A stretch of 64,000 nucleotides of DNA from positions 2,263,001 through 2,327,000 of the forward strand of contig NZ_CP097329.1 in assembly GCF_030323025.1 (NCBI RefSeq), read 5' to 3'. The notes below the pieces were generated by a model. The model was given only the letters and a program-made list of their open reading frames with translations, searched no databases and had not been told where the DNA came from. Position numbers and translations under genes: made by a program. Source of the DNA: Pseudanabaena mucicola str. Chao 1806 (GTDB taxonomy: Bacteria; Cyanobacteriota; Cyanobacteriia; Pseudanabaenales; Pseudanabaenaceae). Each line of letters starts with the position of its first letter. Position 1 is the first letter of the stretch. Positions 1 to 64,000 of the stretch are shown here, piece after piece.

Positions 1-748
1 TAGTATCAAAAATACGTCCATATTCCTGAGCTTTTGAACCCATCTGCATTGATTCAAAGGCTGTTAAATCAATATCAAAATGGTCAGGATGAAAATCAGG
101 ATGTTCGCGTAATATCCGTTCAGTTTTCAAGGCTCTGGCAATATCATTTCGGGTCATGCGTAGAGATGCGATCGCCGATTCACGCGACTCCAACTTAATG
201 GTATTGCCAGCCTCCTGCAATTGATCAAACACATCAATATCCCGCACCAGCTTATTGCATTTATCTACTTCCGTAAATAGACGCATCACAACTCGCGGAA
301 TTTGTAAGTTTGATTGTTTTGACTTATGCCAACGTTGATCAATCCACTGAATTAAAAACCAAGCCAAAACCCCACTAGTGACCGCCAAAATCAAACAAAG
401 GCAAATCAAACCCAAGGGAGCACTCATCAGGACATATAGGAAGTAAATAGCTGCGGCTAAGGCAATTCCAAAGCAAACAACCGCAACTTCTGCTAATTCA
501 ATCGCTACACCCAAACCTCCTAATAAGAGGCTAATCAGTAGTATGGTTCCTGCTAAACGCAATGCGGACAAAAAAATACTCGCAAATAAGGCAAATGCGA
601 TCACACTAATCCCAGAGCAGATCGCACGATGAATGATGATCTGTCGTGGAGTCAACTGGTACGATAGCAAAATCTTTTGGCGATCAAAACCAGTCAATTC
701 CAAAAGTTCTGCTTCAGAAATTAATAATCGCTCCAGATCAGCTTTCAT
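1..748 (-). CDS. Unknown membrane protein, 3' end cut by window edge
   Basis: The reading frame opens with ATG at 748 and runs leftward without a stop to the window edge, so about 249 residues are seen and the C-terminus is missing. The start of the protein (MKADLERLLISEAELLELTG) is soluble and acidic. A long hydrophobic stretch of about 80 residues follows (roughly residues 50-130), rich in Leu/Ile/Ala and probably three or four membrane spans. The rest is a charged cytoplasmic-looking tail. I do not recognise the family. The DUF3386 gene ends 70 bp upstream in the same direction. Confidence 0.7.
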   Translation of the reverse strand, partial: MKADLERLLISEAELLELTGFDRQKILLSYQLTPRQIIIHRAICSGISVIAFALFASIFLSALRLAGTILLISLLLGGLGVAIELAEVAVVCFGIALAAAIYFLYVLMSAPLGLICLCLILAVTSGVLAWFLIQWIDQRWHKSKQSNLQIPRVVMRLFTEVDKCNKLVRDIDVFDQLQEAGNTIKLESRESAIASLRMTRNDIARALKTERILREHPDFHPDHFDIDLTAFESMQMGSKAQEYGRIFDT

Positions 749-818
749 AAATTTAGCTTGGTAATCCTAAAACTATAGTCAGGATCGATAGCACAAAGAG
801 CTACCGATCCTGACTTTT

Positions 819-1535
819 CTAGCCTAATAGCTGAATATCACTAAAGATGATTTCGTAGTTCTTGGTTTTGCCTTGCTCGTTAGATTGGACGACCTGCTTA
901 GTCATCACATAGTAACTGCCCACTTTTTCATAAGTATCTTCAAAGCGGGCTTGACGCACGATCTCATCATTCATGGGATTACGGAATACTGCGGTATAAA
1001 GTGAGGAAATGTAGCCTTCACCCGTATCTAAATGACCAAGGTGATTAATCACAAAGCCAATTCTGCCCATCACACGGCTCACCATCGAGATCTCATTACC
1101 ACGTACTTTGTAATTCGATCCCATCGAGTCACCTGTTACCAGAATTTCCACTGCCCCTGAATCATCAGTTTCACCCATGGAAAAGCTGGATTTGCCATGG
1201 GCTTCTTCAAAGGTTTTACGTTTGCGATGGGTGACGACATCCCGCAATTGGTTATAAAGCCACTCTTGACCTTCATCAACGGATACGGTCTTTTCTTCGC
1301 CACTAGGGGTGCGACTGGTACGCTCAACTAATTGTGGTTCATCCATGCTCACTTCCACTGTGAGATCGCCATTGATGCGAGCTTTCCCCGTACGAACCAA
1401 GCCATCGATCGCTACCGATACATTAGCAGTTAGTCCAGGGAATTTACTATCCCAAGTATATCGGTTTTCATAGGCTGCCTGAAATATATCGCGAGCCTGA
1501 GTTTTGAATTTAGAATCTGAGACTGTTGTAACCAT
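819..1535 (-). CDS. DUF3386 family protein
   Basis: The 238-residue soluble protein starts at ATG 1535. It resembles the cyanobacterial/plant DUF3386 family: an early QARDIFQAAYENRYTW segment, a central pair of beta-rich repeats and a C-terminal segment beginning at NPMNDEIVRQARFEDTYEKV. No catalytic motif is visible and the function is unknown. The gene lies between two other minus-strand genes, 41 bp downstream of the DUF3352 start and 70 bp before the truncated membrane protein, so the three may be co-transcribed. Confidence 0.75.
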   Translation of the reverse strand: MVTTVSDSKFKTQARDIFQAAYENRYTWDSKFPGLTANVSVAIDGLVRTGKARINGDLTVEVSMDEPQLVERTSRTPSGEEKTVSVDEGQEWLYNQLRDVVTHRKRKTFEEAHGKSSFSMGETDDSGAVEILVTGDSMGSNYKVRGNEISMVSRVMGRIGFVINHLGHLDTGEGYISSLYTAVFRNPMNDEIVRQARFEDTYEKVGSYYVMTKQVVQSNEQGKTKNYEIIFSDIQLLG

Positions 1536-1576
1536 TTTTTTGCAAAAAGTATTGAATATTCTTAATATTGTACCTA

Positions 1577-3289
1577 TTAATTCCCAGGGGTGGGCTTGAG
1601 GGTAAATAGGAAGTCTAAACGGGTGGTTTTCGAGTCCACATTAGTGGAAGTTACCGCAATACCGTTAATCGCATCAAGAACGGCTCGAATTTCAGTAAAG
1701 TTGGGATTGGTCTTAACTTCGGGAGGCAAGAGGCGATCAGCAAGGGTGAGGGCTGTCGTCATATTCAGATAGAAATAACCACCATTGGATTTGGGCAGCC
1801 CAGTTGTTAAAATTTGAAAAGGACTGCTGGCAGGTAAACTATTCGTAGGCTTGGGAACAAAGGTGTCGGCGAGATCACCCATTGCCCAGAACACAAAATT
1901 GTTATCTAACGTGCCACGGGTGGCGACATTGGTATTGGCAATTGACCAAGTGACTACGGATTTATCACCAATTTGTTTTTGTTTTAACTCAACGCCTTTG
2001 GGTAATAGTCCACTCGAAGACTGAGCCGCTTTATCAATTTTGTTGAGGGCAGTTTGGGCAGCATTCTGATCACTCGCTTGAGCGATCGCCACAAAACCAA
2101 ATCCAGGACTAACGAGGATACCTTGATTGTTAGGAATTGCGGCGATCGCAAATTCTCCATTCATCCATTTGAGAATATCTTGATCGAGATCTAACTTCGT
2201 CGCATCTTTAACTCCTTTACGAATCTGATCTATCAATTGAGATGAACTCGCATTTCCTTTGGCTTGGGTAACTAGTGACTGCCAAGATTGATAGAGATTC
2301 ACGCCCGAAACTAATAAAAAAGTTTCCTGTGGCAAAAGATTGAGAACTTTCGCTTCGTTATTAGCCAAAGGAATGGAATTATCATTCTTGAGATAAGTAT
2401 TAATCTCAAAGCGCAAGCCTTCCTTTTGTGTGCCACCAGTGAGGGTCATCGCATCTAATTCGCGTCGAGACTGGATGATCGCAGACTCATTTAAATTCAG
2501 CTTTGCTTGAGAACCAATAAATTCAAGTGCTACTTCTCCATCAAGATAAACTTGTAGTAACGGTTCAACAATTTTAGTCTGATTTGCCGAACCGTAGATT
2601 TCAGCAAAAATCGGTTTCTTGGCTAGGGAAGGATAATTGCCTTTGTAAGTATCGATTGCCTGTTGAATTAATTTTGGACTTGTCGCGATCGCTACATACT
2701 GCCCACCAATATCTGCCGTGACCACACTATTGTTAGGATCACGGGTTGGGGATTCGTAATAGGTAAAATCTTTGTATTGCTTGGGGGTAAACCTTGCCCC
2801 TTGTTGGGTCAAAGCTTCTCGATATTTTGATAAAAAGGCTTCGGACTTACCGCGATCGCGAGTCGGGGCAATCACTAGAGTTGCGGCAGGAGCTTGGGGC
2901 TGGGTCGCATTAGGAACAAGCGCAGTCATAATATAGCCCTCTAGCCAAGGCTGGACATCACGGCTATATTCGGTCTTGCTTTGTACCAATAAAGAATTTA
3001 GAGGTGACTTGGTAATTCCTTCACCCAGTAGCTTTTGAGAAGCAGGTGTACCAAACTGTGCCAACTTATTCCAAGGCTCAGATTTGGTGTTAAAAGCCAT
3101 CACTACCTGCGCTTCTTGGGGGATCACTGCTGCCGCTCCTAAAATCCCTTTCGTTGCTTGCGATCGCTGAGCAAAATAGAAATAGGCTCCCCCTGCTCCT
3201 GCGGAAACAACAGCAGCTCCGATGCCAAGATAAATCAGCGTCGATTGTTTTTTTTGTGCAGATTTGTTGATTCTAGATGACTTCGACAT
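1577..3289 (-). CDS. DUF3352 domain membrane-anchored protein
   Basis: The 570-residue protein has a short positive N-terminus (MSKSSRINKSAQKKQ), one membrane span at about 18-40 (LIYLGIGAAVVSAGAGGAYF) and a long extracytoplasmic domain beginning near VIPQEAQVVMAFNTK. That layout is typical of cyanobacterial DUF3352 proteins, whose function is unknown. The segment has alternating beta strands and no catalytic motif I can name. The gene is probably first of a minus-strand unit with the DUF3386 gene. The 800 bp upstream hold only repeats and hairpins, so its promoter is likely just above 3290. Confidence 0.7.
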   Translation of the reverse strand: MSKSSRINKSAQKKQSTLIYLGIGAAVVSAGAGGAYFYFAQRSQATKGILGAAAVIPQEAQVVMAFNTKSEPWNKLAQFGTPASQKLLGEGITKSPLNSLLVQSKTEYSRDVQPWLEGYIMTALVPNATQPQAPAATLVIAPTRDRGKSEAFLSKYREALTQQGARFTPKQYKDFTYYESPTRDPNNSVVTADIGGQYVAIATSPKLIQQAIDTYKGNYPSLAKKPIFAEIYGSANQTKIVEPLLQVYLDGEVALEFIGSQAKLNLNESAIIQSRRELDAMTLTGGTQKEGLRFEINTYLKNDNSIPLANNEAKVLNLLPQETFLLVSGVNLYQSWQSLVTQAKGNASSSQLIDQIRKGVKDATKLDLDQDILKWMNGEFAIAAIPNNQGILVSPGFGFVAIAQASDQNAAQTALNKIDKAAQSSSGLLPKGVELKQKQIGDKSVVTWSIANTNVATRGTLDNNFVFWAMGDLADTFVPKPTNSLPASSPFQILTTGLPKSNGGYFYLNMTTALTLADRLLPPEVKTNPNFTEIRAVLDAINGIAVTSTNVDSKTTRLDFLFTLKPTPGN

Positions 3290-4089
3290 TGGTATGGGAT
3301 AGACCTAAAAGTTGCAAGATATTAAAATAGAATAGAGCCAAGTCTCCATCAAGATACTACAGAATTGGGTACAGGCGATCTAAATTTTGCCCGAGAACGC
3401 AACCCTTACATTATCTATCTGATAAGAGAAAGCCCCCCTGTAGCTTCCCTGCTTAGCTAGATTCAAGATATATATCATCTATGTTCCACGTTACATCACT
3501 AATTAACTCAAAGGATTCGACTTCGCACTGCTATCGGTTTATGGGTAGCTGAGCGAAGTCGAATCTACTCACATCTCATTTGCTATATAACCTTAAAGTA
3601 GTACAGAGAATTTTTTGAGATTTAAACGAAACTGCACTTTCAAAGATTTCTCTCAATTTTTAATTTAGTGCAACGTGCTATAGACAATAATTTATACATT
3701 AAAAAACTGTTATAGCCTGCAAGGTAAAGCTTTAGACTTCTAATTTCGTAGTTTATTGTTATATTCTTTATGTTGATTATTAATATTAAGGAATTAATTT
3801 GCCAACAATTAATTTTTTACTCAGTTACTGATGTTACGTGGAAGTTTCTAAGACCCTCACCCCTAGCCCCTCTCCCATTAAGGGAGAGGGGAACAAGAAA
3901 TTAGTCTAGCTCCCCCTCTCCCTTGATGGGAGAGGGGGCAGGGGGGGGTGAGGGTGATATTTGTTCCACGTAACATCAGTCAGTTAGTGAAAATTTTGCG
4001 ATCAATTTATCTTGCACATTTTAGATTAAAAATCGACTTTTCGATCCTTCTCACTAGAAAAATTAATTTCTAAGACGCATGGATGACCA
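3290..4089. other. Gene-free gap with repeats and hairpins
   Basis: No convincing gene lies here. A hairpin pairs GATTCGACTTCGC (3514-3526) with GCGAAGTCGAATC (3552-3564). A lone family A terminus is at 3483-3499 (TTCCACGTTACATCACT). A degraded palindrome at about 3598-3684 resembles ones near 12.8 kb and 17.6 kb. A complete family A element occupies 3827-3980. The last 100 bp are AT-rich and probably contain the promoter of the regulator gene at 4090. Confidence 0.6.
3827..3980. repeat. Family A MITE-like repeat, full copy
   Basis: The 154-bp element has inverted ends ACTGATGTTACGTGGAA and TTCCACGTAACATCAGT. Inside are two opposing CCCTCTCCC / GGGAGAGGG palindromes, a low-complexity C/G core of the kind common in cyanobacterial spacers. 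A CAGTT direct repeat flanks both sides (3822-3826 and 3981-3985), consistent with a 5-bp target duplication. Related ends occur at 3483, 25811, 42381 and 62435. Confidence 0.75.
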
Positions 4090-5316
4090 ATGAATACAGA
4101 TAACTTAGAGTTTTATAGTCTTGTTGAACAATTACGGGGCTATGGACGAAAACAATTTACTGGCAAACTAGAGCTTCACAGTATTAAAGGATATAAATGG
4201 AGTATTTACTATTGCCATGGCAGATTGGTATGGGCTTCTGGAGGTGTTCATAATTATCGGCGTTGGCGGCGTTTAATGGGGCAATATAAATTACAAATCG
4301 ACTTTAATAAAATCTCTCTGCGTAATGCCGAGGAAATTAGACTATGGGACTACCATGTGTTGGTAATTCTGATGAAGCGGATGGTCTTATCTCGTGCACA
4401 AATCTCGCCAATTATTGAAAGCTTTGTTCATGAAATACTTTTCGATATCATCCAATGTGCAGCTAACGAGCAAATCACATCTTACTGTGATTTTGAAGAT
4501 GAAATTACACCTGTGATTGCCCTAATCCATGCCGAACAAGCCATTGAGAAAGCTCTGGAAGATTGGATTACATGGCGTAAATTAGGAATTGCTGACTTTT
4601 CGCCAAATCTATCGCCTTGGATTAAGAGTCCTGAAAAACTTAAAGAAGAAGCATCAGATTTAACCTATAAAACTTTAATTACGATCCTTAATGGTCGTCA
4701 ATCACTCCGTGAGTTATCAACATGGATGAAGAAGGATCTGCTCACTCTCGTCAAGTCTCTGATGGCTTATTACCATCGGGGGCTGATCGATCTAGCTGAG
4801 GTTTCGGATATCCAAGCTCCGATTCGTGCAATTCCTCTAACTAATAGAGAAGAATCTACAAAATTACTAGGAATAATACAAGAGCGGAAATCCATCTTAG
4901 CGCGTCCACTCATTGCCTGTGTGGATGATAGCAATCAAGTATGTGCAACAATTGAGCAGATTGCTACTGGCTTGGGCTTTAGCTTCTTAGGAATTAAAGA
5001 ATCGGTTAAGGTCTTAACTTTGCTGATTGAACATAAGCCCTCTTTGATTATTTTGGACTTGGTCATGCCGATTGTTAGTGGTTATGAACTTTGTACCCAA
5101 ATTCGACGTATCCCAGATTTTAAGGATACACCGATTTTAATTTTGACCAGTAATGATTCCCTGATAGATCGGATTAGATCCCATTTGGTCGGTGCTACAG
5201 CCTTTATCTCGAAGACATCGGGTAATGAAAAAATTGGTGAGCAAATTAAGAGATATCTACTGAATGCTAAATCTGAGACAGAAGAGAAAATTTTTATTGA
5301 CGTTCCATCCAGTTAA
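4090..5316 (+). CDS. PATAN-domain response regulator (PatA/PixG-like)
   Basis: The 408-residue protein has an N-terminal PATAN/DUF4388-type domain (about 1-110, containing FTGKLEL and WSIYYCHGRLVWA). A helical middle follows, then a C-terminal receiver domain (about 272-390). The receiver keeps the acidic pair D279/D280, the phospho-acceptor D323 (ILDLVMP), T353 and K375. Cyanobacterial proteins of this build act with CheY-like regulators and chemoreceptor systems in phototaxis and related behaviour. No chemotaxis genes are adjacent, so this copy looks like an orphan. ATG 4090 is chosen because the domain begins right after it; a five-codon ORF overlaps just upstream at 4079. Confidence 0.8.
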   Translation: MNTDNLEFYSLVEQLRGYGRKQFTGKLELHSIKGYKWSIYYCHGRLVWASGGVHNYRRWRRLMGQYKLQIDFNKISLRNAEEIRLWDYHVLVILMKRMVLSRAQISPIIESFVHEILFDIIQCAANEQITSYCDFEDEITPVIALIHAEQAIEKALEDWITWRKLGIADFSPNLSPWIKSPEKLKEEASDLTYKTLITILNGRQSLRELSTWMKKDLLTLVKSLMAYYHRGLIDLAEVSDIQAPIRAIPLTNREESTKLLGIIQERKSILARPLIACVDDSNQVCATIEQIATGLGFSFLGIKESVKVLTLLIEHKPSLIILDLVMPIVSGYELCTQIRRIPDFKDTPILILTSNDSLIDRIRSHLVGATAFISKTSGNEKIGEQIKRYLLNAKSETEEKIFIDVPSS

Positions 5317-5401
5317 GGCTTTAGAGTTACCGTGATTTGCGTTCAAACCTAAATCAAGATATTGTTATCTTTAGTCCAGACACCTTAGGATTGCAACTAA
5401 T

Positions 5402-6772
5402 ATGTTGAATTTAATGTCTCTATTTCCCAAGGATAGCCATAATCGAGAACCTTTATCACAGTCGGCACAACAGTTGTTAAGACAACAGGCTTTTTCTGCA
5501 AATCTGCCCAGTCCAATTGTGCAAGATTTTGAAGCAATGATTGATTTTTTGCAACTACACAAAGTTGAAGTGAGCGCAAACCAACATGTGATCGCCCCTA
5601 AATATCTTGCCGAAATTAACAGTCGCCTTAGCCACCCCATTACCATTGATTTTCAGCGCCCCAGCCAGAAGTCCTATCCCTATATTCACGGACTTTATTT
5701 GCTTTTGAGGGCTTCAGCGATCGCGCAGGTACAACTAGACAAAAAGAAGAATATATTATGCATTGAATCTCAAGTCTTAAACTCATGGCAGGGATTAAGC
5801 GCAGTTGAGAAATATTTCAATCTGCTTGCCACATGGATTTACTATGCTAGTGAAGACATTATGGAAGATACAAGACGAGATTTCCCTGAATGGTTCTTTG
5901 TGTTTAATACTTGGGATCGGTTACTAAAAGAGGATTTAGACTTTACAGAGGGTACTAAAAACAATGAATGGTTGAGCCGACTAAAGCTCCATAATCTTGC
6001 TTTGTTGGATTTGTTTGGATTTGTAGAGCTAGAAGATACAGATCCCTTATTAGGTAAAGGATGGCGGATAATTAAGGTCAAGGCTTTACCTTTTGGTAAG
6101 GCAATTATGGAATTGTTGAGTAAAACTAATTGGAAAAAGGGACTGATTGGTGAATCGGATAATGAGTTTCTAAAACTGTTAGCAGAAGAGGCTAATCAAA
6201 ATCTAAACTTAGATATTGTCATGCAGCAATCAACTTCTACAGAAATTTTGCAAGAGGAATTTCAAGCACTAGATTTATTTCCTGAATGGGAGAATAATTT
6301 GCAGTTACCTGAGCCTGAAGCCCAAGATGGGATCTTTATCTTCAAAGTATCCCTCCAAATCTATATTCAAAAATCTAGGGATAAATTTTCTACCGAAACG
6401 ATCTGGCGCAAGATTACGATTCCTTCTGATCTCACGCTCTATGATTTTAGTTCCGCAATTCTTGAAGCCTTTGATTTTGATAATGATCATCTCCATCAAT
6501 TCACCTACAAAGATCGTCAAGGCTTTCAAAAGAGTATTTATCATCCTTATACTCAACATGGAGAAGATGATGGCTTTACCGATCAGATTCTCTTGAGAGA
6601 CTGGCAAATTAATATTGGCGATCGCATTACCTATATATTTGATTTTGGTGACTGGTGGAAATTTAATGTGGTCTTAGAAAGTATTGAAGAACCTGATCCT
6701 AAGCTCAAAAAGCCCAAGGTAATCGAGCAAAAGGGTAAATCTCCAGCGCAATATCCTAATGATGACTATTGA
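5402..6772 (+). CDS. pRiA4b ORF-3-like domain protein
   Basis: The 456-residue protein has two parts. Residues 1-300 are an unassigned alpha-helical region with acidic patches. Residues about 310-456 match the plasmid pRiA4b ORF-3-like fold (IS1096 'TnpR'-like passenger family), with IWRKITIPSDLTLYDF, HLHQF and the YIFDFGDWWKFNVVLE segment. The family is widespread, often near mobile elements, and of unknown function; it is not a proven recombinase. The gene lies 85 bp after the PATAN regulator and converges on the kinase gene with a 10-bp gap. Confidence 0.75.
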   Translation: MLNLMSLFPKDSHNREPLSQSAQQLLRQQAFSANLPSPIVQDFEAMIDFLQLHKVEVSANQHVIAPKYLAEINSRLSHPITIDFQRPSQKSYPYIHGLYLLLRASAIAQVQLDKKKNILCIESQVLNSWQGLSAVEKYFNLLATWIYYASEDIMEDTRRDFPEWFFVFNTWDRLLKEDLDFTEGTKNNEWLSRLKLHNLALLDLFGFVELEDTDPLLGKGWRIIKVKALPFGKAIMELLSKTNWKKGLIGESDNEFLKLLAEEANQNLNLDIVMQQSTSTEILQEEFQALDLFPEWENNLQLPEPEAQDGIFIFKVSLQIYIQKSRDKFSTETIWRKITIPSDLTLYDFSSAILEAFDFDNDHLHQFTYKDRQGFQKSIYHPYTQHGEDDGFTDQILLRDWQINIGDRITYIFDFGDWWKFNVVLESIEEPDPKLKKPKVIEQKGKSPAQYPNDDY

Positions 6773-6782
6773 CAGGGTTAAT

Positions 6783-8282
6783 TCATGAATTGTCTCTATT
6801 TTGACGGCATATTTCTAGTCGATAAAGCACTATATCCACTAAATTAAACCCTTCCCAAAAAAACAGACTCGGTAAATGTCCAAGTGGAGCCGTGATCGCA
6901 AAGATTAGATTTTCATATTTGCGCCAGACCTTTGGCGAAAAGCTAAGATTGAGCCAGCGGGGTCTGCGCCATCCAACGCGATCGCTAAACTTCTCATAGA
7001 TATTTGCAAATTCCCAATAGGTAGATTCTTCATAAGTCAGCCTGCCACCGAGACGCTTCCAAATTTGCTTCTGAGTGCTCCAGCCAAAGCGCTGATTACT
7101 AAACTCTATCCATGCTTGATCGATCGCTATCCAAACATCACAGGTAATATTATCGATATCATCGGCAGTAATCTCAGCAATTTTATGTTTATTCGCAAGT
7201 TCCAAAATGATTTTATTTGTAAGGCGATCTCCTTCTTGCCATTGACCTAAACTAAGTAATTCTTGCAGTTGTTTAATTTGGATATAAGCTTGAGAATAAC
7301 TTTGAATATAGGAACTAGAACGAGGAGCGATCTCACTAACTAAAGATAGATTTAAAGATCGTAAATCTTGCAATACTTCATTCGCAGAACGATAACGATT
7401 GGCAATTGCTCTAGCTAAGAGGCGATCAAGAATATTTGCCAAATGACTAGAAATCGGAGTTTGCAACTTCTCGCGCCAAATCCAGCGATCGCTAACATCG
7501 TCATACAAATCAAAAGGTGAAATCCCCGTTAATAAATGAATACAAGTTACTCCCAAACTATAGAGATCACTTTGAGGGACAGCCTTTCCTTTAGCTTGCT
7601 CAGGAGCCACATATTCTGCACTTCCGATTAAAGTTCCTGTGCGATTTGCGGTATCGGTAGTAAAAGCTTTGGCTGCACCAAAATCAACTAAGACGAGATT
7701 GGGGATTGGGGATTGGGGATTGAGGATTAGGGATTGGATTTTTCTTTTTTTCTTTTTTTCTTTTTTCTTTTTCCTGACAATATTGTCTGGCTTGATATCG
7801 CGATGGATGACTTGGCGATCATGGATGAATTGGAGAACAGGGAGAATATTTTCTAGGAGTTGATAAATCTTGGTTTCGCTAAAGATGCCTTGGCTCTGCA
7901 ACTCGTTATAGAGATTTTCGCCTTCGATCAGTTCTTGGACTAAATAGAGATATCCTTCTTCTTCAAAATAGGCGATTAATTCGGGGATCTGCGGATGCGA
8001 ACCGAGAGCTTTGAGCTGAGATGCTTCACTTTCAAATAAGGCGATCGCTTTTTCCATTAATTGTGGCTCTCGAAATTGCGGCAAGAATTGCTTGATCGCG
8101 CAGGGTTGCCCCAATCGCCCGTAATCAACTGCTCGAAAAGTTCGTCCCATTCCGCCCTGCCCAATTAAAGCGATCGCCTCATATAAACCCCTAAGTTGCA
8201 AATTTTTACCGCAATTCATGCAAAATCTGCATCCTTCAGGATTATTTGGCTTCTGACAGCTAGGGTTGAGGCAGTAGGGCAT
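6783..8282 (-). CDS. Ser/Thr protein kinase with zinc ribbon and GUN4 domain
   Basis: The 499-residue protein begins with a cysteine ribbon (C4, C9, C21, C24). A eukaryotic-type kinase domain follows, with glycine loop GQGGMG (41-46), K64, catalytic HRDIKPDN (160-167) and DFG (200-202). The C-terminus (about 335-480) is a GUN4 domain, with WIEFSNQRFGWSTQKQIW and APLGHLPS. GUN4 proteins bind porphyrins, so the kinase may link tetrapyrrole or light state to phosphorylation; this is inference. Between HRD and DFG there is a lysine-rich insertion plus LILNPQSPIPN (about 170-195), produced by a pyrimidine tract and a GGGGATT-type repeat at 7697-7778. It may impair or modify catalysis. Confidence 0.85.
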   Translation of the reverse strand: MPYCLNPSCQKPNNPEGCRFCMNCGKNLQLRGLYEAIALIGQGGMGRTFRAVDYGRLGQPCAIKQFLPQFREPQLMEKAIALFESEASQLKALGSHPQIPELIAYFEEEGYLYLVQELIEGENLYNELQSQGIFSETKIYQLLENILPVLQFIHDRQVIHRDIKPDNIVRKKKKEKKKKRKIQSLILNPQSPIPNLVLVDFGAAKAFTTDTANRTGTLIGSAEYVAPEQAKGKAVPQSDLYSLGVTCIHLLTGISPFDLYDDVSDRWIWREKLQTPISSHLANILDRLLARAIANRYRSANEVLQDLRSLNLSLVSEIAPRSSSYIQSYSQAYIQIKQLQELLSLGQWQEGDRLTNKIILELANKHKIAEITADDIDNITCDVWIAIDQAWIEFSNQRFGWSTQKQIWKRLGGRLTYEESTYWEFANIYEKFSDRVGWRRPRWLNLSFSPKVWRKYENLIFAITAPLGHLPSLFFWEGFNLVDIVLYRLEICRQNRDNS

Positions 8283-8297
8283 ATTTCCGACGGTAGA

Positions 8298-8313
8298 TTT
8301 ACATTTGTTTACA
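8298..8313 (+). promoter_or_regulatory. HLR1-like site (RpaB) upstream of hli
   Basis: Two TTACA repeats (8299-8303 and 8309-8313) are separated by five bases, giving TTTACATTTGTTTACA. This fits the HLR1 consensus bound by the response regulator RpaB in cyanobacterial high-light promoters. It lies 70 bp before the Hlip gene start, the expected place and gene type. The trailing W-W pair of the consensus is GG here. Confidence 0.65.
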
Positions 8314-8383
8314 GGAAATGTAAAATTTTATTAATAAATATCAAGTTATCACTTATTAAACTTCTGTAGGAAGGCAACTCATC

Positions 8384-8698
8384 ATGGTATCTACACCAAC
8401 CAAGACCTCAATTAGCGATAACAAAACTTCCGAAGCAGTTACCCCAGTCGGTCTTAATGTAAATCCTACAGGGGCAGGCGTATTTGGTTTCAGTAACTTT
8501 GCTGAAACTTGGAACGGACGCATGGCAATGATCGGCTTAGTCGCTGGTTTTGCGAATGAAGTGATTACAGGCAAAGGTATTCTCGCCCAAGTTGGCATTA
8601 CAGGTGGCATAAGCGTTTTATTTGCTCTATTTTTTGTAGGCTTCACCATTGCTACCTTGCTCGGATACTACACAGTTAAAGCAACTAGAAACCCTTAA
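8384..8698 (+). CDS. High-light-inducible protein (Hlip, Chl a/b-binding-like)
   Basis: The 104-residue protein has a polar N-terminal extension of about 40 residues and one chlorophyll-binding helix with the family motif ETWNGRMAMIGLVAGFANE. A second hydrophobic stretch sits at the C-terminus (ISVLFALFFVGFTIATLLGYY). Hlips bind chlorophyll and carotenoid in thylakoids and protect newly made photosystem II and chlorophyll synthase complexes. Most Hlips are shorter (50-70 residues), so the extra hydrophobic C-terminus is notable. The upstream HLR1-like element predicts high-light induction. A family 1 repeat starts 21 bp after the stop. Confidence 0.88.
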   Translation: MVSTPTKTSISDNKTSEAVTPVGLNVNPTGAGVFGFSNFAETWNGRMAMIGLVAGFANEVITGKGILAQVGITGGISVLFALFFVGFTIATLLGYYTVKATRNP

Positions 8699-8719
8699 AA
8701 AACACTAAAGGTAGTGCTG

Positions 8720-8824
8720 TATAGCGGTTTTCATTTTGCCGTAGGCAAAATGAAAACTCAAAACTCTTAATGGGACTGATTTTTTGTTTTCAAATGAGTG
8801 TGTACTCATTTGAAAACTGCTATA
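8720..8824 (+). repeat. Family 1 double-hairpin repeat, copy 1
   Basis: The 105-bp element has ends TATAGCGGTTTTCA and TGAAAACTGCTATA. Hairpin A tip is GCCGTAGGC and hairpin B tip is GAGTGTGTACTC. An unpaired spacer (about 28 bp, including CTTAATGGGACTG) separates the hairpins. Ends in TA resemble MITEs mobilised by IS630/mariner-type transposases, but no such transposase is seen in this window. Confidence 0.85.
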
Positions 8825-8854
8825 AAGTAATTTTTAGTTGTATGACTACCCCAC

Positions 8855-8885
8855 AAAAAAAGTGGTGCAATGCACCACTTTTTTT
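8855..8885. terminator. Bidirectional intrinsic terminator hairpin
   Basis: A perfect 15-bp stem with a single-base loop has AAAAAAA-GTGGTGCA on the left and TGCACCAC-TTTTTTT on the right. The A and T tracts let it terminate either strand. It isolates the metal ABC gene from hli read-through. Confidence 0.75.
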
Positions 8886-8908
8886 ATGGTTTTTTATTGC
8901 TATAATTC

Positions 8909-8923
8909 TGAAAACGATTATCA
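8909..8923 (+). promoter_or_regulatory. Zur/Fur-type operator before metal ABC gene
   Basis: TGAAAACGATTATCA is a near-palindromic 7-1-7 box, close to the TGATAAT-N-ATTATCA form used by cyanobacterial Zur/Fur. It begins 3 bp after a TATAAT hexamer (8901-8906) and ends 17 bp before the ATG, an ideal repressor position. Which metal regulator binds is not shown. Confidence 0.55.
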
Positions 8924-8940
8924 TTTTTTTTGAGCAATCT

Positions 8941-9690
8941 ATGCTTGAAGTGTACAACCTATCTGTGAAATATCGCGAAGTGACCGCACTATCGAATGTT
9001 TCCTTTAGCCTTAGTTCTGGGTCATTAGTGGGATTGATCGGGGCTAATGGTGCAGGTAAAAGCACATTACTTAAAGCAATGCTGGAATTAATTCCTGCTC
9101 AAAGCGGTCAGGTTTTTTATCACGAACATCCTCTCAAACAGCAACGTCACAAAGTTGCCTATCTACCACAGCGCTCGCAAATTGATTGGGACTATCCTGT
9201 GACCGTGTGGAATGTGGTGATGATGTCACGGACAATGCACAGTGGTTGGTTTGGTCGGACAAGCCATCAGTCGCAGGAAATTGTTAAGCAAGCCTTAGAG
9301 AGAGTTGAGCTTTATGATTTACGCGATCGCCCGATTAAAAATCTTTCAGGTGGACAGCAGCAAAGGGTATTTTTGGCGCGAGCTTTGGCACAACAGGCAG
9401 ATATTTTGTTATTGGATGAGCCTTTGACTGCCGTTGATAAAAAGACTGAGGCGCTAATGTGGCGTATATACAACGAATTAAGACAAGAGGGCAAAACCTT
9501 ACTAATTAGCTGTCATGAATGGGGCAGTACCCTTGATCGCTACGATCAGTTGTTATTGCTGAATTGTCATTTAGTCGCTAGTGGTACACCTCGACAGGTA
9601 CTAACTCCAGCTAATATTCAAAGTGCCTATGGCGGCGCGATCGCACCAAGCACTCACGACGATCATTCTGAAGAATTATTATTTTGCTAA
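8941..9690 (+). CDS. Metal (Zn/Mn-type) ABC transporter ATP-binding protein
   Basis: The 249-residue ATPase has Walker A GANGAGKST, signature LSGGQQQR, Walker B ILLLDEP and the H-loop SCHEWG. The segment AYLPQRSQIDWDYPVTVWNVV is characteristic of the manganese/zinc/iron chelate group (ZnuC/MntA/PsaB-like). ATG 8941 is preferred: a longer in-frame start at 8770 would place a family 1 repeat, a terminator hairpin and the operator inside the coding region. No permease or binding-protein gene is next to it, so it is solitary here. The next gene is convergent and overlaps the end by 12 bp. Confidence 0.82.
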   Translation: MLEVYNLSVKYREVTALSNVSFSLSSGSLVGLIGANGAGKSTLLKAMLELIPAQSGQVFYHEHPLKQQRHKVAYLPQRSQIDWDYPVTVWNVVMMSRTMHSGWFGRTSHQSQEIVKQALERVELYDLRDRPIKNLSGGQQQRVFLARALAQQADILLLDEPLTAVDKKTEALMWRIYNELRQEGKTLLISCHEWGSTLDRYDQLLLLNCHLVASGTPRQVLTPANIQSAYGGAIAPSTHDDHSEELLFC

Positions 9691-9993
9691 GTAGTTAGAG
9701 TTATCTGCTTGGCGTTGATCAAATAGCTCGACGAGGGCAACAGTACCAGCAAAGAAAGTATAGATTCCGTATTGGATGGGCGGCTTTTGGGAAGCAGGTG
9801 CATAAATATAGGCAATCACTGCTTCAATACAATGGATGATGATGGCAAATCGTCCAAATAGTGATATTGGAATAAGGATAGACATTTGAGGCTCAATTAC
9901 TCCACCACAAATCTTCCATAACTCCAATCCAATCGAGCTAGCAATGAGAAGCGTCGATGTCCATTTAATCGCAAAAAAAATTTGTTTTCTCAT
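9679..9993 (-). CDS. Small membrane protein of unknown function
   Basis: The 104-residue hydrophobic protein has about three spans: residues 10-28, 38-65 (ILIPISLFGRFAIIIHCIEAVIAYIY) and 72-92. The tail is polar. It starts at ATG 9993 and its 3' end overlaps the convergent ABC gene by 12 bp. I do not recognise a family with certainty. Confidence 0.6.
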   Translation of the reverse strand: MRKQIFFAIKWTSTLLIASSIGLELWKICGGVIEPQMSILIPISLFGRFAIIIHCIEAVIAYIYAPASQKPPIQYGIYTFFAGTVALVELFDQRQADNSNYLAK

Positions 9994-10081
9994 ACTGTGA
10001 TTATCTACCTGTCCTGTCGCAACTTGCTGTAAATAAAACTATACTAGAAACTCATTAAGTCTTACTCTCAAAACCTCAGTT

Positions 10082-10471
10082 ATGGCACAAACTAAGATCT
10101 ATGGAAATGCTGATTTTATCCAGCAGCATCGCAAAGTTCTATCATCGACAATTCATTCCTGTGTTGTGGATGCTCTAAACTATCCATCCGAAAAGAAGTT
10201 TCAAAGATTCTTTCCATTACAAGCCGAAGACTTTGAATATCCTAGCGATCGCAGTGAAAAATATATCATCATCGAAATCTTACTATTTTCAGGTCGTTCT
10301 GTAGAAGCGAAAAAATCCCTATATCACTTATTGTTTGAGCGATTAAAAGAAAAGCTAGATATTGCCCCCATAGATATTGAAATTATCCTCATCGAGATAC
10401 CGAGACATAATTGGGGACTGCGGGGTGTGGCGGGTGATGAACTCAACCTGAGTTACAAGGTCAATGTGTAA
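10082..10471 (+). CDS. Tautomerase-family protein
   Basis: The 129-residue protein has the pattern of cyanobacterial tautomerase-superfamily members related to malonate semialdehyde decarboxylase: FFPLQAEDFEYP, YIIIEILLFSGRSVEAKKSLY and a C-terminal EIPRHNWGLRGVAGDEL. These proteins normally use an N-terminal proline. Here residue 2 is Ala, and no proline follows the initiator Met, so classic tautomerase chemistry is doubtful. The stop codon abuts the start of the GNAT gene, so the two are translationally coupled. Confidence 0.7.
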   Translation: MAQTKIYGNADFIQQHRKVLSSTIHSCVVDALNYPSEKKFQRFFPLQAEDFEYPSDRSEKYIIIEILLFSGRSVEAKKSLYHLLFERLKEKLDIAPIDIEIILIEIPRHNWGLRGVAGDELNLSYKVNV

Positions 10472-10924
10472 ATGAGTAGTGATATTGATTTTCGGTTAGC
10501 CCAATTTATTGATGTCGATCCTCTGATGGAACTCGTACAGGAGTTCTATCACTTTGATCGCATTACCTTTGATGACAATGTAGTTAAGGCTTTTATGGCT
10601 TTACTCAGCGATGAAAACTTTGGCTTGATTTTGCTAATTTGCGATCGCGATCGCCCAATTGGTTATGTAGCTCTCACCTTCTTTTTTAGTATGGAATATC
10701 ACGGTCGCTGTGGACTCGTTGATGAGCTATATATACGCGAAGACTATCGTGGTAAAGGAATTGGCAAAAGGGTATTTGTATTGATTGAGGATTATTTAAA
10801 AAGCCAGAATATGCGATCGCTATCTCTAGTTGTCGATCATTGGAATAGTCCTGCCGAAGCGCTCTATACCAAGTTAGGCTTTCACCGAGAGAAGCGTCAT
10901 TTAATGATTAAACACCTTACTTAA
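10472..10924 (+). CDS. GNAT-family N-acetyltransferase
   Basis: The 150-residue protein has the GNAT fold. The acetyl-CoA loop is YRGKGIGKRVF (about 91-101), preceded by LVDELYIREDYRG, with a C-terminal SPAEALYTKLGFHREKRH motif B. The substrate cannot be read from sequence. It starts directly after the tautomerase-family stop, so it is the second gene of a two-gene unit, followed by a strong terminator hairpin 20 bp after its stop. Confidence 0.85.
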   Translation: MSSDIDFRLAQFIDVDPLMELVQEFYHFDRITFDDNVVKAFMALLSDENFGLILLICDRDRPIGYVALTFFFSMEYHGRCGLVDELYIREDYRGKGIGKRVFVLIEDYLKSQNMRSLSLVVDHWNSPAEALYTKLGFHREKRHLMIKHLT

Positions 10925-10944
10925 AAAAGTAAATATGGAATCCC

Positions 10945-10987
10945 AAAAGGATAAATGGTGGCGCAAAGCGCCACCATTTATCCTTTT
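10945..10987 (+). terminator. Terminator of tautomerase-GNAT unit
   Basis: A perfect 20-bp stem (10945-10964 with 10968-10987, loop AAA) contains GGTGGCGC/GCGCCACC and ends in TTTT. It starts 20 bp after the GNAT stop. Confidence 0.7.
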
Positions 10988-10993
10988 AATGAC

Positions 10994-11068
10994 AAGAGAA
11001 TGATGCGAAGCATCATTCTCTTCTTAGAAGATAAAAAAATACCCTTTCGGTCTAGTGAAAGGGTATTT
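10994..11068. other. Two further stacked hairpins in convergent gap
   Basis: AAGAGAATGATGC pairs with GCATCATTCTCTT (10994-11022, loop GAA). AAATACCCTTTC pairs with GAAAGGGTATTT (11037-11068). With the hairpin before them and the one at 11224, four stems lie in the 335-bp gap between GNAT and crtH. No gene is seen in the gap. Confidence 0.6.
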
Positions 11069-11223
11069 GGATATTTTTGCGGAATTTTAATGAACGGGTA
11101 ATAGCACAAAGATACAACCCATTAAGTCCTAACTATACCCACCTGTCCATAAAAATTGCAGTTCCATCAAATTTTCCAGTTTTTCCTCATGCGATTACCC
11201 ACGAGTACAAAGATAGGTAAAGC

Positions 11224-11262
11224 TAGATTATTTTCCCCACCGAAGGTGGGGAAAATAATCTA
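11224..11262 (-). terminator. crtH terminator hairpin overlapping its stop
   Basis: TAGATTATTTTCCCCACC (11224-11241) pairs with GGTGGGGAAAATAATCTA (11245-11262), an 18-bp stem with loop GAA. The stem begins in the TAG stop codon of crtH (11260-11262), so the stop itself is base-paired. Confidence 0.6.
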
Positions 11263-12774
11263 TACAAGTCCTAAAGATGATGCCACCAAATGTCCACAGG
11301 CAAAGCCCGAAAATGCTACTGCATTTAAACCTTGTCCAGGGAAAGTGCTATCACCCACACAATATAAATCAGGAATTGAAGTCCGATTAAAAGGCATTCC
11401 CAATAGTCCTAAAGGTTTACCTGTAGGAATTGGTCCATAGGTTCCATCGGCACGACCGAGGAAGCGACGATGACTGCGAGGTGTGCCCACTTCTTGATAG
11501 TCGAGGCAATCTTCTAATTTGGGGAAAATCGCTAACAGGCGATCGCATAATTTTCTCGCTGCCTCATTTTTCTTCGCTTCATATTCTGAAGGTGATAAAC
11601 CTTCCCATTCAATCATCCAGCTAGGTGTAAAGGTATGCACAATGTGATGACCTTCAGGGGCAAGGGAGCGATCGAGTAATGTGGGAATCGACACAAAAAT
11701 CGTGCCTTGTTCTTTCTGCATATCGTTCCAATCTTCCAGCAAGATATGGTGACAAGCTGCATCATCGGGAATAGCGGAAGCTTCAACACCAAGATGCAAG
11801 CTCAAGAAACTAGGAGATTTTTGATAGCGCGATTGCCATCCTTTCTCACCACTTGGCAAAGGTTCATCCTTGAGCAAGTTCCCAAAGGTATCCCAACGTG
11901 TGGCATTAGAAACAACCTTCTTCGCATAGAGAGTTTCACCACTCGCCAGCTTTACACCGATCGCCCCTTTACCCGATTTAGCTTGGGGAATAATCTGGGT
12001 CACTCTTGCTCCATAGCGAATTTCACCACCCGCTTTGTCCAAACCTTCCGCTAATTTTTCAGCAATCTTACCCACGCCACCGACGGGATAGTTAATGCCG
12101 CCATAGTGGCGATCGCTAAACACCATCCCTGCATTAATCGCAGGAGTGCGATCAGCAGGAACCACTGACCAGCAATAGCATTCCATATCAATGAATTGCA
12201 ACAACTCAGGATCGCGAATATATTTCTTGGCGATATCTCCTGCATTTTGGGGCAAATAAGCAGCTAAGCCTAAGCAAGCAAGAGGATTCTGGAAAAATAC
12301 CCGCATCAAGTAGCGCCATTCCTCAAGGGACAGCAACTCGATCGCATTTAAGCAATTAAAAATCTTCCAACATTCATCGTAAAACTTACGAATCCCCTCA
12401 CGCTCATGGGGAAAGCGATCGCCTAATTCTTTAATAAATTGCTCATAATCACGATGCACTTCGATTTCGAGATTATTTGGCAAGTGGTAATGGATCTGCA
12501 CGGGATCGGGAATCGTTTCCATTTTCATATTTACCGCCGCTAGCGCACGGGTGAGGAGATTGGTCGTACCGCGATCGCCAAAGCCAAATATCATCGATGC
12601 ACCCACATCAAAACGGTAGCCATTGCGCTCAAAGTAACCACCACTACCCCCTGCAATCAAGTAGCGTTCTAGGACAATTACACTTGCCCCCTTCGCCGCC
12701 AATTGGGTCGCGGTGACTAATCCACCAATCCCTGAGCCAATTACAATTACATCCGCATTGAGTGTTTGCGTCAT
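11260..12774 (-). CDS. crtH: Carotenoid cis-trans isomerase CrtH (CrtISO)
   Basis: The 504-residue FAD protein has a dinucleotide-binding motif [19 protein letters not shown] (11-29), then [13 protein letters not shown], and a C-terminal [21 protein letters not shown] region. Length and sequence match the cyanobacterial prolycopene isomerase rather than a CrtI-type desaturase. It converts poly-cis lycopene to all-trans lycopene at the membrane, completing the CrtP/CrtQ route to carotenes. No other carotenoid gene is adjacent. It ends in a hairpin that overlaps its stop. Confidence 0.9.
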
Positions 12775-12836
12775 TACATTTCTTAATCAAAATCTCTAAC
12801 TACTATACAGCGCTTCGTGCTGATCTAAAACCACAA

Positions 12837-12883
12837 GAAATTTGGGAAATGCTTACAAAGTAAGCATTTCCCAAATTTCTTAG
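12837..12883 (-). terminator. Long hairpin, terminator of the downstream minus-strand gene
   Basis: A perfect 22-bp stem (12837-12858 with 12862-12883, loop AAA) lies 54 bp after the 3' end of the gene ending at 12938. With its flanks (about 12801-12892, starting TACAGCGCTTCGTGCTG) it resembles degraded palindromes near 3.6 kb and 17.6 kb, so it may be a repeat used as a terminator. Confidence 0.5.
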
Positions 12884-12937
12884 GGTTTAGAAACTTTAGG
12901 AAATTAAAGAGCCGAGCCTCAACATAGCTTTTTAATT

Positions 12938-13987
12938 TCACTGTTTGTTTCTTATTAAGTTTTGCATATCAAGTTTTAAGAATCGATCAACTGCTTGATA
13001 CATCCAATAGAGAGGCATTTTGGGATCGGCATTAGTCTTTTGAAATCCCAATGCTAGACATAGTTCTGCATAACTGGGATGAATAATTAACGTATACATA
13101 TCCCACAGGTTCGGAAAATCTTGCTGCATTTTCTGCATGGTTTTCTGAGCATCTAGCAGAAGTTCCATTTGGGCTGCTTGTCGATAGTCACTATCAATCA
13201 CCCAACTTCTCACAAAAAGAGATCGACAATTTACATCTCCTGCCAAAGCCATTTGAAATGGATCGACATCCGCAACTTGGCTCAGATGCAGCCCTCGACT
13301 AGGTGGTTCAAAAAATTTAACTTCTGACTCGCGTTTGGTGGGATAGAACGCATAAAATCCAACAGGGTTCTGATTATCGCTGCGACGTAATACCCTTAAG
13401 CCTGTTGTGTATTGACTTGCCCAATCCCGCAGAATATTCGCAATGCGATAGGTGACCGCATCGTTATTACGATTGAGCCAGTTATAATTATTCGCTAACA
13501 AATTTGCGATCGGAATCGCATCACTACGAGGATCAAAGACATCGATCGCAAAGCTTATATTGATATGCTTAGCATCACTTTTCAGTAAATCTGGCATTGC
13601 ATGAAATTTCACTTGAGTGCAGTTGCCATCAAATTGCTTTTGAATTAATCCTAAATCGACTAACTTATTCAGCATCATTCCCGCAGCGCGATCGCCGCCA
13701 CGCTCTCGATCACTATAAAACACATCTGCGGCTTCAAGGCAACTGCACTCCACCCATCCCTGTGGAAAGGATAACTCTGTCATTGGTGGTTTTGGAAGTT
13801 CCTTGCGAGATTTGCAATCTTTCAAAAATAGATAGAGCGCTAGTCGCACAAAACAATCGGCTCTGCGCCTTGTCATTCCTATGCGTCGCAGTAATAAGTC
13901 TACATAATGGTTTTGGAGTGTTCGGGGAAGCCATTGCTCGAGGGCTTCGGGACGAAGTACTGGTAGTCCTGACATATTGGCAACCAA
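12938..13987 (-). CDS. Conserved cyanobacterial hypothetical protein
   Basis: The 349-residue soluble protein (starts MVANMSGLPVLRPEALEQWL) has an N-terminal part (about 40-130) that reads like a winged-helix region, ending DLGLIQKQFDGN. A central basic segment holds WASQYTTGLRVLRR. The C-terminal part (about 260-340: FVRSWVIDSDYRQAAQMELLLDAQ...LIIHPSYAELCLALGF) resembles a GNAT-like fold without a clear acetyl-CoA loop. I do not recognise a named family and assign no function. It is a stand-alone minus-strand gene. Confidence 0.6.
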   Translation of the reverse strand: MVANMSGLPVLRPEALEQWLPRTLQNHYVDLLLRRIGMTRRRADCFVRLALYLFLKDCKSRKELPKPPMTELSFPQGWVECSCLEAADVFYSDRERGGDRAAGMMLNKLVDLGLIQKQFDGNCTQVKFHAMPDLLKSDAKHINISFAIDVFDPRSDAIPIANLLANNYNWLNRNNDAVTYRIANILRDWASQYTTGLRVLRRSDNQNPVGFYAFYPTKRESEVKFFEPPSRGLHLSQVADVDPFQMALAGDVNCRSLFVRSWVIDSDYRQAAQMELLLDAQKTMQKMQQDFPNLWDMYTLIIHPSYAELCLALGFQKTNADPKMPLYWMYQAVDRFLKLDMQNLIRNKQ

Positions 13988-14181
13988 TTAACTAATGGTT
14001 TTACATTGTGCTTTTGATACAAGGTAAAACTAATTACCAATATAACAAGCTTTTTAAAAAACTTCGCCCTACTTCGATCCACTTCATCAATCTTCAAGTC
14101 GATTCATGAGGCTGTGATCAAGTCATTCTCATTACATGTGTATAAGCTGCATGATTAAACCATGAGTTCTTAGAGAAGCTA

Positions 14182-14820
14182 ATGGTTTCCATCTATCAGT
14201 GCAAATCAGTATTTCAAAATCAACTTCGTCCGCTAGTAAAACAATTGGCAACTTGGCAAATTTCTCCCAACCAAGTGACGATCTCGGCGATTTGGTTATC
14301 GGGAGTGACAGGGCTGGCACTTGTGCAAAGTACGCAAATTGCGAAGCCTTTTTTGCCTACTACTCAATCAGTTTTATTATTTCTGCCGATCGCGTTGCTA
14401 GTGCGTATGGCACTCAATGCCATTGATGGAATGCTTGCCCGTGAATATGAAAAGACTACTAAATTTGGTTGCATCCTCAATGAGTTAGGAGATGTTTTAT
14501 CTGATGTTTTGCTTTACTTACCCTTTGCTCTACTTGAAGGCATTTTTGCCCCCCTGATTGTCGGGATTGTGATTTTAGCGATCGTCTCGGAAATGGTCGG
14601 GGTCTTAGGCTATGTGATCGACTATCAACGCCACTACGAAGGGCCCATGGGTAAAAGCGATCGCGCATTAGTTTTCGGTGTAATTGGTTTGATATTAGGT
14701 TGGGGAATTGAGCCTACTCAATGGTTAACTATCCTTTTGAGTGCTGTGATTTTTCTTCAGCTTTGGACAATTGGCAATCGCATTCAAGGAATGCTTCAGG
14801 AGGTGGAATCATGGAAATAA
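14182..14820 (+). CDS. CDP-alcohol phosphatidyltransferase family protein (YnbA-like)
   Basis: The 212-residue membrane enzyme carries the family motif from residue 82: DGMLAR, then G96, N100, D104 and D108 (GCILNELGDVLSD). The canonical second aspartate (D of GxxxDxxxD) is Asn100 here, with Glu101 next to it. Such enzymes transfer a phospho-alcohol from CDP-activated lipid. The set CDP-alcohol transferase, CdsA homologue, acyltransferase and methyltransferase recalls E. coli ynbABC. It is the first gene of the operon, overlapping the next start by 10 bp. The lipid product is unknown. Confidence 0.82.
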   Translation: MVSIYQCKSVFQNQLRPLVKQLATWQISPNQVTISAIWLSGVTGLALVQSTQIAKPFLPTTQSVLLFLPIALLVRMALNAIDGMLAREYEKTTKFGCILNELGDVLSDVLLYLPFALLEGIFAPLIVGIVILAIVSEMVGVLGYVIDYQRHYEGPMGKSDRALVFGVIGLILGWGIEPTQWLTILLSAVIFLQLWTIGNRIQGMLQEVESWK

Positions 14821-15764
14821 ACTTGGCAACTCCAGTACTTTATACCTTTGCAGGCATTTTTGGATTGTTGGCGATCGCTTCATTTACAGTCCTCGGCTTA
14901 GCATTGTGTGATCAGCAAAATGACTATAGCGAACTGAAAGCCCGCATCAAATCTTGGTGGATTATGGTCTCAATTTTTAGCCTTGCCATATTGCTGAAAC
15001 AACCTACTTCCATTGCCTTTTTTATGTTGCTCAGTTTTATCGCCCTCAGAGAATACCTCTCCCTTATTCCCACTCGTTTGAGCGATCGCCGAGTTTTACT
15101 TTGGGCTTATCTAGCGATCGTACTCCAATATTTCTGGATTTACATTGGCTGGTATGGCATGTTTCTGATCTTCATTCCCATCTATATGTTCCTATTCTTA
15201 CCGATGCGAATGTTGCTCAATGGAGAAACTGAAGGTTTTTTAAATGCGATCAGTACGCTCCATTGGGGACTGATGTTAAATGTCTATACCATCAGCCACC
15301 TCTCCTATTTGATCATGCTGCCACTTAACGGAAATCCGATCGTAGGAGGGACAGGTTTAGTAGTTTATTTATTACTGCTGACCGAAATCAATGATATTGC
15401 CCAGTACATCTTCGGTAAACTATTAGGTCGTCACAAAATTGTCCCCAAAGTCAGCCCCAATAAAACCATTGAAGGCTTGCTCGGTGGCATTCTCACAACT
15501 ACGGGATTAGCGATCGCCTTAGCCCCTTGGCTGACTCCTTTTGATTTACCCCATTCTGCTTGTTTAGGGCTACTGCTTAGCCTGACGGGATTTATCGGTG
15601 ATGTCAATATCTCGGCGATCAAACGAGATTTAGGCATTAAGGATAGTGGCGCTCTCATCCCTGGGCATGGCGGCATTTTGGATCGCATTGATAGCCTTAC
15701 TTACACTGCTCCTTTATTCTTCCACTTCACCGTTTATTTCTACTACTACGGGCAATTACTATGA
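14811..15764 (+). CDS. Phosphatidate cytidylyltransferase family protein (CdsA/YnbB-like)
   Basis: The 317-residue polytopic protein has about seven or eight spans. The CdsA signature near the C-terminus reads SAIKRDLGIKDSGALIPGHG then GILDRIDS, with all key Lys/Asp/Gly/His residues. It would make CDP-diacylglycerol or a related CDP-lipid. ATG 14811 is chosen because a strong AGGAGG precedes it (14799-14804); an in-frame ATG at 14721 would overlap the previous gene by 100 bp. It overlaps the previous stop by 10 bp and the next start by 4 bp (ATGA), indicating translational coupling. Confidence 0.85.
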   Translation: MEINLATPVLYTFAGIFGLLAIASFTVLGLALCDQQNDYSELKARIKSWWIMVSIFSLAILLKQPTSIAFFMLLSFIALREYLSLIPTRLSDRRVLLWAYLAIVLQYFWIYIGWYGMFLIFIPIYMFLFLPMRMLLNGETEGFLNAISTLHWGLMLNVYTISHLSYLIMLPLNGNPIVGGTGLVVYLLLLTEINDIAQYIFGKLLGRHKIVPKVSPNKTIEGLLGGILTTTGLAIALAPWLTPFDLPHSACLGLLLSLTGFIGDVNISAIKRDLGIKDSGALIPGHGGILDRIDSLTYTAPLFFHFTVYFYYYGQLL

Positions 15765-16414
15765 AACGAATTCTTAGGATCATTTTCTTTCTGACCACAA
15801 AAATCATCGTCTTGATTCTGTTGGGATTACGCATCCAACATCGGGAGAGATTACCCGCATCAGGAGCTGCGATTCTAGTCGCTAACCACAATAGCCATCT
15901 AGACACCCTCGCTCTCTTGTCACTATTCCCATTATCAAAGGTGCAGCATCTCCGCCCTGTGGCAAACGAGCAGTATTTCCTCCAACAAAGTCCATGTTTA
16001 GCATGGTTTGCTCGACATATTCTCAATATTATTCCTGTCTCGACGGAAGCAGGTAACTGTCGAGAAAATAGTTGTCATCATCGCAATTTCTTTAAAAACT
16101 GTGCTGAGGCGATCGCTCAAAACCAGATCCTGATTCTCTATCCCGAAGGTACGAGAGGAGCACCTGAAAGCCTCGGTGAGTTTAGAAGTGGCATTGCTCA
16201 TCTAGCTAAACAGCATCCTGATGTGCCGATTATTCCCATCTTTCTACATGGGCTTGGCAAATCACTTCCCAAAGGTGACTTTCTCCCTATTCCCTTACTA
16301 TGCTGGATCTGCATCGGTGAGTCGTTGTACTGGAATGGACAGAAGCAAGTCTTCCTCCAGCAACTGACAGAGCGTATCCAGAAGCTATCTGACGACAGGC
16401 TAATTTCTATTTGA
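15761..16414 (+). CDS. PlsC-family lysophospholipid acyltransferase
   Basis: The 217-residue protein has an N-terminal membrane helix (about 4-23), the catalytic NHNSHLD (42-48) and the substrate motif YPEGTRG with downstream EFRSGIAHLAK. That is a complete PlsC/glycerolipid acyltransferase core. It probably acylates a lysophospholipid or the unusual alcohol made by this operon. It overlaps the CdsA-like gene by ATGA and is followed after 42 bp by the methyltransferase gene. Confidence 0.85.
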   Translation: MKRILRIIFFLTTKIIVLILLGLRIQHRERLPASGAAILVANHNSHLDTLALLSLFPLSKVQHLRPVANEQYFLQQSPCLAWFARHILNIIPVSTEAGNCRENSCHHRNFFKNCAEAIAQNQILILYPEGTRGAPESLGEFRSGIAHLAKQHPDVPIIPIFLHGLGKSLPKGDFLPIPLLCWICIGESLYWNGQKQVFLQQLTERIQKLSDDRLISI

Positions 16415-16456
16415 AGCAATTCTTTACCCACTTTTACTGATCTTCGAGAGTTTAAA

Positions 16457-17326
16457 ATGTTACTACAAAAATCATCCCTTACTTACGAACAACTTCTCCG
16501 TCCTCTACCAATCTGGAATCCTAAAGCTTGGTACTACGGATTGATGAATCTTTCTCTCAAAACGATTGGAAAGCTCTCTCAAGGAATTCAGATTGGCTTT
16601 CAGTATGGTTTTGACTCAGGTGTGATGTTGGAGTATGTTTACAAAAATAGACCGAGTGGGATTACTGCCTTAGGAACTCTAATTGATTGGTTTTATCTCA
16701 ACTCGCAGGGATGGCGTGGTATTAGAGAGCGATCACAGTTAATGAAATCGACTCTCCGCGAGGTATTACGCACTTATCAGCAGCAAAATATTCCCTGTCA
16801 TTTGTTGGATGTTGCCTGTGGTGGTGGTCGTTACGATCTGGAGGTATTGCAGGAGTTTACATCTGATGCGATCGCTGCAACTCTGCGTGATTACAAATTA
16901 GAGAATGTCACCAAAGCTCGTCAACTTGCGCTGCAATTTGGAGTTACCGCCCAGATCGAGCAGGCCGATGCTTTCAATGACGCAGACCTAGATCGGGTAA
17001 GCCCTAGACCAAATGTGGTGATTGTTTCGGGACTGCATGAGATTCTGCCCAATGACGATCTGATCAAGCATCATTTCCAGCAGCTTTATCGAATTCTCGA
17101 TACATCTGGCACATTGATTTTCACAATTCAGCCGCAGCATCCTCAGCTAGAAATGATTGCTCGCACTTTGCCTGCTCATACGGGGCTGCCTTGGGTGATG
17201 CGCGTGCGCTCTTGGGAACTAACTCGCCGATGGGCTGAAGAGGCGGGATTTCACAATTTTCAGGTACAAATGGAACCCAATGGCATTTTTGGAGTTGTTA
17301 CTGCCAAGAAGAAACCGTTGATATAA
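16457..17326 (+). CDS. Class I SAM methyltransferase of the lipid operon
   Basis: The 289-residue protein has motif I LDVACGGGRYD (117-127), followed by LRDYKLENVTKARQLA and a post-motif IVSGLHEI. The N-terminal 110 residues hold basic and hydrophobic segments. It resembles the putative methyltransferase domain (Pfam Methyltransf_20) fused to a hydrolase in E. coli YnbC. Its position after three lipid enzymes suggests head-group or acyl methylation; this is inference. A small GC hairpin at about 17334-17354 may end the operon. Confidence 0.8.
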   Translation: MLLQKSSLTYEQLLRPLPIWNPKAWYYGLMNLSLKTIGKLSQGIQIGFQYGFDSGVMLEYVYKNRPSGITALGTLIDWFYLNSQGWRGIRERSQLMKSTLREVLRTYQQQNIPCHLLDVACGGGRYDLEVLQEFTSDAIAATLRDYKLENVTKARQLALQFGVTAQIEQADAFNDADLDRVSPRPNVVIVSGLHEILPNDDLIKHHFQQLYRILDTSGTLIFTIQPQHPQLEMIARTLPAHTGLPWVMRVRSWELTRRWAEEAGFHNFQVQMEPNGIFGVVTAKKKPLI

Positions 17327-17713
17327 AAGATAAAGGCAGCGCTTCGCGCCGCCTTTATGATTGAGTCAGATAGTCGCGTTGTGATTTCTCGTGCTGATCA
17401 AACCTAGAGCGATCCCATAATTGGAAAATTCCTAAATTTTCTGGTTCAAGATATCGAAATCAGTTGGAAACACTTCTGTAATAACTTGAAGGATTACGTC
17501 AGAAATATCCCAATGATTACAAGTAGAAAAATGCCACAAAGCGTCTAGATTCGATCTCTAATTATTTAGAAAGTACAACTTCGCTGCACTTTCTAAAATT
17601 TCTTTGTTGATTATTCAGCGCACTGTGTTGTAACAGCTATGCGATCGCGTCAAATTGGGGCAATAAAGTGAGAAACTTATCCTTGGTGAATTGCAAACAG
17701 TTGAGCTACAAGT
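17327..17713. other. Gap between lipid operon and ABC exporter
   Basis: No gene is seen. An imperfect hairpin AAAGGC...GCCTTT (about 17332-17353) could terminate the operon. A degraded palindrome (about 17561-17637, GAAAGTACAACTTCGCTGCACTTTC core) resembles the ones at 3.6 kb and 12.8 kb. The last 60 bp contain a HIP1 site and probably the ABC promoter. Confidence 0.5.
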
Positions 17714-19459
17714 TTGAAACAAAAATCTTCAAAGCGATCGTCGTATTGGCAGATGCGGGATTACGTGTATCCCCAGCGTTTTCTGATCGCTAAAGCCTTT
17801 TTATGCACCTTAGTCTTTATCGGCACAATGCCTCTCCTTGCAGAATTACTGAGGCGTGTCGCGCCAGCTTTGGGTAAAGGCGATGTGAATGGCATTTTGC
17901 AACTCTCGGCTTTCACTGTAGTCATGTTTATATTTCGGGGCTTGGGGCAGTATGGGCAAGACTCGATGATGTCGCAAGCGGCTCTAAACGCAGCAAGGGA
18001 TCTGCGCGTTGATGTCTATACCCATTTGCAAACCCTTGATCTGGATTATTTTGCCGAATCGCGAACTGGTGACTTGTCCTATCGCCTCACCGAGGATATT
18101 GATCGCATTGGTGAGGTCATCGGCAAATTCTTTCATCAATTTGTGCCGTCAGTATTGCAATTGATTTTTGTGCTGGCGTACATGATCTATTTGAATTGGA
18201 TTTTGACGCTGTCTACGCTAGCAGTCGCACCTTTAATTGCTTTGCTAATCGCATGGTTTGGCGAAAGGATGTTAAGTCTTAGCCGCCGCAGTCAAGCTCA
18301 AGTCTCTAATCTCGCGGCGCTGCTGTCCGAAATTTTTAGCGGGATTCGCCTTGTGCGTGCCTTTGCCACCGAATCCTATGAAATCGCAAGGTTCAAAGAG
18401 GAAGCGGATCTTAATAGCCGCCGCAAATATGCCGCCGATCGCGTTAGAGCGATTCAATATCCCGTCGTTGGTTTTTTGGAAGCCGCAGGAATTTGCTTCT
18501 TGTTTTTATTGGCAGGTTGGTTAATTGCTAACAATTGGTTGCAACCAGAAGAGTTTGTTGCTTTTGGTACAGGTGTGGCTTTATTGATTGATCCCATTTC
18601 TAATACCACCAATAGCTACAACGAACTCAAGCAAGCGGAAGCTTCCGTCGATCGCATTTTCGAGATGTTTGAAATTCAGCCTGTCGTTACCGAGAAGCCC
18701 AATGCGATCGCCCTTCCTGAAGTTACAGGCAAAGTGGAATATATTAACGTGGGCTTCCATTATCAAAGCGATCGCCCAGTGTTGACAGATATTAATCTTG
18801 TCGCCAATAAAGGCGAAGCGATCGCCTTGGTCGGTGCATCAGGTGCAGGAAAATCCACCTTGATGAGTCTCTTGATGCGGTTCCATGATGTCAAGTCTGG
18901 ACAGATTCTCATTGATGGCTATGACATTCGCGATATCCAAATCAAAAGCCTGCGCCGTCAGTTAGCTCTTGTGCCGCAGGAAAACATTCTCTTCTCAGGA
19001 ACCGTTGCCTCGAATATTGCTTTCGGTCAGAAGGATTATGATACTCAAGCAGTAGAGAATGCGGCAAAAATTGCCAATGCCCATGATTTCATTATGGAAC
19101 TTCCTCAAGGTTACGATACTTGGGTGGGAGAGCGTGGGGTGAATCTCTCTGGTGGTCAGCGTCAACGGATTTCCATCGCTAGAGCCGTTCTCCATAACCC
19201 CAAGATTCTAATTCTCGATGAAGCAACTTCGGCGCTCGACACAGAATCCGAAAGCCTTGTCCAAGAAGCATTACAGCGCTTAATGCAAGGTCGCACCGTA
19301 TTCATCATCGCCCACCGCTTAGCAACCATTAGAAATAGCGATCGCATCATCGTTTTAGAACAAGGTCAAATCGTAGAATCAGGAACTCACGATGAACTGC
19401 TACAAAAGTCAGGACGCTACGCTCAATTGCATTCTCGCCAGTTTGATATGATTGGATAA
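17714..19459 (+). CDS. ABC exporter, fused membrane and ATPase domains (MsbA-like)
   Basis: The protein of about 581 residues has an N-terminal six-span ABC type 1 exporter domain (about 20-310). The ATPase domain has Walker A GASGAGKST, signature LSGGQRQR and Walker B ILILDEATSALD, with the switch His in IIAHRL. Such homodimers flip lipids or pump amphiphiles out. Its place after the lipid operon makes a lipid flippase attractive but unproved. The TTG at 17714 starts the longest frame; the first ATG (17753) begins MRDYVYPQRF and could be the true start. Confidence 0.85.
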   Translation: MKQKSSKRSSYWQMRDYVYPQRFLIAKAFLCTLVFIGTMPLLAELLRRVAPALGKGDVNGILQLSAFTVVMFIFRGLGQYGQDSMMSQAALNAARDLRVDVYTHLQTLDLDYFAESRTGDLSYRLTEDIDRIGEVIGKFFHQFVPSVLQLIFVLAYMIYLNWILTLSTLAVAPLIALLIAWFGERMLSLSRRSQAQVSNLAALLSEIFSGIRLVRAFATESYEIARFKEEADLNSRRKYAADRVRAIQYPVVGFLEAAGICFLFLLAGWLIANNWLQPEEFVAFGTGVALLIDPISNTTNSYNELKQAEASVDRIFEMFEIQPVVTEKPNAIALPEVTGKVEYINVGFHYQSDRPVLTDINLVANKGEAIALVGASGAGKSTLMSLLMRFHDVKSGQILIDGYDIRDIQIKSLRRQLALVPQENILFSGTVASNIAFGQKDYDTQAVENAAKIANAHDFIMELPQGYDTWVGERGVNLSGGQRQRISIARAVLHNPKILILDEATSALDTESESLVQEALQRLMQGRTVFIIAHRLATIRNSDRIIVLEQGQIVESGTHDELLQKSGRYAQLHSRQFDMIG

Positions 19460-19585
19460 ATCTTGATGATGCAAATGAAAACCTTGAAAGTGTCAATTTT
19501 GTCGAATTTCTATAAATTTTATCAATAAAATCTATGGTTTATTAATAATTTGGCTATACTCATAAGCAACTTTCAAGCAGTATGT

Positions 19586-20326
19586 ATGTCCTATCAACCT
19601 CCTAACAATAACCAAAACTGGCTTTATTTTGCTTTTGGTGCGGGCGCTACTCTCGTTTTGGGCGCGATCATATTTATTGTTCCAAATCTAGTGAAATCAT
19701 CCCAAAATCCAAGTTCTGGAACTTGGAAGGTAGAAGCTAATGGCGTACCTTCAGGCTCTCAAGCTATTACAATTGTGATTGCTCCTGACGGAAAAATTAC
19801 TGCTTTGAACCCTCAAAATGAAAAAGAAGCGATTGAGGTAGGTAAGATCACTAAAGTATCTGATGTTGCCACCTTACCCGAAGGCGCAAAGGTGCAGTCA
19901 AATCCTTTCGCTAATCAAGCCAATAGAGCAAGGCAATCAGAAGCCAAAACTTACGTTGGCTCTATGAATAGAGGACAACAAGCATATTTTCTTGAAAAGG
20001 TAAAATGGGCAAAAACAATTGATGAGATTGGATTAGGAATTAAGTCTGAAACTGAGAACTATCGCTACAGTGTTCAGACTATTGATTCTATTAAGACTGT
20101 CAATACTAAGAACTATCCAGGCATTACAGTTCAGACTGGAATCGCTAAAAAAGAAGGACTTAGAAGTTATTTGGGTGCTGTATATCTATCTGGTTCTTCA
20201 ACTAATGATCTCACCACAATAGCTATTTTGTGCGAATCAAACGAGCCAACAATCAAGGAAGCAGGAATGCCAAAATTTGATGGAAAAGCATTGCAATGTC
20301 CTGATGGTTATACATCTCTAAATTAG
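19586..20326 (+). CDS. Type IV pilin-like G/H family protein
   Basis: The 246-residue protein (ATG 19586; an in-frame TTG at 19550 is less likely) has a short proline/asparagine-rich N-terminus (SYQPPNNNQN). One membrane span (about 11-35) and an extracytoplasmic domain follow. The C-terminal half contains SEAKTYVGSMNRGQQAYFLE and LGIKSETENYRYS, the hallmark of the cyanobacterial 'pilin-like G/H' domain. There is no prepilin peptidase site, so it is not a standard pilin. A Cys pair (CESNE...LQCPDGY) may form a disulfide. The Uma2 gene follows after 9 bp. Confidence 0.75.
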   Translation: MSYQPPNNNQNWLYFAFGAGATLVLGAIIFIVPNLVKSSQNPSSGTWKVEANGVPSGSQAITIVIAPDGKITALNPQNEKEAIEVGKITKVSDVATLPEGAKVQSNPFANQANRARQSEAKTYVGSMNRGQQAYFLEKVKWAKTIDEIGLGIKSETENYRYSVQTIDSIKTVNTKNYPGITVQTGIAKKEGLRSYLGAVYLSGSSTNDLTTIAILCESNEPTIKEAGMPKFDGKALQCPDGYTSLN

Positions 20327-20335
20327 GAGCCTTCT

Positions 20336-21040
20336 ATGTCTCCCTATCTGCTCAAAAAGCTAAATCTAATTCATAAGAATCTGCCATCCTCTGAAGAATT
20401 GCCAGATTCCGACGAAATGCCTGTGGATAATCAATTACAAGATCTATTGCCGCACCTGCTGCTCAGCGTCCTAGCCACTATTTGGGCTGAGCGCATGGAT
20501 TGGTATTTTGGTGTGGATATGGGAATTTATTACGAGCCTGATCAGCCAGCGATCGTTCCTGATGCATTTTTGGCGTTGGGTGTGGAGCGCATTATTAACG
20601 ATGGGTTACGTCTTAGCTATGTACTTTGGGAAGAAGAACAGTTACCAATTCTGACTTTAGAAGTTGTTTCTCGCAAATATCGTAATGAATATAGTGACAA
20701 AAAGGATTTCTATGCAGATTTAGGTATTCTCTATTACGTCATTTACAATCCCTATCGCCGCCGCTTGCCTAGTTTTGAAGTTTATAAACTGGTCGGAAAT
20801 CACTACGAAAAATTGCAAGGCAAATCGAAACAAGAACCGATTTGGCTACCAGAAATTGGATTAGCGATTGGAGTCGAACATGGCAATTATCAAGGTATTG
20901 AGCGTGAATGGGTTTATTGGTACAACGCATCAGGCGATCGCTACCTCACCCCCGAAGAGACAAACCTCCAGCTAAGACAAAAAAATCAAAAATACGAGGA
21001 TATGCTGCGATCGCTAGGAGTTGATCCTGATGCGATCTAA
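20336..21040 (+). CDS. Uma2-family (DUF820) putative endonuclease
   Basis: The 234-residue protein has the PD-(D/E)XK-type Uma2 core: IVPDAFLALGVE, LPILTLEVVS and KKDFYADLGILYYVIYNPYRR. Its C-terminal tail is charged (LRQKNQKYEDMLRSLGVDPDAI). Uma2 proteins are very abundant in cyanobacteria; a nuclease fold is established but the role is unknown. The E-x-K of the core is E-V-V here, so catalysis is uncertain. It is translated just after the pilin-like gene. Confidence 0.8.
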   Translation: MSPYLLKKLNLIHKNLPSSEELPDSDEMPVDNQLQDLLPHLLLSVLATIWAERMDWYFGVDMGIYYEPDQPAIVPDAFLALGVERIINDGLRLSYVLWEEEQLPILTLEVVSRKYRNEYSDKKDFYADLGILYYVIYNPYRRRLPSFEVYKLVGNHYEKLQGKSKQEPIWLPEIGLAIGVEHGNYQGIEREWVYWYNASGDRYLTPEETNLQLRQKNQKYEDMLRSLGVDPDAI

Positions 21041-21177
21041 ACCCAATTTCTCAAATTACAGGTTTATCGATCAATGAGTTAGAAGCTTTAAAAGCCTCAA
21101 ACCTATAGCGTAGTATTATTAAGACCTTGTGATTTCACAGATTTATAGTTAACAAAAATTTTAAGTAACTTTTTAGA

Positions 21178-22386
21178 ATGTCTCTAAACCAGCCCAATTT
21201 TGCAACCCTATTAGAACGCGGTGTTGTTGAAATATTTCCCAATAATGAATCCGAAAACTTGCGCGATCGCCTTCAAAAGAGAGATCGCCCTCTCCGCATT
21301 AAATTAGGTATCGATCCCACCCGTCCCGACTTGCACCTCGGACATACCGTTGCCCTGCGGAAACTGCGCCAATTTCAAGATGCAGGACATAAGGCAGTAT
21401 TAATTATTGGTGACTTCACGGCTCAAATCGGCGATCCCACAGGACGCTCCGAAGCAAGACCTCGCCTCACCCCTGAAGAAGTTGCCTATAATGCCGAAAC
21501 CTATTTAGATCAAGCCAAGAAAATTCTCGACTTTTCCAGCGATCGCTTTGAGTTACGCCGCAATGGTGAATGGCTAAATAAACTCGATTTGCAGCAAATT
21601 ATTACTTTGCAAGCGAGTATGACCGTCGGTCAGATGCTTGCCAAAGAAGGATTTAGCGATCGCTACGAAAAGGGCAATCCAATTTACCTGCATGAATTTC
21701 TGTACCCACTTTTGCAAGGCTATGACTCCGTAGCGATCGATGCCGATGTGGAGTTAGGTGGCACTGATCAAAAGTTTAATATTCTCGTCGGGCGTGATCT
21801 TCAATTAAATGACCCTCATCGCCAAGGTAAACCTGCCCAATTTGGACTATTACTACCCTTGCTGGTTGGCTTAGATGGTGTTCAAAAAATGTCTAAATCC
21901 CTTGGTAATTATGTTGGACTCACCGATGAGCCGTTGAATATGTACTCCAAACTCGAAAAAGTCCCCGATCCCCTAGTTGATAAATATTTCGAGCTACTCA
22001 CCGATATCGATCTCGCTACGCTGCCCGAAAATCCTCGTGAAAAGCAAAAACAACTGGCCCTTACCATTACTAGCCAGTACCATAGCCCTGAAGCAGCCCT
22101 CCAAGCCCAACAGGATGCCGAAAAAATTGTCCTTGCGGGTAATACGACCGATCTCGGTGATATTCCTGAGTTTGATCTAGCGCAAATTAATTTTCCTGCT
22201 CCCTTGCATTACTTAGTTAAAGCATCAGGACTCTGTAAAAGTAATAGTGAAGCCCAAAGCCAAATCAAAAATGGGGCAGTCAAACTCGATGGCGAAAAAT
22301 TAGGCGATCGCACCTTTGCAAATGTTGAAGAATTATCAGGCAAGGTATTGCAAGTCGGTAAGAAAAAATTTTTCCGATTAATCTAA
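21178..22386 (+). CDS. tyrS: Tyrosyl-tRNA synthetase
   Basis: The 402-residue class I synthetase has the HIGH-type motif HLGH (53-56), the KMSKS motif (in [15 protein letters not shown]) and a C-terminal S4 RNA-binding domain (about 340-400). Length and domain order fit the TyrRS form with a HxGH signature. It charges tRNA-Tyr. A family 2 repeat begins 2 bp after the stop codon and supplies the first hairpins downstream, probably acting as terminator. Confidence 0.93.
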
Positions 22387-22388
22387 TC

Positions 22389-22536
22389 AACGCCAGTTCG
22401 GTTTAAGCAGGCAGATTTTTCAAAGCCCCAAAGTAAAAGCCTTGATTAGCAAGGCTTTTACTTTGGGGCTTTGATAGAGGGTTTGCTACGCAAACCCTCT
22501 ATCAAAGCCAGTTTCAAATTATCTCGAACTCGCGTT
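22389..22536 (-). repeat. Family 2 MITE-like repeat at the tyrS stop
   Basis: About 148 bp, with ends AACGCCAGTTCGGTTTAAGC and AATTATCTCGAACTCGCGTT (inverted). Hairpin one has AGTAAAAGCC...GGCTTTTACT and hairpin two has GAGGGTTTGC...GCAAACCCTC. Unlike the three other copies it lies in reverse orientation relative to its upstream gene. No target duplication is seen. Confidence 0.85.
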
Positions 22537-22542
22537 TTTGCT

Positions 22543-23220
22543 TTACTTGTCCTTTAACTGTTCTCTTAAGGCACGTAGCGCGGAAGAAATGGAGTTAAAT
22601 GTCTCATCTTTCAATAGAGTATTGAGGGTAGCTTGAGCCTGAGCGGCTTCAGGACCTGTCCCATTGGCGGTATTAACCAGTTCATTAACTAATGCATTAA
22701 AAGCTGTAATCGCCTGATAAAACTTAGTTCCATCTACCGCAGCAACTCCAATAGTCTCCGAAGGTGTTGCTTCATTGCCAAAAGGAATCAACAAGGTTAG
22801 TGCTGCAACCAATTGTCTTGCAGGTCTGCCATCACTCAAATCTAGTCCTAGGCTCGTTAACTTATTCACTAAGTTGACTTGAGACTTTTCAATTTCAGGA
22901 CTGTTAAAGTTGACTTTGCCCTTGTCGCCTGTGAGCAAAAATACAAAGTCTTTAATGGTTGGGTTGCCTTGAGCTAAGGGATTTAAGACTGGCAAACTAT
23001 TGGCGTTCAGTTCACCGAGAATAAACCTCTGCCCTTCAAGGGTGATAAATACCTTAGTTCTGGACATATTGTCAAACAAACCACCGTCGGGAGCGCCCGA
23101 ACCAAAGTTACTGTACAAAATAGAATTTCCAGGAGCAATAGGTGTGGTTCCTGCAAAAACAGGCGCTATTCCTGCAAAGCAGAGCGAAGAAGCAAGCAGT
23201 GATACAAATGTTTTCTTCAT
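22543..23220 (-). CDS. Exported protein of unknown function
   Basis: The 225-residue protein has a clear signal peptide (MKKTFVSLLASSLCFAGIAPVFAG, cleavage near 23-24). The mature protein is acidic and Ala/Leu-rich with amphipathic helices and no motif I can name. It lies 77 bp downstream of the putative beta-barrel gene on the same strand, so the two may form a secreted pair. A family 2 repeat begins 6 bp beyond its stop. Confidence 0.65.
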   Translation of the reverse strand: MKKTFVSLLASSLCFAGIAPVFAGTTPIAPGNSILYSNFGSGAPDGGLFDNMSRTKVFITLEGQRFILGELNANSLPVLNPLAQGNPTIKDFVFLLTGDKGKVNFNSPEIEKSQVNLVNKLTSLGLDLSDGRPARQLVAALTLLIPFGNEATPSETIGVAAVDGTKFYQAITAFNALVNELVNTANGTGPEAAQAQATLNTLLKDETFNSISSALRALREQLKDK

Positions 23221-23297
23221 ATTGATTGTGGGGCTAGGTTGGATTCAGAGCGATCGCATGTCAGATGGGTGTAGCATTGCCAAGATGCATAGTGAAC

Positions 23298-24488
23298 TTA
23301 CTTACGACCAGTGTAGTTAAAGCCATAGCTAACACCTAAAATTAGCTGATTACCAGCGTCACTATTATTGGTGACATCAGAATAGGTCAGCGTAATATTC
23401 AACGGCACGGTGGGATCGGGCAAAAATCCTACGCCAAAGTTTAAGCCTTGACCAGACCATGCGGTACTAGCTCCCCATTGTGGAGCAAACTGATATCCAA
23501 GGTTAGCAAACACACCGACTCCGCCATTACTCGTAGACTTACGATAAGTACCGCCGCCAACACCCAGAGTTGCAATCAAAGGTTTAGGACTATCTAAATT
23601 TTCGGGATCGGTTAGCTGGGAAATTGTTGCTGTCCCATAAACCGAGGAAGGTGTACCACCTGCATTGGTTCCATAGTTAGCAAAGTTTGTCCAGCCTAAT
23701 GCCACACCAACTTGGCGATAGAAATCTTCGTAAACTATGCGATGCACCTTTAGATCAAAGGAACCATTGGAACCAAAATTACGAATACTGTTGATATTGA
23801 ATACGCCCTCAACGGCAAGATACTTGCTAGCATCGCCTAATCCAGTACCCATTGAGATACTGCCATCAATCGTATTCCGCAATCTACCAGCAGTGGAGCC
23901 AAAAATACCAATAAAGGCATCACCAGTCTCTAAACCAAAACCAACAGGTGTACCCGCATTTAACGATGGTGTATAGATCCGCTTGATCAATACGTTAGTG
24001 GTTTGCGTGGTGATGGGACGAATGAGTAATTGTTGACGGAGCAGGTCAGGTGAGTTAGATATGGTCGTACCTGACTGGGCAACATTTTTAGTTGATTGGG
24101 CAATGTCTGCCAAATTACTATCAAGTTGGGTAGGCAGTGAGATAGAAGAACTAGGCTTAAAAGCAATAGGACTAGCAAAAAGTTCCGCCTGAGTATCTTT
24201 CAGATCCTTAGCAGTATGTGGCAACCTATTGCTTACAGCAGGAGCTTTAGGAACTTTTGCTTGTGCAGTTTTAGATTGTGTTACTTGTTTTTTTGTTGAT
24301 GTAGAGTTGACTACCTTATTTCTGGGAGATCCAGAATTATTGACTTTATCTCTGGTAACTTTCGATGGGTTAGAGATATTGCTTGACTGAGCAAAGACCT
24401 CATTAATTTGCTCGATCACACCCAAACCAATCATTGCTCCTGTGCATACCAGAAGCAATCTCCCAATCGTAAAGCTTCTTTTTAGCAT
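23298..24488 (-). CDS. Putative outer-membrane beta-barrel protein
   Basis: The 396-residue protein has an N-terminal signal (cleavage near EVFAQS, about residue 34). A Ser/Thr/Lys-rich low-complexity linker follows (about 36-150). The C-terminal domain of about 240 residues has many short alternating strands (GFGLETGDAFIGIFG, FANLGYQFAPQWGAS, LGVSYGFNY), typical of a small beta-barrel. It lacks a terminal Phe and an SLH domain, so it is not a standard porin. Its partner may be the exported protein downstream. Confidence 0.6.
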   Translation of the reverse strand: MLKRSFTIGRLLLVCTGAMIGLGVIEQINEVFAQSSNISNPSKVTRDKVNNSGSPRNKVVNSTSTKKQVTQSKTAQAKVPKAPAVSNRLPHTAKDLKDTQAELFASPIAFKPSSSISLPTQLDSNLADIAQSTKNVAQSGTTISNSPDLLRQQLLIRPITTQTTNVLIKRIYTPSLNAGTPVGFGLETGDAFIGIFGSTAGRLRNTIDGSISMGTGLGDASKYLAVEGVFNINSIRNFGSNGSFDLKVHRIVYEDFYRQVGVALGWTNFANYGTNAGGTPSSVYGTATISQLTDPENLDSPKPLIATLGVGGGTYRKSTSNGGVGVFANLGYQFAPQWGASTAWSGQGLNFGVGFLPDPTVPLNITLTYSDVTNNSDAGNQLILGVSYGFNYTGRK

Positions 24489-24730
24489 TTATATTCCTCA
24501 CCCATGAGCTAAATTTGCTGAACTTAACAAAATCGTGCAATCCTAGACTCAAGACATTCAGAGAAATCAACGATTCTCACAAAAACAACACAAAAATGAA
24601 ATATTTTTCGGGGCTTTAGCACGAATTTTTTGCGCCGAAGGCTTTTAATCTTACATTATGATGTCCTTAAATGTCATTAATTTGTTGTTTTTTATCAGAT
24701 TTAATAATTTTAGATTTGTGGAGTTGAATC

Positions 24731-25753
24731 TTGAGTGTAGCTAGGTACTTTACTAAGCGATTGCGGGCTGAGCTAAATGTAGTTATGCGATCGCATCTTG
24801 ATTTAAGAGATTTAAGAGGAGCCAATCTTTTAGTAGCGGTATCTGGTGGACAGGACTCTCTATGTTTAGCTAAAATCCTGTTAATACAGCAGGTAAAATA
24901 CAATTGGAGTCTCACGATTGGACATTGTGATCATCAGTGGCGTAGCGACTCTAGGGCAAATGCTATTCATGTTGAAAACCTTGCAAGGGAATGGGGAATC
25001 CATTTTTGTATGAGGATCGCTGAGACTCCTTCTAAAAGTGAGGCTGAGGCAAGGGAATGGCGCTATGCAAAATTGGTGGAAATGGCGCAGGTCAATCAAT
25101 GTAATTATGTAATGACAGGGCATACCCGTAGCGATCGCGTTGAAACTCTCTTGTATAACTTGATGCGAGGTAGTGGTGCTGATGGATTAGCAGCTTTGGC
25201 TTGGCAGCGATCGCTTACGACTGAGATTAACTTAGTGCGCCCTTTATTAAATGTCAGTCGTTATGAAACCGCAGCATTTTGTCTGGAAAATCAAATTCCT
25301 ATTTGGGAAGATATTACTAATCAAAGTCTCGACTATCGCCGCAATCGTTTACGTTTAGAAACAATTCCCTATTTGCAAGAGCATTTTAATCCCCAGATAG
25401 AAAGAGCAATCGCGCAAACTGCCGAGATTTTGTATAGTGATGTGAGCTATTTAGAGCATCAAGCTCATAAATTTTTTGAAGAAGGGGTCTCTGTAATCTG
25501 GGATGCACATCAACCTAGTTTACAACGTCAACTTTTGCAGCATCAGCCTTTAGCTTTGCAAAGAAGAATCATCAGGCAGTTTCTATCACATTACTTAATC
25601 CATCAGGTAAATTTTGAGGATGTGGAGCGTTTTTTAAAGTTACTAGATGCTCCTAATCGCTCACAGAGTGAACCATTTAAGGGGAACGTTGTGGCTGTTA
25701 TTGAACATCCTTGGATCTATCTTCGCAAAGGAGATAACGCAAGTTCGAGATGA
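24731..25753 (+). CDS. tilS: tRNA(Ile)-lysidine synthetase
   Basis: The 340-residue PP-loop ATPase has SGGQDS (38-43), GHCDHQWRSDS and MTGHTRSDRVETLLYNLMRGSG, the TilS signature. It modifies C34 of the tRNA-Ile CAU anticodon to lysidine so that it reads AUA. The length matches short cyanobacterial forms rather than the longer E. coli protein. The chosen start is TTG 24731, since no in-frame ATG precedes the conserved N-terminus; the first ATG (24785) would cut close to the PP-loop. Confidence 0.88.
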   Translation: MSVARYFTKRLRAELNVVMRSHLDLRDLRGANLLVAVSGGQDSLCLAKILLIQQVKYNWSLTIGHCDHQWRSDSRANAIHVENLAREWGIHFCMRIAETPSKSEAEAREWRYAKLVEMAQVNQCNYVMTGHTRSDRVETLLYNLMRGSGADGLAALAWQRSLTTEINLVRPLLNVSRYETAAFCLENQIPIWEDITNQSLDYRRNRLRLETIPYLQEHFNPQIERAIAQTAEILYSDVSYLEHQAHKFFEEGVSVIWDAHQPSLQRQLLQHQPLALQRRIIRQFLSHYLIHQVNFEDVERFLKLLDAPNRSQSEPFKGNVVAVIEHPWIYLRKGDNASSR

Positions 25754-25810
25754 TTTATACCAAAGTTCAAAGTTATGGCTTTGACTGCGCTCAGCTAGCT
25801 TTAATTAATA

Positions 25811-25838
25811 ACTGATGTTACGTGGAACAAATATCAGT
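25811..25838. repeat. Collapsed family A remnant
   Basis: ACTGATGTTACGTGGAAC is followed almost at once by ATATCAGT, i.e. one terminus joined to the tip of the other with the interior lost. It lies in the convergent gap between tilS and the phosphatase gene. Confidence 0.6.
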
Positions 25839-25861
25839 TATTAACAATTCACATATCTCGA

Positions 25862-27961
25862 TTACTCCCGCTTAAGAATTAATAAAGTAATATCGTCATA
25901 CACCTTCTGTTCACCTATATGTCGCATTACATCGGTGATAATCGCATCTTTAATCTGTTCAGATGGTAAATGCCAATACTGACTAATGACATAACACATG
26001 CGTTCAATGCCATAAATATTTTTATGAATATCATAGGCTTCAGGAATACCGTCCGTATACAATATCACCCCATCACCATGCTGTAGCTCAACTATCACCT
26101 GATTGATAAAAGCAGTAATATCACCATCCAAGGCGATTGGGAATCCCAAATCCATCGTATCAATCCGCTCGATCGCACCAGTCTTACGTACCACAATTGT
26201 TTCTTCATGCTGACCGCTAATGCTGACTTGCCCATTGGCATAATTGAGAATTGATAGTGTTAAACATTTCTCAGAATTAATGCGTTGCACATTTTTATAG
26301 AGAGTGCGATTTAAAATATCCAGAAACCTTACAGGATCTGTTTCACCGCTTTCCTTGAGAGTTCTCACGGCTGTTTGTGTCATCAACATCAAAATGCCAC
26401 TCTCTAGCCCATGTCCTGTCACATCGCCAATCCCCAAGGTGACGACTCCATCACTATTGAGAACTTCATAATAATCTCCCCCAATATCCGCCGCCGCATT
26501 CATATAAGCTGCAATATCTAAGCCTTCTATTTTCAACTCTTTGGCATTGGGTAAAATCATCATCTGCATCTGGCGTACAACATCGATTGCCGACCCTAGT
26601 CGCCAAAAATCTTTATGGAGGTTCTCATTGAGGATAATGATTTCTTGATTGGCGATCGCTAAATCCGCGGTACGCTCTCTAACCTCATCTTCTAAGGTCT
26701 CAAAGTCTTCCTTAAGCTGTGCCGACATCTGATTAAACGCATTGGATAGATCATTGATTTCGGTGATCGCGCTAGGAGCAATCTGTCCGCTTAGATCCCC
26801 CTTGGCTAATCGATTGACAGCTTGACAAACTCGCAAGATCGGGGTGGTAATGAGCTTTGCCGTCAACATCCCTAGTCCAATTACCAAAACTAACGCGACA
26901 ATACTAAGCAACAGAATGTTTTGAGTGTTTTGGTTAATCTGTTCCATAAAATCTGCTTCTGGAAACACTACAACTACTAACCAATCAAGACCTTTGCCAT
27001 CGGAATAAGGCTGAGCCAGTAAATATTGACGTTTTCCATCTATATCAAAAGCAAGTTCGTGCATTCTCCGAATCTGTTTGAAGTCTTCAACCTCTTCCTG
27101 TAAATATTTCACGGCTCTGGCAGTAAGAAGATTTTGGCTTTTGATCGCCTGAATTTGTTGCAAACTTCCATCTGTATCCTTGGTAAGGAAAGAATGTTCG
27201 CCAGTGGAAGTCGCAATCAAAAATCCTTTCTGATCCATCACAAAAACTTGTCCTGTAGGGCTAATCTTCAGACTAGTTAGGAAATCAGTAATTCCTTGTA
27301 GCATAATAAAATTAGAAAATACAGCCACAAGATTTCCCTGTTGGTCATAATATGGCTCTGATGCCACCATTCCTAAATTCCGAATGGTGCGTGAATGGAA
27401 AACCCCTGACCATGATTGTCCATGTTTTTCTGTGGCTGTCTTATACCAAGGGTGAGTACGGGCATCAAAAGTATCAAATTTCTCAAATTTACGGCGATCG
27501 CCTAAATTATCCAGTTGATAGAGGGCTCGATGGGGAACTGTAATCGTGGTTGCTGCGAGCAAGCTACCATCAAATTTACGCCCGACATAGATCGTAGTAC
27601 CATCGGGCTGTCCGACAAAAATCTCCCCTAACATTGGATAAACCTGCAATTGTGCTGCAAAGTAACGCTCTATAGTTTCCTTATCCTCCAGATTAATCTG
27701 CTTAAGCTTTAATGCATTAATGTTGTTTTTGGTGATTTGATAGGAGATTTTTAAATATCCTTCTAAAACTTGGTTAGTTCGGGAAGCCACCTCTGTCCTG
27801 ACTTGACTGGCTAACCGATTTACCGATTCTTGACCATTGCGGTAGGACAAATAACTAACTAATCCAACGACAGCAACAATTTGTAAAATTAACGGTACAA
27901 CTACTGCGATACTAAGCCGAAATTTTAAAGAGCTTTTGTTGACTAGTCTAGTGAAGTTCAT
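25862..27961 (-). CDS. dCache-HAMP-PP2C (SpoIIE/RsbU-type) phosphatase
   Basis: The 699-residue protein has a membrane span at about 18-37, a large periplasmic dCache sensor (about 40-345, with THPWYKTA and MDQKGFLIA) and a second span at about 350-370. A HAMP domain (about 370-425), a coiled linker and a C-terminal PP2C-type phosphatase (GGDYYEVL, GDVTGHGLESG, ILYTDGIPEA) follow. Such enzymes dephosphorylate anti-sigma antagonists with STAS domains. A STAS protein is encoded at 48904-49227 and could be a target, though not adjacent. Confidence 0.87.
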   Translation of the reverse strand: MNFTRLVNKSSLKFRLSIAVVVPLILQIVAVVGLVSYLSYRNGQESVNRLASQVRTEVASRTNQVLEGYLKISYQITKNNINALKLKQINLEDKETIERYFAAQLQVYPMLGEIFVGQPDGTTIYVGRKFDGSLLAATTITVPHRALYQLDNLGDRRKFEKFDTFDARTHPWYKTATEKHGQSWSGVFHSRTIRNLGMVASEPYYDQQGNLVAVFSNFIMLQGITDFLTSLKISPTGQVFVMDQKGFLIATSTGEHSFLTKDTDGSLQQIQAIKSQNLLTARAVKYLQEEVEDFKQIRRMHELAFDIDGKRQYLLAQPYSDGKGLDWLVVVVFPEADFMEQINQNTQNILLLSIVALVLVIGLGMLTAKLITTPILRVCQAVNRLAKGDLSGQIAPSAITEINDLSNAFNQMSAQLKEDFETLEDEVRERTADLAIANQEIIILNENLHKDFWRLGSAIDVVRQMQMMILPNAKELKIEGLDIAAYMNAAADIGGDYYEVLNSDGVVTLGIGDVTGHGLESGILMLMTQTAVRTLKESGETDPVRFLDILNRTLYKNVQRINSEKCLTLSILNYANGQVSISGQHEETIVVRKTGAIERIDTMDLGFPIALDGDITAFINQVIVELQHGDGVILYTDGIPEAYDIHKNIYGIERMCYVISQYWHLPSEQIKDAIITDVMRHIGEQKVYDDITLLILKRE

Positions 27962-28178
27962 GGACTAAGTTGAAACGAACAAAAAAGAATCACTGAGACT
28001 CCTACTACATCCTATAAGTAGCTGGCGCAATTAAATATAAAACTTGTAAAACTCGTAAAACTCAAAAACCTGCAGTGCATATTGCATTTATGGAAAATCT
28101 TTTTAGCAGGGCTTCCATTCCCACATAAATCCTCAAACCTTGCTAAGCCCGTAATTATCTGCAATACTGCGGACAAAA

Positions 28179-28688
28179 TTAGTAAACAATAGCCCCGTAG
28201 GAACAAAGGACTGGAAAGTTAGGATGAGACTTAATCAAAGTAGAATCTAAGTCTATCAGGGAAATAAAGCGGTCTAGTAAATGACGATTGAGAGAGAGAC
28301 GTTTATAACTAGCCATAGAGAAAACAAAAGGTTTAGGGGATTGATGGAGTTGAATTGCCTCAAACTTATTGAGATTTAAAGCCATGAGACTAGCATTGAA
28401 ATGAAAATCGAGTTTGGTCAAGACACGAGCTTGACTATCGGCTAACCCCGTAAACTGCCTAGCATCCTGAAAGATAAATTCAATCTAAAAAAGAGCTTTG
28501 TAGAAATTAAAAATATCAGATGCGTCAAGATGAATATCATTTGAGAACAAAAGTACTCGACCGATGCATTCTGGATTACGACTGTCAAGAAGAAAAGCAA
28601 GACGGATTTTACGCTTAAGACTCAATGAACAAACCACAACATCGTATAGAAACAAGTTAGGTTCAAGTTCACGGACTATAGAACCCAT
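28179..28688 (-). pseudogene. IS4-like transposase C-terminal fragment with amber stop
   Basis: Both halves lie in one frame: from 28688, SLKRKIRLAFLLDSRN...IFNFYKALF, then TAG at 28485-28487, then IEFIFQDARQFTGLADSQAR and KLDFHFNASLMALNL. Intact relatives have Gln at the stop position (KARFQIEF), so a CAG to TAG change is likely. The N-terminal catalytic part is missing and no terminal repeats were found. The remnant lies just upstream of the phosphatase gene. Confidence 0.75.
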
Positions 28689-28712
28689 TTTGTATCTTAT
28701 GAAAGGAAGAAA

Positions 28713-28925
28713 TTAGAAACCAAAATCTAACTTCAAGACTTCTAAATTAACTGTTTCTCCTAAATCTACTTTTCAGATTCCTTCCCCCAATTCTGACATA
28801 AACTCGCGATCTCTTAAAATATCTATTGTTTCCACCAAAGAAGCAAACTACTCCATAATCAGCGCAAAAAGCACATGCTTAACGTCTTGGGTAATAATCG
28901 CTGGATCTCTGAGATTCCTTAACAT
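28713..28925 (-). pseudogene. Degraded antitoxin-like fragment
   Basis: One frame of 71 codons, with internal TAG and TGA, reads MLRNLRDPAI...LVETIDILRDREFMSELGEG*KVDLGETVNLEVLK. The second half resembles small Phd/YefM- or ParD-like antitoxins that end in a 'DIEAGRxxxLEEV' pattern. No toxin is adjacent. The call rests on weak similarity only. The rest of 28926-29020 shows nothing. Confidence 0.3.
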
Positions 28926-29020
28926 TGCTGGTAATTGTTACTGTGCTTCAGTGATTGTCAAGCAATCTAGCATATTATTCTGCCTAGATTACAAAAATTG
29001 TATGATATGTTCCCTAAGCT

Positions 29021-29167
29021 AACGTCAGTTCGGGTTAAGCTGGCAAATTTTAAAAGCCCAAAAGTAAAAGCCTTGCTAAGCAAGGCTTTTACTTTTGGGC
29101 TTTGAGAGAGGGTTTGCTACGCAAACCCTCTCTCAAAGCCTGTTTCAAATTATCCCGAACTCACGTT
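29021..29167 (-). repeat. Family 2 MITE-like repeat at the pncB stop
   Basis: The 147-bp copy has ends AACGTCAGTTCGGGTTAAGC and ATTATCCCGAACTCACGTT and is flanked by AAGCT direct repeats (29016-29020 and 29168-29172). Removing the element and one AAGCT would leave GCTTAG, so pncB formerly ended in TAG. With the element the stop is TAA, formed by T of the duplication and AA of the element. Confidence 0.85.
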
Positions 29168-30512
29168 AAGCTATATCAACTTTTACAGGAATTGTCGCTA
29201 GGTTTGGGATATTACGAACTGCTGAAGGTAAAGACTGCACAGATTTACGAGTGCGTTTAGCGATCGCATCTAAATCATCCAAAGGCTTTAATAATTCGCC
29301 ATTGTGCATGATTAATTCTAAGAGAGGTTGCTCATCAGCTTGAGGAATGGCAGCAATATGGGTGAGGCGATCGCCTTTGACAACTCCATTCTCCAAACTG
29401 CGCCAGATTTGCTTACGACCTGCGATCGATTGCTTACCGCTTGACTTTTTGGAAACAGGAATATTATCAATTTCGACTAACTTATAAACTCCATTTACGG
29501 GCACACCTGTAACTAGTTTTGTACCGATCCCATAGCCATCAATGGGCGCTCCTAATGCTTTCAAACGGAGAATCTCGGCTTCGTCAATGTCACCACTAGC
29601 AAAAATGGCAGCATGAGGTAGAAGTGCTTTTACTTCTTTAGAAACTGTGGCAATATCACCTGAGTCAATGCGAACTCCTTTTACTTGCATCTCACCAGAT
29701 TTGACCTTCTCGGCAAGATTACGAGCAGCAGCGATCGTATCGAAGGTGTCGATTAACAGAGGACTATTAGGAAAAACTTGATGGAAAGCACTAAATGCTT
29801 GAGCTTCACTGCCTTCCATTGCAGTCAAAGCCATAACTAACGCATGAGCCATCGTGCCGCTAGGTTGTCTGCCCAGTTTTAGTGCTGCTAATACATTAGA
29901 AGTAGCATCCATGCCTGCTGCAAGTGCTGCTCTAGCTGCCCAGAGTGAAGCTTGCGGACTGAAGGCACGTCTTGTGCCAAATTCTAAAAGGGTAAGGTGA
30001 TCGCCTGCTACATCACGCATTCTTGCGGCTCTGGTGGCAATTAGGGTTTGATAGTTGATGGCATTTAGTAAATAGGTTTCCACTAATTGTGCTTGCCAGA
30101 GGGGAGCTTCAACCCTCAAAAAAGGCTCGTTAGCAAACATAGCCGTACCTTCAGGAACAGCCCAGAGATCACCTTCAAAACGGAAGTTTTTTAGCAATTC
30201 CCAAAATCGTTGATTCGCATTCTCAAATATTCCTGTCGCTTGTAAAGCGGCGATTTGCTGTGTGGTGAATCTCAGATTTTGTAAGTATTCTACGGCTTGA
30301 GCAATTCCCATTGCAATTAAGTATCCAAATCCATCAGGAAGACGACGCACGAATAACTCGAAACTAGCTCGCTTGCGATCGCATCCCTCTTGCACATAAC
30401 AAGCACCCATCGTCAGTTGATAAAGGTCAGTGAGCAATCCATATTCATCCGTAGCGATGTTGAGGGTATCGGATTTCAGGCTCACAGCAGAATTGACAGC
30501 GATCGCGCTCAT
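29166..30512 (-). CDS. pncB: Nicotinate phosphoribosyltransferase
   Basis: The 448-residue enzyme makes nicotinate mononucleotide from nicotinate and PRPP for NAD salvage. Evidence: DEYGLLTDLYQLTMG at the N-terminus, LLEFGTRRAFSPQ, and VRIDSGDIATVSKEVKALLP with the phosphate loop near FASGDIDE. ATG 30512 is chosen because the conserved region starts soon after; an earlier in-frame start at 30587 adds 25 unlikely residues (MINKNTLAILVKTTIID). The stop codon overlaps the edge of a family 2 repeat. Confidence 0.9.
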   Translation of the reverse strand: MSAIAVNSAVSLKSDTLNIATDEYGLLTDLYQLTMGACYVQEGCDRKRASFELFVRRLPDGFGYLIAMGIAQAVEYLQNLRFTTQQIAALQATGIFENANQRFWELLKNFRFEGDLWAVPEGTAMFANEPFLRVEAPLWQAQLVETYLLNAINYQTLIATRAARMRDVAGDHLTLLEFGTRRAFSPQASLWAARAALAAGMDATSNVLAALKLGRQPSGTMAHALVMALTAMEGSEAQAFSAFHQVFPNSPLLIDTFDTIAAARNLAEKVKSGEMQVKGVRIDSGDIATVSKEVKALLPHAAIFASGDIDEAEILRLKALGAPIDGYGIGTKLVTGVPVNGVYKLVEIDNIPVSKKSSGKQSIAGRKQIWRSLENGVVKGDRLTHIAAIPQADEQPLLELIMHNGELLKPLDDLDAIAKRTRKSVQSLPSAVRNIPNLATIPVKVDIA

Positions 30513-30710
30513 GGCTTTAGTGAGGTAGTTGTATATATCTATTATAGTTGTTTTTACCAAAATTGCAAGTGTATTTTTATTTATCAAATCACAAACTGCC
30601 GATGACTAAAATTGTTGTTGGTCAATATTCAAAAGCTTTTCTTGCTAAAGATAGAGATTGGGGTCTAAGATATATGTTATTTTTTTGCAGTAATTATAGT
30701 AGATATAATT

Positions 30711-31622
30711 TTAAATATTGGTCGCAATGTCACTAAAAAGCTGACGTAGCCATTTATGAGCGCTGTGATTGGTTGTGCTTTGATGCCAACGCATCACTAC
30801 GGCAAAGCCTGCAATTTCCAAGGGGCAAGGGAAAATCTTAAGGTTTAAGTCTTTCGCAAAAGCGATCGCAACTCGTTCTGCTAGAGTAGTAATCAAGTCT
30901 GTACGCGCAATGATAGAAGGCGCAACCAAAAAATGAGGAATAGAAAGCCTGATATTGCGGCTAAGTCCTTGGATGGCAAGGGTATCATCAACTCTCCCAA
31001 CCATATCTTCTTTAATCGAAATGAGCAGATGGGAAGTTGTGAGATATTCTTCTAACGACAGAGAATCTTGAATTAAGGAATGGTCTTGACGGCAGACACA
31101 AACAAATCGCTCTTGAAAAAGTAACTGTTCTTGATGCCAAGGAATCTGTTCAGGAAATACACCACAGATCAGCTCGACTTTGCCATTATCTAATAAATCA
31201 AATAACTGCTGCCGATCGCCTGTTCGCACTTGAATTTTAAGATTGGGAGCAACCTGTTCTAATTGCTCTAACAGTGGCGGTAACAGCACAAATTCCACAT
31301 AGTCCGTCATGCCAATCGCAAATACGCGATCGCTAGTCATTGGCTCAAATCCTGCTTCCGATGACAGCGCTATCTGAATCTGTTGCAAAGCAGGTTGAAT
31401 TTGGTTTGCTAAGGCGATCGCGACAGGTGTCGGTTGTAGTCCTGATTTTGCCCTGATAAACAGTCGATCCTTGGTCAAATGCCGCAATCGTGCTAGAGCG
31501 TTACTCATCGCTGGTTGGCTCAAGCCAATACGTTCTCCCGCACGAGTAACATGGCGATCGCGCATCAAGGCATCAAATACCACTAACAGATTCAGATCAA
31601 TTTTGTTTAACTCAAAATTCAT
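30711..31622 (-). CDS. LysR-family transcriptional regulator
   Basis: The 303-residue protein has an N-terminal winged helix (about 8-67: LLVVFDALMRDRHVTRAGER, LSQPAMSNALARLR) and a C-terminal periplasmic-binding-like effector domain. The closest general group is NodD/LeuO/SyrM-like LysR proteins (start pattern 'IDLNLLVVFDAL'). It is divergent from the F420-type oxidoreductase gene, which it probably controls. A 21-bp hairpin sits 9 bp upstream of its start codon. Confidence 0.87.
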   Translation of the reverse strand: MNFELNKIDLNLLVVFDALMRDRHVTRAGERIGLSQPAMSNALARLRHLTKDRLFIRAKSGLQPTPVAIALANQIQPALQQIQIALSSEAGFEPMTSDRVFAIGMTDYVEFVLLPPLLEQLEQVAPNLKIQVRTGDRQQLFDLLDNGKVELICGVFPEQIPWHQEQLLFQERFVCVCRQDHSLIQDSLSLEEYLTTSHLLISIKEDMVGRVDDTLAIQGLSRNIRLSIPHFLVAPSIIARTDLITTLAERVAIAFAKDLNLKIFPCPLEIAGFAVVMRWHQSTTNHSAHKWLRQLFSDIATNI

Positions 31623-31631
31623 TAGTCATGT

Positions 31632-31678
31632 CAAGTAATTGTATTGTGGGCGTGAAGCGCCCACAATACAATTACTTG
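31632..31678. other. Perfect 21-bp hairpin before LysR gene
   Basis: CAAGTAATTGTATTGTGGGCG (31632-31652) and its exact complement (31658-31678) enclose loop TGAAG. It occupies the leader of the LysR gene and would pair close to the ribosome-binding region if transcribed. It may alternatively be a short repeat. Confidence 0.6.
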
Positions 31679-31786
31679 GCGGCACTACCCATTATTTATA
31701 CCATGAATGATTTTTATATAAATTATCCATTGGACAAATGAATGATACTCGATCCAAACTTGATGTAGATATTTAGGAGTAACTAG

Positions 31787-32425
31787 ATGAAAATTGCCTT
31801 CATTGGTACTGGTAATGTCGGTGCACCCCTAGCCGATCACTTACAAAAACTCGGTCATCAGGTCTTCATTGCCGCCCGTAATCCTGAATCTAAGTCAGTT
31901 TTAGAGGCTTCCAAACGTAATTCTGAACTAATCGTCAAATCTCCGCTCGAAGCTGTCCAAGAAGCAGAAATTGTGTTTTTAGCAACTCCTTTTAATGCGA
32001 TCGAGACGGCACTTGCTCCTGTGAAATCATTACTAGACGGCAAAATTTTAGTGGATTGCACTAATCCCGTTGGTGCAAATTTATCGCATGGTCTGCAAAG
32101 CCAAATCTCAGGGAGTGAAACTGTTCAAGAATTTGTACCTAATGCCCATGTAGTGAAAGCCTTTACTATATATGGGTTTGAGAACTTTGAAGATAGTACC
32201 TATGCTGGCTATGGTGATCTCAAACCTGCAATGCTAATCGCTGGGAATAATCAAACTGCAAAAGAGATGGTAAGTTCTCTCTGTTCGCAATTAGGATGGG
32301 AACCAGTGGATACAGGTAAATTATCCATGAGCTTACATTTAGAACATATGACTTTGCTATGGATTCAGATGGCAAGAGTTCAAGGCAAAGGCTCAGGTTT
32401 TGTTTGGGCAATGTTGCAGCGTTAG
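31787..32425 (+). CDS. NADP oxidoreductase, F420-dependent-type (NAD(P)-binding)
   Basis: The 212-residue protein has an N-terminal Rossmann fold (KIAFIGTGNVGAPLADHLQ, 2-20; the NADP-type basic residue follows at AARNPES), and the middle of the F420-reductase-like family (DCTNPVGANLSHGL, AHVVKAFTIYGFENF). Cyanobacterial members probably reduce small dinucleotide substrates; F420 itself is not implied. The gene is divergent from the LysR regulator, and its stop overlaps the end of the broken Ada-like gene by 4 bp. Confidence 0.82.
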   Translation: MKIAFIGTGNVGAPLADHLQKLGHQVFIAARNPESKSVLEASKRNSELIVKSPLEAVQEAEIVFLATPFNAIETALAPVKSLLDGKILVDCTNPVGANLSHGLQSQISGSETVQEFVPNAHVVKAFTIYGFENFEDSTYAGYGDLKPAMLIAGNNQTAKEMVSSLCSQLGWEPVDTGKLSMSLHLEHMTLLWIQMARVQGKGSGFVWAMLQR

Positions 32426-33291
32426 TGATGACTAGCTTCCCAGCCCAATATTGCCATCTTGCGTTCCAATCCCCAGCGATAGCCGCCTAGTTCACATGAT
32501 TCCCTAATCACCCGATGACATGGAATCAGGAAGCTAATGGGATTGCTGCCAACAGCATTACCGATCACTCTAGCAGCATTGGGACGACCAAGCGATCGCC
32601 CTAAGCCTTGATAAGTGGTAATCCCACCAAAGGGTATCCGCAGGAGCGCTCGCCATACTTGAATTTAGAAATTAGTGCCTTTGACGTAGAGCTTTAGGGG
32701 TGGTTGTTTCGTGTTATTCAGATTAGGAAGATGGCTAAATAATCGATCGCAAATTGGTTGCGTAATTTGGCGATCGCTGATAATCTCAGCGTTTGACCAT
32801 TCCTCTCGCAACATTAATTCAGCAGCCTGATCATTCATTCCATCCAGAAAATATAAATTACAAATACCGCGCTCTGTCGTAGCAATCAGGCAATCTCCAA
32901 ACATGGTTTCATGGATGCCATAGCAAATCTCTAAACCCGCACCACCAGTTTTAAACTCTTGCGGTGACATCGCTTCGAGGTTCACAAATAGGTCATGTAA
33001 TCGTCCTGAACTTGATAAACCCACATCTCCAGTCAGTTCCAATAAGTTCTTTGTTTCCACAATTTTGGACTTAGCATATTCCACCGTCAGATATTGCAAA
33101 AATCGCTTGGGACTAATCCCCGCCCATTTAGTAAACAAGCGCTGAAAGTGATATTCACTCAGATGTACCTGCTGCGCGATCGCGGCGAGGTATGGCTGTT
33201 GTCGATGGTTCTGAAGAATAAAGGCGATCGCTTTTGCCATCAGTTCATAGGTTGCGCGATCGCCCATATTCTCATCTAAAAATTTGTCCAT
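32422..33291 (-). pseudogene. Ada-like alkyltransferase with in-frame TAA
   Basis: The reading frame from ATG 33291 gives an AraC-type HTH (about 20-110: YHFQRLFTKWAGISPKRFLQ) and the start of an O6-alkylguanine alkyltransferase domain, then TAA at 32665-32667. The same frame continues for 80 codons: IQVWRALLRIPFGGITTYQG, NAVGSNPISFLIPCHRVI and GGYRWGLERK. The catalytic PCHR cysteine thus lies beyond the stop. Intact relatives have FQIQVW, so a CAA to TAA change is likely. Full length would be about 289 residues. It overlaps the convergent oxidoreductase by 4 bp. Confidence 0.82.
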
Positions 33292-33583
33292 CGGGGAGTT
33301 TATGCTCAGCAATATGAGGGTTTACACCCAATTTAGCAATGATTTGATGCTTGGGCTAACCGTTTCTTGCGATCGTTATGTTCAAATGGCGTTTTATCAA
33401 CACTTTGTAAGCAATATTCAGTCAATGCAAATACGACTATTTTCTAAATTAGCCTAATTCAAGTTTAATATGATTTAACTAACTAGCCTAGAAATATCAT
33501 TATTCGATTATAATAATCTGGATTTACATCTACATATAGATAAGAACTTATTTTAGTGAGTTTGTTGAAGGAGAGTTGAAAGA

Positions 33584-36500
33584 ATGAGTGCAACCGTCAG
33601 CCAAAGCTGGAAAGAGCAGCTTAACTTGGCTGATAAACAAGTGCCTGAATTTTTTAGGAGCTTTGAGGAACTTGAGGCTGCACAGATTGGTATATCTCAA
33701 ATTCATGTCATGCGGAGAGCTTGGCAAGATTTAGAACTGGATGGAATTCTATATCAAGATAAATCACCATACATCTACATTAAGGAAGTCTCTAGTATTG
33801 ATCCACAGGAGACTAGGAAGTTACACCGTAGACTTTGGAATCAGGGAATTGCTCCATTTTTATTAGTAGTTAGCCCCAATGAATTTCACATATACTCAAG
33901 CCTAGTACTTCCAGCCAAGGAAAATGAAGATATAAATGATGATCACCGATTAGTTGAAGTATTGAGCCGAGCCGCAGATGCTCTGGAGTTAAGGCAGTTT
34001 GCGCGATCGCTAGAATTTGGTGAATTGTTCCATAAGAAACCAGCATCTTTTAATCCTGAATTACGAGTTGATCGTTACTTACTCAAAAACCTCAAGGCGG
34101 CGAGAGAAAAACTGCTTGAGCCAGTAAAGGGTGTAGCGCTTGATCTCAAAATCATCCATGCTTTGCTGTGGAGAGTAATTTTTGTTTCTTATTTAACTGA
34201 TCGAAAGATTATTGATGCAAGGTACTTTCATAAGATTGGAGCTACTGATGTTACAAGCTTACGTCAACTGTTAGAAAAGTTTTCACCAAAAAAATCTAGA
34301 GAATTACTTTATGCATTATTTGAACAATTAAAGCAGGATTTTAATGGCGATCTATTTGAGGGAGATTTAATTGAAGAACGTGAATATGTACAAAATTCTC
34401 ACATAGACATACTGGGAAAGTTACTACGAGGAGATGATCTCAGCAATGGTCAGCTTTCACTTGGTTTTTGGGCTTATGATTTTAGTGTTATTCCAATTGA
34501 AACTATTAGTGGAATTTACGAACAGTTTCTAGAAGTAGAATCGCCTACACAAAAGCGAGAAAGTGGAACGTACTATACACCGAGGTTTCTCGCTGAAGTA
34601 GTTCTTGATGTAGCCCTAGAGAAATTTACATCTCTTTCAAATAAAAAATTCTTAGATCCTGCCTGTGGTTCAGGTATCTTTTTAGTGTCGTTATTCAACC
34701 GCTTAGCCGAAGAATGGCTGAGAAACAATCGGAATGCTAGCAATAAATATCGTGCTGATTCATTGAGTAATATTCTCCAAAATCAACTGTTTGGAGTTGA
34801 TGCCGATCCTACAGAAACGGCTTGTCGAATTGCTGCATTTAGCTTGTATCTGGCTTTTCTCGATCAGTTAGAACCAAGGGCAATTCAAGAATTACAAGAA
34901 CAGGGCAATGTGCTGCCGAATTTAGTAGGGCATAATATTCTTTGTCAAGATTTCTTTGATGATGCACTTGTATTACCCAATGATTTTGATTTAGTTGTAG
35001 GGAATCCTCCTTGGGCAAGAGGTTCTAATAGAAAAACTTCAATTGAGCGGTGGTGTGAAAAGGAAAAGCTGCCATTTGCACAAAAACAACTAGCATATGG
35101 CTTTATTTGGAAAGCTCCACTCCATCTTAAAGATAATGGACTTATTTGTTTTCTACTTCCTTCATCAATATTACTCAACCACCAAACTAAAGCTTTAGAA
35201 GCTCAATATCATTGGCTATCTACTTACACAATCAAGCAAGTTATCAACTTGTCAGACATGAGATTTTATCTTTTTGATGGAGCAATTCGACCAGCGTTGG
35301 TTATCAGCTATACGAAAGAGTTACCAAATAACTCGAAAGGTTTTATTGACTATTTAGTCCCCAAATCTGAAAGAGAAATTCTGAGTGCAGAAATTATAAG
35401 TATTGCACCAGAAGACCGTGTACAAATTAACTTAGAGCGCGTACTTCATGATCTTAGTAGCGGTGAAGCTGCACCTGATTGGAAGCGGTATTTTTGGGGA
35501 ACACCAAGAGATCAAAAGTTTTTAGATCGATTAAGCTCTTTACCTCGTCTCAGTGATGTAGTTTCTCAACTTAAGCCCAAGTCCATTAATGAAGTGAAAA
35601 AAAGATGGATTATTGGACAAGGATTTCAACCAAAGAGCTTAAATGATGATGCTAAGGATATTGAAAGAATAAATAGTGGAAAGAATCCATATAAAACCTA
35701 TACACCCAATTGGTCTTCAGATGATTTATTTATAGAAGGTAGAAGCAAAGCTATAGATTTGCTAATAATAGAGTCTGACTGCGATAAAATAGGGGAGCGA
35801 TTCAAACGCTTACGTCGTTTACCCGACAATCAAATTTTTCAAGCACCTCATGTCCTAGTCAAGAAGGGGTTAGGAGTAGCTTATTCTGGATTTAATGTTT
35901 ATTTCCAAGATGCTTTTCAAGGTATTCATGGCTCAGCAAAAGATGCAAATCTCCTAAAGTTTCTATCTGTAGTTCTTAACTCTAATCTAGCATCATATTT
36001 TCTATTTCATAGCTCTGCAAATTGGGGGACTGAGCGCGATATAGTTCATGAAGAAGAATTGCTTCGTATGCCATTTCCATTCCCAGAAGATACATATTCA
36101 CCGATTGAATCACAATCAATTATTAGAGAGATTAATTCTATATTTAAACGCTTAAAAAATAAACTTGAGCGTAATATTTTAGATAGAGAAAACTTAATTG
36201 AGCAGACCAAACAAGAGCTACTTGTATATGTATATCGCTATTATCAAATTGACGAACTCGAACAAGTCTTGATCAATGACACGGTAAATTGTTGGATTCC
36301 TAGCTCTACACCAAATCGGGGTAGTCTAAATATCCCTACTTTAAAAGATAGTACTAAGTCAGAGCGTTTGGAATATCTCAATCTCTTATGCAATCTTCTA
36401 AATACATGGTCTAGGCGAGGTAGCTATCAAGTATCAGGAAAAATAATCTTTGCTTCTAATTCTAAAATGGCAGTTATAGTTTTACAAAAAGTATTGTCTC

Positions 36501-36745
36501 AGGATGTATCCCCTCTTAACGAGCATACATCCAGCCCTGAATTAGATAAAGTCATTAGCAGAATTTTAAATCTCCTGCCAAGGCATGAGGGTAGTATTGC
36601 GTATTACCGTAATCTCAAGGTCTTTGATAGAGATAAATTATATATCCTCAAACCGCTAGCCTATAGATTCTGGAGCAAAACAACGGCTCTTAATGACGCT
36701 GACGAAATTGCAGCAGCTATCCTTACTAACGATTACAGGGGGTGA
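33584..36745 (+). CDS. Eco57I-type N6-adenine DNA methylase (type IIG-like R-M protein)
   Basis: The 1053-residue protein has an N-terminal region of about 300 residues, then the amino-methyltransferase block: SGTYYTPRFLAEVV (327-340), SAM motif FLDPACGSGIF (356-366) and catalytic NPPW (474-477). A long C-terminal target-recognition region follows. Type IIG enzymes normally carry a PD-(D/E)XK nuclease at the N-terminus; here I see no convincing D...ExK there, while the next gene (3 bp downstream) supplies one. So cleavage may be in trans. The gene seems part of an accessory island; GGAGAG precedes the ATG. Confidence 0.82.
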   Translation: MSATVSQSWKEQLNLADKQVPEFFRSFEELEAAQIGISQIHVMRRAWQDLELDGILYQDKSPYIYIKEVSSIDPQETRKLHRRLWNQGIAPFLLVVSPNEFHIYSSLVLPAKENEDINDDHRLVEVLSRAADALELRQFARSLEFGELFHKKPASFNPELRVDRYLLKNLKAAREKLLEPVKGVALDLKIIHALLWRVIFVSYLTDRKIIDARYFHKIGATDVTSLRQLLEKFSPKKSRELLYALFEQLKQDFNGDLFEGDLIEEREYVQNSHIDILGKLLRGDDLSNGQLSLGFWAYDFSVIPIETISGIYEQFLEVESPTQKRESGTYYTPRFLAEVVLDVALEKFTSLSNKKFLDPACGSGIFLVSLFNRLAEEWLRNNRNASNKYRADSLSNILQNQLFGVDADPTETACRIAAFSLYLAFLDQLEPRAIQELQEQGNVLPNLVGHNILCQDFFDDALVLPNDFDLVVGNPPWARGSNRKTSIERWCEKEKLPFAQKQLAYGFIWKAPLHLKDNGLICFLLPSSILLNHQTKALEAQYHWLSTYTIKQVINLSDMRFYLFDGAIRPALVISYTKELPNNSKGFIDYLVPKSEREILSAEIISIAPEDRVQINLERVLHDLSSGEAAPDWKRYFWGTPRDQKFLDRLSSLPRLSDVVSQLKPKSINEVKKRWIIGQGFQPKSLNDDAKDIERINSGKNPYKTYTPNWSSDDLFIEGRSKAIDLLIIESDCDKIGERFKRLRRLPDNQIFQAPHVLVKKGLGVAYSGFNVYFQDAFQGIHGSAKDANLLKFLSVVLNSNLASYFLFHSSANWGTERDIVHEEELLRMPFPFPEDTYSPIESQSIIREINSIFKRLKNKLERNILDRENLIEQTKQELLVYVYRYYQIDELEQVLINDTVNCWIPSSTPNRGSLNIPTLKDSTKSERLEYLNLLCNLLNTWSRRGSYQVSGKIIFASNSKMAVIVLQKVLSQDVSPLNEHTSSPELDKVISRILNLLPRHEGSIAYYRNLKVFDRDKLYILKPLAYRFWSKTTALNDADEIAAAILTNDYRG

Positions 36746-36748
36746 TTA

Positions 36749-37390
36749 ATGGCAATTATTGGTAGTCCAAAAGAATTTCTGGAAATAGAAGACTTTATCC
36801 CGAAGATTTTGGCAATGGTTCTTGATGCTTGGTCAAGTTTTGAAAAACCGTTACCAAATAAGCATGAAGTTCCTATTACAAGAAAGTTTCGCCTAAAGCT
36901 ATTGCAGCACAGAGATTTGAATGGGCTTCCTCTCAAAATCGAGCGTGAAGTGTCAATAGATGATCCTGAAACAGGAGAAGAAATTGGGAGAATCGATTTA
37001 TGTCTTACTTGTGATCATCGCAGTGAAGTCTACTTTGCGTTTGAGTGTAAGCGACTAAACGTAATTGATAAGAATGGTCGTACTAGCACCCTTGCAAAAG
37101 AGTATGTGATGAATGGGATGACTAGATTTGTTGGCTCAAATCCACAATACGCAATAGGTTTAAAGCAAGGCGGCATGATTGGATATGTGATGAATGGAAA
37201 GATTGATGGTGCGATTACAGCCGTTAATCAACAAATCAAAGATCACTACAAAGATTTACAAATGAAACCCTCGAAAGGGTTAAATCCGTCATCTAGATTG
37301 CCAGAAAATTTGATCAGAGAAAGCTTGCACCATATACCAGATCGTGATTTTACAATTCATCATGTATTTTTGCCTATTTCAACAATCTAA
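36749..37390 (+). CDS. PD-(D/E)XK nuclease-like partner of the methylase
   Basis: The 213-residue protein carries a plausible restriction-type core: D83 (in EIGRIDLCL), then E99-C-K101 (VYFAFECKRLN), with a preceding IEREV helix/strand. A downstream conserved-looking block reads EYVMNGMTRFVGSNPQYAIG. It starts 3 bp after the methylase stop, so the two are co-translated and probably form one defence unit. The last three codons (ACA ATC TAA) lie in sequence shared with the glnT fragment, so the original C-terminus may have been replaced when that fragment joined. Confidence 0.65.
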   Translation: MAIIGSPKEFLEIEDFIPKILAMVLDAWSSFEKPLPNKHEVPITRKFRLKLLQHRDLNGLPLKIEREVSIDDPETGEEIGRIDLCLTCDHRSEVYFAFECKRLNVIDKNGRTSTLAKEYVMNGMTRFVGSNPQYAIGLKQGGMIGYVMNGKIDGAITAVNQQIKDHYKDLQMKPSKGLNPSSRLPENLIRESLHHIPDRDFTIHHVFLPISTI

Positions 37391-38101
37391 AGTGTGTTCC
37401 AATTCCCAAGGACTAATGCGAGTACTGTAATCATTCCATTCGCGTTGCTTTAACTTGATATAGGATTGCACAAACTCTGCACCTAACACATCGGGCAAAA
37501 TCGTATTTGCTTGCAAACATCGCAACGCATCTAAAAGATTCGCTGGCAATTGTTTCACAGTACCAAAGGGAAGCGGATCGGTGTAGGAATTATTGTCATA
37601 GCGTTGACCTGCTTCGCGATTGTGTTTGATGCCATCGAGACCACTGGCAATAATTGCCGCAGGGAGGAGATAGGGATTCGCGGCTCCATCGGCGAGACGG
37701 AACTCAAAGCGACCTGCTTCGGGAATGCGGATCATGTGGGTGCGGTTGTTACCTGTGTAGCTGATCGTATTGGGCGACCATGTTGCGCCAGAGTTAGTAA
37801 CGGGCGCATTAATCCGCTTGTAGGAGTTGACGGTGGGGTTAGTCAAAGCACAAACTGCTTCTGCGGAATGCAATACGCCACCGATAAATTGATAGGCTAA
37901 GCTCGATAAACCGAGTCCTCCTTTTGCGTCATCAAAGAGATTTGTATTACCCTCTAGATCCCAAATGGAGAGATGGGTATGACAGCCATTTCCCGTTAGG
38001 TGAGGGAATGGTTTGGGCATAAAGGTAGCGCGGAAGCCGTGCTTTTCAGCGATCGCTTTGACCATATATTTAAAAAAAGCATGGCGATCGGCTGTGACTA
38101 A
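37381..38101 (-). pseudogene. Inverted 3' fragment of glnT
   Basis: This is a copy of the last 240 codons of the glnT gene at 57038-58345 (positions 57622-58343) in opposite orientation. The proteins agree at all 228 shared residues except one (His for Asn near the C-terminus), so the copy is recent. The 5' part is absent; the junction at 38101/38102 is exactly the end of an IS256-type element. The stop is TGA from neighbouring DNA rather than TAA. No product of full function is expected. Confidence 0.88.
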
Positions 38102-38525
38102 GAGAGTGTAAAGTGAAATGTGTAAAGTCTAGGAAGTATACAGAGAGACAATCAAGATACACAATAACTAACACCAAAAAGATGAATATCCGCAAAGAAT
38201 TGTTAGATGAATTACTGAAAGAATACAAAACACCACCTGACCTATTCGGAGAAGGAGGAATTCTGAAACAACTAACCACCGCACTAGTGGAGCGATCCTT
38301 GGAAGCAGAATTATCGACCCATCTAGGGTACAAGAAGCATGAATCGAAACCAGAAGGACAAAGCAACAGTCGTAACGGCTGCCAGAAAACAGTCCAAGGC
38401 GACTTTGGTGTAGCCGAAATCGCAGTCCCCCGCGATCGGCAAGGAGAGTTTGAACCACAACTGGTCAAGAAAGGACAAAATCGACTGTCAGGACTAGACG
38501 AGAAGATCATTGCCTTGTATTCGCG

Positions 38526-39852
38526 GAGAGTGTAAATTAAAGTGTGTAAAGTCTGGGATATATATAGAGAGATGATCAAGACACACAATTACCAACAATA
38601 AAACCGATGAATATCCGCAAAGAATTGCTAGACGAATTGCTGCAAGAATGTAAAACACCACCCGACCTATTCGGAGAAGGAGGAATCCTGAAACAACTAA
38701 CCACCGCACTGGTGGAACGAGCATTAGAAGCAGAATTATCAACGCATCTAGGGTACAAGAAGCACGAATCCAGACCAGAAGGACAAAGCAACAGTCGTAA
38801 CGGCTATAGCCAGAAAAAAGTCCAAGGCGACTTTGGCATAGCCGAAATTGCAATACCACGCGATCGCCAAGGCGAGTTTGAACCACAGATGGTAAAGAAA
38901 GGGCAAAGCCGCTTGTCAGGACTAGACGAGAAGATCATTGCCCTATATGCCAGAGGGATGAGTGTCAGGGATATCCAGTCCCAGTTGCAAGAAATGTATG
39001 GTGTCGAGGTATCACCGACCCTGATTTCCAATGTCACTGATGAAGTGATCGATGAGGTGAAACAATGGCAAAACCGTCCCCTTGATGCGGTTTATCCGAT
39101 TGTATTTCTGGACTGTCTAGTCATCAAAGTGCGAGACAATGGCAGGGTGATTAACAAGTCCCTGTACTTTGCCTTGGCGGTGAATATGGACGGATACAAG
39201 GAATTATTGGGTATGTGGATTTCACCGAATGAGGGTGCAAAATTCTGGTTATCGGTACTCACCGAAATTCGTAACCGTGGGGTCAAAGATATTTTGATTG
39301 CTTGCGTTGACGGTTTGACTGGTTTTCCCAATGCTATCGAAACGGTATTTCCTAAAACGCAGGTGCAGTTGTGCATTGTCCACATGGTCAGAAACTCGGT
39401 TGCTTTTGTACCTTGGCAACAACGCAAGCAGGTTTGTGCCGATCTCAAGGCGATTTATGCGGCGACGACGGAATCGGAGGCGGAGTTTAACCTTGAACTC
39501 TTTGCTGAAAAATGGGACAAACTATATCCCTCGATCTCCAAATCTTGGCGTAGTCATTGGGCGAACATTATCCCCTTCTTTGCGTTTCCTCTTGAGATTC
39601 GCAGGGCGATTTATACGACTAATGCGATTGAGTCGATGAATAGCAGTTTGCGGAAGGTGATTAAGTCTCAGCAGATTTTTCCGACCGATGAGGCTGCTTT
39701 CAAGCTAGTTTACTTGGCTATGCGGAATATTTCTAAGAAATGGACTATGCCCATTCGCGATTGGAAACCTGCTCTCAATCGCTTTGCGATCCTCTTCGAG
39801 GATCGGCTCCATCTCTAGCTTCTAGACTTTACACACTTTGCTTGACAGTCTC
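38526..39852 (+). mobile_element. Young IS256-family element nested in the old copy
   Basis: The 1327-bp element has terminal inverted repeats GAGAGTGTAAATTAAAGTGT and (complement of right end) GAGACTGTCAAGCAAAGTGT. An 8-bp target duplication TATTCGCG flanks it (38518-38525 and 39853-39860), as expected for IS256. One intact transposase gene is inside, so it may be active. Confidence 0.92.
38607..39818 (+). CDS. IS256-family (mutator-type) transposase
   Basis: The 403-residue DDE transposase has an N-terminal region with a C-rich/basic recognition segment ([15 protein letters not shown]), first catalytic Asp in [12 protein letters not shown], second in [13 protein letters not shown] and Glu in [14 protein letters not shown]. 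The domain order matches transposase mutator (Pfam Transposase_mut). It is complete and free of stops, and inverted ends flank it. Confidence 0.92.
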
Positions 39853-40483
39853 TATTCGCGAGGTATGAGTGTCAGGGATATCCAAGCCCATTTGTAAGAA
39901 ATGTATGGGGTCGAAGTATCACCAACGCTTGTTTCCAATGTCACTAATGAGGTAATTGATGAAGTCAAGCAATGGCAAAACCGTCCCCTCAATGCGGTTT
40001 ATCCAATCGTATTTCTGGACTGTTTAGTGATCAAGGTGCGAGACAATGGCAGGGGAATTAACAAGTCTCTGTACTTTGCCTTAGGCGTGAATATCGACGG
40101 GTACAAGGAATTGCTGGGTATGTGGATTTCCCCTAATGAGGGTGCAAAATTCTGGTTGTCAGTTCTCACCGAAATTCACAACCGTGGAGTCCATATGGTG
40201 CATAACTCGGTCGCTTTTGTGCCATGGCAACAACGCAAGCAAGTTTGCGCTGATCTCAAGGTAATTTATGCTGCTGCTTGCGGAAAGTGATTAAATCGCA
40301 ACATATTTTTCCTTCTGATGAGGCTGCTTTCAAATTAGTTTACTTGGCCTTGCGAAATATCTCCAAGAAGTGGACGAGGCTCTATTCGTGACTGGAAACC
40401 TGCGCTCAATCGATTTGCGATCCTCGAAGAGGATCGCCTCCATCTCTAGCTTCTAGACTTTACACACTTTGCTTGACAGTCTC

Positions 40484-40608
40484 AATGCTATTTCTATCCC
40501 TTCTAAGGTCTTTAACTGTTCGACATTCTTTGCCTCTGCATTCCGATATAATATTGCGGCAATTCCTTAGCAGTATTCTTCTAGCTTTTGTTGGACTTCG
40601 GGTGTCAT
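40484..40608 (-). pseudogene. ISKra4-like transposase N-terminal scrap
   Basis: From ATG 40608 the frame reads MTPEVQQKLEEYC, then TAA, then GIAAILYRNAEAKNVEQLKT and LEGIEIA, ending exactly at the old IS256 element. This resembles the start of cyanobacterial ISKra4 transposases. It appears cut by the IS256 insertion. The call is based on a short match. Confidence 0.4.
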
Positions 40609-40668
40609 TTGCTTCGGGACGGAATTTTGCTTCTATTATCTCATCCCTACACTCCTAAGCACTTGTAT

Positions 40669-40842
40669 TCACCGACAAACTGAGATGCTCCCGTTTTCTT
40701 TTAACGTATGTAGCTCATCAAGACGGCGCAAAAACAGCAGATAAGTAATCTGCTCAAGCACCTCAAGCGGGTTCGAGATCCCTTCTGACCAAAAAGTATC
40801 CCAAACGCGATCGATTTGACTTTTGATTTCCCCTGAGATCAT
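40669..40842 (-). pseudogene. HsdM N-terminal fragment (type I R-M methylase)
   Basis: The 57-residue frame reads MISGEIKSQIDRVWDTFWSE then GISNPLEVLEQITYLLFLRR and LDELHTLKENGSISVCR before a stop. This is the conserved start of the type I methylase subunit HsdM (N-terminal helical domain). The catalytic NPPF part is absent. It shows a former type I system here next to the present methylase island. Between 40843 and 41147 only the acsF upstream region is seen. Confidence 0.7.
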
Positions 40843-41147
40843 AGTTAGCCTTTCTCATGTACTTGAGTCTAAAAATTCTGGGCAATTATACAGTTTTACC
40901 CCCTTTTAACGATCTATTAGATTTATTGCAGGGTACTGAGATTTGTTTCCCTGCCCTCGGTAATGATTTAGGACTGCCATAGCTCACTTCAGAGAGATTG
41001 CTTAACGCTTCTTAACAAGCAAAACTTATTTCTAGATATAACTACCCATAAACTAAACAGTAGTCGTAAAATAGGCAGTTATATAGGTATATAAACTGCA
41101 ATTTATCAGCAAAATCTTCTAACAGAATTTAAGCAAACGCACTAACT

Positions 41148-42227
41148 ATGGTAGCTACTCCTTCTAAACCCGATGTAAGCCAGTCAACCCAACAAAAGGT
41201 TAATGGGACTGGACGACGCGAAACGATCCTCACTCCACGCTTCTACACCACCGATTTTGAAGCGATGGCAAATATGGACATCTTCGACCTCAAGCCAGAC
41301 TATGAAGCTATCCTCGAAGAATTCAAATTTGACTACAACCGTCGTCACTTCGTCCGCACGGCTGATTTCAACCAATCATGGGATCATATCGATCCTAAGG
41401 TCAAAGAACATTTCCGTGTTTTTCTCGAAGGATCTTGCACTTCTGAATTTTCAGGATTTTTGCTATACAAAGAAATTGCAGTCAAAATCAAGGACAAAAA
41501 TCCTCTCATGGCAGAGATTTTTAGTCTGATGAGCCGTGATGAAGCCCGTCATGCAGGCTTCTTAAATAAGGCGATGCCAGACTTTGATCTACAGCTTGAC
41601 CTTTCCACCCTATCCAAAACCAAGAAATACGTTTACTTCGCACCGAAGTTTATTTTCTACGCCACCTACCTCTCAGAAAAGATTGGTTACTGGCGCTATA
41701 TCAAAATTCACCAGCATTTCCTCGCTCATCCTGAATATCGCATCTACCCCATCTTCAATTTCTTTGAAAATTGGTGTCAAGATGAAAGCCGCCACGGTGA
41801 TTTCTGTAGTTTGTTGCTCCGCAGCGAAAAGAATAATATCAAGGGTATTCGAGCCAATCTCTGGAGTAAGTTCTTCTTGTTATCGGTATTTGCAACCATG
41901 TATCTAAATGATATTTGTGTTCGCAACGAGTTCTACGAAGCGATCGGCATGGATACCAGAAAGTATGTCGATGAAGTCCTTCGCGAAACCAATCGTGATG
42001 CAGCTAAGGCTTTCCCCGTCATTATGGATTTGGATAATCCTAAATTCTGGGCTTGCCTCAAGAAGTGCGAAGAGAACAATGCTAAGCTCTCCAAGATTGA
42101 TGAGACCAATGCTCCAGAATGGTTGAAGAAGATTCAAAAGCTTCCTCACCTTGTTAACAACGGGCTTCAGTTCTTGACCATGTATCTCCAGCCTTCAATT
42201 CCTGCACCAAAAGGCGTAGTTCTCTAA
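41148..42227 (+). CDS. acsF: Mg-protoporphyrin IX monomethyl ester oxidative cyclase
   Basis: The 359-residue diiron enzyme closes the isocyclic ring of chlorophyll using O2. Iron-ligand motifs are seen: EGSCTSEF, ExxH in SRDEARHAGF and ExxH in CQDESRHGDF. It is full length for cyanobacterial AcsF (ChlA-type). ATG 41148 begins MVATPSKPDVSQ. It lies in a region full of insertion scraps but is intact. A family 2 repeat follows 2 bp after its stop. Confidence 0.94.
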   Translation: MVATPSKPDVSQSTQQKVNGTGRRETILTPRFYTTDFEAMANMDIFDLKPDYEAILEEFKFDYNRRHFVRTADFNQSWDHIDPKVKEHFRVFLEGSCTSEFSGFLLYKEIAVKIKDKNPLMAEIFSLMSRDEARHAGFLNKAMPDFDLQLDLSTLSKTKKYVYFAPKFIFYATYLSEKIGYWRYIKIHQHFLAHPEYRIYPIFNFFENWCQDESRHGDFCSLLLRSEKNNIKGIRANLWSKFFLLSVFATMYLNDICVRNEFYEAIGMDTRKYVDEVLRETNRDAAKAFPVIMDLDNPKFWACLKKCEENNAKLSKIDETNAPEWLKKIQKLPHLVNNGLQFLTMYLQPSIPAPKGVVL

Positions 42228-42229
42228 TT

Positions 42230-42376
42230 AGCACGAGCTCGGGATAATTTGAAACGAGCTTTGGGAGAGGGTTTGCTACGCAAACCCTCTCCCAAAGCTC
42301 AAAAGTAAAAGCTTTGCTTAGCAAGGCTTTTACTTTTGAGCTTTTAAAATTTGCCAGCTTAACCCAAACTGACGTT
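42230..42376 (+). repeat. Family 2 MITE-like repeat at the acsF stop
   Basis: The 147-bp copy (GCACGAGCTCGGGATAATTT ... AACCCAAACTGACGTT) has the two family hairpins. AATT direct repeats flank it (42226-42229 and 42377-42380); the left one overlaps the acsF TAA. It reads in the same orientation relative to the gene as at pncB and mrp. Confidence 0.85.
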
Positions 42377-42572
42377 AATTACTGATGTGACGTAGATAAG
42401 TTAACCGATTTACACAAGCAGCATGGCGGCGATTAATTGGGGACATAGTTACGAGTTCTCCATAAATTAGTTCAAGGCGATCGCTCTCTGAGAAGATCCC
42501 TGCTTCATACATTTGTTGATATTGCTGCACATTAAAGTGATGGCACTTCAGTTCGATGGTTGCACTGCTCAT
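42375..42572 (-). pseudogene. Uma2 N-terminal fragment
   Basis: The 65-residue frame from ATG 42572 is a clear Uma2 N-terminus: FNVQQYQQMYEAGIFSESDR and LELIYGELVTMSPINRRHAA followed by CVNRL. The rest of the gene is gone and the final residues are encoded by a family A terminus (42381-42396, ACTGATGTGACGTAGA) and by the edge of the family 2 repeat. A small protein might still be made but the nuclease core is absent. Confidence 0.75.
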
Positions 42573-42646
42573 AATGTTCTCATGATTAATGATGAAAAGC
42601 TAAATTGATAATTGTGCAAGATGTTTCAAAATACTGACAACCATAT

Positions 42647-42748
42647 AAGTAGCTCAACTTAATTAAAACCCAAACCAGAGTTTTGTTCCGCCCGCGTAGC
42701 GGGCGGAACAAAACTCGCGGTTTTTAGTTTACTTATGTCTAGCTACTT
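42647..42748 (+). repeat. Family 3 palindromic repeat, copy 1
   Basis: The 102-bp element has ends AAGTAGCTCAACTTAATTAA and TTTACTTATGTCTAGCTACTT. The core hairpin is GAGTTTTGTTCCGCCCGC with GCGGGCGGAACAAAACTC around tip GTA. Its right end supplies the stop codon of the minus-strand ORF ending at 42747. Confidence 0.8.
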
Positions 42749-43175
42749 ACAAATCATTACTACGCTTGATCGAAAATAAATCTGATTCGGCATATTTCAG
42801 GCTGTCTTGATGCTGAAGCTTTAGAAAGATAAACTCACTGCCATTTGTGACCAATCCAAACATAGGGCGATCAGAATAGGGATTTGCCATCATGTAAGTC
42901 AATGCTTGAGGAATCACAACTTCTATAAAGGTCTGCTTCGCAAACCTTTCAGCAAATATCTTGGTTTGGTTTTGAGCGCAAAGTGCTAAACCCATTCCAT
43001 CTAATTTTGCCGTAGTCGCCAGATCAAAACGGATTGGTTGTGGTGAATTAACTAGCGATTGTAAAACTTCCGTAGGATGAGCGTCTCTTTCCACCTTGGC
43101 TAAACGAGTGGTGAGATGTTTCCCAAATAGCCCTACTTCTGTCAGCGATCGCGCAAACTCGGCTTCTGACAACAT
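42747..43175 (-). pseudogene. Truncated restriction-type (HsdR-N-like) fragment
   Basis: The 142-residue frame ends in a segment typical of cyanobacterial 'restriction endonuclease subunit R'-like proteins: VIPQALTYMMANPYSDRPMF then GLVTNGSEFIFLKL, and SDLFSIKRSNDL. The TAA stop comes from a family 3 repeat end. The first 75 residues (MLSEAEFARSLTEVGLFGKH) do not look like the same family, so the ORF may be chimeric. Function is unlikely. Confidence 0.55.
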
Positions 43176-43324
43176 TCTTCGATTTCTCGAAATTCTGCCT
43201 CCACGCTCAAGCGGTAAGTATTCGATGGATTTGCAGACAGCAGCAGTACTTTTTTCTTATCCACTTGTTTAGCTATGGTTAGGATCGAGGTTTGGAGGCT
43301 ATAGGGGAAATTTTTTATCCGCAA
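43142..43324 (-). pseudogene. Signalling/effector-associated N-terminal scrap
   Basis: The 60-residue frame contains KKKVLLLSANPSNTYRLSVE and AEFREIEE. This pattern opens many cyanobacterial CHAT- or NTPase-linked effector proteins ('LFLAANPxxTxRLxLDEEVREI'). It stops after LRDR and overlaps the next fragment in another frame, so it is a broken gene. Confidence 0.5.
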
Positions 43325-43375
43325 GAGCCTAAGGTAATTTTAATATCCCAGCTAGCGATTCAATAAATAATATCT

Positions 43376-43402
43376 AAAAAAAAGACGGTGCATAGCACCG
43401 TC
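43376..43402 (-). terminator. mraY terminator
   Basis: GACGGTGC (43384-43391) pairs with GCACCGTC (43395-43402). On the minus strand a run of eight T follows the stem, 28 bp after the mraY stop. Confidence 0.8.
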
Positions 43403-43429
43403 TCTTCAGGAAACATAAATTCAAAGAAT

Positions 43430-44530
43430 TTAAAGTTTGCTAATCAAAAGAGCTACTCCAACGAGAAATCCGCCTGTCAGATAAAAAGCTCTGACTACGT
43501 GTAACTCATGCCATCCGCTTAGTTCTAAGTGATGGTGAAAAGGAGCCATTCTAAAAAGCCTCTTACCCATTCCCGTTTCATCTTTGGTTGCCTTGTAGTA
43601 GGAAACCTGTGCAATGACCGATATTGATTCCCAGATAAAAATTGCTCCAACTATTAGAAAAGCCCATAGCAAATTACCGAGAATAGCAGTAGATGCTAAC
43701 GCGCCTCCTAGTGCAAGGGAACCCGTATCCCCCATAAATACCTTAGCGGGATAGCGATTGTGCCAGAGAAACCCTAAATAGCTACCACTTAGGCACATAC
43801 AGAATATGGCAAGTTCTTTGTTATTAGGGAATAGCAATAGTCCCATCCCAAACAAAGCGATCGCACCAGTACCACCTGCGAGACCATCTAAACCATCAGT
43901 GAGGTTAGTGGCGTTACTGCTGCCTAGGAAGACGAATAGCGCAAGGGGAAAGAACAGTAATCCCAGAGGTATGACAAAATGCAATGGCAAATTAATCGAG
44001 GTGATCGCTTGCCAATTTTGGGTAAACCCTAACCAAGCACAAAAACAAGCGGAAAATCCAGATTGCAATAATAACTTGGCACGAGGAGACAGCCCTTTAT
44101 TGGAGTGACGACGCAGGATTTTCCAGTCATCCAGCCAACCGATAAAGGCAAAGGAAATGGTGAGTAAACTGCAAGCAATTACTTTTTCGTTAAAGCCAGA
44201 CCAAACTAAACCTAACAAGATGCCGACGGGTATAATAAATATCCCCCCCATCGTCGGCGTTCCTTGTTTTTTAAGGTGAGATTGAGGACCATCTTCACGG
44301 ATAACCTGACCAGCCTTAAGGCGACGTAAAGCAGGTACAGCAAAAATGCCTAAAATGACGACACCAACACCACCAAAGGTAAAGGGTAATAACAAGCTAG
44401 AACTAATATTTGGATGCAGGAAAAGATCAACACCAACAATTAAACTTATTAAACCAATTGCTAAACCAACTGCTAGGCTACTCCCTGACGGGAATTTTGC
44501 TCTCCTAACTCTTACACCAGTATCAACCAT
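43430..44530 (-). CDS. mraY: Phospho-MurNAc-pentapeptide transferase
   Basis: The 366-residue polytopic enzyme makes lipid I from UDP-MurNAc-pentapeptide and undecaprenyl phosphate. Conserved segments are seen: GPQSHLKKQGTPTMGG, IGWLDDWKILRRHSNKGLSP with the catalytic Asp pair, NATNLTDGLDGLAGG and MGDTGSLALGG. About ten spans are expected. It is a single gene, away from other cell-wall genes, with a strong terminator. Confidence 0.94.
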   Translation of the reverse strand: MVDTGVRVRRAKFPSGSSLAVGLAIGLISLIVGVDLFLHPNISSSLLLPFTFGGVGVVILGIFAVPALRRLKAGQVIREDGPQSHLKKQGTPTMGGIFIIPVGILLGLVWSGFNEKVIACSLLTISFAFIGWLDDWKILRRHSNKGLSPRAKLLLQSGFSACFCAWLGFTQNWQAITSINLPLHFVIPLGLLFFPLALFVFLGSSNATNLTDGLDGLAGGTGAIALFGMGLLLFPNNKELAIFCMCLSGSYLGFLWHNRYPAKVFMGDTGSLALGGALASTAILGNLLWAFLIVGAIFIWESISVIAQVSYYKATKDETGMGKRLFRMAPFHHHLELSGWHELHVVRAFYLTGGFLVGVALLISKL

Positions 44531-44780
44531 TGCCTCTCCTCACACCCACAATAATCACCAAATCTTTCTCGAAAATATGAAGCCGTTTACGGTTTATGTG
44601 CGTCTTTGTAACGGATGATTAAAAACCACCTCAATCTACGCTCTTAGATACCAAATAATGGCTGCATTTGTCTACTGTGCAATCATTTTTTTTGATTCTT
44701 GAATTCTGTCATCAATTATTTAGGTAGCCGCATTAAATAGCTTTGGAAATTGCCCTTTAACTTGACTTTATAAATTGCCG

Positions 44781-46142
44781 ATGAAGAATAAGAACTCTCG
44801 ACAGATTGCTTTAGAAGCACTGCGTCTCATTCAAAGACGAAATGCTTACGCTGATGTCGCGCTAGACTTGATACTTTCGAGTGCGCGACAGAATAACATA
44901 ATTCTCCCAGAAAGCGATCGCCGTCTGATCACTGAATTAGTATATGGATGTACACGCCGCCAAAAAACCCTGCAAGCGGTTTTGCAAAACTTCTCACAAA
45001 AACCAACCACAAAATTACCACCAGATCTATTAATAATTCTACAGATAGGTGTGTACCAGCTCTGTTTTCTCGATCGCATTAAGCCATCAGCTATTGTGCA
45101 CACAACTGTGGAGCTAGCTAAAGAAAACAATTTAACGGGATTGTCTGGCTTTACCAATGGCATCATGCGATCCATACTCCGAGCCAAGGAAAAGGAAGAT
45201 ATTCTAGCCAAGATTAGCGATCCCGCCAGCTTTTATAGTTACCCAGAGTGGCTAATCGAGTTTTGGCAACAAGAATTTGGTCAGGGGGCAATCGCAAGTA
45301 TTTGTAATTGGTTTAATCAAACACCCCATCTCGATTTGCGGGTAAATCTACTCCATGCCACAAGGGATCAAGTTTTAGCAGCGTTTGCCGAAGCAAAAAT
45401 TCCTGCTGAGCCGATTCCCCACCTTCCTGATGGTATTCGTTTGGGGCAAGGTGCGGGTGATGTCAGTCAATTACCTAAATTTAAAGAGGGTTGGTGGTCA
45501 GTTCAGGATGCTAGCGCTCAGTTAGTTACTTATCTATTAGATCCACAGCCCAATGAAATTATTATTGATGCTTGTGCTGCTCCTGGAGGAAAAACCGCGC
45601 ATATTAGCGATCGCCTCAAAAATACGGGCAAAGTTTATGCCCTAGATCGCCTTGCTAATCGTTTGAAGAAAGTAGATCAAAATACTGCACGTCTGGGGAT
45701 CACCAATGTGAAAACCATTGAGATCGATGCCCGTGAGTTTGATGCGGAAAAAGTAATCGGTTCAAAATGCGATCGCGTCTTATTAGATGTGCCTTGCTCT
45801 GGACTTGGGACTTTACACCGTCACGCCGATGCCCGTTGGCGACAAACCCCTGATGAACCCTATAAATTAGCGAAGACTCAATTAGAAATTCTAGAACAGG
45901 CAACTCAATGGCTAAAACCAAGAGGAGTAATTGTCTACAGCACCTGCACGATCCATCCTGCCGAAAACGAAGAAGTTATTACCAAGTTTTTAATCAATCA
46001 TCCCGATTGGCAAATTGTGCCACCAAGTGACGTTAATCCTGCGGCACATTTTGCCAGCGATCGCGGCTGGGTAAAAGTCTTACCCCACGAACACGACATG
46101 GATGGATTTTTTATGGTGAAGTTGCAAAGGTCAAATAGCTAA
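44781..46142 (+). CDS. rsmB: 16S rRNA (cytosine(967)-C5)-methyltransferase RsmB
   Basis: The 453-residue protein has an N-terminal NusB-like domain (about 5-130), an RNA-binding middle and a C-terminal Rossmann methyltransferase. SAM motif DACAAPGGKTAH, Cys loops VPCSGLGTLHRH and YSTCTIHPAENEEV (catalytic cysteine). It methylates C967 of 16S rRNA. ATG 44781 is chosen over TTG 44775 two codons upstream. Confidence 0.92.
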   Translation: MKNKNSRQIALEALRLIQRRNAYADVALDLILSSARQNNIILPESDRRLITELVYGCTRRQKTLQAVLQNFSQKPTTKLPPDLLIILQIGVYQLCFLDRIKPSAIVHTTVELAKENNLTGLSGFTNGIMRSILRAKEKEDILAKISDPASFYSYPEWLIEFWQQEFGQGAIASICNWFNQTPHLDLRVNLLHATRDQVLAAFAEAKIPAEPIPHLPDGIRLGQGAGDVSQLPKFKEGWWSVQDASAQLVTYLLDPQPNEIIIDACAAPGGKTAHISDRLKNTGKVYALDRLANRLKKVDQNTARLGITNVKTIEIDAREFDAEKVIGSKCDRVLLDVPCSGLGTLHRHADARWRQTPDEPYKLAKTQLEILEQATQWLKPRGVIVYSTCTIHPAENEEVITKFLINHPDWQIVPPSDVNPAAHFASDRGWVKVLPHEHDMDGFFMVKLQRSNS

Positions 46143-46163
46143 AGCCTATAGGTAGCCGAGAAC

Positions 46164-46922
46164 CTAAGTTGGTAAATTATCTGGATCAATGCCTTGCGAT
46201 CGTAAATAAGCTGCTAGCTTATCAGCCCTTTGGCTTTCAGCTTCAGCCCTTTGGCTCTCAGCTTCAGCCCTCTCCGCTAAGGTTGGAATCCAATTATTCT
46301 GGTCATACCATCGCAACCATAGCCCTTTAGTTTCCTGATATACTCCTTGCCATAGACCTAACCCTAATCCCAAACTGGGTATCCAAAAGCGTTGCTCAGT
46401 CAGGGTAATTGGCTTATAGCCATTAACCGAAAGCTCGAAGGCGCGGAGATTATTTTCGTAGCGATCGTAAACAACATAGTAAGGCACTCGCAAAATGCGT
46501 TCATATACCTCCCATTTTCGGGGTGGTTGATTTATCTCTCTTAGCCTTTGACCTAAATCTTCGTCTTCAGTGCCAGGAGATAGTAACTCTACAACTAAAA
46601 ACGGCGATACTCCCTCTTGCCAAATTAAATAGCTAAGCCTTAGCTCGTTCTGCTCATTGGCTCTTGGCACTCCCAGAACCATGTACCAGTCAGGTCGTTT
46701 GTACCAAGTCGTATGCCGAGGATCGTAATAGAGGTTGAGATCAGTTGCTAATAAGATTTCTTCTGAAGGATAACCGATTGGCTTGCAGGTTTCAGTTAGT
46801 AAATCCGCTTGGATTATATGAAATTCGTCGGGCAAACCAGATTCTCCTACCAACTCACTTGGCAAATCGTACATTGTGGGCATCGTCTCAAGGGGCGATT
46901 TAGGATGAATTGGTTCATACAT
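46164..46922 (-). CDS. Uma2-family putative endonuclease with AEAESQR tail
   Basis: The 252-residue Uma2 protein has YDPRHTTWYKRPDWYMVLGV, SPFLVVELLSPGTEDEDLG and VPYYVVYDRYENNLRAFEL. The core acidic residues look present, but as in most of the family catalysis is not demonstrated. The C-terminus has a tandem RAEAESQ repeat (encoded at about 46207-46280) followed by ADKLAAYLRSQGIDPDNLP, a coiled tail typical of cyanobacterial Uma2. It converges on rsmB with a 21-bp gap. Confidence 0.82.
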   Translation of the reverse strand: MYEPIHPKSPLETMPTMYDLPSELVGESGLPDEFHIIQADLLTETCKPIGYPSEEILLATDLNLYYDPRHTTWYKRPDWYMVLGVPRANEQNELRLSYLIWQEGVSPFLVVELLSPGTEDEDLGQRLREINQPPRKWEVYERILRVPYYVVYDRYENNLRAFELSVNGYKPITLTEQRFWIPSLGLGLGLWQGVYQETKGLWLRWYDQNNWIPTLAERAEAESQRAEAESQRADKLAAYLRSQGIDPDNLPT

Positions 46923-47063
46923 GTTATGCCAAGCCTCGATTAATACTATCTAGTAACAATGTCTAAATTAGATTTTACGACTTCTTTCAAGTCTCCAGTT
47001 AATTGGCACTGGTCAATTAAGGCGTGAGATATAAAATAAATAGGGAGAGTCAAAGAAAAAGAC

Positions 47064-47503
47064 ATGGAATTTCGACACTGCCAAAATCAAAAGACAGTCA
47101 ATAATGGCAAAGATTAAACCCCAAGATGGTAAAGCAATCCAGAATTATGTATGCAAAGGATGCAGCAAGCAGGTTCAAAGAGCGAACAGGAACCGCAATG
47201 TCAAGACTGAGAACCTTTGCGCTGAAGCTGAGAAATGAGGGCAAAGGAATCAAAGCCAGTGGAAGAGTGATAGAAAAGTCCCACAAAAGTATCATGAGAT
47301 GGGAGCAAAAATTGGCAGTCCAGTCACGATGGAGTCCTCCTGCTGGGGCAAGAACAGATATAACAGTCGAAGGAGATGAGGTTTACACTTGCGTAGGCAA
47401 GAAAATTTTGGGCTATATCATTAACCACTTTCCATGCTGGAGTTGCTATCATTACGGGGCTTTACTTCCTTCACGGGCTAACTCACCATTGTCCAAAAAG
47501 TGA
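47064..47503 (+). pseudogene. IS1-family transposase 5' remnant
   Basis: From ATG 47064 the frame reads MEFRHCQNQKTVNNGKD, then TAA (47115-47117), then an IS1-type zinc segment (NYVCKGCSKQV). After a frameshift near 47170 it continues as ERTGTAMSRLRTFALKLRNE, SHKSIMRWEQKLA and ITVEGDEVYTCVGKK. The C-terminal catalytic part is missing. No terminal repeats were found. The fragment sits between Uma2 and rpsA. Confidence 0.75.
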
Positions 47504-47509
47504 GATTAA

Positions 47510-47540
47510 CAACATCATTTGCGCGGCGCAAATGATGTTG
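47510..47540. other. Perfect hairpin upstream of rpsA
   Basis: CAACATCATTTGCGC and GCGCAAATGATGTTG flank a single G. It lies 235 bp before the rpsA start, after the IS1 remnant. It may terminate the remnant or be part of the leader; no poly-T tract follows. Confidence 0.5.
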
Positions 47541-47775
47541 TCGAACAAAGGTAAAAAGATATGTAAAAAGATATTTTCTAACACTTTGGAGATCAAGCTT
47601 AAGTACGCTATAATTAAAAACCTATGACTATAAGTTGAACTAGAACTCTCTTGCTAGAAACACAAACATAGACATAGGATGTAAACCGCAACAGGCTGTA
47701 ATGCTCGTTGCTCTTACATTTCCGGGAGGAAACCAAAAAATTTCAAGGAGAACAGGAACAAGGATAAATTTAGTT

Positions 47776-48801
47776 ATGGTCAATCGGACAAAAACTGCTA
47801 CCACCAATGTCGGCTTTACACATGAAGATTTTGCCAAACTCTTAGATAAGTACGATTATCACTTTAGCCCCGGCGACATTGTTGCAGGTACGGTATTCAG
47901 CATTGAGCCTAGGGGCGCACTTATTGACATTGGCGCAAAAACAGCAGCGTACATCCCCATTCAGGAGATGTCGATCAACCGAGTTGACCAGCCTGAAGAA
48001 GTTTTGCAGAACAATGAAACCCGTGAGTTTTTCATTCTCGCCGACGAAAACGAAGAAGGGCAACTAACTCTTTCGATTCGCCGCATCGAGTACATGAGAG
48101 CGTGGGAACGTGTACGTCAGTTGCAAGCAGAAGACGCAACTGTGCGATCGCTTATTTTCGCTACCAACCGTGGTGGTGCTTTGGTGAGAATCGAAGGACT
48201 ACGCGGATTCATCCCTGGATCTCATATTAGCACCCGTAAACCTAAGGAAGAATTGGTTGGCGAAGAATTACCACTGAAGTTTTTAGAAGTGGATGAAGAT
48301 CGCAACCGTCTCGTCCTCAGCCATCGCCGTGCCCTCGTCGAGCGCAAGATGAACAAGCTCGAAGTTGGCGAAGTTGTCATTGGCGTAGTTCGTGGTATCA
48401 AGCCCTATGGTGCATTTATCGATATCGGCGGTGTTAGCGGATTGCTCCACATTTCCGAAATCTCCCACGAGCATATTGAGACTCCTCACAACGTCTTCAA
48501 CGTCAATGATGAAGTGAAGGTAATGATCATTGATCTCGATGCCGAGCGTGGCAGAATTTCTCTGTCAACCAAGCAACTCGAAGCTGAACCTGGGGACATG
48601 GTTAAAGATCCTCAACTAGTTTATGCAAAAGCAGAAGAAATGGCTGCGAAGTATCGTGAACAGCTTAATGCACCTCCTGCGGTAATGGAAATTCCTTTGC
48701 CACCCGTGGATGACGATTATGAGGTTCCTGATGCGATGGAAGAGCCTGAAGTTCCTAAAGAAGTTGTTGCTGAAGCAGTAGAAGCTAAGGCTGAAGTTTA
48801 A
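47776..48801 (+). CDS. rpsA: 30S ribosomal protein S1 (three S1 domains)
   Basis: The 341-residue protein has three S1 RNA-binding domains (about 30-105, 120-190 and 200-275: GDIVAGTVFSIEPRGALIDI, GEVVIGVVRGIKPYGAFIDI) and an acidic C-terminal tail (EEPEVPKEVVAEAVEAKAEV). Three-domain S1 is typical of cyanobacteria, unlike six in E. coli. It helps mRNA binding on the 30S subunit. ATG 47776 is preferred; an earlier in-frame ATG at 47701 adds 25 residues lacking family similarity. Confidence 0.92.
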   Translation: MVNRTKTATTNVGFTHEDFAKLLDKYDYHFSPGDIVAGTVFSIEPRGALIDIGAKTAAYIPIQEMSINRVDQPEEVLQNNETREFFILADENEEGQLTLSIRRIEYMRAWERVRQLQAEDATVRSLIFATNRGGALVRIEGLRGFIPGSHISTRKPKEELVGEELPLKFLEVDEDRNRLVLSHRRALVERKMNKLEVGEVVIGVVRGIKPYGAFIDIGGVSGLLHISEISHEHIETPHNVFNVNDEVKVMIIDLDAERGRISLSTKQLEAEPGDMVKDPQLVYAKAEEMAAKYREQLNAPPAVMEIPLPPVDDDYEVPDAMEEPEVPKEVVAEAVEAKAEV

Positions 48802-48848
48802 AAAATCAAGTCAATTGCTGAGAATTAGTCTCAATTTTATTTTTTATT

Positions 48849-48879
48849 AAAAAAAGCAGTGCTAAGCACTGCTTTTTTT
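48849..48879. terminator. Bidirectional terminator between rpsA and STAS gene
   Basis: AAAAAAAGCAGTGCT and AGCACTGCTTTTTTT form a 15-bp stem around one A. It serves the convergent genes rpsA and the STAS gene. Confidence 0.85.
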
Positions 48880-48903
48880 AATATTTCTTATATCCCGCCA
48901 ATC

Positions 48904-49227
48904 CTAACTAATGGTCGCATTGAATTCATCAATTGTTGGATAAATTTTAAAAATCTTGTTCATACTGGTGAGTTCAAATAGCATCTTTACTTGATCATTA
49001 GCAGCACAAATTACCATTTCCCCATTGCTGTTACGAATTAATTTTAAGGCGGACACGAGAGCACCTAGCCCTGAACTATCCATAAAAGAGATATCTTGGA
49101 GATTAACTAATAAATACTTGGGAGAGTTAGCAGATAAGGCAATATCGTTAACTTGGCGACGAAACTCAGCAGCAGTTGTAACATCAAGTCTTCCTGAAGG
49201 TTGGATAACTTTTACTTCACTACTCAT
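48904..49227 (-). CDS. STAS-domain anti-sigma factor antagonist
   Basis: The 107-residue single STAS domain has VIQPSGRLDVTTAAEFRRQV and the phosphorylation-site segment ISFMDSSGLGALVSALK (Ser51/Ser52). Such proteins are switched by phosphorylation and by PP2C phosphatases like the one at 25862-27961. No anti-sigma kinase gene is adjacent, so partners are unknown. A palindromic repeat lies upstream (49261-49366). Confidence 0.88.
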   Translation of the reverse strand: MSSEVKVIQPSGRLDVTTAAEFRRQVNDIALSANSPKYLLVNLQDISFMDSSGLGALVSALKLIRNSNGEMVICAANDQVKMLFELTSMNKIFKIYPTIDEFNATIS

Positions 49228-49260
49228 AGATTTATTTCCTGACCTATATATTGATTGTGA

Positions 49261-49366
49261 TACAGCCTATTGAGGCTTTGAGTACTACAGAAATATTTTT
49301 AAAAGTGCCACAATGCGCCACTTTTAAAAATATTTCTGGTTTTTAAGTAAGCGCAAAGCGCTGTAA
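49261..49366. repeat. Palindromic repeat related to the one at 61.6 kb
   Basis: The sequence has TACAGCCTATTGAGGCTTTG at its left end, a hairpin AGAAATATTTTTAAAAGTG...CACTTTTAAAAATATTTCT and a GCGCAAAGCGC tail. The left arm matches, in reverse, 61681-61703 (GAGCCTCAATAGGCTGTAAC). It is part of a loose family with GCGCTTTGCGC ends. Confidence 0.6.
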
Positions 49367-49515
49367 TAGAGTGGTACGGAATCCTGAATCAATACTCAAA
49401 GGAATATTGCATCATAAGCATAAATCTTTATTGATAACTTTGGCTCTAATTTGGGCTTTAATGAAATCTTGGCAGTATTAAGCAACTTTTTTATTTTTTT
49501 TAACTTTCTAAATCT

Positions 49516-50601
49516 ATGGCTGATTTACACAATTTGCAAGCGATAAAGGACGTATTAACACCAATCATCGACCCCGATCGCCAAAAAAGTATTATCGAAC
49601 TAGATATGGTGAAAGATATCGCCATTAAATCCAATGGAGTAGTCAGCTTTACACTTTTGTTAAATGATCCCAATAGTCCTAAGCGTGACTCATTAATCCA
49701 AAAATGTAAAACTGCCATTAAGGAGATTGCGACAGTTACCGATGTTTGGGTGAAGGTAATTGCCAATAGTCCTGCTGTTGCTACGCCCACACCCCCAACT
49801 AATGCTTTGCAAGGTATTGAAGGCGTAAAACATATTTTTGCGATCTCTAGTGGCAAAGGTGGTGTCGGCAAAACCTCGGTAGCCGTAAACATAGCAGTTG
49901 CACTTGCGGATATGGGCGCGAAGGTGGGACTACTGGATGCGGATATTTACGGACCAAATGTGCCACTCATGCTTGGGGTAGAAGCAGCACAGGTGAAGGT
50001 TGTTAAAGCGGAGAATGGCTCAGATGTAGTTGAGCCAGCCTTTAACTATGGCGTGAAAGCGATTTCGATGGCATTTTTGATTGCTAAGGATCAACCTGTA
50101 GTTTGGCGGGGACCAATGCTTAATGGTGTGATTCGCCAGTTTCTCTATCAGGCAAATTGGGGCGAACTAGATTATTTAATTGTGGATATGCCGCCTGGTA
50201 CTGGTGACGCGCAATTAACCCTTACCCAGTCCGTACCATTGGCAGGAGCGGTGATCGTGACCACACCGCAAGCAGTCTCGCTCTTGGATTCGCGTAAAGG
50301 GCTGAAGATGTTTGAAAATATGGGCATTCCTGTTTTAGGTATTGTCGAAAATATGAGCTATTTCATTCCACCCGATCAACCTGATAAGCAATACGATATT
50401 TTTGGTTCTGGCGGTGGTAAAAAGGCTTCAGATGAGCTTGGTGTAGAGTTACTCGGTTGTGTGCCCCTAGAAATTAGTTTGCGTGAAGGGGGCGATCGCG
50501 GTGTGCCAATTGTCTTAGGTCATCCTATGTCTGCTTCGGCTAAAGCTTTACGAGATATTGCTAAGGCGATCGCAAAAAAAGTCCAAGAACAAGATAACTA
50601 A
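49516..50601 (+). CDS. mrp: Mrp/ApbC-type P-loop ATPase
   Basis: The 361-residue protein has an N-terminal MIP18/DUF59-type domain (about 5-90) and a deviant Walker A SSGKGGVGKTS (about 115-125). DADIYGPNVP, MPPGTGDAQLTL and IVENMSYFIPP also identify the Mrp/NBP35 family. These carry Fe-S clusters to apo-proteins. The Cys-x-x-Cys pair seen near this point in many Mrp proteins is absent here, as seems common in cyanobacteria. The TAA stop lies in a 5-bp repeat flanking a family 2 element. Confidence 0.9.
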   Translation: MADLHNLQAIKDVLTPIIDPDRQKSIIELDMVKDIAIKSNGVVSFTLLLNDPNSPKRDSLIQKCKTAIKEIATVTDVWVKVIANSPAVATPTPPTNALQGIEGVKHIFAISSGKGGVGKTSVAVNIAVALADMGAKVGLLDADIYGPNVPLMLGVEAAQVKVVKAENGSDVVEPAFNYGVKAISMAFLIAKDQPVVWRGPMLNGVIRQFLYQANWGELDYLIVDMPPGTGDAQLTLTQSVPLAGAVIVTTPQAVSLLDSRKGLKMFENMGIPVLGIVENMSYFIPPDQPDKQYDIFGSGGGKKASDELGVELLGCVPLEISLREGGDRGVPIVLGHPMSASAKALRDIAKAIAKKVQEQDN

Positions 50602-50743
50602 CGCGAGTTCGGGATAATTTGAAACGGGCTTTGAGAGAGGGTTTGCTACGCAAACCCTCTCTCAAAGCCCAAAAGTAAAAGCCTTGCTAAGCAAGGCTTT
50701 TACTTTTGGGCTTTTAAAATGTGCCAGCTTAACCCGAACTGAT
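50602..50743 (+). repeat. Family 2 MITE-like repeat at the mrp stop
   Basis: The copy (CGCGAGTTCGGGATAATTTG ... AACCCGAACTGAT) is flanked by ACTAA on both sides (50597-50601 and 50744-50748); the left ACTAA contains the mrp stop. Two hairpins as in the other copies. The rest of the gap to pntA (50749-50996) has no gene and should hold the pnt promoter. Confidence 0.8.
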
Positions 50744-50996
50744 ACTAATGTGTGAAAATTTGCGTAGTTGATCCCGTCATATATTGATACGCTTATTTAT
50801 AAAAGTTAAGTATTTTCTCTTTATTTTCATTAAGACAGTAAAGATTCTCTAAAGAATCAACTAGACCAACACAGAGCATCCTTAAATAAGTGTTTATATT
50901 ATGACCACTTTCAACAGATTTGAGAGTAATCCGTCTTTAAGGATGGGACATTCTGTTGAGTGCAGAAAATGAATATACATGAATTAAGGTGCATGA

Positions 50997-52142
50997 ATGA
51001 AGATAGGCGTTATCAAAGAAATAGAATTTGGTGAACGTAGAGTCGCGCTAATTCCTGAAGTGGTTAGTCGCTTGACCAAAAATGGTTTAGAAATTTTAGT
51101 TGAGAGTCATGCTGGTGAATTATCCTTTTTCTCAGATTCTGCCTATATAGAGGCAGGAGCCAAAATTATTACCGATAAAAATACGCTCATTAACGAATCA
51201 GATATTCTGCTGAAAGTTGGAGCACCTCGCGAAGAAGAAGTGAGCATGTTCAAACAAGGACAAATCACCATCGGATTTCTCAATCCATTAGGAAGACCTG
51301 AACTGATTCGCCGCCTTGCCCATCAAGGAGTCACCGCCATGAGTATGGAGATGATCCCCCGTAGCAGTCGCGCCCAAAGTATGGATGCACTCTCTTCGCA
51401 AGCCTCGATCGCAGGCTATAAGGCAGTACTCCTCGCTGCTGCCGCCTTACCGAAATACTTACCAATGCTGACTACCGCCGCAGGCACGATCCCACCTGCC
51501 AAAGTCGTGGTATTGGGTGCAGGTGTAGCAGGGCTTCAGGCGATCGCTACAGCCCGTCGTCTCGGTGCTCAAGTCGAAGCTTATGATATTCGTCCTGCGG
51601 TACGAGAGGAAGTACAAAGTCTCGGTGCCAAATTTATCGATGTGATTTTGCAAGAAGATACTACAGCCGCAGGTGGCTATGCCAAAGAGATTTCTGAAGC
51701 AGCAAAACATCATGCTCAGTTAGTTTTAGCTAAACACATCAAGGAAGCCGATATTGTGATTACCACAGCTCAAGTCCCTGGACGCAAGGCTCCTGTGATG
51801 GTTACGGAAGCGATGATCTCACAAATGCGTCGGGGTTCAATTATTGTCGATCTTGCAGGTGAGCAGGGTGGTAATTGCGAAGGAACGGTTGCAGGTAAGG
51901 ATGTGATTTCCCACGGTGTCACCATCATCTCGCCAATTAATTTACCTGCCACGATGCCCATCCATGCTTCTCAGAAATACGCCAAGAATTTACTAAATCT
52001 GCTCAATCATTTAATCAAGAAAAGCGAACTCAATCTCGATTTTGCCGATGACATTATCAGTTGTACTTGCATTACCCATGCTGGCGAAATTCTCAATCAG
52101 CGAGTCAAAGATGCTTTATCAACATTAGCAGTTACAGCCTAG
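50997..52142 (+). CDS. pntA: NAD(P) transhydrogenase alpha subunit, part 1 (NAD-binding)
   Basis: The 381-residue soluble domain I has EIEFGERRVALIPEVVSRLT at the N-terminus and the NAD loop VVLGAGVAGLQAIATARRLGA. With the next two genes it forms a proton-translocating transhydrogenase, in the split arrangement also seen in other cyanobacteria. The enzyme balances NADH and NADPH across a proton gradient. ATG 50997 is used; an ATG four bases upstream is in another frame. It is first in a three-gene operon. Confidence 0.93.
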   Translation: MKIGVIKEIEFGERRVALIPEVVSRLTKNGLEILVESHAGELSFFSDSAYIEAGAKIITDKNTLINESDILLKVGAPREEEVSMFKQGQITIGFLNPLGRPELIRRLAHQGVTAMSMEMIPRSSRAQSMDALSSQASIAGYKAVLLAAAALPKYLPMLTTAAGTIPPAKVVVLGAGVAGLQAIATARRLGAQVEAYDIRPAVREEVQSLGAKFIDVILQEDTTAAGGYAKEISEAAKHHAQLVLAKHIKEADIVITTAQVPGRKAPVMVTEAMISQMRRGSIIVDLAGEQGGNCEGTVAGKDVISHGVTIISPINLPATMPIHASQKYAKNLLNLLNHLIKKSELNLDFADDIISCTCITHAGEILNQRVKDALSTLAVTA

Positions 52143-52182
52143 TCCTCACCCTATTCCCTTTCTCTAGGGGAATCAAAACACT

Positions 52183-52473
52183 ATGAATGAATCATTAATT
52201 AGCGCTCTATTTGTCTTTGTACTTGCTTCCTTCGCAGGATTTGAAGTAATTAACAAAGTTCCCCCAACATTGCATACACCACTGATGTCAGGTTCCAATG
52301 CCATTTCAGGAATCTCGGTCATTGGCGCTCTCATTGTCGCAGGTAGTGATGTAAATCCCAATCTCTCTGTCGTTTTAGGATTAATCTCGGTAATCTGCGC
52401 CACCATCAACGTTGTCGGCGGCTTTCTCGTCACCGATCGCATGTTGCAAATGTTCAAGAAGAAAGAGGTATAA
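52183..52473 (+). CDS. NAD(P) transhydrogenase alpha subunit, part 2 (membrane)
   Basis: The 96-residue membrane domain has about three spans (LISALFVFVLASFAGFEVIN, ISGISVIGALIVAG and LGLISVICATINVVGGFL), with HTPLMSGSNAISG between the first two. It corresponds to the C-terminal membrane portion of PntA in E. coli, here a separate gene. It lies 40 bp after part 1 and 6 bp before pntB. Confidence 0.92.
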   Translation: MNESLISALFVFVLASFAGFEVINKVPPTLHTPLMSGSNAISGISVIGALIVAGSDVNPNLSVVLGLISVICATINVVGGFLVTDRMLQMFKKKEV

Positions 52474-52479
52474 ATCGAT

Positions 52480-53892
52480 ATGTTAGAGAATATCTCGGAC
52501 TACATTCCAACGGGAATTCAGTTAACCTACCTCGTGGCAGCTTCACTCTTTATCGTCGGTCTTAAACAGATGGGATCACCAGCCACTGCGCGTCAGGGCA
52601 ATTTTCTAGGTGCGATCGCGATGTTACTTGCCGTTGTGGCGACCTTACTCGATAAGCAAGTTTTGAGCTATGGCTTAATTTTGATTGCGATCGCGATCGG
52701 TTCTACTATTGGTGCGCTGATTGCCTACAAAGTTGCCATGACCGATATGCCACAGATGGTCGGGTTACTGAATGGATTAGGTGGTTTAGCTTCTTCTTTA
52801 GTTGCTGTGGGTGCATACTGGCAAGTCATCAGTCATGGTCAAACCCTTGCTCTAGCTGATAACCTGTCAATTATCATCAGCGTTCTCATTGGCAATATTA
52901 CCTTCACAGGCAGTATGGTTGCTTTCGCCAAACTGCAAGGGATCATTAAGGGCGCACCGATTCGCTTTGCCTATCAGCAAACTATCAACATTCTTCTATT
53001 AGCTGCCTTTGTCTTTGGTTCGATCCTCTTAATTATCGATCCTACTGATTTTGCTGGATTCATAGGCATTAATGTAGTTTCCCTGCTCGTCGGTGTGTTA
53101 TTCGTGATCCCCATCGGTGGTGGTGATATGCCTGTGGTGATCTCACTGCTCAACTCTCTATCAGGTGTTGCCGCCAGTGCCGCAGGTTTCGTGGTGATGA
53201 ACAATGTGTTGATTATTTCGGGTGCATTAGTTGGCGCATCAGGTTTAATCCTCACTCAGATCATGTGCAAAGCCATGAATCGCACCCTCACGAATGTACT
53301 ATTTAGTGGCTTTGGTTCTCCCGTTGCAGCTAGTGGCGATGTAGATGACAATGCCAACAAGAGCGTGAAAACCATCGATCCCGAAGAATGCGCGATGATG
53401 TTGGGCTATGCGCGATCGGTCGTCATTGTCCCTGGTTATGGCATGGCAGTTGCTCAAGCGCAGCACGCTGTCCGCGAATTGTCCGATATGCTGGAGCGCA
53501 AAGGTGTAGAGGTGAAGTTTGCGATTCATCCTGTTGCGGGACGGATGCCTGGACATATGAATGTGCTACTCGCAGAGGCAAATGTTCCCTATTCGCAACT
53601 CTATGACATGGATGATATCAATACGCAGTTTGAGAATACTGATGTCGTCTTGATTATTGGTGCTAACGATGTGGTTAATCCTGCGGCACGGACTAATCAA
53701 GCCAGTCCTATTTACGGAATGCCAATTCTGGAGGTGGATAAGGCAAAAAATGCGATCGTGATTAAACGCGGTATGAGTGCAGGTTTTGCTGGTGTAGAGA
53801 ATGACCTGTTCTATCACCAAAAAACGATGATGTTATTTGGTGGTGCTAAGGATATGGTTGGCAAGCTCGCCAATGAACTCAAGCAAATTTAA
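52480..53892 (+). CDS. pntB: NAD(P) transhydrogenase beta subunit
   Basis: The 470-residue protein has about eight or nine N-terminal spans. The C-terminal NADP-binding domain III has VVIVPGYGMAVAQAQHAVRE, HPVAGRMPGHMNVLLAEANV and IGANDVVNPAA with VIKRGMSAGFAGVENDLFY. It completes the transhydrogenase. A terminator hairpin follows after 23 bp. Confidence 0.95.
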   Translation: MLENISDYIPTGIQLTYLVAASLFIVGLKQMGSPATARQGNFLGAIAMLLAVVATLLDKQVLSYGLILIAIAIGSTIGALIAYKVAMTDMPQMVGLLNGLGGLASSLVAVGAYWQVISHGQTLALADNLSIIISVLIGNITFTGSMVAFAKLQGIIKGAPIRFAYQQTINILLLAAFVFGSILLIIDPTDFAGFIGINVVSLLVGVLFVIPIGGGDMPVVISLLNSLSGVAASAAGFVVMNNVLIISGALVGASGLILTQIMCKAMNRTLTNVLFSGFGSPVAASGDVDDNANKSVKTIDPEECAMMLGYARSVVIVPGYGMAVAQAQHAVRELSDMLERKGVEVKFAIHPVAGRMPGHMNVLLAEANVPYSQLYDMDDINTQFENTDVVLIIGANDVVNPAARTNQASPIYGMPILEVDKAKNAIVIKRGMSAGFAGVENDLFYHQKTMMLFGGAKDMVGKLANELKQI

Positions 53893-53915
53893 GAGTTCCA
53901 TCAAAATTCATATCA

Positions 53916-53946
53916 AAAAAGGGAGGTGCAATGCACCTCCCTTTTT
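53916..53946 (+). terminator. pnt operon terminator
   Basis: AAAAAGGGAGGTGCA and TGCACCTCCCTTTTT form a 15-bp stem around a single A, starting 23 bp after pntB. It has the same design as the terminators at 8855 and 48849. Confidence 0.85.
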
Positions 53947-54108
53947 ATGAGAGCCATTTGTAAAGCGTAAAGTGCTTCTGGGATCAGTTTGGGCTAATAA
54001 TTCTCAAAAATATTCATTTTTCCCTTTCTCACTCCAACACCTTGGTTTTCCTGCTTTTTTGTTAACATAATATTCGATCTTGGTGATTAACTGATACCCC
54101 ACTGGGGT

Positions 54109-54213
54109 TATAGCGGTTTTCAAATGAGTGTGTACTCATTTGAAAACAAAAAATCAGTCCCATTAAGAGTTTTGAGTTTTCATTTTGCCGTAGGCAAAAT
54201 GAAAACCGCTATA
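54109..54213 (-). repeat. Family 1 double-hairpin repeat, copy 2
   Basis: The 105-bp copy is in the opposite orientation to the one at 8720. It ends exactly where the IS1 fragment begins to be readable, so it marks the break point of that IS. The stretch 53947-54108 has no gene. Confidence 0.85.
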
Positions 54214-54215
54214 GT

Positions 54216-54446
54216 GATGGCTACTGTGTTTACCCCAAGTTTATTAACCCTGAAGACCACATTGTTAGTAAAGCCTATATGACTAGGGTGGAGGGGGAGA
54301 ACACCAGATTGAGACATTACTTGGCGAGATTACATCGCAGGACTCTATGCTACTCAAAGTCTAAGGAAATGTTGCAGATTTCGATTCAGCTATTACTTTT
54401 CTACCTCAAGCGTAAAAATCAAAAATCTTTCCCCATTTTTCCTTGA
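54216..54446 (+). pseudogene. IS1-family transposase C-terminal fragment
   Basis: The 76-residue open frame reads DGYCVYPKFINPEDHIVSKA, then YMTRVEGENTRLRHYLARLH and RRTLCYSKSKEMLQIS. This is the C-terminus of a cyanobacterial IS1-type transposase. There is no start and the N-terminal part is replaced by the family 1 repeat. It is not simply the missing half of the remnant at 47064, since the two lie 7 kb apart. Confidence 0.75.
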
Positions 54447-54737
54447 TTATTATGAATATGTGCAACGCCCTCCTTCTAGCATGATCCAGAAGCAGTTATT
54501 CTTCACCGAAGACTTTGCCGTAATGCCTTTGGGCTGAAGATTGCTATTTAACTCGCCTGTAGCTCCCCGAGCTTTGCTTTGTCCAAGATATTTGCCTGAG
54601 ATTCAGTCATAGCTAATTTTTTGATTCTCTTGATATTTTAGTAAATTTTATCGATATTTTTGAGAAGTAGCTTGCAATAGCTCTAATGCCTGATTTAGAT
54701 GACCTGTCACTTGGGACATGATTTTACAGGTATTCAG
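54447..54737. other. Gap without recognisable gene
   Basis: Short minus-strand frames such as MTESQANILDKAKLGELQAS (about 54540-54610) are not recognisable. The AT-rich stretch near 54610-54660 may be decayed mobile DNA. Confidence 0.4.
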
Positions 54738-55388
54738 TTATGATAAGTTTTCTTGCATCCATAATCGAAAAGACTTCATCGCTTTGCTGCGTCCTTGGCT
54801 AAGACTCATCTCTAAAAACTGTGGTATGACATCACGGATAGGAATATCTCCAAAAATAGGGCTTAATTCCGATTCGACATACTCGCCATCACGCAAAATA
54901 TAAATTTTCATTGTCTGATCGTATAGCCAGAGTTCAGGTACACCGAGGACGCGGTAAACATCAAACTTAGTTTTGGAAGTTACATCCACCTCGATCGCTA
55001 GATCAGGTGGCGGATCGATGGTCATGTCTAGTTTGCGTATACCACGCATAGCGACATTATTTTGAATGTAGAAGCAGTCATCGGGTTCTAGTCCTGCGAG
55101 TTTGTCAACGCGCTTGAAAGTAATGGAGCCAAACCCTTCAAAATCAATTCCCATTTCGTCCATTAGGACTTGGATAAAGTAGCTGATCAAAACTTTGATT
55201 TTTTCATGTTCAGGTAAGGGCATGACAATTTCTAATACACCGTTTAAATAAGCAATTCTTGATCTGCGCTTGTCGCCAAGGTCTTGGAGGATAGATTCAA
55301 ATTTTTGCCAGTCGATATCGTGGAGGATTGTACTCTGTCCTGCTAAGGTTTCAATCTGTGAGATTCGTAATAGGGTGGTCATCTGCAT
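54738..55388 (-). CDS. Uma2-family putative endonuclease
   Basis: The 216-residue Uma2 protein has WQKFESILQDLGDKRRSRIA, YLNGVLEIVMPLPEHE and the core PPDLAIEVDVTSKTKFDVYR, here with Glu-Val-Asp in place of ExK. The terminal part LPLPEH plus WMQENLS is unremarkable. It is divergent from the DUF3782 gene. The start is ATG 55388; the role is unknown as for all Uma2 proteins. Confidence 0.82.
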   Translation of the reverse strand: MQMTTLLRISQIETLAGQSTILHDIDWQKFESILQDLGDKRRSRIAYLNGVLEIVMPLPEHEKIKVLISYFIQVLMDEMGIDFEGFGSITFKRVDKLAGLEPDDCFYIQNNVAMRGIRKLDMTIDPPPDLAIEVDVTSKTKFDVYRVLGVPELWLYDQTMKIYILRDGEYVESELSPIFGDIPIRDVIPQFLEMSLSQGRSKAMKSFRLWMQENLS

Positions 55389-55539
55389 ATCTCCTAGCTT
55401 TACTCATCCAGCGATCGCTATTTACAGTTTACGCTATTAGAAAAGATGAGTAGCGGCGCTACTCATCTTTTGACTTTTGGAAGAGTTTATAATCATTACT
55501 AACACCTAATGCGATCGCTAAAAACATCGCCAAAAACCT

Positions 55540-56133
55540 ATGTCTCAACACCCTGTAACCATAGATGATATTTTCGAGCTATTTCGTGAAAGCGAACGCC
55601 AGCGCAAAGAACAACAACGAGAGTTTGAGCAGTCTTTGCAAGAATATAGAAAGACCTCTGAGCAAGAAATGGCTGAACTCAAAAAAATTGTCGCGCAGAC
55701 AAATAAGCAAGTCGGTGGGATTACGAGTCGTTGGGGTGAGTTTGTCGAAAATTTAGTCAGACCTGCGGCAGTGCGGATGTTTCGCGAGAAGGGGATCGAA
55801 GTGCATTTTACAGCCTTGCGAGTAGAAGCTCAGGATGAAAATGGTTCTATTGAAATTGATGTTCTCGCCGAAAATACTAATGAAGTGGTAGCGATTGAGG
55901 TCAAGTCTCATTTAGAAGTTCGCGATGTGAAGCGATTTTTAATTACTTTAGACCGTTTTAAACAGGCTCTGCCAAAGTATCAAAGTTATAAGCTCTATGG
56001 GGCGATCGCGGGGATTAAGGTGGATGAGAGAGCCGATGAATATGCCACACAGGAAGGGCTATTTCTAATTAAGCCTTCGGGGAATACGGTGGCGATCGCT
56101 AATGGTCAGGATTTTGTAGCAAAGACTTGGTGA
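55540..56133 (+). CDS. DUF3782-type protein with PD-(D/E)XK core
   Basis: The 197-residue protein has an N-terminal coiled coil (about 10-60, Glu/Gln/Arg-rich) and a C-terminal nuclease-like domain. The core is E-I-D in GSIEIDVLAENTNE and ExK in VVAIEVKSHLEVRDVK, then a C-terminal GLFLIKPSGNTVAIAN. It matches the DUF3782 family, common in cyanobacteria and of unknown role. Its 3' end has been duplicated downstream of the VapBC genes (56811-56937). Confidence 0.8.
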   Translation: MSQHPVTIDDIFELFRESERQRKEQQREFEQSLQEYRKTSEQEMAELKKIVAQTNKQVGGITSRWGEFVENLVRPAAVRMFREKGIEVHFTALRVEAQDENGSIEIDVLAENTNEVVAIEVKSHLEVRDVKRFLITLDRFKQALPKYQSYKLYGAIAGIKVDERADEYATQEGLFLIKPSGNTVAIANGQDFVAKTW

Positions 56134-56171
56134 ACGGTTGTAGAATTAGATTATTAAAGAGGTAACTTATT

Positions 56172-56375
56172 ATGAGTCAATATGTTTTGCTTCGTATTCA
56201 GTCTCTTCAAGAAGAGCTTGAAAGCTTAAAAAAGATTGTTAATTCCCAACTGTTACACAATTCTCGTAAGAAAACTTCTATCAAAGGTCTATGGAAAGAC
56301 TTTGAGATCCGTGATGATGATTTTGCCGATGCACGAATGGCTATATTTAAAGATGCAAATAATTGGAAAGAGTAG
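56172..56375 (+). CDS. Putative VapB-type antitoxin
   Basis: The 67-residue protein has a coiled N-terminus (IQSLQEELESLKKIVNSQ) and a C-terminal GLWKDFEIRDDDFADARMAI segment, which is the usual tail of cyanobacterial antitoxins paired with PIN toxins. An AGGTAA box precedes the ATG. It ends 8 bp before the PIN gene, as in a two-gene operon. Confidence 0.75.
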   Translation: MSQYVLLRIQSLQEELESLKKIVNSQLLHNSRKKTSIKGLWKDFEIRDDDFADARMAIFKDANNWKE

Positions 56376-56383
56376 CAAATCAG

Positions 56384-56779
56384 ATGGATACTTATTTGGT
56401 GGATACTCATGCGTTAGCTTGGTTTATTGCTGAAGATAAACGCTTATCCCCCTTAGCTGAAGAACTTCTTAATCAGGCTCAAGAAGGCGATATTCAAATT
56501 TTAATTCCGACACTTGTTTTGGCTGAACTTACACATATTGCGGAGAAAGGTAAGGTAAAGGTGACAGTTGAGGAGATTTTGCAACAAATTAATCAGGGAG
56601 ATGGTTTTACGGTGGTGGCTTTCGATTTTCCTGTTTTTCAAGCGATGCTTACATTACCAAAAGAATGGGATATTCACGATCGCGTGATTGCGGCGACGGC
56701 TAGTTATTATCAGACAACGTTGATTACAAGAGATGAGATGTTAAGAGCTTCATCTAAAATAAAAACTCTCTGGGATTGA
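56384..56779 (+). CDS. vapC: PIN-domain toxin (VapC family)
   Basis: The 131-residue PIN ribonuclease has four acidic positions: D7 (VDTHALAW), E43 (LAELTHI), D95 (HDRVIAATA) and D114 (TRDEML). VapC toxins cleave tRNA or rRNA and are held by the antitoxin. ATG 56384 is used, although a TTG at 56363 would add seven residues overlapping the antitoxin. The pair sits between a DUF3782 gene and a duplicate of its 3' end. Confidence 0.87.
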   Translation: MDTYLVDTHALAWFIAEDKRLSPLAEELLNQAQEGDIQILIPTLVLAELTHIAEKGKVKVTVEEILQQINQGDGFTVVAFDFPVFQAMLTLPKEWDIHDRVIAATASYYQTTLITRDEMLRASSKIKTLWD

Positions 56780-56810
56780 ATGAAATAGACAAGGTAATTG
56801 AAATGATTAA

Positions 56811-56937
56811 TCGCTGGGATTAAAGTTGATGAGAGAGCCGATGAATATGCCACACAGGAAGGGCTATTTCTGATTAAACCTTCAGGGGATACGGTGGTGA
56901 TCGTTAAGATCAGAGTTTTGTGGCAAAGACTTGGTAA
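56811..56937 (+). pseudogene. Duplicated 3' scrap of the DUF3782 gene
   Basis: GIKVDERADEYATQEGLFLI and KPSGDTVVIV match the last 40 residues of the gene at 55540-56133, and after one frameshift SFVAKTW* follows. About 127 bp are copied. The copy flanks vapBC on the other side, giving direct repeats about 800 bp apart. Confidence 0.75.
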
Positions 56938-57037
56938 ATAAAGATTTGGTAAATATTGACAATATTGATACGAGACAGCATTTTAATTTGCGCGATAATC
57001 CCGTTTGCTGAGAGATAAACATTGTGATTACGGGATT

Positions 57038-58345
57038 ATGACTAAGGCTCTATCGGAAATTGCTCAAGAAAAAGGGATTCGCTACTTTCTCATTTCCTTC
57101 ACTGACCTCTTTGGCGTGCAACGCTCTAAATTAGTGCCAACCGCAGCGATCGACTCGATGGAAGCCAATGGTGCAGGATTTGCAGGATTCGCCACATGGC
57201 TCGACATGACACCCGCCGATCCCGATATCTTCGCTATTCCCGATCGCCATAGTCTTTTCCCTTTACCTTGGCAACCCGAAATTGGCTGGATGCCCGCCGA
57301 TCTCTACATGAATGGTGAACCTGTCAAACAAGCACCACGCTATGTTCTCAAGCAAGCTCTCAGCCAAGCCGAAGCCCTCGGTTATCGCGTTAAAACGGGT
57401 GTGGAATGCGAGTATTTTCTACTTTCTGCTGATGGTACAGATATTTCTGATTTAAGCGATCGCGCTAGCAAGCCCTGCTACGACCAACAAGCCCTGATGC
57501 GCCGCTTCGATATCATTGCGGAAATCTGTGATGCCATGTTAGCGATGGGTTGGGGAGCCTATCAGAACGATCATGAAGATGCTAACGGTCAATTCGAGAT
57601 GAACTGGACTTATGCCGATGCCTTAGTCACAGCCGATCGCCATGCTTTTTTTAAATATATGGTCAAAGCGATCGCTGAAAAGCACGGCTTCCGCGCTACC
57701 TTTATGCCCAAACCATTCCCTCACCTAACGGGAAATGGCTGTCATACCCATCTCTCCATTTGGGATTTAGAGGGTAATACAAATCTCTTTGATGACGCAA
57801 AAGGAGGACTCGGTTTATCGAGCTTAGCCTATCAATTTATCGGTGGCGTATTGCATTCCGCAGAAGCAGTTTGTGCTTTGACTAACCCCACCGTCAACTC
57901 CTACAAGCGGATTAATGCGCCCGTTACTAACTCTGGCGCAACATGGTCGCCCAATACGATCAGCTACACAGGTAACAACCGCACCCACATGATCCGCATT
58001 CCCGAAGCAGGTCGCTTTGAGTTCCGTCTCGCCGATGGAGCCGCGAATCCCTATCTCCTCCCTGCGGCAATTATTGCCAGTGGTCTCGATGGCATCAAAC
58101 ACAATCGCGAAGCAGGTCAACGCTATGACAATAATTCCTACACCGATCCGCTTCCCTTTGGTACTGTGAAACAATTGCCAGCGAATCTTTTAGATGCGTT
58201 GCGATGTTTGCAAGCAAATACGATTTTGCCCGATGTGTTAGGTGCAGAGTTTGTGCAATCCTATATCAAGTTAAAGCAACGCGAATGGAATGATTACAGT
58301 ACTCGCATTAGTCCTTGGGAATTGGAAAACACTTTAGATTGTTAA
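57038..58345 (+). CDS. glnT: Type III-like glutamine synthetase family protein GlnT
   Basis: The 435-residue enzyme belongs to the GlnT group (glutamate-ammonia ligase-like). N-terminal beta-grasp IRYFLISFTDLFGVQRSKLV, then catalytic VECEYFLL, HEDANGQFEMNW and GNGCHTHLSIWD, then the nucleotide region GATWSPNTISYTGNNRTH and ARG-type RFEFRLADGAANPYLLPAA. The actual amide product could be glutamine or a gamma-glutamylamide. ATG 57038 is preferred to TTG 57005. A recent inverted copy of its 3' half lies at 37381-38101. Confidence 0.85.
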   Translation: MTKALSEIAQEKGIRYFLISFTDLFGVQRSKLVPTAAIDSMEANGAGFAGFATWLDMTPADPDIFAIPDRHSLFPLPWQPEIGWMPADLYMNGEPVKQAPRYVLKQALSQAEALGYRVKTGVECEYFLLSADGTDISDLSDRASKPCYDQQALMRRFDIIAEICDAMLAMGWGAYQNDHEDANGQFEMNWTYADALVTADRHAFFKYMVKAIAEKHGFRATFMPKPFPHLTGNGCHTHLSIWDLEGNTNLFDDAKGGLGLSSLAYQFIGGVLHSAEAVCALTNPTVNSYKRINAPVTNSGATWSPNTISYTGNNRTHMIRIPEAGRFEFRLADGAANPYLLPAAIIASGLDGIKHNREAGQRYDNNSYTDPLPFGTVKQLPANLLDALRCLQANTILPDVLGAEFVQSYIKLKQREWNDYSTRISPWELENTLDC

Positions 58346-58350
58346 AATTA

Positions 58351-58441
58351 GTACTTACGTATTGGGTAGATGTGGCGCGGCTGAAGCCTGCACCACATCT
58401 ACCTCAAGTCTAATAAATTCGTTCGGTTTGCGTAAGTCCTA
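58351..58441. repeat. Family 4 repeat (GGACTTACGCA-type ends)
   Basis: The 91-bp stretch between GTACTTACGTA and TGCGTAAGTCCTA holds an inner palindrome GTAGATGTGG...CCACATCTAC. Related ends occur at 61353 and 63817. It joins directly to a family 3 fragment. Confidence 0.65.
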
Positions 58442-58448
58442 TTTTTAA

Positions 58449-58514
58449 GATTTGCTCCGCCCGCTACGCGGGCAGAGCAAATCTCTCGGTTTTTAGTTTA
58501 CTTATGTCTAGCTA
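58449..58514 (+). repeat. Family 3 repeat, partial copy
   Basis: It keeps the core hairpin GATTTGCTCCGCCCGC...GCGGGCAGAGCAAATC and the right arm TTTACTTATGTCTAGCTA, but the left arm is missing. The right end runs straight into a family 1 copy sharing the bases TA. Confidence 0.7.
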
Positions 58515-58617
58515 TAGCGATTTTCAAATGAGTGTGTACTCATTTGAAAACAAAAAATCAGTCCCATTAAGAGTTTTGAGTTTTCATTTTGCCTACGGCA
58601 AAATGAAAACCGCTATA
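58513..58617 (-). repeat. Family 1 double-hairpin repeat, copy 3
   Basis: The 105-bp copy ends 8 bp before the pheT stop codon position (pheT is on the minus strand), so it forms the likely 3' end of pheT transcripts. Its left end has TATAGCGATTTTCA, one base off the family. Confidence 0.85.
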
Positions 58618-58625
58618 ATCCATAA

Positions 58626-61037
58626 CTAACTTCTCAAAGTTGCTTGGAACTTTTCTTCGAGTAAATCGCGAACTTTCTGATGAACGGGGTTAATGTCGGC
58701 ATCAGTGAGAGTGCGATCGCTAGCTCGATAAACTAGCCTAAAGGCAAGGCTGCGTGAACCTTCGGGAACACCTTTGCCGATGTATTGATCGAAAAGTGTG
58801 ACGGAATCAAGCAACTCGCCGCCCACATGGGTAATCGATCGCTGAATGTCAGCAACCGTGAACTTCAAGGGAGCAAAAAAGGCAATATCGCGATCGCTAC
58901 TGGGGTAAGTCGAGAAGGGCTGGAAGGTGGAAATTGACTTCTTCATCATTGCATCGAGCAAGGTATAGAAATCTAGCTCAAACACATAAATCTCATCGGG
59001 TAGTTCCTTCTCAGCGCGTAGTTGAGGATGTAGTTGACCAAATGTACCAAGACGCTCACCCGAAATCCAGAGAGAAGCGGTACGTCCAGGATGTAAACGA
59101 TCATCCTTTTGATCAGGCTGATATTCAACCATGACCGAGAGATTATGGAATATGGAATCTAACAACCCTTTGGCTTCATAGAAATTCAGAGGCTTGGAAT
59201 CATGTTGCCATGCACCCACAGTCGGATCGCCACCGAAAATACCTGCAATGTGATCGGTTTCATCGCTACCCGCCTCATCAAGCCAAAACACACGCCCAAT
59301 CTCAAAGCCATTCAAAATACCATTACCTTGATTGATGTTAAAGGCACAAGCATCAATCAAGTTGGTGAGCAAATCGCCGCGCAATGCTCCATACTCGATC
59401 GCTACAGGGTTATTGATTTTCACTTGATGCGTATCGGTAGGGCTACAAAGAGACATATGCATTACTTCAGTTAAGCCCACAGCACGGAATGCAGCTCTAA
59501 TCATCCGACCACCTTCTTGATCGGCGGAGAGGAACCCAAACTCAGTTCTAGCAGGAAGAGTTTCTACAAACTTGTCATATCCATAGATTCGCGCAATCTC
59601 TTCTACAAGATCAATTTCACGCTCGATGTCCGCATAGCGATAGGGAGGAACGGTTACTTTCCAAGTCGCATAGCTACCTTCATCAGTCGGTTCCTTTTTT
59701 AGTTCAAAGGATAGCACCTTGAGAGTTTGCTCAACTTCTGATTCAGAGAGCAAAGGCAATACATTTTCATCTTCACGTTCAACTTCTCCAAGAACTTGCC
59801 AAACCTTCGTCAAGCGTAAATCAATCACCCTCACTTCCTGAGAACGAGCATCCGCAATACTTTGCTCAATGATCTTGCCACCCGCCAGTTCCACAATCAT
59901 TTGGATTGCCTTGGCAGTAGCTGACTCGATCGCGGTCTGATTTACACCCCGTTCATAGCGTGATGAGGCTTCAGTGCGTAAGCCTTGAGCGCGTGCTGAT
60001 CGCCTTGTAGTGACTTGCGAGAAGAGCGCCGCTTCTAAAACGATACTAGTAGTTTTATGGGAAACTTCGGTTTCTGCACCACCCATCACCCCAGCGATCG
60101 CGATCGGCTTGTCGCCAGAGGTAATCAAGAAGTTTTGACTGGTGAGAGTGCGATCAATATCATCAAGGGTTTTGATTTTTTCGCCAGCCTTGGCAAAACG
60201 CACCCCGATCTTAATGTCCTTATCTAGAGTATCCGCATCAAAGGCATGGAGAGGCTGTCCCCATTCCAACAGGATGTAATTGGTGATATCGACAATATTG
60301 TTGATTGATCGCATTCCTGCGGCTTCCACCCGACGCTTCAGCCATTCTGGAGATGGCGCAACCTTTACATCTTTAATCAATGTGCCGATATAGGCAGGGC
60401 AAGATTTAGAATCTTCCACCTTTACCCAGTTGGCGACCTTGGGCTGAAAATCTTGAGTTGCTAGGGGTAAACACACCTCTTTACCAAGCAGGGCCGATAC
60501 TTCACGGGCGATTCCCACTACACTCAGAGCGTCAGCGCGATTTGCGGTCGAAGTCACATCAAGAATTGCATCGTCCAGTCCAAGCAAGGGGCGAACATCT
60601 GCACCAACAATTAAGCCATCGGGCAATTCGTGAATACCACTTGATTCTTTGGCTAAACCAAGCTCGGCGAGTGAGCAGATCATCCCCTCAGAACGCTCAC
60701 CTCGTAATTTTGTTGGACGCAGTTTTAAATCAATATTCGGCAAATAAGTACCAATCGTGGCTACAGGTACAAACAAGCCCTGTCTCGCATTTGCCGCACC
60801 ACAGACAATTTGCAATGGTTCAGATGCACCAATATCGACTTTACATACCTGTAATTTATCGGCATTAGGGTGGCGATCGGCAGTAAGGATATGCCCAACG
60901 ACCACGCCCTCAGCCCATGTTCTGCGGTCTTCGATGGACTCCACTTCAAAGCCTGCCATCGTGAGTTTTCCTTCTAGCTCTTGGGGCGAGAGATCGCAGT
61001 CAACAAGTTCACGGAGCCAGTTCAAAGAGATACGCAT
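58626..61037 (-). CDS. pheT: Phenylalanyl-tRNA synthetase beta subunit
   Basis: The 803-residue protein has an N-terminal tRNA-binding EMAP-like domain (about 40-150, [20 protein letters not shown]), B3/B4 editing region, B5 domain (about 400-480), the class II-like core and a C-terminal anticodon-binding (FDX-ACB) domain (about 708-803, [16 protein letters not shown]). It is full length. The alpha subunit (pheS) is not adjacent, as is usual in cyanobacteria. Confidence 0.95.
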
Positions 61038-61122
61038 TGGGATTTTTAGAGAAAAGTATAGGAAAAGTGTTAAGAAATATTCAGGTTATAGTAGTTTAGC
61101 AAAATCCGCACAGCAAACTTAC

Positions 61123-61227
61123 TATAGCGGTTTTCATTTTGCCTACGGCAAAATGAAAACTCAAAACTCTTAATGGGACTGATTTTTTGTTTTCAAATGA
61201 GTACACACTCATTTGAAAACCGCTATA
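61123..61227 (+). repeat. Family 1 double-hairpin repeat, copy 4
   Basis: The 105-bp copy has the same spacer orientation as the one at 8720, but both tips are inverted: GCCTACGGC for GCCGTAGGC and GAGTACACACTC for GAGTGTGTACTC. It lies 86 bp upstream of the pheT start. Confidence 0.85.
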
Positions 61228-61352
61228 ACTATATTTCTAGCTATAACGCAATAATTTGAAATCCTACCTGTGCAAATGTTGATCGAAAATGTTGATCGAA
61301 GTTGATCGAATGTGAGAACAATCTGTAACTTCCGATCTTGCTTAACAAGCAT

Positions 61353-61407
61353 AGGACTTACGCAGTAGCCCTGTAATAAATTACGGGCTGAAAGCTTAAG
61401 TCCAATA
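61353..61407. repeat. Family 4 short hairpin element
   Basis: The ends are AGGACTTACGCAG and CTTAAGTCCAAT, with an inner stem AGCCCTGTAAT / ATTACGGGCT. It is a shorter relative of 58351-58441. Confidence 0.5.
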
Positions 61408-61496
61408 GGTGTTAATTGCACTATCTCAACATCTTCTACCACTCTATTGTCTGTATTGCCTTGTTTTTGTATCTATAGCAGTCCTAAATCATTTGT

Positions 61497-61598
61497 AAGT
61501 AGCTAGACATAAGTAAACTAAAAACCGAGAAGTTTGTTCCGCCCGCTACGCGGGCGGAACAAACTCTCGGTTTGGGTTTTAATTAAGTTGAGCTACTT
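61497..61598 (-). repeat. Family 3 palindromic repeat, copy 2
   Basis: The 102-bp copy is in reverse orientation to 42647-42748. Ends AAGTAGCTAGACATAAGTAA and AATTAAGTTGAGCTACTT, core CCGCCCGC-TAC-GCGGGCGG. Confidence 0.85.
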
Positions 61599-61611
61599 AG
61601 ATTTCTTGAGA

Positions 61612-61703
61612 TGACTTAAAGCCCAGAAGATTTTTTGAAAGCAGCGCTTTGCGCTGTTTTCAAAAAATCTTCTGTAATACTTAGAGCCTCAATAGGCTGT
61701 AAC
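61612..61703. repeat. Palindromic repeat related to 49.3 kb
   Basis: The core is CAGAAGATTTTTTGAAAGCA...TTTTCAAAAAATCTTCTG around GCGCTTTGCGC. The right arm GAGCCTCAATAGGCTGTAAC matches 49261-49281 inverted. Confidence 0.65.
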
Positions 61704-61751
61704 ATTGTCATTGCTGACGTACTTCTTGCTATATAAATCTCAATCCTAATC

Positions 61752-62435
61752 ATGCCTGAAGTTAATCCTGCTTCAATTAGTCAAACGATCGCTGAGCGCC
61801 TTAATCAAATTCGCAGTAATATTTCCACTAACGTCAAACTGGTTGCTGTGAGTAAATACACGACGACAGAAGCGATTCGTGCTGCTTATAAAGCGGGCAT
61901 CCGTGACTTTGGTGAATCGAGAGTGCAGGATGCCAAAATCAAACAAATGGAACTAGCCGATTTAACGGATATTACTTGGCACATGATTGGATCATTGCAA
62001 AGTAATAAGACAAGGCAAGCGATCGCCCAATTTGATTGGATTCAATCGCTTGATCGTCTTCGTCTTGCGGAACAATGCGATCGCTTAATTCAGGAACTCG
62101 GCAAATCGCCAAAATTACTCTTGCAAGTCAAGCTCGCAGAAGATCCTCATAAATCAGGTTGGACAGAATCGGAACTATTAGCAGATTTACACCAATTAGA
62201 GAAGTTGCAAAACCTTAATATTGTGGGACTGATGTCGATTTTGCCTTTAGGTTTAAATGAGTCTCAAGCCTATGATGTCTTCAGTCGCGTGGGAGAATTA
62301 GCCGCAAAGTTGCGATCGCTTGGTTGGTCAAATATTCAAGAACTCTCAATGGGGATGTCGGCGGACTATGCGATCGCTGTTAAAGCAGGTGCAACGATGA
62401 TTCGAGTGGGTAACCAAATATTTTCTGGTTATTAA
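61752..62435 (+). CDS. pipY: PLP homeostasis protein (YggS/PipY family)
   Basis: The 227-residue TIM-barrel PLP-binding protein has K35 (VAVSKYTT), FGESRVQDAKIKQ, WHMIGSLQSNKTRQA and the C-terminal ELSMGMSADYAIAVKAGATM with IRVGNQIF. In cyanobacteria this is PipY, normally downstream of pipX and involved in PLP and amino/keto acid balance. Here no pipX is seen upstream; the gap is filled with repeats. Its TAA shares one base with a family A element. Confidence 0.9.
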   Translation: MPEVNPASISQTIAERLNQIRSNISTNVKLVAVSKYTTTEAIRAAYKAGIRDFGESRVQDAKIKQMELADLTDITWHMIGSLQSNKTRQAIAQFDWIQSLDRLRLAEQCDRLIQELGKSPKLLLQVKLAEDPHKSGWTESELLADLHQLEKLQNLNIVGLMSILPLGLNESQAYDVFSRVGELAAKLRSLGWSNIQELSMGMSADYAIAVKAGATMIRVGNQIFSGY

Positions 62436-62589
62436 CTGTTGTTACACAGAACAATGGCTGGCGATAGATCTCTAATTTTTCTGCTCATCCCTTCCTGCTT
62501 ACCTTTCCGAAAATGAATCCACCCTGCTCTCCATTTATAGGGAGAGTGGGCTGGGGGTGAGGGTGATATTTGTTCCACTTAACATCAGT
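62435..62589. repeat. Family A MITE-like repeat filling the pipY-hemW gap
   Basis: The 155-bp element begins with A at the last base of the pipY TAA (62435; ACTGTTGTTACACAGAA) and ends with T at the last base of the hemW stop (62589; TTCCACTTAACATCAGT). The interior has CTCTCC...GGGAGAG. The element thus reaches exactly from stop to stop. Confidence 0.8.
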
Positions 62590-63764
62590 TACAGATTTTC
62601 GTATAGGTCGGCAATGATGATGTTAGAAAATAGCCAACCATCGGGAGGAATTAATATAATGCGAAGATCATCTGATTGCTCAACCAACTTGACCCAGTTT
62701 TTGGCTTGATAGGGATGGAGAAGTTGCAAAGCGCGATCGCAAAGTTCGATTCCATAATTCAATTGCAATGTCTTGAAACTTAAACCTTCCATCAAGCGTA
62801 ATCCCTGCATCAGCGTATCGATTAACTCCTCACGATCATCAATTACTGGAGCCGTAAAGCCGAGGTCTGATGCTTGCCATTTAGCGATCGCATCGAGATA
62901 TTCTCGCATCTTGCGTGGGCGATCGATCCTTTGGCGATTGATATAACTCGTTGCACCCATACCCAGCCCATAAAAGGGTTGGTTATGCCAATAGGTCAAA
63001 TTATGTTGTGCTTGAAATCCTGATTGGGCATAATTCGAGATTTCATAGTGCTCATAGCCTGCGGCAGGTAGTAACTCATGGGCAGCAATATACATCGCAA
63101 CCGTATGATCTTCTGTCGGCAATGGTTGTTCACCTGCTTGATAGCGCTTCCCAAAAGCAGTTCCTTCTTCAATGGTTAAGTCATAAACAGATAGATGTGT
63201 AGGTTGCAAAGCGATCGCCTTGGCGAGGGAGTTCTGCCAATCTGTGATTGTTTGATGGGGTAGCCCTGAGATTAAGTCTAAACTGAAGTTCGTAAATCCT
63301 GCTTTCTGAATCATATCAACTGATTCATAAATTTCAGCAACACTATGACCACGCCCACAGACATCTAATAATTCCTGCTGAAAAGCCTGTGAACCCAAAC
63401 TAATGCGATTGACTCCCAAACTGCGATAACCCCGCAAAGTCTCCAAACTCACAGTGCCTGGATTGGCTTCAAGGGAGATTTCAGCATGAGAGGCGATCGC
63501 AAAATATTTGGTTATAGTTGTGAGAATCTGCTCAAGCTGCTTTACCGATAGCAAAGATGGCGTTCCCCCACCCAAGAAAATCGTTTTTAATGGCTGATTG
63601 GGAGGAACCTCCGCAACGGTCAGCACAATTTCTTGGCAGAGAACATCCACATATTGCTGTTTGAGATTTTCGCCACCTGTCGTAATTGCGAAATCACAAT
63701 AAAAACAACGTCGCTTACAAAAGGGAATATGTAGGTATAGAGATTGAGGAAGGATCTGGCTCAA
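62589..63764 (-). CDS. hemW: Radical SAM heme chaperone HemW
   Basis: The 391-residue protein has the cluster motif C16-x3-C20-x2-C23 (YLHIPFCKRRCFYCDF), GGGTPSLL and NRISLGSQAFQQELLDVCGR with GHS. It lacks the longer N-terminal extension of true coproporphyrinogen III oxidase HemN. HemW binds heme and inserts it into target proteins. It converges on pipY across one family A element. Confidence 0.9.
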   Translation of the reverse strand: MSQILPQSLYLHIPFCKRRCFYCDFAITTGGENLKQQYVDVLCQEIVLTVAEVPPNQPLKTIFLGGGTPSLLSVKQLEQILTTITKYFAIASHAEISLEANPGTVSLETLRGYRSLGVNRISLGSQAFQQELLDVCGRGHSVAEIYESVDMIQKAGFTNFSLDLISGLPHQTITDWQNSLAKAIALQPTHLSVYDLTIEEGTAFGKRYQAGEQPLPTEDHTVAMYIAAHELLPAAGYEHYEISNYAQSGFQAQHNLTYWHNQPFYGLGMGATSYINRQRIDRPRKMREYLDAIAKWQASDLGFTAPVIDDREELIDTLMQGLRLMEGLSFKTLQLNYGIELCDRALQLLHPYQAKNWVKLVEQSDDLRIILIPPDGWLFSNIIIADLYENL

Positions 63765-63816
63765 GGTGTCAAGGCGTTAGTTAGTTACAGGTTGACGCTT
63801 GGCGATAACTTTCAAC

Positions 63817-63853
63817 TATACTAGGACTTACCCAATGCGTAAGTCCTAGTATA
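63817..63853. repeat. Family 4 minimal palindrome
   Basis: TATACTAGGACTTAC and GTAAGTCCTAGTATA form a 15-bp stem with a 7-base loop. It looks like two fused family 4 ends, and its right end overlaps a family 1 copy. Confidence 0.65.
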
Positions 63854-63954
63854 GCGGTTTTCAAATGAATGCATACTCATTTGAAAACAAAAAATCAGTC
63901 CCATTAAGAGTTTTGAGTTTTCATTTTGCCGTTGGCAAAATGAAAACCGCTATA
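63850..63954 (-). repeat. Family 1 double-hairpin repeat, copy 5
   Basis: The 105-bp copy is in reverse orientation with tips slightly changed (GAATGCATAC and GCCGTTGGC) but with the stems intact. The last 46 bp of the window show nothing. Confidence 0.85.
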
Positions 63955-64000
63955 GTATTTGAGATTTTATTACCTTGAATATTAATAGGGGAAGTCTTAC

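Follow-up and report, generated by a model that had tools for sequence, protein, structure and literature searches.

The window analysed here is a stretch of 64,000 nucleotides from Pseudanabaena mucicola str. Chao 1806 (contig NZ_CP097329.1 of assembly GCF_030323025.1, positions 2,263,001 to 2,327,000 of the forward strand). Within it lie a methyltransferase gene and a putative nuclease gene, both intact in an ORF check, both on the + strand and separated by 3 bp, exactly as a preliminary description made from the sequence had placed them. The features of the locus, in window coordinates, are as follows.

33379..37382, + strand: two-gene cassette of ~4,004 bp (4.0 kb), from blastn of the flanks and reading of the junctions
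33568..33575, + strand: ribosome-binding-like sequence AAGGAGAG, ending 8 bases 5' of the methylase ATG (sequence)
33584..36745, + strand: gamma-type N6-adenine DNA methyltransferase, 1053 aa, Type IIG-like (ORF, Pfam, PADLOC, pairing)
33692..33898, + strand: putative degenerate PD-(D/E)XK-like domain, residues 37-105, in which the PD...ExK position reads LDGILYQDKSPYIYIKEV (family alignment)
34655..34675, + strand: motif I, DPACGSG, residues 358-364, AdoMet binding (motif reading, alignment)
35003..35014, + strand: motif IV, NPPW, residues 474-477 (motif reading, alignment)
35546..36223, + strand: hypervariable region, residues ~655-880 (windowed identity of close homologues)
36749..37390, + strand: predicted stand-alone PD-(D/E)XK nuclease, 213 aa (ORF, invariant motif, low-confidence model)
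36866..36868, + strand: codon of E40, an acidic residue starting a predicted helix (alignment, model)
36995..36997, + strand: codon of D83, catalytic-site residue (identical in 41/41)
37043..37051, + strand: codons of E99-C100-K101 (E and K identical in 41/41)

The site is empty in a congener (G193), where blastn of the flanks found both of them joined (L153, 8304|8306). Therefore, we take the unit to be the 4.0-kb cassette, which contains the two genes only; the final 8 bp of the nuclease ORF are flank-like sequence. A promoter scan showed no excess over shuffled sequences (9 against 13.4 expected), and a terminator scan no clear excess (4 against 2.5). The pair had been described as lying among remnants of restriction-modification (R-M) systems. 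This was not borne out by the neighbours that we checked, namely a glutamine-synthetase-like gene that is truncated, a transposase of the Mutator family and an AraC/Ogt (Ada-like) gene. Elsewhere in the window, a 142-aa ORF (42747-43175) has a sub-threshold match to MmeI_N (E 0.097).

The product of the first gene carries the gamma-class m6A methyltransferase that is expected of Type IIG enzymes, including both motif I and motif IV. It matches N6_Mtase (2.5e-18), Eco57I (1.1e-15) and MmeI_Mtase (6.1e-9) in Pfam and REase_MTase_IIG in PADLOC (1.1e-84), and D358 and N474 are identical in all 41 aligned pairs. The 35-row and 41-row alignments used throughout exclude contig-cut, split and broken members (L018, L025, L073, L085, L091, L094, L095, L098, L099 and L126); L031 and L032, which are near-identical, were both retained. 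The hypervariable region, flanked by conserved blocks, is by its position the putative target-recognition domain.

A PD-ExK nuclease at the N-terminus of the same chain is a further mark of Type IIG enzymes, and this the window methylase lacks. No Pfam family, HSDR_N and MmeI_N included, is matched by residues 1-200 up to E 10, and the pattern hydrophobic-hydrophobic-[E/D]-x-K is absent from the first 160, which bears out the original impression of an N-terminus with no clear nuclease core. A motif there would have spoken against the proposed unit, and exactly such a motif, PD...(V/I)EAK, is readable in all three single-chain methylases of the same genus (L149-L151; HSDR_N, E 6.2e-11, 7.3e-12 and 7.7e-9), whose genomes contain no match to the profile of the second protein. 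From a comparison by eye with the HSDR_N domain of these three proteins, we infer that residues 37-105 are homologous to a PD-(D/E)XK domain and are degenerate. The low-confidence methylase model has the order helix-strand-strand-helix-strand-strand over these residues; its mean pLDDT of 44.5 makes it unusable, and so we base no claim on the model alone. E-A-K is kept at the hairpin in three of the 35 methylases (L076-L078), and in a further six a triplet of this kind occurs at another place within the first 160 residues; a vestigial N-terminus may thus not extend to all. The sole nuclease-like Pfam match among ten methylase N-termini, PDDEXK_2 in L028, was discarded as too weak (E 0.14).

The second protein had been noted for D83...E99-x-K101. 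These residues are present and unchanged in every one of the 41 paired homologues, so the motif is not a product of chance; Y119, Y134 and H205 are likewise invariant, and E40 is retained in 33 of the 41, with D in four and another residue in four. Comparison with a 5'-truncated copy in Pseudanabaena biceps gave a dN of 0.024 and a dS of 0.185 over 181 codons, indicating purifying selection. We predict a PD-(D/E)XK fold, a claim carried by the conservation of the motif and by the alpha-alpha-beta-beta-beta-alpha-beta order of elements in a structure model (mean pLDDT 54). Fold matches are weak: the best by Foldseek is EcoRV (E 0.023, with none below 0.001), and VIA-align gives SwaI (Z 6.0, rmsd 4.1, 139 aligned) and BamHI (Z 5.4, rmsd 3.9, 141 aligned) among rows that also hold unrelated folds, with Rep15 above SwaI and TDP2 equal to EcoRV.

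The libraries searched hold no family name for this protein. It has no match in Pfam, PADLOC or PHROG, and its family profile has none in the PDB up to E 10. For ten relatives the best values were E 0.034 in Pfam and 0.019 in PADLOC, and the best match of nine relatives to the PHROGs (0.0021) is to a family of unknown function. An identity as NrdR, the sole NCBIfam match (0.0026), was rejected as chance; six weak loci from a single-sequence search (L012-L017) are true NrdR genes in six of six cases, and the NrdR loci L033-L038 were left out of the pair counts. On plasmids the protein is annotated as 'hypothetical' or as a Fis regulator.

The conservation of the pair had been proposed as a check on the unit, with homologues of the second gene lying away from methylases as the result that would speak against it. 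Among 386 genomes of the phylum, 25 of 26 matches to the nuclease profile lie directly downstream of this methyltransferase, one of the 25 with a broken nuclease (G064), and the exception is a fragment. Conversely, a nuclease adjoins 25 of the 25 methyltransferases at E <= 1e-60 (intact in 23, decayed in G064, truncated in G237), a count in which at most two candidates per genome, not every methylase, were scored and in which 26 rows correspond to 25 genes, G155 occupying two. All ten methylases of the genus at E below 1e-140 are accompanied by the nuclease, and agreement was complete on the plasmids inspected (12/12, among the first 16 listed of 150 matching). Two loci on viral contigs (L096, L097) are complete pairs; in a phage collection the methylase has nine records, none of which covers 80% of it. 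Spacing of the two genes ranges from -142 to +64 bp (35 pairs, longest ORF), and the pair occurs in Cyanobacteria, one Planctomycetota genome, Alphaproteobacteria and their plasmids. A methyltransferase with intact motifs and a protein with an invariant D...E-x-K therefore form a near-obligate pair, in both directions and across phyla, which is here a two-gene cassette.

Both genes are broken in G237, fragments occur in G087 and in Rhizobium (L099), and a copy in P. biceps lies at a contig edge. The products of decay in G064, G237 and G087 and the P. biceps fragments would be in keeping with a decayed or regulatory methyltransferase unit, one that methylates without restriction and is retained for gene regulation. 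However, patchy presence (20 of 386 genomes) and carriage on plasmids fit an R-M system and not a core regulator, and the purifying selection on the nuclease and its invariant catalytic residues also oppose this explanation, to which we give hardly any chance of being right.

Within 4 kb of the pair, the gene clusters common to at least three of 35 loci comprise HTH regulators, transposon/Cas12k genes, an integrase group and ABC-transporter ATPases; no translocase or helicase is among them, as judged by eye and in part by search. An upstream regulator was considered as a fixed component and rejected, since it is found at only ~14 of the 35 loci and not in the window. In a few cyanobacteria the pair is flanked by genes of CRISPR-associated transposons, which may be one route by which it travels. 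The shared clusters also bear on a BREX/Pgl-like system, guided by methylation and working by means other than cleavage, with the second protein as a regulator or non-cleaving exclusion factor. PglX likewise has no N-terminal nuclease (PMC11341690), and the methylase has weak scores to PglX models, the NCBIfam model BREX_2_MTaseX among them (7e-14, 50.5 bits). However, that score is far under the curated cut-off of 400, and none of the curated PglX cut-offs is reached (50.5/400, 47.3/500 and 45.4/900 bits). With only two genes in the cassette, an invariant D...ExK site and such neighbours, we consider this possibility very unlikely.

Variation among close relatives is relevant to how the two proteins cooperate. 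Nuclease identity correlates with that of the recognition region (rho 0.55 over 29 close pairs, which are not independent), and within one clade the partial r given the core is 0.43, a value reached by 23 of 2000 permutations. Contact of the nuclease itself with DNA would be expected to give such a correlation, which favours a Type II R-M system of the ordinary two-gene kind, in which an independent nuclease reads the site of the methylase through its own DNA contacts. The joint differences of recognition region and nuclease between L086 and each of L154, L156 and L158 favour it too, as does the first half of the nuclease, which varies most in L086/L154 and L156/L158. However, independent changes are seen in both directions: nuclease and core are 95% and 95% identical in L154/L156 with a recognition region at 64%, the corresponding values in L024/L026 are 87%, 94% and 60%, and in L156/L158 it is the recognition region that is kept (91%) and the nuclease that differs (64%). 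A clean decoupling of the two was withdrawn as a claim after a larger set gave partial covariation. L086 and L154 come from two genomes of one species, and their recognition regions have undergone an exchange of alleles like that of R-M systems.

The Pseudosulfitobacter locus L098 also counts against an autonomous nuclease. There the nuclease ORF keeps its motif and the catalytic part of the methylase is deleted, only the C-terminal part (profile from position 536) being left behind a MerR-like N-terminus; such survival should be lethal if the nuclease acted on its own. This case, a surviving nuclease read in one record of 12 listed at 55.0% identity, suggests that the nuclease alone probably does no damaging cutting. 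An ordinary Type II system is thus, in our judgement, unlikely.

We suggest instead that the pair is quite probably a split Type IIG-like R-M system, whose internal nuclease has decayed and been replaced by a PD-(D/E)XK subunit that works in trans. Its repeated occurrence in widely separated bacteria and on plasmids makes a restriction system of two pieces, directed against foreign DNA and little noticed so far, the most likely reading. In the mechanism that we propose, the methyltransferase would read one asymmetric site via its C-terminal recognition region and put a methyl group on the adenine of one strand as the mark of self. Its N-terminal domain would stem from the PD-(D/E)XK (HSDR_N/MmeI-type) nuclease of a Type IIG enzyme and have lost the ability to cut, and the PD-(D/E)XK protein would serve as an R subunit, binding to the methyltransferase and cutting incoming DNA at unmethylated sites. 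As the cassette encodes no translocase, cleavage should occur near the site and be independent of ATP. More speculatively, and with somewhat less than even confidence, such pairs could constitute an unnamed, widespread subtype in which the internal nuclease has become a docking domain, an unrelated EcoRV-like nuclease works in trans, and the first half of the nuclease and the recognition region of the methylase are exchangeable specificity modules. If the modules are indeed exchangeable, the mark and the cut of one R-M system could each evolve, and be exchanged, independently of the other. Natural swaps are available in the related copies of G000, G391, G402 and G407 and could reveal which subunit picks the cut site, and the nuclease family could supply new cutting specificities.

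Several known systems resemble the pair in part. Type IIG enzymes (MmeI, Eco57I; PADLOC REase_MTase_IIG, PDLC03623) share the methyltransferase core, the C-terminal recognition region and the overall length, but here the nuclease motif is not in the chain and a second gene supplies the nuclease. In L087, a member of the family, the match to PDLC03623 spans almost the full length (2.8e-250), so that such tools report the methylase by itself as a Type IIG restriction enzyme; PADLOC has no model that matches the nuclease. With the methylase labelled in this way and the nuclease unmodelled or misannotated, one subunit of a two-part system is missed. BREX PglX/BrxX is also a gamma-class m6A methyltransferase with no nuclease of its own, but the present unit has two genes and includes a nuclease. 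Orthodox Type II PD-(D/E)XK endonucleases (EcoRV, BamHI, BglII and SwaI folds) have the same motif and a weak similarity of fold, whereas no sequence relation is detectable and the partner here is a Type IIG-like methyltransferase.

The preliminary description could match the layout to no named system, a statement to be qualified in view of the split Type IIG-like systems with other nucleases that were described in 2016. In the systems AchA6III and OspHL35III of Blow et al. 2016, an MmeI-type methyltransferase/TRD has no N-terminal PD-ExK and the endonuclease is on a separate peptide (PMC4752239), and the window pair is similar in that an endonuclease, here recognised by motif, is encoded on an adjacent peptide. 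However, panels B, C and E of that paper depict a translocase with a PLD, GIY-YIG or HNH endonuclease, the PLD endonuclease being fused to the translocase or the translocase being accompanied by GIY-YIG, whereas the window pair has a lone small PD-(D/E)XK protein in a cassette with no translocase. Such a lone split partner is not described in the passages of the literature that were covered; S3 Table of the same paper, with its 76 Type IIG-like systems, may list it. If confirmed, the pair would mean that a fused restriction enzyme can outsource its cutting domain with no need of an ATP-driven translocase. We regard the pair as a probable variant of the split Type IIG-like systems, with a PD-(D/E)XK protein as the partner.

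The window is G000:C1:2263001-2327000 of a 4.53-Mb single-contig genome. The two genes of the pair lie on the same strand, separated by 3 bp:

33584-36745, + strand, methylase ORF, 1053 aa
36749-37390, + strand, nuclease ORF, 213 aa

Their G+C content is 37%, against 42% for the window. The methylase matches Pfam N6_Mtase, Eco57I and MmeI_Mtase, as well as the PADLOC Type IIG models, and the motifs DPACGSG and NPPW can be read in it. Motif IV varies among relatives, being NAPW in L079-L084, L086 and L090 and NATW in L126; an A occupies that place in 11 of the 41 rows of the paired-homologue alignment. Searches of Pfam, PADLOC and PHROG with the nuclease gave no match, and its sole NCBIfam match, NrdR, was judged to be due to chance.

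The methylase and nuclease form a nearly obligate pair. A profile search with the nuclease alignment across 386 genomes of the phylum found 26 places in 20 genomes and, when these were scanned with both profiles, a methylase lay directly upstream at 25 of them (the nuclease being broken in G064); the lone exception, in G087, is a C-terminal fragment of 96 aa. The reverse search for the methylase (E <= 1e-60) returned 26 rows, corresponding to 25 genes in 20 of the 386 genomes, since the G155 methylase is cut by a contig end and fills two rows. At most two candidates per genome were scored, and the third methylase of the window's own genome, which carries three pairs (the window, L029 and L086), thus falls outside this count. 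An intact nuclease adjoins 23 of the 25 methylases; G064 has the broken one, and in G237 a truncated nuclease lies beside a split methylase. Within the genus (26 genomes), all ten methylases with E below 1e-140 adjoin a nuclease; three weaker matches, with E from 1e-36 to 1e-43, correspond to the single-chain controls. On plasmids, where the methylase matched 150 records, the nuclease was downstream in 12 of 12 inspected (12 of the first 16 listed), including two in which the methylase reads as two ORFs (L091, L095) and one without its N-terminal part (L094). A further relative is found in a Planctomycetota MAG (L019).

The nuclease also occurs without a whole methylase. In a Pseudosulfitobacter plasmid (L098, 4361-6657), the one record examined of 12 listed at 55.0% identity to the query nuclease, a MerR-like N-terminus is joined directly to the C-terminal part of the methylase (from profile position 536), and the intact nuclease retains D...EFK. 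A Rhizobium match (L099) comes with a fragment. Of the named relatives in the searched collection, the nearest is Pseudanabaena biceps PCC 7429 (L018, the same sequence as G386 contig 319). Its copy of the second gene, 91% identical, is 5'-truncated where the contig ends, and a search at E <= 1e-30 found no methylase.

On the motif evidence, we take the second protein to be a putative PD-(D/E)XK nuclease. D83, E99 and K101 are invariant among the 41 paired homologues, as are Y119, Y134 and H205; position 100 is occupied by A, C, F or S. A weak AlphaFold model built from five sequences (mean pLDDT 54) has the order helix, helix, strand, strand (D83), strand (E99), helix, strand, helix, strand. 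With this model Foldseek placed EcoRV on top (E 0.023, probability 0.80), with more EcoRV chains at ranks 3 and 4; on realignment SwaI, BamHI, BglII and EcoRV reached Z 5 to 6, with unrelated chains equal or higher.

The paired methylase appears to have lost a nuclease of its own; its N-terminus was equated by eye with that of single-chain enzymes. Three single-chain enzymes of the same genus (L149-L151) carry PDY...F(V/I)EAK within about the first 110 residues and match HSDR_N (6.2e-11, 7.3e-12 and 7.7e-9); the nuclease profile found no match in their genomes. The window methylase has LDGILYQDKSPYIYIKEV at the corresponding place and a similar tail of helix and strand after it, and no HSDR_N was found in ten N-termini of the paired family. 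Among 35 paired methylases, E-A-K at the hairpin is kept only in L076-L078; six more carry a triplet of this sort at another position among residues 1-160.

In close pairs of loci, methylase identity drops from about 90% to 30-60% around residues 655-880, with conserved blocks on either side, as would be expected of a recognition domain. Nuclease and recognition region can diverge separately: L154 and L156 are 95% alike in the nuclease and 95% in the core and 64% in the recognition region, L024 and L026 are 87%, 94% and 60% alike in the same order, and L156 and L158 share 91% in the recognition region and 64% in the nuclease. Over 29 close pairs, which are not independent, nuclease and recognition-region identities correlate with a rho of 0.55 (core against nuclease, 0.33), and a clade with ten members gives a partial correlation of 0.43, a value that 23 of 2000 permutations reach. 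This correlation argues against a simple split between nuclease and recognition. L086 and L154 come from two genomes of the same species, where they are alleles at a single locus; they differ in both recognition region and nuclease, and their flanks are 88% (left 6.4 kb, methylase included) and 97% (right 4.8 kb) identical. The nuclease may thus make contacts either with the DNA close to the site or with the recognition domain.

The pair behaves as a cassette. At an empty site in the congener G193 (L153), the homologue of window 32429-33378 is followed, after one base, by that of 37383-38098; the 4,004 bp between those flanks in the window hold the two genes and nothing else. At the same place G346 (L152, 7292-10792) carries a different 3.5-kb insert, in which one ORF resembles a transposase and another is CBS/GGDEF-like (named by eye). 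A place that is empty in G193 and differently filled here and in G346 suggests an integration hot spot. The surrounding features are:

32665-33312, - strand, AraC-type helix-turn-helix running into the first part of an O6-methylguanine methyltransferase domain (Methyltransf_1N over 32 residues, sub-threshold); apparently a truncated Ada-like gene
37379-38065, - strand, glutamine-synthetase-like gene, C-terminal 228 aa left
42747-43175, - strand, unexplained fragment, 142-aa ORF with sub-threshold AAA_35 (4.7e-6, just under the bit cut-off) and MmeI_N (0.097)

Mutator-family transposase genes at 38070-40290 (38607-39818 intact, others partial) adjoin the glutamine-synthetase-like remnant, whose P. 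biceps relative (L018) is an intact ORF of 446 aa.

About 14 of 35 loci carry, immediately upstream and in the same orientation, a small helix-turn-helix-like gene belonging to one of four sequence clusters; no such gene precedes the window pair. Such genes are annotated MerR or XRE in L087, L088, L092 and L093, Pfam MerR_1 matches in L024 and falls just below cut-off in L087, and the remaining assignments were made by eye. At three of the 35 loci a CRISPR-associated transposon seems to carry the pair as cargo: the pair is flanked by a TniQ gene (8.5e-12) and an intact Cas12k (8e-290) in L079 (4476-13339) and by fragments of TniQ and Cas12k (5.6e-66) in L030 (4534-10604), and a partial Cas12k (1.1e-99) lies 1.6 kb upstream in L024 (427-7831). 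How often restriction cassettes travel as Cas12k-transposon cargo is worth counting. Other neighbour clusters in at least 3 of the 35 loci comprise an integrase group, Mu-type transposases and ABC-transporter ATPases; by eye, clusters of this size include no translocase or helicase. In two loci the pair is followed, in the same orientation, by another Eco57I-type methylase ORF of larger size, which overlaps the nuclease by 4 bp in L074 (7485-10751) and lies 236 bp downstream in L020 (8902-13107).

Most likely, the methylase would recognise and mark DNA and the nuclease would cut in trans, with no ATPase. We infer that the nuclease would depend on the methylase, that cleavage would fall near the site and that the pair would serve in defence. 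BREX PglX is likewise without an N-terminal nuclease, as its structure paper PMC11341690 shows; according to the part of an R-M review covered here (PMC12707154), REBASE once classed PglX under Type IIG, a labelling issue of the kind that arises here. In the portion of PMC6856280 covered, there is nothing on a split methylase with a lone nuclease. Type IIG-like systems with the endonuclease on a separate peptide were described by Blow et al. 2016 (PMC4752239). In the panels described there, to which this comparison extends, a lone PD-(D/E)XK partner is absent: the separate endonuclease is PLD/translocase in AchA6III, OspHL35III has a translocase and GIY-YIG, and MexAMORF1192P, which is not MmeI-like, has HNH and two translocases. 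Because those panels show other separate endonucleases, we call the split Type IIG-like layout already known, and the lone PD-(D/E)XK partner its new part relative to them.
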